IMG/VR virus record: IMGVR_UViG_3300049727_000336
Location: 1-29,743 of that record
Source of the DNA: a virus
Length of the DNA: 29,743 nucleotides
Strand: one strand, 5' to 3'
Positions 1-29,743 of the stretch are shown in pieces (the first letter of the stretch is position 1; the number at the start of each line of letters is the position of its first letter). The translations under genes and the position numbers were made by a program. The notes beneath the pieces were generated by a model. It made no database searches. It worked only from the letters and a program-made list of their open reading frames with translations, and was not told where the DNA came from.

Positions 1-1896
1 GATGTAGTTCTTCAGCGTCCAGCGGCCGGCCCGCGCCAGGCGGCCGGGGAAGCGTGCGATCGCGCCCAGGTCGTCGTTGCGGATCGTCTCCTCGGAGATC
101 GAGAGCAGGTTGCCGCGCTTCTGTACCTGGTAGGTCACCAGCTCGTCGGTAGGCGGAGCAATCTCCGTATATCCCGGCGCGCCTTCGTTCACGATCGGCA
201 GTTCGCCGAAGTATCCTTCACGCACGCGATCCTGCAGTTTGTAATCGCTGATGGATGCCTTCGTGTACAGGTTCGACAGGCCGTCGAGCGCCAGCTCCGC
301 CCAGTCCTGCAGCAGCCGCTTGGTCATGCTGTTGAGCAGGATGTTGGGGAAGTCGCCGGTCAGCACGGCTTCCGACGCCAGCACATGGCCGGTGAACCCG
401 CCGCCGCCGCCGCGGAGCCGGTCAAGGTTCCAGTCGCCGGTGATCGTCTGGTAGGCCTCGCGCAGCCCGCGGAATGCCGGGACGCCTTGGGTCATCGACG
501 CCTTGACGCCCACGGCCGCTTCCATGGCCAGGGCCAGCTTGTCGGCGCTGTCCAGCGCAACATTCACCGCCGGATGGATACGGCCAACGGTGTTGAATGC
601 GGCGAACGCGGCGCGCACGCTGGTGATCTCCGCGTCGATTTTCTCCTGCTTCAGGTCAGCCTCGGCGACCAGGGCGGACTCCAGGTGAGTCCGCGCCAGA
701 TCCTGCGCCGGCTTGGGCAGCTTGGATGCGACAAGCGAGGTCTCAATGCGGTTGCGGCTCTGGATCTTGTGAGCCTCGGCAAGCTGTGCGGTGGCGGCTT
801 CAGCGGTTACCACTGCGGCTGCGGCCGCGGCGTCTGGCGCTTCGGTCAAGGCGGTGGTCACTGTTTCCATGAAGACCGGATAATCGGCCTCCGCGGTATT
901 GGCAAATTGCAGGCTCAGCTCGGCGCAGCGCGACGCATTCTTCTGCCGAAGCGCTTCGAGCAGTCGAAGAATGGACTTCTTCATTGGAAATGCTCCTTCG
1001 GTAGCGCTGGCAGCGCCGCCGCGGTTGGGGCGATTGGGAACAATCGCGGTGGTTGCTGCGTTGACGGCGCGTAGTTGCGCCGCTGAAATATCGTTGGCCG
1101 CAAAGCTCGCGGCGGTCAAAAACTCGCCGCCGGCTCCGGCCCGTGCGCAGAGATCCACGGAGTACAGCGTTCCGAGATCCTCCGCCACCAGGCACTGTTT
1201 GCCTTCGACCACGCCAGGCTTGTAGCCCACAGATGCCAGCATGGAGACGGCAAAGTTGTTGATCGTGCGCTTCTCCCGCGCCTCGTCCAGCCTGGAGCGG
1301 AGCGCAGCCTCGGCTGTGAAGAGGTTGACCGTCGCGATCGCGCGCTGGCCGTCAAAGGCTCCGCCCTCAAGCCAGCCGGCAATACGGTCCGGATCGGTGG
1401 CGCCCGTTGGATCGGGACCGCGCTGATCGGGATGCCGGCGTCCGAAAGGCTTGCCGTTCAGCGCCTCGGCAACAATCGCCACAAACGCCGGCGGATAGTA
1501 GTGAGGCGCAGATGTGCCGTTGATGGCGCCGTTGCCCCAACCGGCCTTGAGCGCGCCAATCTTGTATTTGCCTGACTGCGGCTGCGCGTCGCCCTCTGCC
1601 GCGATAAACTCGCAGGCCTCAGCCACCGGCACATATGCCGTGGTCACTTCCTGGGCGTCGCCGAAGTCCACCTCGTCACCCTTCATGGTGTACGGGATGC
1701 GGTAGAGCTTCGCTTCCGGACCGCGCGCGATGATGTAATCGTTGAAGGTATCGCAAAGATAGAAGCGCGAGCATCCGTCCATGCCCAGGCCGAACTGCTC
1801 GCGCAGAGCCTCATTGAGCCGGGACTGCTGCTCGTCGAGCGAAAGCTCGGCGCCGTCCGCTTCCGCTGTAAGCATGAATCGAATAGGTTGCTTCAT
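1..1896 (-). CDS. Prohead protease-scaffold-major capsid fusion protein, partial
   Basis: An open frame of 632 codons runs from ATG at 1896 off the left edge, so the C-terminus is missing. Residues ~105-260 look like a phage prohead serine protease: GKYKIGALKAGWG, then His155 in GRRHPD, Ser218 in NNFAVSM and the closing YSVDLCARAGAGGEFL. Residues ~305-480 are Ala/Glu-rich and helical, as expected of a scaffold. Residues ~480-632 are an HK97-type capsid start (TKASISDYKLQDR, then SISEETIRNDDLGAIARFP). This combines the roles of Mu genes I and T in one polypeptide; protease/capsid fusions are known in other phages. The start is supported by GAGG just upstream. A strong internal start lies at residue 305. 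Catalytic residues are assigned by pattern only. Confidence 0.87.
   Translation of the reverse strand, partial: MKQPIRFMLTAEADGAELSLDEQQSRLNEALREQFGLGMDGCSRFYLCDTFNDYIIARGPEAKLYRIPYTMKGDEVDFGDAQEVTTAYVPVAEACEFIAAEGDAQPQSGKYKIGALKAGWGNGAINGTSAPHYYPPAFVAIVAEALNGKPFGRRHPDQRGPDPTGATDPDRIAGWLEGGAFDGQRAIATVNLFTAEAALRSRLDEAREKRTINNFAVSMLASVGYKPGVVEGKQCLVAEDLGTLYSVDLCARAGAGGEFLTAASFAANDISAAQLRAVNAATTAIVPNRPNRGGAASATEGAFPMKKSILRLLEALRQKNASRCAELSLQFANTAEADYPVFMETVTTALTEAPDAAAAAAVVTAEAATAQLAEAHKIQSRNRIETSLVASKLPKPAQDLARTHLESALVAEADLKQEKIDAEITSVRAAFAAFNTVGRIHPAVNVALDSADKLALAMEAAVGVKASMTQGVPAFRGLREAYQTITGDWNLDRLRGGGGGFTGHVLASEAVLTGDFPNILLNSMTKRLLQDWAELALDGLSNLYTKASISDYKLQDRVREGYFGELPIVNEGAPGYTEIAPPTDELVTYQVQKRGNLLSISEETIRNDDLGAIARFPGRLARAGRWTLKNYI
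982..998 (-). promoter_or_regulatory. Internal ribosome binding site inside the capsid polyprotein
   Basis: On the minus strand AAGGAG (998-993) lies 8 nt before an in-frame ATG at 984-982, which is Met305 (MKKSILRLLEAL). This ribosome site is better than the one at the annotated start. It falls exactly between the protease and the scaffold/capsid parts, so it could give a second, protease-free product. Use of the site is inference. Confidence 0.5.
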
Positions 1897-1912
1897 TTCA
1901 GCCTCATTTTCA

Positions 1913-1949
1913 CTGTTGCCGCTGCCCCTTTTGGAGGCAACGGCAACAG
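1913..1949 (-). promoter_or_regulatory. Long hairpin in the capsid mRNA leader
   Basis: The 77-nt gap before the capsid gene holds a near-perfect inverted repeat. Stem arms are 1913-1926 and 1936-1949 (14 bp including one G-U in the minus-strand RNA; the outer 9 bp, ctgttgccg/cggcaacag, are exact), with a 9-nt loop. No T-run follows it on the minus strand, so it is not a normal intrinsic terminator. It ends about 17 nt before the GAGG ribosome site. A role in mRNA stability or processing for capsid expression is inferred. Confidence 0.6.
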
Positions 1950-1973
1950 CGGGGTTAGTTGGGATAGCTGCTA

Positions 1974-2372
1974 CTACTTCGTCGTCTTCTTGGTGTCCTT
2001 CGCCGGAGGATCGGGCGGCGCGGACTCAACGGGGAAGCTGTACTTGTGGCCGTCCGCAGTCACGCATAAGCGGGTCTGTACATCGCCCACGGTGCGCGTG
2101 GAGCGGAGCAGCACCTGCCAGGCCGGCAGCGCGTCAATGTCCGCGGCCGACTTCGGCGCGGTCACGGCGAGCAGCGCGTTCGCGGCCTTCTGCGCCGCTG
2201 TGCGCTGTGCGCGGGCATTCCCTGGATAGTCGTTCTGGGCTTGCGCGAACGCCTTGTTGTACGTGTCGATCCACTGCTGTTTGGCCTCTGCGGGCAGGTG
2301 CGCTGGCGCAGGGGGCGTGGTGACGGCCGAAGCCGTACTCAGGTTGGCTGTTGCGATCGAAGTGTTGCCCAT
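1974..2372 (-). CDS. ChaB-like domain protein of the head gene cluster
   Basis: The 132-residue product has a Thr/Ala/Pro-rich N-terminus, then residues ~25-70 with the ChaB-type pattern LPAEAKQQWIDTYNKAF...AQRTAAQKAANAL. The C-terminus is Lys/Pro/Asp-rich and probably disordered. ChaB-like domains are found in phage structural gene clusters, but their role there is not settled. GAGGT lies 8 nt before the ATG. The gene sits between the MuF gene (10-nt gap) and the capsid gene, the place of a head accessory or scaffold gene. The function call is tentative; the domain call rests on the LP..A..W...YN.A pattern. Confidence 0.65.
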   Translation of the reverse strand: MGNTSIATANLSTASAVTTPPAPAHLPAEAKQQWIDTYNKAFAQAQNDYPGNARAQRTAAQKAANALLAVTAPKSAADIDALPAWQVLLRSTRTVGDVQTRLCVTADGHKYSFPVESAPPDPPAKDTKKTTK

Positions 2373-2382
2373 GGAAAGTACC

Positions 2383-3285
2383 TCACGCTGCTTTGGTTGA
2401 GACCGAGAGCCCGTAGCTCTTGAGTAAGTCGCGCTCCTGGTCGGTGGGTTTCAGTTGATCGGCACTGAGCGCCGGGTAGAGAAGACAAGAACAACCGATT
2501 GTGTTTTCCGCCGAACCGTTGGGGTCGCGCGGAAATTGCAGCTCTTCGCCGCCCACAAGAAAGGGCTCGTCAGGCTTGCGTACTTGGCCATTGGCGAGAA
2601 TATGGGAAATGCGCGGCACTCTTGCCACTGGAATATGCCGCCATCCTTTACCTAAGCCAGGATGATGAGGGGCCAGATCATTTATCCGGGCCATGGAAAC
2701 CACCGACTGCAGGCGCCTGATTTCGTTAAGGGCTATTGACATAGACCGCTCGCCCACCTGGCTGAACAATCCGCTAAAGGTTCCCCCTTCAAGCGTCGAA
2801 CCTATTTGCGCGACGAGCTGCTCCAGATTGAGCCCACCCAATGCTGCGCGCTGGACCGCTGCGTTGATCTTCGCGCTCGCGTCGCGCGAGAGTCCCGAGA
2901 TGAGGTCAGCCGTATAGCCTTGCACAACCTGCAACAGGGCGCGGTCCACAACCGGCTGCACCATCAGCGTGCCTGTGCCCGCCGCCACCGTGGCGTCAAT
3001 CTGCGCGGCTGTCTGCAGAAAAGCTTTCTGCTCCAGTTCGCTGACCTGACTGCCGGCCTGGCTGGCAAACTCCGCCATCACGCGATCGATCTGCGCCTTC
3101 AGTGCCTGCAGCCGGGCGGCGTTATAGCTCGACGGCTGGCTGCGCGCCACGTCGACCAGGATCTCGCGGTTGGCCTGGTCCAGCAGCTTCAGGATGCGCA
3201 GCCGCGCCTCTGGCGTGAGCGCCTCCGCCTGCTTCGTGAGCAAGTCGAGCTGCTGAGCGTAAGCCTGTGCGCGGGAGTCAGCCAT
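2383..3285 (-). CDS. MuF-like phage head morphogenesis protein
   Basis: The 300-residue protein follows the portal gene, as Mu gpF follows gp29. Residues 1-170 are mostly helical. Residues ~190-270 carry the MuF (SPP1 gp7 family) type end: an Arg/His stretch (GWRHIPVARVPRISH), then PDEPFLVGGEELQFP and IGCSCLLYP, where the family usually has C-R-C. This family is a minor capsid protein joined to the portal. AAGGA lies 9-10 nt before the ATG, inside the end of the preceding small gene. The last ~25 residues (LKPTDQERDLLKSYG...) are also present at the end of the MuF-like protein encoded at 11833-12561. Confidence 0.78.
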   Translation of the reverse strand: MADSRAQAYAQQLDLLTKQAEALTPEARLRILKLLDQANREILVDVARSQPSSYNAARLQALKAQIDRVMAEFASQAGSQVSELEQKAFLQTAAQIDATVAAGTGTLMVQPVVDRALLQVVQGYTADLISGLSRDASAKINAAVQRAALGGLNLEQLVAQIGSTLEGGTFSGLFSQVGERSMSIALNEIRRLQSVVSMARINDLAPHHPGLGKGWRHIPVARVPRISHILANGQVRKPDEPFLVGGEELQFPRDPNGSAENTIGCSCLLYPALSADQLKPTDQERDLLKSYGLSVSTKAA

Positions 3286-3290
3286 AAACT

Positions 3291-3491
3291 TCAGTCCTTA
3301 AAAATCCGGTGAATGATACTTTGCTTGCCGTATTCGCAGAGCCCAATCCCTTGCGATCTCGATGCGTTCGACATGATCACGATTTCGTTTGCTTCATCCG
3401 TGAAAATGACAACGACAGCTTTTGCTTCACTCTTGCCGAATTCCTCCAGCGCTTGAATCAGGACATCGGTTGAACTGCGCGTTTCAGCCAT
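3291..3491 (-). CDS. Small conserved-looking protein between portal and MuF genes
   Basis: The product is 66 residues and not recognised as a family. The ATG shares one base with the portal stop codon (TGATG) and the gene ends 5 nt before the MuF start, so it is part of the same translated chain. The sequence has a central beta-like stretch (KAVVVIFTDEANEIVIMSN) and a Gly/Tyr/Lys-containing end. Position suggests a head accessory role, but no function can be assigned. Confidence 0.65.
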   Translation of the reverse strand: MAETRSSTDVLIQALEEFGKSEAKAVVVIFTDEANEIVIMSNASRSQGIGLCEYGKQSIIHRIFKD

Positions 3492-5227
3492 CAGTTCACC
3501 CTCGTCCTTGCTTCGTCCGCATCCAGCAGATCGTCATCTGGACCTTTGCCGGCTTCCTCGGCCGCGTTCGGCGCCGGCGTCTTCAACGCCTTCAAGGCCG
3601 CGCCCAGGGCCGACTGCGGAAAGAACAGATCCTGAGCCTTTGCAGCGCGGTCCGCCTTCTCGGCTTGCGCTGCCTGGTATTCTTCTTGGCTGTCGTCGAT
3701 CTGCACGCCGATCTCCGAGAGCAACGTGTGAAAGGCGCGGGCCGCCGTCTGTGTGGTGACCCATCCTTGATCCTGCCCTGTCTGCAGAGCTGTAGCGGCA
3801 CCCACCAAAGTTTGCGCGCCTTTTTCGAGATCCTTAACGGCAATCTCCGGGAACTCGATCGTGAAGCTGAGGTCGATGTTTTCCGGAAGCACGCCGGCGC
3901 GCTGCGCGCAATCGAGCACGAAGTTCAGAACAGCCTTGATGCAGCGCGAGAGCAAATTCTGCCGCTTCTGAATTTTCTTCGTGAAAGGCGCGTTCATCTC
4001 CAGCGCCGAGGCCCGGTTCGCGTCGTCGCCATCGCCCATCAGGGTTGGAGGAATGCCCGCGCCGCCGAGGCCGTACTTCTTGACCATGGAGCTGCCGCCG
4101 GCCATGTCCTGGCCTTTGAAGTCCGGCGTCTGTGCCTCAATCTTCACTTGCTCGTTGGTCACCTGGACACCGCCCTGCTTCGGCGGATCCTTGGTGAGCT
4201 TGTCTTTAAAATCGGCAACCTTCTTGCCGTCGGCGCCCTGGAGCGTGTAGTGCCACACAAACGAGTTCAGAAAGCGGACCTTGTCGCCGAAGTCGAAGAT
4301 CATCTGGTCGAAGAGATCTATCCAGTCTGCCAGGGCAAACAGTTCACTGAATCCACGGCTGGCGGACTTGACCTTGTTAAGAGTCCAGTAGAAGCACTCC
4401 CCATTCAAGCGGCCGTAGTTTTCATCGTTCGGATCGTCGATGCGCCTGACGATCAGCATCGGCTTCTGCAGGATCTCGCCCACCTCGCGCCGCAGCCTTA
4501 CCGCATAGGGCACGTTAATGCTGGCCGTTCCGTCTGCCGTAGCCATCTCGGCAAACTGGACGGTGTCAATGTTCATGGGGTCGATATAGCCCAGGCGCAC
4601 TTTGCCACTGACAGGATTAACGGCCACAGGAATACACAACTCGCCGAAGATTGTCTTCTCGTCTGACCAGGCCTCGCAGTTGGCGTCCATGTCGTTTATT
4701 TCGTCGTTCCAAAAGTCGTCTATTACCTCCTGCACGCGTGGATCCTTGGCAGTGACGCGCACCCCTTTGCCCAGGGTGTAATCGGTGAGGATCTCCACGA
4801 TCCGCTTTCCGAAGGGAGTCGTGACCGCGAGGAAGTAGCAAACCTGCAACATGCGGTCATGCATCAGCGGATTCAGATCGCGGAGGGTGGCCAGCGACGT
4901 AATGCGCCGGAAGCCTGGGTCTTCGCCGTCACCCGTTGTCAAGGTGAATAGTTGCGGCGCAACGGCCTCGGCCGCTAGTCGCTGATCTTCTGAGAGCTTG
5001 CCCGTCCCGAGCATCTTGAACGCTGCGGTCAGCATGGGAATATCGCTCTCCGCCACATTGGTCATGCCGGTTTTCGCGATGGCCTGGCGCACGGCGGTCT
5101 CGTCCGCATCCGTGCGCGCCGCGTCCCAGCGATGCGCCTCGTCAAGGTTGAGCATGGTGAGGCTGTTGCGCTCCGAGGTAGGCCTGCGCGTGAAGAGCGA
5201 TTTAATTCGTCCCGGAATCAAGCCCAT
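3491..5227 (-). CDS. Phage portal protein (Mu gp29 position)
   Basis: The 578-residue product has the size and features of a portal protein, the dodecameric ring through which DNA enters the head. Portal-like segments are VTTPFGKRIVEILTDYTLGKG near residues 135-155, a region on minor-groove-sized beta strands (GKVRLGYIDPMNID), and the typical GAGIPPTLMGDGDDANRASA followed by a helical stem near residue 400. The C-terminal ~80 residues are Ala/Gln/Glu-rich and probably disordered. AGGAG sits 6 nt before the ATG, which overlaps the end of the terminase gene by 10 nt. Identity rests on these segments and on the terminase-portal-MuF order. Confidence 0.85.
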   Translation of the reverse strand: MGLIPGRIKSLFTRRPTSERNSLTMLNLDEAHRWDAARTDADETAVRQAIAKTGMTNVAESDIPMLTAAFKMLGTGKLSEDQRLAAEAVAPQLFTLTTGDGEDPGFRRITSLATLRDLNPLMHDRMLQVCYFLAVTTPFGKRIVEILTDYTLGKGVRVTAKDPRVQEVIDDFWNDEINDMDANCEAWSDEKTIFGELCIPVAVNPVSGKVRLGYIDPMNIDTVQFAEMATADGTASINVPYAVRLRREVGEILQKPMLIVRRIDDPNDENYGRLNGECFYWTLNKVKSASRGFSELFALADWIDLFDQMIFDFGDKVRFLNSFVWHYTLQGADGKKVADFKDKLTKDPPKQGGVQVTNEQVKIEAQTPDFKGQDMAGGSSMVKKYGLGGAGIPPTLMGDGDDANRASALEMNAPFTKKIQKRQNLLSRCIKAVLNFVLDCAQRAGVLPENIDLSFTIEFPEIAVKDLEKGAQTLVGAATALQTGQDQGWVTTQTAARAFHTLLSEIGVQIDDSQEEYQAAQAEKADRAAKAQDLFFPQSALGAALKALKTPAPNAAEEAGKGPDDDLLDADEARTRVN

Positions 5228-6834
5228 CTGGATCTCCTGTCGCGGCGCACAAAGTCTCCGCCGCCGCGGTTGCCGGCCAGCACGTCCTCGCGGCCAAAAG
5301 TCTGTTCACGTCCGCCCACCTGCACGTTGCTGCTGGCGATTGCGGCCTGAAAGTTGAAACGCCTGGCCAACTCCACAGCGCCTTCCAGCGCGTCGGCCAA
5401 ATCGTCCTTGATCTTGCCCAGGAACAGGAGCTGCGAAATCAGCGTCTTCTGTGTTCCGTCCAGGCATAAGCGGAGGGTGCCGTTCTCCACCAGCGGGCTC
5501 ATGGTGGAGATGCGTAGAAACTTATCAGTCAGGTGAGGCACGCCGACGACATTCAGATAGCGGCCGCTCGTGCGCGACGCATCCTCGATTGCCTGCTTCA
5601 GCGCCGTCTGGTACGCCTGGTCCTCGATGCCGATCACCATCGGCTGTTCTTCGTCGGCGCGGCGCAGGATGAACTCCACCTGTTTGGTGAAGGGCATCCG
5701 GTCCTGCTCGGCCCGCGTCACATAGATAAAACCCTGGGCGTCAATGTCGATGGTGACGCTGGCAAAGAAGTCAGCCGTAGACTTCTGGCTGATGGCCGGG
5801 TCGTTATAGCTGATCTTGACCGTCGCCTTCCCAACCAGCTCCTCGCGGCGGAAGGCGTGGCGCGTGATCCACTCTTCCTTGAAGACCTGTGTCGATTCAG
5901 AGATGGGCAGGTTGCGGAACTCCTGATTAAACATCACCGAGCCGATAACTTCTTCCTTCTCATGCAGGCTCTCGATGTCCCACTTCGCCGGCCAAAGCAC
6001 CGTCTCCGGACGCCACTCCTGGTCAACCGCCTCGTAGCGCCGTTTGATGAACTTCTTGAATTTCTCCGGATCCAGCAGCTTGGCCAGCAGGCCGTCGTAG
6101 TGCAGGATGGTGCCGATCACGAAGACCTGGCACTTCTTGCCCAGGTTGAGGACGGTGCCCACAAACCAGCGCTCCAGCTTTTCGCGGGTCTCGGGGTTAT
6201 CCACATCCTCTTCGTTTTCCATGTCGTCGCAGATGACCAGGTCCGGCCGGTACAGCCGGAAGCGCAACCCGCGCAGGCTCTGCCCGGCGCCGCGCGCGGC
6301 CAGGGTGACGCCCGTCGTCGTCCGGCAGTCGTTCACATCCCACTTCTTGTCGCCCACCAGGTTGCCGAAGTCGGCCCGCAGCTCGGCGTTCGACTCCATC
6401 TCCTCTTTCACGGCCGCGAGCTGCAGCGCGGCCTGGGGCTGTGTATCGCTGATGAGCACGATGAATTTGCGCAGCTTGTAGCAAATGCAGTAGAGAACGA
6501 AGATCACCGATACGCAGGTGGATTTGGCGTGTTCGCGGGGAGCGGCGATCGCGGCCAACTGCTCCGTCAGGAGGATCTGGTAGAGTTCGCGGTGGAACTC
6601 GGCCGGAGAGATGACCGCGCCCGTCTGCTGGTCCACCATGAAGTGGCGCATGTACTTTTGGGCAAACGTGGTGATGTCTGTGGCCAGCTCCCACGCCTGG
6701 TCCAGTACCTGGCTTGCATCTTTCCGCGCCGGCTTAAGCTCGCCGGGCACCACGCCAAAGACTGCGCGGAGCTGGGCGGCCGCGTCCTCACGCTGTTGAC
6801 GCTTCGATTTGTTTTGAGAAGGCCTCAGCGCCAT
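5218..6834 (-). CDS. Phage terminase large subunit (Mu gp28-like)
   Basis: The 538-residue packaging motor has an N-terminal ATPase with Walker A APREHAKST (98-106) and Walker B LVICDDME (199-206), and a C-terminal RNase-H-like nuclease with Asp345 in ISYNDP and Glu404 in IGIEDQ. The P-loop form R-x-H-x-K-S-T is usual in phage terminases. Terminase cuts and pumps phage DNA into the prohead. The start overlaps the gp27-like gene by 47 nt and is set by AGGAG 7 nt upstream. The last residues (GGGDFVRRDRRSRWA) overlap the portal start. Confidence 0.92.
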   Translation of the reverse strand: MALRPSQNKSKRQQREDAAAQLRAVFGVVPGELKPARKDASQVLDQAWELATDITTFAQKYMRHFMVDQQTGAVISPAEFHRELYQILLTEQLAAIAAPREHAKSTCVSVIFVLYCICYKLRKFIVLISDTQPQAALQLAAVKEEMESNAELRADFGNLVGDKKWDVNDCRTTTGVTLAARGAGQSLRGLRFRLYRPDLVICDDMENEEDVDNPETREKLERWFVGTVLNLGKKCQVFVIGTILHYDGLLAKLLDPEKFKKFIKRRYEAVDQEWRPETVLWPAKWDIESLHEKEEVIGSVMFNQEFRNLPISESTQVFKEEWITRHAFRREELVGKATVKISYNDPAISQKSTADFFASVTIDIDAQGFIYVTRAEQDRMPFTKQVEFILRRADEEQPMVIGIEDQAYQTALKQAIEDASRTSGRYLNVVGVPHLTDKFLRISTMSPLVENGTLRLCLDGTQKTLISQLLFLGKIKDDLADALEGAVELARRFNFQAAIASSNVQVGGREQTFGREDVLAGNRGGGDFVRRDRRSRWA

Positions 6835-7534
6835 GCGTGAACTCCTGAATCAGTTCTTCCTTGATGGGATCGATGACAGCGCGCACCAGCTCACGGGTGC
6901 GCAGTTTCTTCAGCAGGTCCTGCGAGGCCAGCAGGTAAATCTCGCGCGGATCGCCGGCCTCGGCCGCCAGCTTGGCGCGCTCGGCATCGATCCTGGCCAG
7001 GTCCGCGTCTACGCGTTTGGCCTGCAGCTCCACGCGCTGCATCCGGCTCATGGCCAGGGTCAGATCCTTCAGGCCTTTGGCAAACTGCGCCTTGTCGCCG
7101 ATGCCCGCGCTCTGGATCAGGTTGAAGACCTGGTCGCGCAACGCATTGACCACGGCATTATTGGCGCCTGCCAGATCCCGGCCGGCAAAAGCTCCCGCGA
7201 ACTCGCGCGCCTGGGCGCTCTCCGCCAGCACCTGCTTCCGCGCCTGGCTCACGCGCAGATCGAACCAGCGGTGCAGGCTGCTCTTGGCCAGCTTCATCTC
7301 CGGAAACTGCTCCAGCACCTTCAGGTCCAGCGACTCCCAGTCGATGAAACTGCCGCCGTCCTCTTTCCACTTATCGCTGTACGGCCGCGCGGACTGCTCC
7401 GCAATCTCCATCCAGGTGCGACCCCAGTCGTAAAGGGTCTCGATCGCATCCCGCGCGCTCTGCGGCAGCAGATCGATCTTGAGCGGCTGATGCGTCACCC
7501 GCTGCTCTCCGGTTTTGGGTCTGGGCTTGGTCAT
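6788..7534 (-). CDS. Mu gp27-like protein, probable small terminase subunit
   Basis: The 248-residue product begins with a basic stretch and an HTH-like region (KIDLLPQSARDAIETLYDWG...LAKSSLHRWFDLR, about residues 18-90). A long Ala/Arg/Glu-rich helical part follows, probably coiled coil, to about residue 190. This resembles the DUF3486/Mu gp27 group, which sits directly before the large terminase and is thought to supply DNA recognition for packaging. The gene overlaps the terminase by 47 nt and starts 2 nt after the previous stop, with no clear ribosome site, so translation is probably coupled. The family call is by pattern and position. Confidence 0.72.
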   Translation of the reverse strand: MTKPRPKTGEQRVTHQPLKIDLLPQSARDAIETLYDWGRTWMEIAEQSARPYSDKWKEDGGSFIDWESLDLKVLEQFPEMKLAKSSLHRWFDLRVSQARKQVLAESAQAREFAGAFAGRDLAGANNAVVNALRDQVFNLIQSAGIGDKAQFAKGLKDLTLAMSRMQRVELQAKRVDADLARIDAERAKLAAEAGDPREIYLLASQDLLKKLRTRELVRAVIDPIKEELIQEFTHGAEAFSKQIEASTA

Positions 7535-7536
7535 GG

Positions 7537-7869
7537 CTAGTTGAACAGCACGTCGTCGTTGCTCTGACGCCGGGTGTAAAAGCGAAGACCTGTCGCGGTG
7601 AGCACGATCTGGCTCAGCTCCACGCGCCCGGTTTCCTGGTCTGTACTCGATTTGAAGTCGATATATTCGAGCACCTGCAGATCCTGCAGGAGCGTCACGA
7701 CCTGCTGGCGTCCAGCCGTCTGCCCCATCTTGAGGAGGATCGCCCAGATCTCGAAGTCATCCAGCCGCGAGAGCTGATTCTCGTGGCCCTCGCGCACCAG
7801 CTTGAGAATGATGCCTCGACGCCGCCGCGCTTGAATTTCCCTACGTTCAACATCCATCGCACTCACCAT
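7537..7869 (-). CDS. Small winged-helix-like phage protein
   Basis: The 110-residue protein has an HTH-like first half (RRRRGIILKLVREG...DFEIWAILLKMGQTAGRQQVVTLLQDLQVLEYI) and a beta-hairpin plus LTATGLRFYTRR end, the usual winged-helix plan of small Mu-like proteins encoded before gp27. In Mu-like phages such genes are conserved but poorly characterised. The start ATG follows AGGA in CAGGAAGCAA. The N-terminal third is closely similar to the truncated neighbour at 7847-8017, with which it overlaps by 23 nt. DNA binding is inferred from the fold. Confidence 0.72.
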   Translation of the reverse strand: MVSAMDVERREIQARRRRGIILKLVREGHENQLSRLDDFEIWAILLKMGQTAGRQQVVTLLQDLQVLEYIDFKSSTDQETGRVELSQIVLTATGLRFYTRRQSNDDVLFN

Positions 7870-8017
7870 TTGCTTCCTGATTCAACCCCATCAACTCCAG
7901 CGCAGCCCATATCTCAAAGTCGCTAAGGCGGGGTTTCCCTTTGCGCACCAGTTTCAAAATGATGCCCTTGCGCCGCTTTGCCCTAATCAAGTTTTGATCA
8001 GTGTCTATCGCGATCAT
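7847..8017 (-). CDS. Truncated paralogue of the neighbouring winged-helix protein
   Basis: The 56-residue product repeats the start of the protein at 7537-7869: RAKRRKGIILKLVRKG...LSDFEIWAALELMG matches QARRRRGIILKLVREG...LDDFEIWAILLKMG. The rest of the winged helix is missing and the copy ends in a Cys-containing tail. The chosen ATG at 8017 has AAGGAG 4 nt upstream; an upstream in-frame codon at 8047 is less likely. It overlaps the previous gene by 20 nt. It may be a decayed tandem duplicate, or a small protein that still dimerises with its neighbour. Confidence 0.6.
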   Translation of the reverse strand: MIAIDTDQNLIRAKRRKGIILKLVRKGKPRLSDFEIWAALELMGLNQEANGECDGC

Positions 8018-8576
8018 CCGGCTCCTTGTTCCTGCGATCAAATGCAACCTTTTCGTTGCTCAACATCGAGTGCAGGCCCTTTATGCCGCGCTGCACATCC
8101 AGCAAAATCTCGTCCTGCTTATCCAGCCGCTCGTAGACGCCTGGAAACTCCTGTGCCGCGTAGATCGCCAGCCGCTCAACCTGCTCCGCCTGGCGTCCGC
8201 CCTGGTCAGCCAGCCTGGTCAACGCGTCGGCTGTCTTGACGCTGGCCACCGTCTGCTGCTGCACGTTGGTCACAACGGCGCTGAACGTCGTCTGGATGGT
8301 GTCGTTCATCTGGCCCATAAAACGGCCCAGAAACGCCAGAGCCACCAGAGCGATTACCGGCCACGGGCCCCAAGCCCCCAACAGCTTGAAACCTTCGACC
8401 GGCTGGCGCTGCAGCAGGTCCAAAATCAACAGGACTACCGCCGCTCCGCCGGCCGAGCTGAGCGCCACCCTGAAGTGCCTCAGCCAGCCACGCCGGAAGC
8501 TGGCCGCCACCTCGCCCTTGGGGGCGTCCGCCCCCACCAACCCGATGCCTGTCATGAGGCCACTTTCCACGTCCAT
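7998..8576 (-). CDS. Membrane protein with two helices and a coiled C-terminus
   Basis: The 192-residue protein has two hydrophobic segments, about residues 37-54 (VALSSAGGAAVVLLILDLL) and 70-88 (GPWPVIALVALAFLGRFMG). A soluble Gln/Thr/Asp-rich helical region follows. It is not a recognised family. It is the first gene of the head block and follows a 155-nt gap with a dyad and a terminator-like hairpin, so a promoter may lie just upstream. The ribosome site is weak (AGG 9 nt before the ATG). Its place between lysis and head genes would fit a membrane accessory protein of lysis or entry, but this is only positional. Confidence 0.6.
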   Translation of the reverse strand: MDVESGLMTGIGLVGADAPKGEVAASFRRGWLRHFRVALSSAGGAAVVLLILDLLQRQPVEGFKLLGAWGPWPVIALVALAFLGRFMGQMNDTIQTTFSAVVTNVQQQTVASVKTADALTRLADQGGRQAEQVERLAIYAAQEFPGVYERLDKQDEILLDVQRGIKGLHSMLSNEKVAFDRRNKEPDDRDRH

Positions 8577-8645
8577 CGCCCAAAACCTGCTTTCGCCATC
8601 CGGCCAACCCCTTAAACCGCCCGGATTTGCCCCGCTAAGGCCTGC

Positions 8646-8658
8646 GGTATGCCATACC
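8646..8658. promoter_or_regulatory. Perfect 13-bp dyad upstream of the head operon
   Basis: ggtatgccatacc is a 6-bp palindrome about one base, lying 70 nt before the first head-block gene. An AT-rich stretch (AAATAAATA on the minus strand) lies immediately upstream. It is a candidate site for a dimeric activator or repressor of the leftward operon, in the way Mor and C act on Mu promoters. The promoter itself is not clearly visible. Confidence 0.35.
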
Positions 8659-8706
8659 GGTATTTATTTGGTCCTACCCCACGTCGGCGACCTCCCCGAC
8701 GCCCTG

Positions 8707-8727
8707 AAACGCCTCCTGGCGTTTTTT
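8707..8727 (+). terminator. Intrinsic terminator reading on the plus strand
   Basis: aaacgcc (8707-8713), loop tcct, ggcgttt (8718-8724), running into six T residues on the plus strand. The form is that of a rho-independent terminator for rightward transcripts, though all neighbouring genes run left. On the minus strand it has no T-run. Confidence 0.55.
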
Positions 8728-8731
8728 GGTC

Positions 8732-9364
8732 TTAATGCTCCCCTTCAGGTTCCGCGAGAGCCGGTTTGACCGTCCCGGCTGCCACCGCCCGGGCGACCGT
8801 CAGATTGTCCGGCCGCTCCCACATCGCGCGGAACTTTGCCTGGAAAACGGCATAGGCTCGCGGGTCGGCGGAGAGGACGGCTGAATTGTCCTGGAGGCGT
8901 TCACCCTGCTCGCTGAAATTGGCCGATCCGTCCCGGACCAGGCTGCCGTCCATCGCGTAGCTTTTCAGGTGCATCAGAACTTTGGAATATTTGACCTTGA
9001 TGGTGACCCCCGGAAACCCGATCAGCTCGTGTAAAGCAATTCGGGCACAGGTTGCGTCGCCGCGGCACTCGGCCTGCAGCTCCCCGCGGTCAAGGTAGAT
9101 TCGGATCTTCACGCCGAATGCGGCTTTGGTTCGCAGGGCGTCCACCACGGTCTTGTCTGTCAGGCTGAAGGCAGCCAGGTCAATCGACTGCTGAGCGGAG
9201 TTGATCGCCGCCACGTCCACATTTTCGAGGCTGCCAGGGTTTGCGTAGTAAGTTCCCGGCGCCGGCGCGGTCTGCGCATAGGCCTCGCGCAGGCAGCTCG
9301 CCATCCACAAGGTCAGCACGAAGACCAGCCCGATACCAACCCATCCACGAATTCTCATGGTCAT
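8732..9364 (-). CDS. Exported phospholipase-D-family nuclease-like protein
   Basis: From ATG 9364 (GGAGG 4 nt upstream; ATGA overlap with the previous gene) the product is 210 residues. A signal peptide or anchor is visible (WVGIGLVFVLTLWMASCLREAYAQ, about residues 8-31). Next comes a single PLD domain: IDLAAFSLTDKTVVDAL, then VKIRIYLDRGE, then the HxK(x)4D motif with His132, Lys134 and Asp139, then GSANFS. One HKD motif per chain is the pattern of Nuc-type endonucleases, which act as dimers. The neighbours are lysis genes. It may degrade host DNA or act in the envelope; the substrate cannot be read from sequence. Confidence 0.82.
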   Translation of the reverse strand: MTMRIRGWVGIGLVFVLTLWMASCLREAYAQTAPAPGTYYANPGSLENVDVAAINSAQQSIDLAAFSLTDKTVVDALRTKAAFGVKIRIYLDRGELQAECRGDATCARIALHELIGFPGVTIKVKYSKVLMHLKSYAMDGSLVRDGSANFSEQGERLQDNSAVLSADPRAYAVFQAKFRAMWERPDNLTVARAVAAGTVKPALAEPEGEH

Positions 9365-9618
9365 AATTCCTCCACCTGTTCTTTGATCCTGGCCGCCGCC
9401 CTGAATGCCGAGATCCACCACGGCCGCCTGGTGCATGTCACGGTCAAAAGCTGCTCAGCCTCGCTGTAAAGCCAATCCACAGTGACGCCGGCGAGGGTTG
9501 CGGTCCCCATATCGTTCAGCACCGTCATTTCGTCGGCCTGGGCGCGTATGCGGGCGCGGATTTTCTTGTACTTCGATCGCGGAATCCCGAAGAAGTTGAC
9601 CGGCTTGTCTGGTTTCAT
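9361..9618 (-). CDS. Small basic protein upstream of the PLD gene
   Basis: The product is 85 residues from ATG 9618, chosen because GGAG lies 8 nt upstream; a longer frame to 9753 has no support. The first half is Lys/Arg-rich (FFGIPRSKYKKIRARIRAQ). The second half holds Ala/Gly and Thr strands (TATLAGVTVDWLYSEAEQLLTVTCTRRPWW). No family is recognised. Stop and start overlap (ATGA) with the PLD gene, so the two are probably translated together. Confidence 0.6.
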   Translation of the reverse strand: MKPDKPVNFFGIPRSKYKKIRARIRAQADEMTVLNDMGTATLAGVTVDWLYSEAEQLLTVTCTRRPWWISAFRAAARIKEQVEEL

Positions 9619-9640
9619 CGGGTCACTCCGCGAGGTCCGT

Positions 9641-9666
9641 GGCGCCCTGTTGCAATGCAGGGCGCC
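9641..9666 (-). promoter_or_regulatory. 9-bp stem hairpin before the small basic gene
   Basis: ggcgccctg (9641-9649) and cagggcgcc (9658-9666) form a perfect 9-bp stem with an 8-nt loop, 23 nt upstream of the ATG at 9618. There is no following T-run on the minus strand. It may be an mRNA structure that affects translation or processing. The wider 9619-9786 gap shows nothing else clear. Confidence 0.4.
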
Positions 9667-9786
9667 CCGGAGTTGGTTGAGTTCCCCAGGTACGCGCTCA
9701 GGCATCCGCCCGTAAGGAGTAACCGAAGTGACGTCATTTGTCTCCGGCAGCAATCTGGGGTGTTTCTCTCTGTTGGGTTTATTTTG

Positions 9787-9942
9787 TTACAGCTTCTTCT
9801 TGATGGCGGTCTCGATCGCCGACAACTTGGTTTCGAGAGTGGCTTCCAGGCTCTTGATCGCACTCCCGATGTAGCCGGAGAAGACGACTCCGCAAATGAA
9901 GGCGACGACGGCGACAATGACAAACATGAGAAACAGATGCAT
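9787..9942 (-). CDS. 51-residue single-pass membrane protein
   Basis: From ATG 9942 (TAGGAG about 7 nt upstream) the frame encodes MHLFLMFVIVAVVAFICG..., one transmembrane helix at residues 2-23, and then an amphipathic Lys/Glu helix ending in AIETAIKKKL. It follows the holin candidate by 9 nt. Size, topology and place suggest a lysis-linked small membrane protein such as a second holin or pinholin-like protein, but there is no family match I can name. Confidence 0.6.
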   Translation of the reverse strand: MHLFLMFVIVAVVAFICGVVFSGYIGSAIKSLEATLETKLSAIETAIKKKL

Positions 9943-9951
9943 GGCTCTCTC

Positions 9952-10242
9952 CTATTGCTGTGGGCCGTTGCCGGCCCGGTTGTTGAAAACATCGGCGGCG
10001 CGGTTGATGCCGTACAGCGCCCCGCAGATTCCTGTTGCGAACAACGTCAAAGCTCCCAGTGCCTGGCAGAACTCCGCCACCGATACCGGCGCGTGAATCT
10101 TCCACAGCAGTGCCGAGCTGAAGCCCAGCGTGAACACGATCACAGCCACCACACAGAACCGCGTGCTGCTGCCGGTTCCGTCCGCCTCGCTCAGCATCGA
10201 GCGCAGGTAGCCGCGCGCCCAGTTGTCAATCGCCGGCATCAT
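9952..10242 (-). CDS. Two-helix membrane protein, holin candidate
   Basis: From ATG 10242, which overlaps the previous stop (ATGA), the product is 96 residues with two transmembrane helices: STRFCVVAVIVFTLGFSSALL (about 25-45) and EFCQALGALTLFATGICGALYG (about 55-76). The C-terminus is short and polar. A small two-helix protein placed between an endolysin/spanin pair and other late genes is typical of a holin, which forms the membrane hole that releases or triggers the endolysin. The family cannot be fixed from sequence alone. Confidence 0.6.
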   Translation of the reverse strand: MMPAIDNWARGYLRSMLSEADGTGSSTRFCVVAVIVFTLGFSSALLWKIHAPVSVAEFCQALGALTLFATGICGALYGINRAADVFNNRAGNGPQQ

Positions 10243-10895
10243 TGCTTCCCCGCCACGTACCCGATCACCCCGCCGATCACCACCCACTTGGCCGCGGTCA
10301 GCGTCCGGTGCATCCAGGTGCCACCCTTGGCCGTTTTCTCCCACTCGTCGCGCTGGGCCGTGGTCTCTTTCAGTTGCACAGCGTTGTCAGCCTGAGTCTG
10401 CGTACAGGCGTCCAGCTTGGCTGAATTTTCCTGGCAGGTAATTGCGCCGGCCTGGAGCGTGGCAAAGTCCACCTGGGGGATCTGCACCACGGGCGCGCTG
10501 GGCACTTCTTCGGTTTTGCCGTTCACCGTCTGCTGCACCGGCGGAGGCTGCACCACCTGCAGCGGCGCGGGTAGCCCAGGAAACAGCTTTGCGGCGTCAA
10601 TCACGATCTGCGGCGCCGTCGCCGGCACTTGCCTCTGTGTCTCAATCGTCTTCAGTTGCGCGTCCAGATTCTGCTGCACAGACTGGGCATCCTTCGCGGC
10701 CTGGTTAATCGTCTTCTGCTGCGCCGCCGTCTGCGCCTCGGCCTGCAGCCGGGCGTCGTGCTCCTGCATCCAGGAGAAGACAGCAACCGCAATGAGCAGG
10801 ATCGCGAGAATGCCAATCACGATCTCGCGCGTCAGGTTCGCCGGAGCGGCAACCGCTGCCTCGACTGTCGAAACCGGTGTGGGTGTCGTCGTCAA
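10239..10895 (-). CDS. Rz/spanin-like membrane protein with coiled coil (TTG start)
   Basis: The best start is TTG at 10895, with GGAGG 7 nt upstream and a TTGA overlap with the previous stop, giving 218 residues. An N-terminal transmembrane helix (REIVIGILAILLIAVAVFSW) is followed by a long Ala/Gln/Lys coiled coil (residues ~45-90), a Pro/Val-rich part, a second helical part with Cys, and a hydrophobic end (WVVIGGVIGYVAG). This N-in, coiled-coil plan resembles an inner-membrane spanin (Rz), which acts after holin and endolysin to break the outer membrane. The second hydrophobic segment is unusual for Rz. The call is based on topology and lysis context. Confidence 0.55.
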   Translation of the reverse strand: MTTTPTPVSTVEAAVAAPANLTREIVIGILAILLIAVAVFSWMQEHDARLQAEAQTAAQQKTINQAAKDAQSVQQNLDAQLKTIETQRQVPATAPQIVIDAAKLFPGLPAPLQVVQPPPVQQTVNGKTEEVPSAPVVQIPQVDFATLQAGAITCQENSAKLDACTQTQADNAVQLKETTAQRDEWEKTAKGGTWMHRTLTAAKWVVIGGVIGYVAGKQ

Positions 10896-10909
10896 GCCGC
10901 TACCTCCTT
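10892..10909 (-). repeat. 18-bp junction repeat, copy 1
   Basis: tcaagccgctacctcctt here is identical to 11080-11097. On the minus strand it holds the ribosome site GGAGG, the codons for EVAA, the TGA stop and the overlapping TTG start of the next gene. Two identical copies flank the 63-residue gene. Confidence 0.8.
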
Positions 10910-11083
10910 GCGATTCATGAGGGTGAATCCCGCGCTCTTGGTTGTCAGCCCCTGAGCTTTGCGCATCCTCTTCCATTGCCTGCCAGACATACCGGCAGGA
11001 CGCTTTGGCTTGGTGCTTCGTAGTGGGCCATAAGCGGTTCCGTATAGCTTGACCAGGTGAACGAAACCCGAGTAGGGATTCAA
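10892..11083 (-). CDS. Small basic protein in the lysis cluster (TTG start)
   Basis: A 63-residue product starts at TTG 11083 with GGAGG 7 nt upstream, overlapping the endolysin stop (TTGA), and ends with TTGA into the next gene. It is strongly basic in the middle (STKPKRPAGMSGRQWKRMRKAQ). Its last residues, KEVAA, are the same as those of the endolysin, because both junctions use the same 18-bp sequence. No function is recognised. Confidence 0.6.
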   Translation of the reverse strand: MNPYSGFVHLVKLYGTAYGPLRSTKPKRPAGMSGRQWKRMRKAQGLTTKSAGFTLMNRKEVAA

Positions 11084-11097
11084 GCCGCTACCTCCTT
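11080..11097 (-). repeat. 18-bp junction repeat, copy 2
   Basis: Identical to 10892-10909. It forms the end of the endolysin gene and the ribosome site plus TTG start of the 63-residue gene. Confidence 0.8.
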
Positions 11098-11595
11098 CGC
11101 CGGACCGTCTTCCGGCTGGATGTCGTACTGGGTCAGGTCGTAGATGGAGATGAGCTTGGTAAGCATCGACGCGTAAGTGGGACTGGTCGAGTAGCCGCAG
11201 CTCTGCAGCTTTCCGGCAAAGCTTGCCGGATCACTGCGCACAGCCATGGCCGGCGCATAGCGGCTGGCGGTGGCCAGCAACCGGGCATGCGCGTCAAAGC
11301 TCTCGCCGGCGTCCTGGTACCGGGCAAAGTCCGCCTCCACCAGCTCGCACACGCCGTGGATGTACTCGTGCGTGGGCAGCTCGATGTAGGTGTTGGGATC
11401 GGTCGCGTGCACGGCCTTGATGCCGAAGTAGTTATTTGCCTCGCGCGCCAGTTGGCTCTGGCCCCAGCCGAGCTGGTTGCTCGACTCCAGGATGGCCTGG
11501 GCAATGGTGACCGATGCGGGCACGCCCCATTTGCGCTGCGCGGCCTGCGCCGGCGGAACAACCAATCGGAGAAAAGTGTTCTGCTGCGCGTTCAT
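11080..11595 (-). CDS. GH73-type peptidoglycan hydrolase (endolysin)
   Basis: The 171-residue product is a glucosaminidase-like endolysin. Residues ~15-130 carry the GH73/FlgJ pattern SVTIAQAILESSNQLGWGQS with the likely catalytic Glu37, then LAREANNYFGIKA (48-61), and a later YSTSPTYASML. It cleaves peptidoglycan glycan strands. There is no signal peptide, so release would need a holin, and a candidate lies two genes downstream. Its place matches the Mu lysis gene, upstream of the head genes. The start ATG overlaps the stop of a weak short frame upstream. Confidence 0.88.
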   Translation of the reverse strand: MNAQQNTFLRLVVPPAQAAQRKWGVPASVTIAQAILESSNQLGWGQSQLAREANNYFGIKAVHATDPNTYIELPTHEYIHGVCELVEADFARYQDAGESFDAHARLLATASRYAPAMAVRSDPASFAGKLQSCGYSTSPTYASMLTKLISIYDLTQYDIQPEDGPAKEVAA

Positions 11596-11628
11596 GCGGC
11601 CTCGCTCCCCGGGCGGATTCGCGCGGCG

Positions 11629-11665
11629 GCCGTAGGAGCTAACTGCAAGCTACGGCTCCTACGGC
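11629..11665. repeat. 11-bp stem palindrome, REP-like
   Basis: gccgtaggagc (11629-11639) and gctcctacggc (11655-11665) are exact inverted copies with a 15-nt loop. There is no T-run in either direction. The compact GC-rich palindrome in an intergenic gap looks like a repetitive extragenic palindrome, which only a genome search could confirm. Confidence 0.5.
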
Positions 11666-11769
11666 ACGATCCGCTCGGCTCTGGCTCTCCGTGATCTCTC
11701 AGTCTCTTGGATTTCACGGTGTCAGTTCCCCGGTTTGGGTGAGGCCAGATTAAGACGCGGCTTCGCCGT

Positions 11770-11791
11770 GCCATGCGGCAATCGGCATGGC
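11770..11791 (-). promoter_or_regulatory. Dyad gccatgc-N8-gcatggc, possible activator site
   Basis: The two 7-bp arms (11770-11776 and 11785-11791) are exact inverted copies. On the minus strand the dyad ends 16 nt before TTAATC. This puts it at about -50 to -29 of a putative promoter, the spacing used by Mor-type activators of Mu. The promoter assignment is inference. Confidence 0.35.
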
Positions 11792-11832
11792 TGGTTTATC
11801 AGGGAAAGATGGGATAGAGGGCGACCGGGAGG

Positions 11833-12561
11833 CTAGTCTATGTGCTTAGTGGTGACTGAAATGCCGTAGCTTCTTAGAATCTCAAGCTCTTTTTCGGTGG
11901 GCTTGAGAAAGTCGGGATCTTCCGGCCAGCGTTCCGCCGGAACATGTGGACGCTTGGGAACTATTGTTCTATCCCAGAGATACCGGGGGTTTCTATCCAT
12001 CCAATCCGTGGCTGCGCGCAGCACGTCCTTGGGAACACGATCTATTCCAGGAAGCGCAGGTTCAAAACTTTCAGACTGAACCGGTCTCCCCATCATCCGG
12101 ATCATGCAGCCGCATTCCCATCCAAAAGGGGGAATGAGCACCTTCCACACCTCATCGTCCCATTTAGCTGCGAATCCATCTAACCACGCGTGGGGCGAGC
12201 GCATGCAGCCGTCGAGTATCATCCAAATCCGAAGGTAAGGGAAATTTGAAGCCTGACGCGGATACATCTCGGCTGTCCGCTCTGCACTGGCAGCGCCTGA
12301 TTGAATCGACTGCGCCGTCTGAAAGACGGCGGTGCGCCATGACCACGACATAAGACTGAGACCAGGAACTTCCGACTCCTTGCAGACCCGATCCATCTCA
12401 CCCAAGGTCCTCGTGGATGAATAAATGCGCTCCAGTTCTTCAACCGCCTCTGTGCTGGTTTCAATTCCTTGCAAGCGTAGAGACGCCCTGAACATAGCCA
12501 TCCGGCGCATTTGCGCGTACGGGGGCAGATCAAAGGGCGTTGGCTTATTGTCACTGTTCAT
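11833..12561 (-). CDS. MuF-like protein in the lysogeny operon
   Basis: The 242-residue protein has a helical N-terminal half and a MuF-type C-terminal half. FPYLRIWMILDGCMRSPHAWLD and WDDEVWKVLIPPFGWECGCM (about residues 107-155) fit the family pattern R-x-H-x-x-L-x-G, D-D-x-W, P-P-x-G-W-x-C-x-C. The last ~25 residues (FLKPTEKELEILRSYGISV) match the end of the virion MuF protein at 2383-3285. It is not in the head operon: it follows the repressor and a membrane protein on the same strand, so it may be made in the lysogen. No clear ribosome site is seen. A decoy or exclusion role is inferred; a misplaced head gene is the alternative. Confidence 0.72.
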   Translation of the reverse strand: MNSDNKPTPFDLPPYAQMRRMAMFRASLRLQGIETSTEAVEELERIYSSTRTLGEMDRVCKESEVPGLSLMSWSWRTAVFQTAQSIQSGAASAERTAEMYPRQASNFPYLRIWMILDGCMRSPHAWLDGFAAKWDDEVWKVLIPPFGWECGCMIRMMGRPVQSESFEPALPGIDRVPKDVLRAATDWMDRNPRYLWDRTIVPKRPHVPAERWPEDPDFLKPTEKELEILRSYGISVTTKHID

Positions 12562-12584
12562 GTTGTGCGACGCGAGGGGACGAG

Positions 12585-12839
12585 TTACAGATTACTGGCG
12601 ATGCTTTTGAGGACGACGTAGAGCAATCCAGCGGTTAAGGAGAATAACCAAAGTGCCAAGAAGATCACCCAGAATAGCGACCAGGCGGTCAGAGGCTTAG
12701 TCTGCGCGGGTGCGGCCGACGCGCAACGCATCGCCCTGATCTCATCAAGGCTCTTACCATCCGCAATAGCCTGGGCGCAGTCTTGATGCTCATCGCTTGC
12801 AACGCCAGCCCATTGGCCACAATATTTACAGTTCGCCAT
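12585..12839 (-). CDS. Zinc-ribbon plus transmembrane small protein
   Basis: The 84-residue product begins MANCKYCGQW...HQDC, a possible Cys-x2-Cys...His-x3-Cys metal site in residues 4-20. A short helical linker follows, then one transmembrane helix at about residues 53-77 (WSLFWVIFLALWLFSLTAGLLYVV). It lies 22 nt after the repressor on the same strand and so probably belongs to the lysogeny operon. Small membrane proteins at this place in other phages are often superinfection-exclusion proteins. That role is inferred from position only. Confidence 0.62.
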   Translation of the reverse strand: MANCKYCGQWAGVASDEHQDCAQAIADGKSLDEIRAMRCASAAPAQTKPLTAWSLFWVIFLALWLFSLTAGLLYVVLKSIASNL

Positions 12840-12861
12840 CGCATCTCACTTTCTAGCCACG

Positions 12862-13644
12862 CTACTGAGGTTTGCCCTTTTGCTTCGGCATATCGAGTTC
12901 ATCGCCAATCCAGCGTACGAGGCCCACGATACTATTCTCGCCGTGCGGGCGCAATAGCTTCGGCGGCTGCCCTGGCTGGAACGGCAACAGGATGTATCCG
13001 CCGTCTTGACCGCTCAGCCATCTAACCTCGACGCCCGACGGGGTCTGCACGGCCACCATGTGTCCAAGGAGTCGATCGGCGTCCCGGCGGCTCAGGTCCA
13101 CCATCGCGATCATTTTGGAGACAGTCTCTCCGATGATGTGGAAAGCCCTGATCGCGCCGCCCTCAGGAAACCATTGCTCCGGAAAATGGATATAGCTTTC
13201 AACGTCCGCGGACACCACTTTGCTCACTTCACCCACCCCTCTGTGTGACTTGATCAACGGTATATTACGTAGCAAGTTGCTTGCCATATAACTGCCCGGA
13301 GAATCAGTATCTTGCAAGTTTATTCCGGCCTGCTCCGAGGCTCTATCCCTCCACCATTGCCGCTCACTTTCAGGCGCAAGTTCTGAGAGCTTGAGGAGCG
13401 CCGCAGCAGAGGGAAGGTCCTGGGATCGCTCCCATCGAGAGACCTGCGCAACGCTTACCCCACAGAGCGCGGCGACTGGGGCCTGCTTCATTTTTCTGGA
13501 CTTCCGCAGATCGGCGATTTTGGCCGCAAAAAGGGTAAGGCGATCCCGCCTTTCAAGAATCCGATAATTTTGCTTGACAGGAATTCGAGCTTCCTTTAAT
13601 GTTCTTAACGCAAGGCAAACAGCGTTTCCTTCCGAAGGATACAT
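12862..13644 (-). CDS. HTH/S24-like prophage repressor
   Basis: An XRE-type HTH is clear at about residues 43-88 (AAKIADLRKSRKMKQAPVAALCGVSVAQVSRWE). A LexA/S24-like C-terminal half follows, ending GYILLPFQPG...SIVGLVRWIGDEL. The usual GDSM nucleophile motif reads GETV (172-175) and the usual V-K-R/W-L lysine reads VEVRWL (205-210). Both catalytic residues therefore seem to be lost and self-cleavage is doubtful. It is divergent from the early operon and should keep it silent. The start is uncertain: ATG 13644 has AGGTG 9 nt upstream but would place the early promoter inside the coding region; ATG 13488 would cut the HTH. It probably heads an operon with the next two genes. Confidence 0.82.
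   Translation of the reverse strand: MYPSEGNAVCLALRTLKEARIPVKQNYRILERRDRLTLFAAKIADLRKSRKMKQAPVAALCGVSVAQVSRWERSQDLPSAAALLKLSELAPESERQWWRDRASEQAGINLQDTDSPGSYMASNLLRNIPLIKSHRGVGEVSKVVSADVESYIHFPEQWFPEGGAIRAFHIIGETVSKMIAMVDLSRRDADRLLGHMVAVQTPSGVEVRWLSGQDGGYILLPFQPGQPPKLLRPHGENSIVGLVRWIGDELDMPKQKGKPQ
13574..13600 (+). promoter_or_regulatory. Early promoter candidate
   Basis: A perfect -35 TTGACA (13574-13579) is followed after 15 bp by TTTAAT (13595-13600), five of six matches to the -10 consensus. It points at the first early gene, which starts at 13643. AT-rich sequence lies just upstream. The spacer is short. It is the natural target of the divergently encoded repressor. Confidence 0.6.
13627..13639. 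promoter_or_regulatory. Palindrome over the first early ribosome site, possible operator
   Basis: tccttccgaagga is a 6-bp palindrome about one base. It overlaps the AAGGA ribosome site of the gene at 13643 and lies 27 bp past the -10 element. The half-site ttcctt also occurs at 13591, beside the -10. It could be an operator for the repressor or the early HTH protein. Confidence 0.35.
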
Positions 13645-13852
13645 GAAGACAGACACCTATAGAACGAAGTTGACCCGCAACATCCAGAGCCGCGTGGCGA
13701 GGGTTCTCCATCTGAGCCGATCCCACGTATGTCTTGTTGCAAACGGCCATAGAAAGTCGGCACGCGTCGAGAAGGCCCTGGCAAAGGAATATGCCCGCAT
13801 TGAGCGCGTGGTGCAGCGGTTCGAGCGGCACAGTGATGAGGTGGCCGCGTGA
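13643..13852 (+). CDS. Small HTH protein, Ner-like position
   Basis: The product is 69 residues from ATG 13643, chosen for the AAGGA just upstream. Residues ~17-55 form an HTH-like unit (RVARVLHLSRSHVCLVANGHRKS, then RVEKALAKEYARI). The same unit occurs twice in the next gene. As first gene of the early operon, facing the repressor, it takes the place of Mu ner, which switches transcription between repressor and early genes. The functional analogy is positional. GTGA overlap with the next gene. Confidence 0.72.
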   Translation: MKTDTYRTKLTRNIQSRVARVLHLSRSHVCLVANGHRKSARVEKALAKEYARIERVVQRFERHSDEVAA

Positions 13853-14394
13853 GTAAAAAGCCCTCGCGCCTGGAGCAGCTCGGCTATCTACTGACCGCCA
13901 TGATTTCAATAATTGCCAGCGGGTCAAGCGACCTTCTAACAGAAAATGCACCCATACCTTCCAGAAACCCGCTTCTTGCGGAAATTGATCTGCGTGATTT
14001 TAGGCGCCACGGGAAATACTGGGGGCTGGCCGTTCGAGTAGCACAACAACTCCGGCTTAGTCATTCTCATGTGCATCGCGTTCTTTTGGGCGATTCTCAA
14101 TCGCTGCGTGTAGCCCAGGCGATCAGTGATGAGATGAAACTCATAGATAAACAAAGTGCTCCATCGCCAATTAACGCAGATGGTTTGAGTGCAGAAGAAA
14201 TATCTGAGTTTTCCCGCGGGGGAAGGTATTTCGGGCTTAAAGCCAGCGTCGCAAAACAACTCGGAATTTCTCAGAACACTGTTTGTAAGGCGGCCCGTGA
14301 TCCAAAGAACTCACGCCCCACGTATCGAGCCATCCGCGCCGAGATGGCCCGCGTGGATGCCGAGATCGCCGCGAAGAGCGGAGGCCGCAAATGA
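13849..14394 (+). CDS. Protein with two tandem HTH units
   Basis: A GTG start at 13849 overlaps the preceding stop (GTGA) and gives 181 residues. Two repeat units are visible. Residues ~50-100 hold DFRRHGKYWGLAVRVAQQL with LSHSHVHRVLLGDSQS. Residues ~118-170 hold EFSRGGRYFGLKASVAKQL with ISQNTVCKAARDPKNS. Each looks like an HTH followed by an A-x-x-x-E-M helix. The units resemble the single unit of the previous protein, so this is probably a DNA-binding protein derived from it by duplication. The gene ends in ATGA at the transposase start, so it may act with the transposase or on its binding sites. Confidence 0.68.
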   Translation: MSKKPSRLEQLGYLLTAMISIIASGSSDLLTENAPIPSRNPLLAEIDLRDFRRHGKYWGLAVRVAQQLRLSHSHVHRVLLGDSQSLRVAQAISDEMKLIDKQSAPSPINADGLSAEEISEFSRGGRYFGLKASVAKQLGISQNTVCKAARDPKNSRPTYRAIRAEMARVDAEIAAKSGGRK

Positions 14395-16505
14395 GCGCAG
14401 CCCCGCAGTTGGCCCTCGTTCCGCGCATGCCTGAGCAGTGGCTCACGGCCGACCAAGTCATGAAGCTGATGAACTGGTCTCGCGCCACATTCTACCGCCG
14501 CTCTGCCGAGCTGATCTCCCGCAATAAGCCCGATGGCCTGAATGCCCGTCCGCTCCGCGAATACCTCGCGGCCTCTCTTCCCCTGTCACCCACCCAGGCG
14601 GAGCAGACCCAGTTGACCGTGGTTGCTCCGCCTGCGGCCTCATTTGGACCACTCTTCGCCGGCATCCCGGCCACTGGAGCGCAGCGCATCATGCTCCCAG
14701 ACCCAGAAGCTCAGAAACAAGCCGAACAGCGCCTCGCCGTACTGTCGCCCCTACTTGATTACGCGGCTAACGCCGAAAGGCTCTCCTCGCTCACGCTGCC
14801 CGACGGACGCCGCGTTACCTCACTCACCAGGCTGATAGAACACATCGCCGTCACGCACGAGCCGCCTATTTCCATCCGCACCGTCAAAGATTGGCTGGCG
14901 CGCTACCGCGCAGACGGGCTGGTTGGCCTGGCCGATCGCATCCGCAGCGACAAGGGCCAGAGCCGCTGGTTTGCCCGCAACCGCGACGCCGCCATTTTGG
15001 CTGCATACCTCCATCTGGGCGACATTGACCGCCAGGGGTTAACGGCCAGTGAAAAGCCTCACCGCGGTCAAAGCATTGCCTTCATTTACGAACAGCTATG
15101 CGAGCGCGCTGAAAGCCTCGGTATTGCCGAAGGTGAACTGCCCAGCCGCGAGACAGTGCGTATCTTCCTGGCTGACTCCATCTCACCGGCCATGAAGGCT
15201 CTGGCGCGCGAAGGTAAGCGGCAGTATCGCGAGCGCATGTCGCCCTACATCCGCCGCCGTTACGACGACATCTACGCCAACCAGGTGTGGGTGGGCGATC
15301 AAATGGAGCACGATGCCGAAGTAACGAACGACGGCATCTTCGACGATGTGCCGCTGGGCACCCCGCTGCGTCTGCGGCTCGACGCCTTCGAAGACTACCG
15401 CAGCCGCAAGATAGTGGGCGCCACCTGGACGCACTTCGGCAGCTCGCGCTCCATCGCAGCCACCCTGCGCCGCGCCATCCTGCAATTCGGACCGCCGGAG
15501 ATGATCTATGTGGATAACGGCAAAGACTATAAGAAGGTTGCGAAGGGAGCGCAGCGCGGCTTCCCGGTGCAAGACCTTCGCCCCGAGGATCTTGTGCCTA
15601 TCGAGCAATGCGGTTTTCTGGCGCGCATCGGCGCGGGCGTAACGCATTGCATTCCGCGCCACCCGCAATCAAAGGGTGTAGAACGCTGCTTCGGCACGGT
15701 GCATCATTTCGATGCGTTCTTTTCGACCTACACCTCCGGCCAGACAGCCACGCGCCCCGAGGCCACCGGAGAGCTGATGATGCAACACCGCCGCCTGTTC
15801 AAGGCCGGTCGCGTTGCAGAGTCAAAGCATCCGCTGGCCAGCCGCTTCATTCTCGCCTGTCTGGCATGGATTGAGAAGTACAACAACACGCCGCATAGCG
15901 GCGAGGGGATGGACGGTCTCAGCCCGAACGAAGTCTTTGAGGCGGAGTTCAACCCTAATCAGAAACCGACTCCTGAACCTGCCACGCTGGCAATGTTGAT
16001 GGCTGAGTACGAACGCCGCGAGGTGCGCGAGTGCGCGGTGACGCTCAACAAGCGCCGCTACATGGCGCGGCCTGAAGATCGCCTCGCCTGGGCGGCCATG
16101 CATGAAGCCAATGAGCGCGAAATTCTCATAGCCTACGATCCCTGCGATCCGGAGAGTGCGGCTGCGCTCGACCTCGATGGCCGTTTCATCGCTTGGCTTG
16201 AAGCGGAAACCTTGCTCCGCTTCGCCCCTGCCGATCCGGAGACACGGCGCCAGATCGGCGAATCGATGGAAATCCGCCGCGGGCTGGAAAAAGCCACGAA
16301 GAATTCAATACGCGCCATTGCGGCTGCTGCCCGCAACAATGGCGCGCAATCGGCCGAGGAGATGGCCTACAGCCAACTGCAGCTTCCCGCTGCCACTAGT
16401 CCTGTGATCTCCCAACGTGCACCCCGGCTCCGGCCGGACAAAACAGCCGTTGCGCCGGCGAGCGCTTCGGACATCGCTGCTTCTTTTTTGGAGGGACTCA
16501 AGTGA
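14391..16505 (+). CDS. MuA-like DDE transposase
   Basis: The 704-residue product has an N-terminal winged-helix region (WLTADQVMKLMNWSRATFYRR, residues 17-37). A second HTH follows around 155-180 (SIRTVKDWLARYRADGLVGLAD). The catalytic core has Asp303 (WVGDQMEHD), Asp375 (MIYVDNGKDYK) and Glu431 (HPQSKGVERCFGT), the order and spacing of MuA/retroviral-integrase DDE enzymes. A beta-barrel-like part and a basic, Ala-rich tail follow; the tail would be where MuB contacts MuA. It joins phage ends to target DNA for integration and replicative transposition. GGAGG lies before the ATG, and stop and start overlap on both sides. Confidence 0.95.
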   Translation: MSAAPQLALVPRMPEQWLTADQVMKLMNWSRATFYRRSAELISRNKPDGLNARPLREYLAASLPLSPTQAEQTQLTVVAPPAASFGPLFAGIPATGAQRIMLPDPEAQKQAEQRLAVLSPLLDYAANAERLSSLTLPDGRRVTSLTRLIEHIAVTHEPPISIRTVKDWLARYRADGLVGLADRIRSDKGQSRWFARNRDAAILAAYLHLGDIDRQGLTASEKPHRGQSIAFIYEQLCERAESLGIAEGELPSRETVRIFLADSISPAMKALAREGKRQYRERMSPYIRRRYDDIYANQVWVGDQMEHDAEVTNDGIFDDVPLGTPLRLRLDAFEDYRSRKIVGATWTHFGSSRSIAATLRRAILQFGPPEMIYVDNGKDYKKVAKGAQRGFPVQDLRPEDLVPIEQCGFLARIGAGVTHCIPRHPQSKGVERCFGTVHHFDAFFSTYTSGQTATRPEATGELMMQHRRLFKAGRVAESKHPLASRFILACLAWIEKYNNTPHSGEGMDGLSPNEVFEAEFNPNQKPTPEPATLAMLMAEYERREVRECAVTLNKRRYMARPEDRLAWAAMHEANEREILIAYDPCDPESAAALDLDGRFIAWLEAETLLRFAPADPETRRQIGESMEIRRGLEKATKNSIRAIAAAARNNGAQSAEEMAYSQLQLPAATSPVISQRAPRLRPDKTAVAPASASDIAASFLEGLK

Positions 16506-17524
16506 ATCTATCGGGTGAAGTGAAACGCGCCTCGCTGGTGAGCGAGGAAGAAGTCAATGCAGCTTGCCGCCTGCGCATCGCAGAGTACATGTCCCGCTCC
16601 GGGCTTTCGATGCCGGACATGGCGCAGAGGATCGGCTACGGCAGCTCCACGCTGCGGCTGTTCATGGCCAACCAGTACTACAACGTAAGCCGCTCGGCCG
16701 CCGCCCTGGTGAAGGCCGCCGACGGATTCATGAACAGCTATCCCATCGCGCCGCCTACCCACATCATGGGTGACCTCTACGACACAGCCAATGTGCGCAT
16801 CATCCGCGAGACGTTTGAAAAGCTGATGCCGCGTCCGGTGGCTTACATGATTTACGCGCCGCCGGGCTCGCAGAAGTCTTTCGTCCTGGAGAACGAGGTT
16901 GCGCGCCTCAACCAGGCCGAGCTGGCAGACGGTGGCGGCCGCCGCGCTTTCTATATCTACGCCCGGCAGAACGTCCGCCCGCGCGATCTGATCCGTCGCG
17001 TGGCCATCGCCTGCGGCTCCCGGGCAAACAACGATGTGGACCCCATGCTCTCCGGCATCCGCTTCGATTTCCGGAATAACCGCGTGGTGCTGGTAGTGGA
17101 CGAAGCCCAGCATCTCTCCATCGAGTGCTTTGAGACGCTGCGCGAATTGCTCGACCAGCCGCCCTACTTCTCGCTGCTGTTCTCGGGCTCGCACGACCTC
17201 AAGCGCAAATTCGACGAGTTTTCCGCAACGCTGGAACAGTGGAACTCGCGCATCATTGCCAAGGTCCGGCTCCCCGGCCTGGAGCGCTTGGAAGCCATCG
17301 GCATCATCGAGCGCGAGATCGGCGACCTGCTCAAGGCGCGCAACCCGCGCGAAGCCAAGAGCCTGGTGGATAGGCTGATCGCCGGGGCCACGGCCCGCGA
17401 CGCTTTCGAGGGCAACCAGGCTTACATCAACGTCCGCACCCTCACCAACGCTCTGGAACAGATCAAGGCCGCCGCGCCCGATCCCGCGCCGGCAGCCATG
17501 GAGAGCGAGGAGGCAGTTGTATGA
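16502..17524 (+). CDS. MuB-like AAA ATPase, transposition target selector
   Basis: GTG start at 16502, overlapping the transposase stop (GTGA), with GGAGG upstream; 340 residues. An HTH-like N-terminus (MPDMAQRIGYGSSTLRLFMANQ, residues 37-58) precedes an AAA domain with Walker A APPGSQKS (119-126) and Walker B VVLVVDEAQHL (195-205). A sensor-type FSGSHDL follows. The same plan, HTH plus ATPase, is known for MuB, which binds target DNA as a filament and activates MuA. The P-loop has Gln124 where Gly or a similar small residue is usual, but Lys125-Ser126 are present. Confidence 0.93.
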   Translation: MNLSGEVKRASLVSEEEVNAACRLRIAEYMSRSGLSMPDMAQRIGYGSSTLRLFMANQYYNVSRSAAALVKAADGFMNSYPIAPPTHIMGDLYDTANVRIIRETFEKLMPRPVAYMIYAPPGSQKSFVLENEVARLNQAELADGGGRRAFYIYARQNVRPRDLIRRVAIACGSRANNDVDPMLSGIRFDFRNNRVVLVVDEAQHLSIECFETLRELLDQPPYFSLLFSGSHDLKRKFDEFSATLEQWNSRIIAKVRLPGLERLEAIGIIEREIGDLLKARNPREAKSLVDRLIAGATARDAFEGNQAYINVRTLTNALEQIKAAAPDPAPAAMESEEAVV

Positions 17525-17865
17525 GACAGCCCATTCCTGCTGAATTTCCCGAGTCGCTCTTCCACCTGGTGGAGGATGATGACGAACGCATTCTCCAGGA
17601 GGAGGGCACGCTCACCACTTCGGTGCGCGGCTCGCACGTCCTGGTCACGGTGCGCCTGCGCCGCTGGTGGGCTTTCGCGATGGCCTGGACGCCGACAGAC
17701 GCACAGCTCCGCCGCATGGCTGAGGCTCTGCGCCGCACCTCAAACATCTGCGACTTCTGGCTCAAGGTCGCCGTGATCGCGGCTGTAATCTACCTGGCCG
17801 CAGAGATTGTGCCGGCCTTTCTGCCTGGCGGCGCGGTCGAGCGGATATTTGGAGGCGCACGGTGA
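17521..17865 (+). CDS. Small protein with one membrane helix
   Basis: The product has 114 residues and starts with an ATGA overlap after GGAGG. The N-terminal two thirds are soluble (Glu/Asp-rich, then LTTSVRGSHVLVTVRLRRWW). A transmembrane helix lies at about residues 82-103 (LKVAVIAAVIYLAAEIVPAFL). No family is recognised. It directly follows the MuB-like gene, where transposable phages carry variable early genes. Confidence 0.65.
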   Translation: MRQPIPAEFPESLFHLVEDDDERILQEEGTLTTSVRGSHVLVTVRLRRWWAFAMAWTPTDAQLRRMAEALRRTSNICDFWLKVAVIAAVIYLAAEIVPAFLPGGAVERIFGGAR

Positions 17866-18149
17866 ACGAGAAAGCTACAGACCGCACCGTGTATCTCCAC
17901 GGCTATGACGGACCGCGCTGCGTTGAAGGACGCGACCTGGTCGAGATTCCGCCCGAATTCATGGGCGCGGCCACCACGCTCAGCCGCGATCTGCGCCTCG
18001 CGCTGGACTGCTTTGTCGCCTTCGGCGCTGTGCCGCGCCCCATAGTCAAAGCCATTCTCCGCAACATGGACGCCGCGCAAACCGGCTTCGACCTGGCCGC
18101 GAAGAGCGCCCACCCCGGACCTTGGGCTGGCAGCGAAGAGGTGCACTGA
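17862..18149 (+). CDS. Early protein of unknown function
   Basis: A GTG start overlaps the previous stop and follows GGAGG; 95 residues. The protein is soluble, with a beta-like start (TVYLHGYDGPRCVEGRDLVEIPPEF) and a helical middle (LSRDLRLALDCFVAFGAVPRPIVKAILRNM). I recognise no motif. Its stop overlaps the next ATG by one base. Confidence 0.6.
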   Translation: MNEKATDRTVYLHGYDGPRCVEGRDLVEIPPEFMGAATTLSRDLRLALDCFVAFGAVPRPIVKAILRNMDAAQTGFDLAAKSAHPGPWAGSEEVH

Positions 18150-18400
18150 TGGACGTTTCCACCGTAGCCTGCGACATCTGCAAGCACCAGAAACAGGAAA
18201 CCAATCACTGGCTGGTTGTGATTGAAAAGCCCGGCTTTGAAGGGCTGATCTTTCTGCCGTCCGAGGCCGCGCAGGAGCCGCGCGTCGAGGGCTATATCTA
18301 TCGGGACCTTTGTGGCCACATGTGCGCGCAGAAGAAGCTCTCGCAGTGGCTCGACGAACTCAAAAACATCAACTACCCCACGAAAGGCGATGCAGCATGA
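18149..18400 (+). CDS. Small Cys/His-containing early protein
   Basis: ATG 18149 shares a base with the previous stop (TGATG); 83 residues. A first pair CDICKH (residues 8-13) and a later DLCGHMC (around 54-60) make a possible four-ligand zinc site. Between them are beta-like strands (HWLVVIEKPGFEGLIFLP). The C-terminus is helical. It may be a small zinc-ribbon regulator. No family is assigned. Confidence 0.6.
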   Translation: MDVSTVACDICKHQKQETNHWLVVIEKPGFEGLIFLPSEAAQEPRVEGYIYRDLCGHMCAQKKLSQWLDELKNINYPTKGDAA

Positions 18401-18954
18401 CAGCAACTGTCAACATCCACGCCGCGGCCGAGCAGATCGCGGATGAAGTCTTTGGCGAAAAGGCGCGCCCCACACCCGAAGAGATCGACGAGCTGGCCAG
18501 GGAGTACGAAGCCGCCAAGCTCCACGTTGCCGACGAGCGGGAGAATCTGGCGCGGGTTGAAGAGCGCGCCGTCATCCTGGTGCAGACCTGGGGTGTGGTG
18601 CCGGCGCACGCTGAGAAGAGCCGCCGCCTGGTGGGCAAGCTGAGCGAACTGCTGGTCACCAGGGCCGACACGCTCACCGTCGTTGATGACCGCGTGGAGA
18701 CATTGAAGGGAGCGCTCGAAGCCAACGGCTACGGCGAGTACTTCAAGAAGCTCTTCACCCTGCGCTCGAAGTATGAAGTCGTCGAGGGAGCCGAGACCGC
18801 GCTCAAGTCCGAGTCTCTGCCCAAGCGCCTGAGCGAGAAGGTGCTCAACCTATGGGGCCGCTGCATCACCGTCAAGCCCAAGAAGCCCTCGCTCAAGGTC
18901 ACCATCGCCGATCCCGCCAAGCCCGCGAAGAAGGCGAAGAAAGCTGGCAAGTGA
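18397..18954 (+). CDS. Helical early protein, possible Gam-like role
   Basis: ATGA overlap at 18397 sets the start; 185 residues. Residues ~20-70 form a long charged helix, probably coiled coil (TPEEIDELAREYEAAKLHVADERENLARVEERA). A second helical part follows, then a conserved-looking FTLRSKYEVVEG...RLSEKVLNLWGRC segment and a Lys/Pro/Ala-rich basic tail (PAKKAKKAGK). Mu has the DNA-end protector Gam, a coiled-coil protein, at a similar early place. I see no diagnostic Gam motif, so this is only a positional thought. Confidence 0.6.
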   Translation: MTATVNIHAAAEQIADEVFGEKARPTPEEIDELAREYEAAKLHVADERENLARVEERAVILVQTWGVVPAHAEKSRRLVGKLSELLVTRADTLTVVDDRVETLKGALEANGYGEYFKKLFTLRSKYEVVEGAETALKSESLPKRLSEKVLNLWGRCITVKPKKPSLKVTIADPAKPAKKAKKAGK

Positions 18955-19187
18955 TGGCGAAATCTGTTAAGGCACGGCTCTGCGGAATGACAGCCTCTCT
19001 GAACTCAATGCGGGTGCAGGTCAACGAGCTTCATTCCCTGAATGGCGCACGCAACCCGGCTTCCAGTATGCAGCAGTGCGCATATATCTCCTCCGAGCTG
19101 CGCGACTTTACCACTTGCCTTGAAGCTCTGGTCTACCATTTCGACTCGCAGTTGAAGCGGAAGGCGAAGAAAGCCGCCTGCAAATGA
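18954..19187 (+). CDS. Small helical early protein
   Basis: ATG 18954 overlaps the previous stop by one base (TGATG); 77 residues. The sequence is helical with a basic end (LKRKAKKAACK), like the tail of the preceding protein. No motif is recognised. ATGA overlap with the next gene. Confidence 0.55.
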   Translation: MAKSVKARLCGMTASLNSMRVQVNELHSLNGARNPASSMQQCAYISSELRDFTTCLEALVYHFDSQLKRKAKKAACK

Positions 19188-19402
19188 TCGTCACCTACAA
19201 CCAGCTTTACTGCGACACAGAAGGATGCTCCAGCTTCTTCCCGCCGGAAGGCCCGGTGGACGGCGCGATCTACAGCATGCAGGAACTGCGCTGGATGGCC
19301 GCTCAGCACGACTGGAAGCGTAAATGCAATCCGATCCGGGATATGTGCCCGAACTGCGCCGGCAAGATGGCTGTCCAGACCAAAAAGAGAGGTCCGCGAT
19401 GA
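19184..19402 (+). CDS. Small zinc-ribbon-like early protein
   Basis: ATGA overlap start; 72 residues. Cys residues at about 10 and 15 (YCDTEGCSSFFPPEGP) and a CPNC pair near 55-58 (MCPNCAGKM) form a likely zinc ribbon. A helix with WMAAQHDWKRK lies between them. Such tiny zinc proteins are common in phage early operons, and their partners are usually unknown. Confidence 0.62.
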   Translation: MIVTYNQLYCDTEGCSSFFPPEGPVDGAIYSMQELRWMAAQHDWKRKCNPIRDMCPNCAGKMAVQTKKRGPR

Positions 19403-20058
19403 TTGACCCTGTCACCTCCGTTGCGCCGCCCGGAAAGCTCTGCACGCGATGCCTTTGCTGCCTCGCGATCATTGCCTTCGACGGCGAGTTTCTCTGCGCC
19501 GCCTGCGACGACGGAACGCACCCCAGACTGTTTAAGCAGCGGCCCACGCCGCCGATCGCTCTCCCTCCCCCACAACTGCGCCCCATCCTTCCACCAGCGC
19601 CCACACCAGCAAAGGAGCCCAGCATGACCTTCCACAAGGAAGACGTTACCAAGCGCAGAACGATAATCGACGAGACCGTCAAAGCCGCGATCCTCGCCGC
19701 CGATCCTTCTATCTCGAACGGCGCCCTGGCGCGGAAGCACGGCATATCCGACTACTTCGTAGCCAACATCCGGCGCGAGGCTGGAATCAAGAGCACCGCG
19801 AAGCCCGGATCGAGCCCCACACCACTTCAAATCGCGGCGTCCTTAACCACCAACGCCAAAGCCACCTCCGGCCGCACCGGCAAAGAGGTCAAGGGCTGGA
19901 TTGCCGAGCCTGACACGAAACTACCGCGCTCCGCGGCCGTCACCCTCAACCTGGGCGAGGAGACGCTCAACGCCTGGTGGATCAACCAGACCCTTGAACG
20001 CAAAGCCATCATCTTCGGCCAGTTCTTCGAGATCCGCGTGGAAGGCATCGTCGGCTAG
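19399..20058 (+). CDS. Zinc-ribbon plus HTH protein with an internal start
   Basis: ATGA overlap start; 219 residues. Residues ~15-40 hold CTRCLCC...FLCAAC, a four-Cys zinc-ribbon candidate. A Pro-rich linker (PPIALPPPQLRPILPPAPTP) leads to an HTH-like part (ISNGALARKHGISDYFVANIRREAG, about 108-132) and a C-terminal alpha/beta part. An in-frame ATG at 19624 (residue 76) has AAAGGAG 6-8 nt upstream, exactly after the linker. The HTH half may therefore also be made alone. It could also be two ancestral genes joined in frame. Function: probably DNA binding. Confidence 0.65.
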   Translation: MIDPVTSVAPPGKLCTRCLCCLAIIAFDGEFLCAACDDGTHPRLFKQRPTPPIALPPPQLRPILPPAPTPAKEPSMTFHKEDVTKRRTIIDETVKAAILAADPSISNGALARKHGISDYFVANIRREAGIKSTAKPGSSPTPLQIAASLTTNAKATSGRTGKEVKGWIAEPDTKLPRSAAVTLNLGEETLNAWWINQTLERKAIIFGQFFEIRVEGIVG

Positions 20059-20099
20059 AACCCGCAACCCATTCCTGCTTCATTTTGGAGGAAACAAAC

Positions 20100-20327
20100 A
20101 TGCCTCACCTCACACCAAAGCAAATCATCCTGACGGCCGATCCAAAGGCGCGGCTCGACTTCTACGAACTCCTGCGCGGTGAGGGTAAGCCCTGCTGGTT
20201 TATCCGCAGCGATTGGCAGGGAGCGCAGCGCAGCAAGATCTGCGCTTCTCCTCGCGCGGCCTGGCGCGACGCCGCAGACCGCTTCCTTCAGACCTTCCCG
20301 GCCTTGAGAAAGACCGTGCAGTCATGA
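20100..20327 (+). CDS. Small early protein of unknown function
   Basis: ATG 20100 has a strong GGAGG 8 nt upstream after a 41-nt gap, so it may be translated independently of the preceding gene. The product has 75 residues: helical start (TPKQIILTADPKARLDFYELL), then a basic, Trp-containing part. No motif is recognised. ATGA overlap with the next gene. Confidence 0.6.
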   Translation: MPHLTPKQIILTADPKARLDFYELLRGEGKPCWFIRSDWQGAQRSKICASPRAAWRDAADRFLQTFPALRKTVQS

Positions 20328-20542
20328 GCACTGACCGCGCCTGGGCGTTCTGGCAGGCGGCCAAGGCCAGCATGGAAGACATCGATGGCCTGATGCAGCA
20401 GCTCGCGCCAGTCGTCACCCAGTTCCCGCCGGTGCCGGTACCGCCGCACATCGTCAAACGGATTCGCAAGGATGTGCGGCGCTTCGACGAGAAGTTTTCC
20501 ATGCTGATCCATGAGCAGAAACGCAAGGCGGCCAAGAAATGA
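20324..20542 (+). CDS. Small helical early protein
   Basis: ATGA overlap start; 72 residues. Two helices are separated by a Pro/Val loop (FPPVPVPPHIVKR), and the end is basic (EQKRKAAKK). No family is recognised. ATGA overlap with the next gene. Confidence 0.58.
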   Translation: MSTDRAWAFWQAAKASMEDIDGLMQQLAPVVTQFPPVPVPPHIVKRIRKDVRRFDEKFSMLIHEQKRKAAKK

Positions 20543-20784
20543 TCCAGAAGATTATTCGCGACGCCGACGGCAACCTGCTGTTCACCCGAATCATCGCGCG
20601 CATCGCCGAGATCTGCGACGAGTGCACGGCGGCGATCTGGCCCGGCGACAGCATGGTGGTCTACGACGACATCGCCAGCCACGACGGCCGCGACGGTTCA
20701 CCGTTGCACATCAAGCGCCACTACTGCGACGCCTGCGGCAAGCTGCTCGAAGACTCCCTCACCACCACGGAGGCTGTCCTATGA
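20539..20784 (+). CDS. Small zinc-binding early protein
   Basis: ATGA overlap start; 81 residues. CDEC (about 27-30) and HYCDACGK (about 60-68) give a four-Cys zinc ribbon around the segment IWPGDSMVVYDDI. This resembles small treble-clef or ribbon proteins in phage early regions. The target is unknown. Confidence 0.62.
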   Translation: MIQKIIRDADGNLLFTRIIARIAEICDECTAAIWPGDSMVVYDDIASHDGRDGSPLHIKRHYCDACGKLLEDSLTTTEAVL

Positions 20785-21236
20785 GCGCACAACTCTCCAT
20801 GTTTGCCGAATCGCACGAGGAAGCCGTCTCGCGGCTCGACCAGACGATCCTCAACTTGTTGCTGGGCTATCCCGGCGGTCCGCTCGGCCTGTCGCCTGAA
20901 GACGACGACAAGGCTGTGCTGCGCGCCATCCGCTACCAGCGCGGCCTGGCCAACACTATCTCCATCCACGAGCTGCAGACCCTGACCAGGCTGAGCGCGC
21001 GGCAGATCAAGAAGACCGTGCGCGGGCTGCGCATGAACTTCCACCTGCCCATCGGCAGCTCGAAGAGCGGTACGGACGGCGGCTATTACCTGATTCTGAC
21101 CGAAGCGGACCGCGCCGCCTGGGTAAAAGAAGTCCTTGACCAGGTGCGCGCCGAGCTGGCCGTGATGCGCGCCGCTGCCGGCCAGCAGGCCACGCTGGAG
21201 CTGCTCGGCCAACTCTCCATGGAGGTGAAGCGTTGA
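20781..21236 (+). CDS. Winged-helix DNA-binding protein
   Basis: ATGA overlap start; 151 residues. An HTH lies at about 58-85 (TISIHELQTLTRLSARQIKKTVRGLRMNF), followed by a wing (LPIGSSKSGTDGGYYLILTEAD) and a C-terminal helix (about 110-145). The H-T-H plus G-G-Y-Y wing is typical of phage winged-helix regulators or replication accessory proteins. It may control middle transcription. TTGA overlap with the next gene. Confidence 0.72.
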   Translation: MSAQLSMFAESHEEAVSRLDQTILNLLLGYPGGPLGLSPEDDDKAVLRAIRYQRGLANTISIHELQTLTRLSARQIKKTVRGLRMNFHLPIGSSKSGTDGGYYLILTEADRAAWVKEVLDQVRAELAVMRAAAGQQATLELLGQLSMEVKR

Positions 21237-21421
21237 GCGACCTGAAACCTATATCCGTCGGCGAAATTCTGGTGATGCGCGAGGAGTTCGATCATACATC
21301 CAGAAAGCCTGACATGGCCCGCGGCGTCGTCGTCCGCGCTGAGAAGCTGGTGCGGCTGCTCGATGAAGTGCTGATGTGGCGTGAATCCGCCGGCGCTGAA
21401 ACGGAGGACGGCAATGCCTGA
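21233..21421 (+). CDS. Small early protein (TTG start)
   Basis: TTG 21233 overlaps the preceding stop (TTGA) and has GGAGGTG upstream; 62 residues. The sequence is helical and acidic at the end (ESAGAETEDGNA). No motif is recognised. It overlaps the next gene by 8 nt. Confidence 0.55.
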   Translation: MSDLKPISVGEILVMREEFDHTSRKPDMARGVVVRAEKLVRLLDEVLMWRESAGAETEDGNA

Positions 21422-21641
21422 TCCCAGAGAGCAAGCCATCCTGAAGCTGGTCGAGGAGGCGCGCAAAAAGTCCAACGCCTTTATCGTCCTGGGCATCACG
21501 CCCAACCGCTTCTTCTACTCCTGCGATGAACGAATCACGCTGCCGGATCTGCACGGGCAACTGGAAAACATCGGAGACGCCGTCTGCGAGAGCGTATCCC
21601 GCACCCGCGCCCGCAACGCCAAAGAAAGAAGGCAGTCATGA
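21414..21641 (+). CDS. Small early protein of unknown function
   Basis: ATG 21414 follows GGAGG by 6 nt; 75 residues. A helical N-terminus (REQAILKLVEEARKK) is followed by a beta-like middle (AFIVLGITPNRFFYSC) and an Arg-rich tail. No family is recognised. ATGA overlap with the next gene. Confidence 0.55.
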   Translation: MPDPREQAILKLVEEARKKSNAFIVLGITPNRFFYSCDERITLPDLHGQLENIGDAVCESVSRTRARNAKERRQS

Positions 21642-21748
21642 AACTGCGCGAAAGTGATCCGCTCGTCATGCTCAGCGGCGTCATCCTGGGCTACGGCGCT
21701 CTTTGTCTGGTGATCGCAGGCCTGCTCATAGCCCACAACTGGAAATGA
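21638..21748 (+). CDS. 36-residue membrane peptide
   Basis: An ATGA overlap at 21638 opens a frame of 36 codons encoding MKLRESDPLVML..., with one transmembrane helix (VMLSGVILGYGALCLVIAGL) and a short HNWK tail. The overlap and the strong hydrophobic pattern support it as a real small gene. The role is unknown. Confidence 0.5.
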   Translation: MKLRESDPLVMLSGVILGYGALCLVIAGLLIAHNWK

Positions 21749-21762
21749 TTTTGGAGGAAACC

Positions 21763-22038
21763 ATGGAAACAAATGAAAAGCCCGTTGTAAATTTCGTGAT
21801 CTGCGAGGAAGCGGACAGGCTTGCCCACCATATCGCGGAAGAGACAGCCGTCTCGACTATTGAGTGCATGACATCCACGGAGACGGTTGACGGCGCAACG
21901 TGGCTGGATATCAGCGTGGAAGGCGTCTTCGAGCCTCTCAACGTCGAGGCCGACGACGAGATCCGCTACCTGGAACTGCGCAACATGCTGCGCTATCACC
22001 CCACGAACCACAACCTGGTCCAGATCGTGGAGGCATAG
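21763..22038 (+). CDS. Small acidic early protein
   Basis: ATG 21763 has GGAGG 5-6 nt upstream; 91 residues. It is acidic, with alternating beta and helix segments (VVNFVICEEADRLAHHIAEETAVSTIECM, then TWLDISVEGVFEPLNVEADD). I recognise no family. A small, acidic, alpha/beta early protein could be a DNA-mimic or an inhibitor of a host system, but nothing in it proves this. It ends 2 nt before the receiver-like gene. Confidence 0.58.
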   Translation: METNEKPVVNFVICEEADRLAHHIAEETAVSTIECMTSTETVDGATWLDISVEGVFEPLNVEADDEIRYLELRNMLRYHPTNHNLVQIVEA

Positions 22039-22040
22039 CC

Positions 22041-22472
22041 ATGAGGCCCAAGAAGAAGATCCTGCTGGTGGGCGCGAACGAAGACCACACCGGCGTTCTG
22101 AAGTTCCTGCTGGAGACACACCACTACGCCGCGACTACCGTTGTCAGCGCGGCTGAGGCTGAGCAGCATCTGCGCGCCGGTTTCTACGATCTGCTGCTCA
22201 TTGAGTATCCGCTCGAAAGCATCGAGCACCTGCTCGACCAGGCCTACGATCTCGACAGCACCATGCACAGCCTGGTCATCGCTCCCAAACTGCGCGAGCG
22301 GCCCGAGCTGCGGAACGCGAGCGCGGTGATGGTGGGCAACTACTGCTCGGCCGAGCTGCTGGAACGCATCAAGGTGCTCACCGCGCGCAAGCGCGGACCC
22401 AAGAAGTTCGGGCCGGCCATTGACCGCATGGTGGCGCTGGCTGCCCAGAATGCAGATAGGCGGACGGCATGA
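22041..22472 (+). CDS. Degenerate response-regulator receiver (pseudoreceiver)
   Basis: From ATG 22041 the product is 143 residues. It shows a CheY-like order: KKILLVGANEDHTGVLKFLLE (acid pair Glu14/Asp15), YDLLLIEYPL where the phospho-Asp would be but is Glu55, SLVIAPK with Ala81 in the usual Ser/Thr place, and VMVGNYCSAELLERIKVL with Asn100 in the usual Lys place. A basic tail ARKRGPKK follows. The fold call is by pattern. The Glu could mimic a permanently phosphorylated state. There is no output domain, so a partner protein or a host histidine kinase may be the target. Confidence 0.68.
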   Translation: MRPKKKILLVGANEDHTGVLKFLLETHHYAATTVVSAAEAEQHLRAGFYDLLLIEYPLESIEHLLDQAYDLDSTMHSLVIAPKLRERPELRNASAVMVGNYCSAELLERIKVLTARKRGPKKFGPAIDRMVALAAQNADRRTA

Positions 22473-22735
22473 GCTGTGAAAGCCACTGCAAGGAATGTCA
22501 GCAAGAGAAATACCGTGCGTTTTCTCTGGAGGAGTGGAAGCGTCTCGCCTCTCTGCCAAAACAATCCCGCATTGTAGTTTTTTTTGCATGGCTGCCGGTT
22601 CGTTGTCCTAAAACCAAGCGGTGGTTTTGGATGGAGCGCTGTATTAGGGTTTACGAGACTTGCTGCCGCATGAGCTATGTTGGCTGGCCCATATTGAAAT
22701 GGAACCTTGTACGCATCGAAAGGGAAAAAGCATGA
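22469..22735 (+). CDS. Cys-rich small early protein
   Basis: ATGA overlap start; 88 residues. The N-terminus CESHCKECQQEK (residues 3-14) and later Cys residues in RCPKTKRWFWMERCIRVYETCC form a probable metal-binding protein. It is rich in Trp, Arg and Lys. Its base composition is more AT-rich than that of its neighbours in places (for example a T8 run at 22579-22586), which may mean a recent arrival. No family is assigned. Confidence 0.55.
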   Translation: MSCESHCKECQQEKYRAFSLEEWKRLASLPKQSRIVVFFAWLPVRCPKTKRWFWMERCIRVYETCCRMSYVGWPILKWNLVRIEREKA

Positions 22736-22989
22736 CGGCCTTCGCCCAGGAACTGCGGCGCTGTAAGACTGTGCTGCTACTGCGCGCGGTGATCGACGCT
22801 GGCGGCAACCAGTGCACCGCGGCGCAGGCTGCCGGCGTGCACCGCAACACCGTCAACCGCCTGCTGCGCGGCGCGGGCTACGACATGAACAGCCTGAAGC
22901 ACCTGGCCAAAGCCCGCAACGCGGAAGCGCAGTGCAAGCAGCCCGCATCCGAGCAGGGAGCGAGCAACAAAGAAAGGCAAACGGCATGA
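22732..22989 (+). CDS. Fis-type HTH regulator
   Basis: ATGA overlap start; 85 residues. Residues ~5-48 (ELRRCKTVLLLRAVIDAGGNQ, then TAAQAAGVHRNTVNRLLR) fit the Fis-type HTH: a helix ending in GGN, then AA..G..R.T...L. The C-terminal part is Ala/Gln/Glu-rich. A single-domain Fis-like protein in the early operon is a candidate regulator of middle or late transcription. ATGA overlap with the ASCH gene. Confidence 0.75.
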   Translation: MTAFAQELRRCKTVLLLRAVIDAGGNQCTAAQAAGVHRNTVNRLLRGAGYDMNSLKHLAKARNAEAQCKQPASEQGASNKERQTA

Positions 22990-23555
22990 AAGCTCTGAGT
23001 GTGCGCGCGCCCTGGTGGTGGTTCATTCTCCACGCTGGAAAGAATATTGAGAACCGTGACTGGGGAACCGAGCGCCGGGGAACGATCTATCTGCATGCCG
23101 GCAAGTGGTGGAGCGCCTATGGCGTTAAGGCTGCGATCTATGAGGCTAATGGGATGGGGGCTCTTCCATTTGGACTCGTCTTTCCTTCCGATCGAGAGAT
23201 GATGCGCGCCGGATGCGGCTGCATCGTAGGCACCGTTGACATCGTGGATTGCGTGAAGCGCAGCGCTTCCCCATGGTTCACCGGAGAATATGGCCTCGTA
23301 CTCGCCAATCCGGTTGCATTTGCGCAGCCGATTCCATTTAAAGGCGCGCTTGGATTTTTTGAAGTGCCAGACAACATCATCATCTCAGGGGAGAACGATG
23401 GGAACCGAGTACAAGCGGCAGTGCCAGCTTCCAGGATGCAAGAACTCAGTGACGGGCCGAGCAAGGTTTTGCAGCGGCAAATGCCGGACGGCCGACTGGA
23501 AGGCGCGCAGCCAAAAAGCCGAGCCACAGATCTGCTGCCCTCAATGCGGTTATGA
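22986..23555 (+). CDS. ASCH-domain protein
   Basis: ATGA overlap start; 189 residues. Residues ~1-135 have the ASCH pattern: MKALSVRAPWWWFILHAGKN, then IENRDWGTERRGTIYLHAGK and a closing GALGFFEVPDN. ASCH domains bind RNA or nucleotides, and some members hydrolyse modified nucleosides such as N4-acetylcytidine. The reaction here is not known. The last ~50 residues are encoded in the region that also encodes the next protein in another frame, and they look unlike an ASCH tail. Confidence 0.78.
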   Translation: MKALSVRAPWWWFILHAGKNIENRDWGTERRGTIYLHAGKWWSAYGVKAAIYEANGMGALPFGLVFPSDREMMRAGCGCIVGTVDIVDCVKRSASPWFTGEYGLVLANPVAFAQPIPFKGALGFFEVPDNIIISGENDGNRVQAAVPASRMQELSDGPSKVLQRQMPDGRLEGAQPKSRATDLLPSMRL

Positions 23556-23607
23556 CCTGAGCAAAAAGCACCCAGGGCGGCCGCGCAAGGCGCCACAGGC
23601 AACGTAG
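23398..23607 (+). CDS. Small multi-cysteine zinc-finger protein
   Basis: ATG 23398 has GGGGAG 4 nt upstream; 69 residues. Cys pattern: CQLPGCKN, then FCSGKCR, then CCPQCG, enough for two zinc sites, followed by a Lys/Arg-rich end (SKKHPGRPRKAPQ). Its first 158 nt lie inside the ASCH gene, in another frame. The good ribosome site and the cysteine spacing favour this frame as the true coding one here. Confidence 0.65.
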   Translation: MGTEYKRQCQLPGCKNSVTGRARFCSGKCRTADWKARSQKAEPQICCPQCGYDLSKKHPGRPRKAPQAT

Positions 23608-23616
23608 GAGGACGCT

Positions 23617-24129
23617 ATGGACAAACCGATCACACCAGGCCAACTGAAACGCCTGCAGGTGCTCTACGGGCAGCTCGCGCGCCATACGCAGGAAGGCGCG
23701 GATCGCGAAGCCCGGCTGCGCTGGGCCTCGCAGCTCGTCCAGCGGCCGGTGAAGAGCTTCAGCGACCTCAGCCAGGCCGACGCGCTGCACCTGATCGACG
23801 GGCTGCAGGGCCAGCTCGGCATCAATGTCCCAGCCAAGCCCCGCCGGCGCCTCAGCCGCGAGGCTGCCTTCAAGGCCGGCACCGAAGGCCGCCGCGGCTT
23901 CGAGAGCCCGGAGATCACCTTGGCCGGTCCGAGCGAGCTGGCGCGGATCCAGTACGCGCTCGATCTGCTCGGCTGGAACCAGGCGCAGCTCGAAGGCTGG
24001 CTCAAATCGCCGCGCTCGCCGCTGGGCCGCAAGGCGTCGCCGCAGATCCGCACCCTGTTCGACGCCAACCGCGTCTGGTGGGCACTGAAGAAGATGGCCG
24101 TCGCTCGCGGCCTCTGGAAAGGGCGCTGA
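23617..24129 (+). CDS. Possible GemA-like (Mu gp16-type) early regulator
   Basis: ATG 23617 has GGAGG 6 nt upstream; 170 residues. Residues ~4-70 (ITPGQLKRLQVLYGQLARH, then RLRWASQLVQRPVKSFSDLSQADALHLIDGLQ) resemble the N-terminal part of GemA/DUF1018-like phage proteins. Those are helical, with a late K-S-F-x-D-L segment. A C-terminal helical part has Trp-rich LGWNQAQLEGWL. In Mu, gp16 (GemA) lies near the end of the early operon, just before mor, and affects host gene expression; this gene has that place too. The family call is tentative. Confidence 0.55.
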   Translation: MDKPITPGQLKRLQVLYGQLARHTQEGADREARLRWASQLVQRPVKSFSDLSQADALHLIDGLQGQLGINVPAKPRRRLSREAAFKAGTEGRRGFESPEITLAGPSELARIQYALDLLGWNQAQLEGWLKSPRSPLGRKASPQIRTLFDANRVWWALKKMAVARGLWKGR

Positions 24130-24130
24130 T

Positions 24131-24388
24131 ATGGCAAGGACAGGCTTCCGTATCCCCGATCAACTACTGCTGCCCTGGAGCCCGCGCTACTCTATCTCCG
24201 CGGCCCACGCGGCGCAAATGCTCGACACCTCCATCAACACGATCTGCCGCATGATCGAGGAGGGCACGCTGAAGGCCTACAAGGTGCGCCCGGACAAGCC
24301 CAACAGCCCCTGGCGCGTGAACTATGATTCCGTTGTGGCCCACGTCGAGAAGATCCACCAGGATAACGGCCTGGAGAAGAGGTTCTGA
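24131..24388 (+). CDS. Excisionase-type (MerR-like) HTH protein
   Basis: ATG 24131 follows the previous stop by 1 nt; 85 residues. Residues ~22-75 fit the small excisionase/MerR-like DNA-binding fold: YSISAAHAAQMLDTSINTICRMIEEGTLKAYKV, then WRVNYDSVVAHVEKI. It sits after the GemA-like gene, where Mu has mor, and so is a candidate middle activator or accessory factor. The function is inferred from the fold. Confidence 0.72.
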   Translation: MARTGFRIPDQLLLPWSPRYSISAAHAAQMLDTSINTICRMIEEGTLKAYKVRPDKPNSPWRVNYDSVVAHVEKIHQDNGLEKRF

Positions 24389-24389
24389 A

Positions 24390-24632
24390 ATGGCAAAGTG
24401 GACAAAAGAACCACCGACAACGACCGGCTTCTACTGGCACCGGCAAGACGAGCGCGACAGTAACCCGGAAATTCTTGAATTACATGATCACCAATTCTGG
24501 CGCGGGGATTCGCCCAGTCCTATTGATCCAGAATTGGTTGATATCGAAATCATGAAGGCATTCTTCGGTGAGTTTTGGGATGAGCCGATCCAACCGCCGC
24601 CTTCAACCTTGCCACCACCAGCCATCAACTAA
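24390..24632 (+). CDS. Last gene of the early operon, small acidic protein
   Basis: ATG 24390 follows the preceding stop by 1 nt; 80 residues. The sequence is acidic and aromatic (GFYWHRQDERDSNPEILELHD, then FWRGDSPSPIDPELVDIE) and ends in a Pro-rich tail (IQPPPSTLPPPAIN). No family is recognised. The 75-nt gap after it separates the early operon from the exported protein gene. Confidence 0.6.
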   Translation: MAKWTKEPPTTTGFYWHRQDERDSNPEILELHDHQFWRGDSPSPIDPELVDIEIMKAFFGEFWDEPIQPPPSTLPPPAIN

Positions 24633-24695
24633 ATCAGCAAGTATCCCACCTCTCCCGCGTCTTCCCCTTGCACCGCAGCGCGCGCGTAATCTGGC

Positions 24696-24701
24696 TAGCC
24701 T
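24696..24701 (+). promoter_or_regulatory. Possible -10 element of a leaderless promoter
   Basis: TAGCCT lies 6 nt before the ATG at 24708. No ribosome site precedes this ATG, so transcription may start at or next to the A of ATG, giving a leaderless mRNA. Only T, A and the last T fit the consensus and no clear -35 is seen, so the support is weak. Confidence 0.3.
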
Positions 24702-24707
24702 ACTACC

Positions 24708-27700
24708 ATGCGCGCCCGTCTCTTGCTTGCCCTGCCTCTCCTTGTCTGCTCTGCGCTCCATGCGCAATCGCAATACGCGGCCTTCGTCGCCAACAACATT
24801 ACCGACATGGCCGGCAATAAGCTGGCCAGCGGCACCATCACCTTCAGACCGGTGCTCACGCCCACGTCGTCGCTGCCTGCCTCTCCGCGTCTCACTGGCG
24901 GTGGCCGCGCCATCCCGCTGCCGATCACCTTCAAGGTCGTTGCCGGCGTCGCGTCGGCCACCTATGGCACCATGCAGCTTCTCGACGTGACCCAGGCCAA
25001 CCCGGCCAACTTCTGCTACGCCAGCACTATCCACGACAACAACTCCGGCGCGACCTGGAACCCGGACCCCTGCCTGCAGCCTGCGTACAACGCGAGCTGG
25101 TGCACAGTGACCGCGGGCGTGACCTCCTGCGATTACGGCCAATACCTTCCTTCCGGCACTCCCGGCGCCCTGGTCTCCTCGGGACCTCCGGGCGCTGCCG
25201 GCGCGGGTTATATCAGCGGCCTCAGTTCCAACGGAAGCAACGGCATCAACGTCGCTGGCGCCGTCGCGGCTAACACAATCGCATCCGCTTCGACATTTTC
25301 CACTTGGAACTTCGCTGCTGGCTATAATGGCGCCATCTGCGACGGAATTACCGACGATACCAACGCCTTCAACGCGCTGCTGGGCGTTGTTGCTGCTGCT
25401 GGAGGTGGAACTGTAAAGGTAATCGGTACCTGCCTTTTCAACTCTCCACAGAATCGCCCTATCATCATCCCGACAGACGGCTCAGGACTATGGGCTGTAC
25501 CTATAAACGGAACCTGCCCTATTCCTCCCCTTGTGCCAATGGATGTGATAAGCGGTGTGCCACAAGCAACCGCCGCAATTGTTGACCCCGGCTACTGCCC
25601 AGTCCCGCCGACGACGTGGAGCATTGTTGCTGTTGGCACCACGGCGCACCTTGGCACCGGCGCGTCCTTTATGGCAGGAACATGGCTCAACGGCGGATTG
25701 CAGAGCGGAACTTTCTCAGGCGGCACTGGCTATACAACAACCAACAGCAATGCTGTGAGCATATCGATTGTTGGGCTGGGGCCATCGTTTGGCGGTGGCT
25801 ATGCAGGCCTGAATGCCCATGGGCCATCGATCATGGACATCCGTACTCCAGCGCTGTTTGCTAAGATTATGGCGCTCGGCGCAAATAACTTCTCGCTAAA
25901 GAACATTTTCATCAAGGACTCTGGAACTGATTGCACTCCGTTCGTTTTGGCTACCGGAGCAAACGCTGATATTGGCGGCGTAACATTTTCAGGCACACAT
26001 GGAAATGCTAGTTCCTGTAATGAGGGAATCATCTTTGGCGGCACAATCAATGCAGCCCTGAACAGCCCAAATGGCGCCTTTCTCGGATACGGCACCACGA
26101 GAGTGGTACATAACTGGTTTGACAAAATCAGGGTCGCGGGTTGGTTTCGTGATGGTACGAATTCGATATTATGGGCCGACAACGAATACGAATCCACGTC
26201 AGGTGTACCCTCTGCGATGCCATCCTCGCCGGGATTGACCAGCGGGTTTCCGGCCTACTGCCCGATTATGAGCGATTCTACAGTTGCGCAGACTTACAAA
26301 AACCTACTGCGGGGCAACCTGTTTGAATCGGTATATGTGCCTTATGACATCTGCCAGATCGGTTCGTCGGTCAACAGCATCATCAATCAGGGCAATTCCG
26401 TCTGGGACACCCATTTAGTCGGAAATATCTTCATCGCCGAACATTTCACAAGCGGTTCATCGACTACCTATGAGTGCGATGGATGTTCCATAAACAGTGA
26501 CGGCAACCGCGCCATTGCACAGCTAACGGTCTCTGGGTCTTCACCGTCGATCACTGTCACAGGCGTAACTCTGCTCACTCCAGGAGCGGGAGCATCGACC
26601 ACCGTGAACTCGGTCATTCAGTTCATCGCTAACGGTGTCTCTTGCGGGTATGCGATAGCCACGAACACCGCGGGAGCGTTGAGTGCTCCGGTCATTCAGG
26701 TAGCAGGACCCTGCGCCACCACTCCTGTCGCCGTGGTGGTTGGTCCTAATACGGTTTACTCCAGCCACGAGATGAATCTCTACAACGGACTTGGCACAAC
26801 TACTTATCACGGGTTGGGAAACGGAACAGTATACGGATCGACGACATTTGTCGGGAATGCTCTGCCGAGCGGGGGTGCCCCAATTATAGTGAGGCCCAAT
26901 GACCCTCCAACCAGCACAAGCGCGGACTCGTTTATCATCGGCAACTCCCCCTACGACCCAACCTGCCCTGGTAATAATCTCTTCACGCAACTCTATACAG
27001 GAGCTTTAGCACTCAAGGCTTGTACTGGAGAGTCCTATGTGACCTTCACCAACAGCGGCAGCACAGATAGCTTTGTGGCTGGCTCGAATGGCAGCATCAC
27101 AGAGACAGGTCACAGTATAGACATTACTGCTGGAACCGGACTCGCCATCAACCTGCATTCACCTTTACTTGTAGTCGCTGGCAACTCGCTGAACCTGCAA
27201 AGCACGACGACTCCTCTGCTGCTAAATAGCAGTGCTGGAACAGCCGGCCAGGTTATGACTTCTGCTGGTCCTGGTGCAACTCCAACGTGGGCGGCGGCAG
27301 GTTCAGGTGTCACCCAAATCACAGGACCTTCTGGCGTTGTTACAGGGCCTACCACCTTTACCGGCAACGGAGTAACTCAGGCTGGTAGCACTTTCACTTT
27401 TGGTAGTGGTGGCTGGTTTAGTGGGCTGGTAGAGGACACTGGCTGTTGCACTGTTTCAACTAGCCTACTGGTCCCGAATGGAAACATCTACACGACATGT
27501 GTTAGTTCGACCTCCTCATATGGGGCTGTCTCCGCGACTTCACCACTGACTGCTGTATCGCTATCGGCAGCGACCAGCGGGGACTGTGCTGGATGGTATG
27601 GAGTAACTCCAGCTTACTTCTCTACTGGCCAGCCTATTCTATATTGGACGATCAACTACGTAACGAGCGCGGACTACGGAAATGACCGCATCTGGATGGG

Positions 27701-28085
27701 GTTAGCATCGCCTGAAACTGGCGGGTGCTCTTATACAGTAATCGACGCGACGGACACCCCTACAACCTGCGCTGTGGCTGCGATACGCTTCAGCACGTCT
27801 GCCTCCGACACTTATTACACCGGCGTGACCTGCAACGGCTCGGCTTGCACTTACACTCCAATTGGCGTGAGCCCGGCTACAAGTATTGTGCCAATGAGCG
27901 TGGCGATCAACTCAGGCAGTGTAACTTTCACTGTGAATGGGACCAGTGTGACCAGCACAACCACGCTGCCTCCCACAAGCGCTCTGATGTACAGCCTTTT
28001 CTTGAATACCACTCTGTCAAACACGGCGCGGTACTTGCTGCTGGGGCACATTCATGGCGTGTATCAGAGCGGTAGGGCTAACTAA
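24708..28085 (+). CDS. Exported beta-helix / tail-fibre-like protein
   Basis: The 1125-residue product has a clear Sec signal peptide (LLLALPLLVCSALHAQ, cleavage near residue 20). Next comes an appendage-like domain to ~130 (ASGTITFRP, then NPANFCYASTIHD), a short Gly/Pro collagen-like stretch (GPPGAAGAG) and a pectate-lyase-3 type start at ~207-245 (ICDGITDDTNAFNALL, AAGGGTVKVIGTCLF). A long beta-helix-like part follows. Near 850 is a tail-fibre-type segment (SAGTAGQVMTSAGPGATPTW), then a Thr/Ser-rich C-terminal domain. Phage fibres normally lack signal peptides. It may be an exported surface protein made by the lysogen, or a host protein next to the prophage. No ribosome site is seen. Confidence 0.72.
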   Translation: MRARLLLALPLLVCSALHAQSQYAAFVANNITDMAGNKLASGTITFRPVLTPTSSLPASPRLTGGGRAIPLPITFKVVAGVASATYGTMQLLDVTQANPANFCYASTIHDNNSGATWNPDPCLQPAYNASWCTVTAGVTSCDYGQYLPSGTPGALVSSGPPGAAGAGYISGLSSNGSNGINVAGAVAANTIASASTFSTWNFAAGYNGAICDGITDDTNAFNALLGVVAAAGGGTVKVIGTCLFNSPQNRPIIIPTDGSGLWAVPINGTCPIPPLVPMDVISGVPQATAAIVDPGYCPVPPTTWSIVAVGTTAHLGTGASFMAGTWLNGGLQSGTFSGGTGYTTTNSNAVSISIVGLGPSFGGGYAGLNAHGPSIMDIRTPALFAKIMALGANNFSLKNIFIKDSGTDCTPFVLATGANADIGGVTFSGTHGNASSCNEGIIFGGTINAALNSPNGAFLGYGTTRVVHNWFDKIRVAGWFRDGTNSILWADNEYESTSGVPSAMPSSPGLTSGFPAYCPIMSDSTVAQTYKNLLRGNLFESVYVPYDICQIGSSVNSIINQGNSVWDTHLVGNIFIAEHFTSGSSTTYECDGCSINSDGNRAIAQLTVSGSSPSITVTGVTLLTPGAGASTTVNSVIQFIANGVSCGYAIATNTAGALSAPVIQVAGPCATTPVAVVVGPNTVYSSHEMNLYNGLGTTTYHGLGNGTVYGSTTFVGNALPSGGAPIIVRPNDPPTSTSADSFIIGNSPYDPTCPGNNLFTQLYTGALALKACTGESYVTFTNSGSTDSFVAGSNGSITETGHSIDITAGTGLAINLHSPLLVVAGNSLNLQSTTTPLLLNSSAGTAGQVMTSAGPGATPTWAAAGSGVTQITGPSGVVTGPTTFTGNGVTQAGSTFTFGSGGWFSGLVEDTGCCTVSTSLLVPNGNIYTTCVSSTSSYGAVSATSPLTAVSLSAATSGDCAGWYGVTPAYFSTGQPILYWTINYVTSADYGNDRIWMGLASPETGGCSYTVIDATDTPTTCAVAAIRFSTSASDTYYTGVTCNGSACTYTPIGVSPATSIVPMSVAINSGSVTFTVNGTSVTSTTTLPPTSALMYSLFLNTTLSNTARYLLLGHIHGVYQSGRAN

Positions 28086-28230
28086 GCGTGCCGGCGGCGT
28101 TCAACTACAAGAATGTGGTGCCTGGCTGCTGGCCAATTTTAGGGTTCAGAATGGGTGCTATTGGAAGGTCTATTCTCGCGCTGATGTGAGGCATTTTGAG
28201 ATGATCTTCCATTTTCCATAGATGAGCTAG

Positions 28231-28434
28231 ATGAGACTAAATTTTGGCACTTTGGAGTGGTTTACGTCGTGAGACTGATGCTTCTGATCGTGCTTTGACC
28301 CTTATCATCTGCAGCGATCTGAAGTTTTCCACATCGCTGCAGATCGCGGGATGACGGTGTGAGACTCGTGAGACTGAGATTCTAGTGGTCTACCGACTGA
28401 AATAAAGGGTTTAGCGGCGCATCGGCAGTCTCAC
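28231..28434. repeat. Cluster of five TGAGACT sites, candidate transposase-binding end
   Basis: Copies lie at 28231-28238 (atgagact), 28269-28276, 28359-28366 and 28368-28375 (gtgagact), with an inverted copy at 28427-28434 (agtctcac). I saw no comparable cluster elsewhere in the window. Mu-type ends carry several copies of a transposase site, which this pattern recalls. Binding is inference. Confidence 0.5.
28307..28344. repeat. Perfect 12-bp inverted repeat
   Basis: atctgcagcgat (28307-28318) and atcgctgcagat (28333-28344) are exact inverted copies with a 14-nt spacer, inside the TGAGACT cluster. No T-run follows on either strand, so it is not a typical terminator. It may be a protein-binding site at the phage end. 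Confidence 0.65.
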
Positions 28435-28613
28435 CACCACGAGTAGTGCAGCTTAATTCCTGCATCGCTCGATGGGGTTCTCATTGTGGAAAAGCGCCTT
28501 TGACCCTCGTCAATCCCGCCGATTCCCGCGACGGACCGTTACATCCCACCAGTGCAGAGTAATTCTGGTACTCACAACCACAGCCTGGCTCATCGCCCTA
28601 AGCCGCTCCGCTC

Positions 28614-28619
28614 TACAAT
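28614..28619 (+). promoter_or_regulatory. -10 element of ispE, probably leaderless
   Basis: TACAAT (five of six consensus matches) lies 8 nt before the ispE ATG at 28628. There is no ribosome site, so the transcript would start at or within 1-2 nt of the ATG. No good -35 is visible. Confidence 0.5.
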
Positions 28620-28627
28620 GAACCGGT

Positions 28628-29743
28628 ATGCCCACAGCCGTCCGCTCGCACGCAAAGATCAACCTCGGCCTCCATATTGGAGCGCCCCGCCCCGACGGCT
28701 TCCACGCGCTGGCCACCGTCTACCAGACCCTTGCCCTTTACGACGTGGTCACCGTCGAGGCCCGTCCCGCGGCATCCACAGCTCTGCGGCTCACCTCGAA
28801 CGACACCCGCGTCCCCACCGACAGCCGCAATACCGCCTGGAAGATGGTCGCGCTGGCTCTTGAGGCCCTCGGCCTCACCGCCGATGTCGAGATCCATATT
28901 GAAAAGCGGCTCCCGGTGCAGGGCGGCCTCGGCGCCGGCTCGGCCAACGCCGTAGCCGCCCTGGTTGGCCTTGAAGCTGAACTCGGCATCACCCAAAATC
29001 CGGGTGCTCAAGAGAATCTGGGTGTCCCAGGTCCCGGGGCCCCCAGCGACAGGTCTTCGTCTCTGGGGTGTGGAGTCGTGTCTGTGACCTGGGAAGCCAA
29101 ACGCCTCCAAATCGCCGCCCAGGTCGGCTCCGATGTCCCGCTCTTCCTCATCGGAGGCACCGTCCTCGGCCTTGACCGCGGCCAGCAGGTCTCCGCTTTG
29201 CCCGACATTGAACCCCTCTGGTGCGTCGTCGCTGCGCCCGCCATCGGCGTCTCCACCCCGCAGGCTTTTCGCGATTGGGACGCCCTTTGCGCCGCCGAGG
29301 GTTTGACCGCCGAGGCCAGTACAGATAAACTAAATGAGTTGAGCCGTGTCTATGCCAGCGCCTTTGTGGGAGCGATTCCGCAGGGTGGGCAGGGAACTGG
29401 CTCCTCCGGTGTTCTCCCATTTGGAGAGAACCTGGCCGGACCACAAGAGTCCGCGCTTGTCCGCACCGGGATCAGTAGCTTGGTCGAGAACGACTTTGAA
29501 CGCGTCGTTTTTCCCCAGCATCCTCCCTTGAGCGAAATCAAGCGTCTTCTTGCGGCTTCGGGCACTCCGGAGGCAGCCCTCCTTGCCTTGCTGTCCGGGT
29601 CCGGTTCGGCTCTCTTCGGGTTGTACCAGGCCCGCGGAGATGCGGAAGCGGCTCGCGAACGTTTGCGGCCGGCCGGCGTTCGGAGCTATCTCACCCGTAC
29701 CCTGCCACGCGCTGCATATTGGCGCGAAATGCTTTTGCCATAA
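28628..29743 (+). CDS. ispE: 4-diphosphocytidyl-2-C-methyl-D-erythritol kinase
   Basis: The 371-residue enzyme phosphorylates CDP-methylerythritol in the cytoplasm, in the MEP route to isoprenoids. It belongs to the GHMP kinases. Lys10 lies in SHAKINLGLHI, the DGFHAL loop at 23-28, the ATP-binding loop PVQGGLGAGSANAVA at 96-110 and Asp169 in GSDVPLFLIGGT. The C-terminal motif is LLSGSGSALFGLY. It is about 80-90 residues longer than the usual ~285. The excess is mainly in two places: residues ~123-155, made by a palindromic DNA insert, and residues ~245-285 (GAIPQGGQGTG and on). The reading frame stays open through both, so the gene is probably functional. It is the only clear host gene in the window. 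Confidence 0.93.
   Translation: MPTAVRSHAKINLGLHIGAPRPDGFHALATVYQTLALYDVVTVEARPAASTALRLTSNDTRVPTDSRNTAWKMVALALEALGLTADVEIHIEKRLPVQGGLGAGSANAVAALVGLEAELGITQNPGAQENLGVPGPGAPSDRSSSLGCGVVSVTWEAKRLQIAAQVGSDVPLFLIGGTVLGLDRGQQVSALPDIEPLWCVVAAPAIGVSTPQAFRDWDALCAAEGLTAEASTDKLNELSRVYASAFVGAIPQGGQGTGSSGVLPFGENLAGPQESALVRTGISSLVENDFERVVFPQHPPLSEIKRLLAASGTPEAALLALLSGSGSALFGLYQARGDAEAARERLRPAGVRSYLTRTLPRAAYWREMLLP
29025..29094. repeat. Palindromic element inserted in frame in ispE
   Basis: tcccaggtc (29025-29033) and gacctggga (29086-29094) are exact 9-bp inverted ends. Inside is a second stem, ccccagcgac (29041-29050) with gtctctgggg (29059-29068), nine of ten pairs. The segment coincides with an extra Gly/Pro/Ser-rich stretch (about residues 130-155) absent from typical IspE, between LEAELGI and EAKRLQIAAQ. 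It looks like a mobile palindromic repeat that adds a peptide to the protein. Confidence 0.65.

Follow-up and report, generated by a model that had tools for sequence, protein, structure and literature searches.

A composite palindromic repeat read in frame in an IspE loop of an acidobacterial host, and related hairpins inside other protein genes

The ispE gene adjoining a Mu-like prophage very probably carries a composite mobile palindrome in frame, with a repeat of one dispersed family (F3) nested in a repeat of another (F1). The composite landed in a surface loop of the enzyme, most likely after the split from the nearest relative found, a Terracidiphilus metagenome-assembled genome (MAG; L002). 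Good evidence supports the assignment of the element, and we infer the moving enzyme from the genes that F1 flanks.

The window, that is, the whole stretch of DNA analyzed, is IMG/VR record IMGVR_UViG_3300049727_000336 (29,743 nt), a Mu-like prophage (MuA- and MuB-like proteins, portal, terminase and capsid) that reaches host ispE. Homology to relatives begins at ~28604, 24 bases 5' of the ispE start, and the host of this gene is a member of the Acidobacteriaceae. IspE of L002 is 92% identical outside the insert and pairs with the window protein on the IspE tree (99% SH-aLRT); no IspE relatives were found among viral contigs. The prophage lies at 1-28600, ends just upstream of ispE and encodes its MuA-/MuB-like transposition proteins at 14391-17521. 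A 1,125-aa open reading frame (ORF; 24708-28082, + strand) with no Pfam or PHROGs match at the thresholds used adjoins its right end, and repeated GTGAGACT motifs with an inverted repeat CTGCAGCGAT..ATCGCTGCAG near 28270-28435 may represent that end.

The first-pass annotation, made from the sequence alone, had described nested inverted repeats with 9-bp exact ends and a 9/10 inner stem, giving about 30 extra residues between the ATP loop and the GSDVP motif. The geometry was reproduced: the outer arms are complementary at 9/9 positions and the inner arms at 9/10 around an 8-nt loop, with both pairs inside the open frame of full-length ispE, between the helix that follows the ATP loop and GSDVP (Table 1). 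Compared with IspE of L002, the window protein has a net gain of 27 residues (81 nt), close to the earlier figure. Nested arm pairs of this kind occurred in one of 618 window tiles, the ispE insert itself, and in none of 20,000 Markov resamples of the insert. The annotation had, however, spoken of one palindromic repeat; its palindromic nature holds, while the insert consists of two nested DNA hairpins, each from its own dispersed repeat family (F1 outer, F3 inner).

Table 1. Features of the ispE region in the window.
Feature	Position	Strand	Basis
ispE (4-diphosphocytidyl-2-C-methyl-D-erythritol kinase), intact, 371 aa	28628..29743	+	Pfam GHMP_kinases_N/C; top PDB matches, by sequence and by fold, are IspE structures
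F1 repeat, outer hairpin, F3 in loop	29019..29096 (arms 29025-29033, 29086-29094)	+	model R2, 27.3 bits, E 9.7e-5; inverted repeat I3
F3 repeat, REP-like inner hairpin, read GAPSDRSSSLG	29034..29072 (arms 29041-29050, 29059-29068)	+	model R1, 53.2 bits, E 1.4e-10; multi-copy in relatives
IspE hot-spot loop as compared between species, window aa 116-166	28973..29125	+	variable length and repeat content, 80 ispE loci

The annotation had suggested modeling the insertion on IspE. The predicted structure (mean pLDDT 79.7) retains the IspE fold, with all best PDB matches being IspE, and places the insert between helices 103-119 and 155-166 as a loop of low confidence (pLDDT <50 at aa 133-137 and 144-149). 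These low values fit a flexible loop and may also reflect a scarcity of informative sequences. A second segment predicted at low confidence (window 29370-29490, aa 249-286, pLDDT <50) is kept as protein across relatives (GSSGVLxxGEDLAGP) and does not look repeat-derived.

Because the window's genome is represented only by the 29.7-kb record, in which no copy of the repeat other than the insert itself was found, copy numbers were taken from relatives. The proposed search for the same repeat, run with 29020-29096, returned matches in ten of ten related genomes, often dozens. F1 (consensus GGTGCCCCAGGTCTC-loop-GAGACCTGGGA) has at least 30-150 or more copies per genome in eight of ten named relatives and F3 at least 9-62 in six, all counts being lower bounds from the 150 candidates scored. 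F3 (consensus CCGGGGYCCCCAGCGACAGGTCTTCGTCGCTGGGGTGG) is a REP-like hairpin of 39-42 nt, with tandem copies mostly 42 nt apart. A sample of 60 genomes of the order contained it in 32, some of the matches being weak. Both models recover the window insert (Table 1), R1 having been built without any ispE copy and R2 from copies outside ispE. The nested F1::F3 composite is also present outside ispE at four loci (L082, L086, L092 and L093), so a single event may have brought it into ispE.

Both families are kept as hairpins. In alignments without ispE copies, 97% of the F3 cells were paired, with 14 double-change cells versus 3.3 in shuffles, and 99% of the F1 cells, with 15 versus 3.2. The shuffle control ignores relatedness; a control that preserves it, in which the pairing partner was slid by 1-3 columns, made stem pairing collapse in both families. 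Such compensatory changes indicate conservation as DNA or RNA hairpins, not as protein. A single-copy segment conserved as protein, which the annotation had named as the outcome that would speak against its reading, is thus contradicted by multi-copy families with compensated stems.

Copies inside genes are frequent. In 29 loci with strong F3 matches, picked irrespective of their genes, at least nine copies are located inside a Pfam domain, or between two, of a single open frame (RNase R, TsaD, MutS2, a two-component regulator propeller protein, GltX, a NadB-like flavoprotein, an acyltransferase/AMP-binding protein, a MiaB-like protein and NadA). F3 also occurs in GatB and, at two loci (L034 and L039), in Pth. 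In GltX and GatB, it corresponds to an exact 14-residue gap relative to solved homologues; GatB of relatives is 14 residues shorter, and the GatB at L208 has its own F3 copy a few codons away, indicating that this gene was hit twice. For F1, one clear case (penicillin amidase) and one likely case were found among 30 loci. Matches in GcpE (L147), TrbI (L168), a periplasmic-binding protein (L085) and MacB (L146) were left out of the count, as the repeat precedes the domain and could lie 5' of the gene itself. F1 matches at L143 and L153 (ALAD and helicase) were also left out, having fallen outside the tested ORF.

IspE itself is a recurrent site. In 80 relatives, the length of the segment from AVAAL to GSDV ranges between 32 and 111 residues (frameshifted L074 left out), and at least one of six repeat families was detected in the loop in 28 of the 80 species: F1, F2 (CCCACCCTTCG..CGAAGGATGGGG), F3, the tandem motifs F4 and F5, and F6. 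The 753 kb surrounding ispE contained 25 F1 matches, 12 of them within the gene. The comparison of sister species proposed earlier revealed versions with and without the segment: in L002, the loop is present and the insert absent, leaving an empty site. Loss from L002 instead of gain in the window is also compatible with the tree. Mapped onto the IspE tree, which was built without insert columns and has many weakly supported branches, the F1 label needed ten changes for ten rows, no better than shuffled labels, which points to fast turnover of inserts. With several unrelated families at one spot, a tolerant loop is likelier than a sequence target, and the data suggest that this loop collects unrelated repeats through tolerance rather than sequence targeting. 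F4 and F5 were set aside as evidence of insertion outside ispE, many of their matches being chance matches in conserved genes. Two observations concern other ispE genes: at L074 (2310-2349), the frame changes at the hot spot, where two N bases may reflect a MAG assembly gap, and Granulicella ispE (L079) has two F1 copies outside the hot spot (2646-2681 and 3132-3167).

A hint at the mode of F1 spread comes from Y1 transposase genes (PF01797), a family that includes RAYTs as well as IS200/IS605 TnpA. F1 is present on both sides of such genes at three loci, L117 and L130 (both from cultured Terracidiphilus gabretensis) and L129 (Occallatibacter savannae), the RAYT-like gene of T. gabretensis providing the hint. 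The copies are inverted around the gene at L129 (1365 +, 1982 -) and L130 (1410 +, 1950 -), while those at L117 are all on the same strand. F1 density was 11 matches in 87 kb of Y1 loci versus 13 in 753 kb outside ispE, with some of the copies belonging to the model's training set. No link to a Y1 gene was seen for F3: its single copy near one (L113) sits inside gltX and was rejected as such a link. Short (3-nt) direct repeats border nine of 56 F3 copies against 1.2 expected; this excess is inflated by tandem arrays, from which a target-site duplication, although suggestive, is inseparable. A Y1/HUH (RAYT-like) transposase, encoded by the gene that F1 flanks, would spread F1, and this or another enzyme acting on single-stranded hairpins would spread F3, with selection presumably removing most copies inside genes. 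F3 may persist there because its ~42-nt unit equals 14 codons, is often stop-free and encodes a short hydrophilic peptide that loops tolerate.

A possible though less favored account is that recombination, gene conversion or slippage, and not transposition, brought the repeats into an IspE loop already rich in repeats, which would be a sink trading copies with other parts of the genome. It would accommodate the presence of several families at one spot, including the simple tandem motifs F4 and F5 that no transposase explains, the mosaics of several families at L008 and L015, and the occurrence of F3 inside F1 at many loci. Transposition is favored over it by GltX and GatB, each with a clean F3 insertion of a single 42-nt unit where relatives lack the repeat, by the two neighboring GatB sites and by the linkage of F1 to the Y1 gene.

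The reading frame of F3 appears biased. About 17 in-gene copies were available, of which 11, including the one in the window, read G-x-P-x-D-[RG]-S-S-S-[LVP]-G, usually as the peptide GxPSDRSSSLGW, where one-sixth would be expected for any of the six frames; about three others read GSPxTG and three are reversed. All six frames are open in 36 of 56 F3 copies versus 22% of shuffles. Since the copies are related, neither figure is a clean test, and the bias could come either from selection for a peptide that is tolerated or from a preference during insertion. One may speculate, with more doubt than confidence, that F3 is a mobile hairpin selected for protein compatibility. Being 14 codons long, usually free of stops in every frame and read preferentially in one way, it would provide its own linker and so make genes a safe place to reside, and IspE and several further loops would be sites where it lands repeatedly within a bacterial family. 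That the insert is instead a selected, functional protein element, with the palindrome as a by-product, seems very improbable. The predominance of one frame would suit such an exapted loop, against which stand the lack of conservation of IspE loop sequence and length between species, the absence of the insert from the sister, the low confidence of the predicted loop and the compensatory changes in the stems.

An RNA element in the ispE message, for example one that slows translation or protects the transcript, is highly improbable. The insert is predicted to form a stable RNA fold (-41.7 kcal/mol; z -2.5, versus -1.8 as DNA), yet many close relatives lack the hairpin or have non-hairpin sequence in its place, and these hairpins recur in unrelated genes as well as in intergenic regions. 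An assembly or binning artefact can practically be dismissed: MAGs supply most ispE inserts, but inserts at the same loop come from independent projects and in-frame copies are present in contigs of isolates, in MutS2 (L166; peptide SGAPTDRSSSVGWK) and the acyltransferase/AMP-binding protein (L181) of Acidicapsa dinghuensis and the MiaB-like protein of O. savannae (L182).

The mobile composite palindrome thus favored has counterparts elsewhere. The annotation had likened the segment to Rickettsia palindromic elements, which comprise several palindromic repeat families that insert in frame in essential genes, are read as extra peptides and also occur between genes (PMC10969869; PMC3733652). The comparison is apt in behavior, as palindromes are found in frame inside many essential protein genes here too; no sequence kinship is claimed. 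The Rickettsia elements, first reported at ~150 bp versus ~42 nt for F3, belong to an unrelated phylum, and F1 is here linked to a Y1 transposase gene. Di Nocera et al. 2013 (PMC3733652) describe GTAG/CGTC REPs as 20-40-nt hairpins with many copies, dimers and tandem arrays, some of them inside ORFs, including DNA/RNA metabolism genes, where they encode 20-30 residues; the passages on in-gene cases concern phyla other than Acidobacteria. Our repeats resemble these REPs as short (20-40 nt), imperfect, high-copy palindromes with conserved hairpins within genes. Unlike them, F1 and F3 have no GTAG or CGTC tag at the stem foot, as judged by eye on alignments A1 and A2 and the F3 borders; CGTC is located in the F3 loop and stem, and GTAG is absent. 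That paper also reports the TIR-associated tyrosine transposases (TIRYTs) of Acidobacteria, in which terminal repeats flank a Y1 gene, one Koribacter TIR family also being repeated elsewhere. F1 at L129 and L130 is similarly inverted on both sides of a Y1 gene, a likeness of arrangement. No paper on in-gene palindromes in Acidobacteriaceae was found in the open-access literature; intragenic REPs are already known elsewhere, and the acidobacterial case appears undescribed in the literature searched.

These observations point to another group of bacteria whose mobile palindromes routinely end up as protein, in hosts that are free-living soil bacteria with 2-7-Mb genomes rather than reduced parasites. 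Two ideas become testable through the gain of exactly 14 residues in GltX and GatB, the frame bias and the availability of isolates such as A. dinghuensis: that repeats seed new protein segments and that a Y1 transposase moves them. For annotation, variable loops in affected enzymes should be regarded as potential repeats. Two further sets of loci were recorded. On contig 178 of one genome (G006), F3 lies in a NadB-like gene (L178) and, ~6 kb apart, in nadA (L186). A large gene resembling those of membrane proteins (~690 aa) has F2 at comparable positions at L033 (2849), L038 (1626) and L043 (3013), and F3 occurs at L030 in what seems to be the same gene, which has no Pfam match at that locus.
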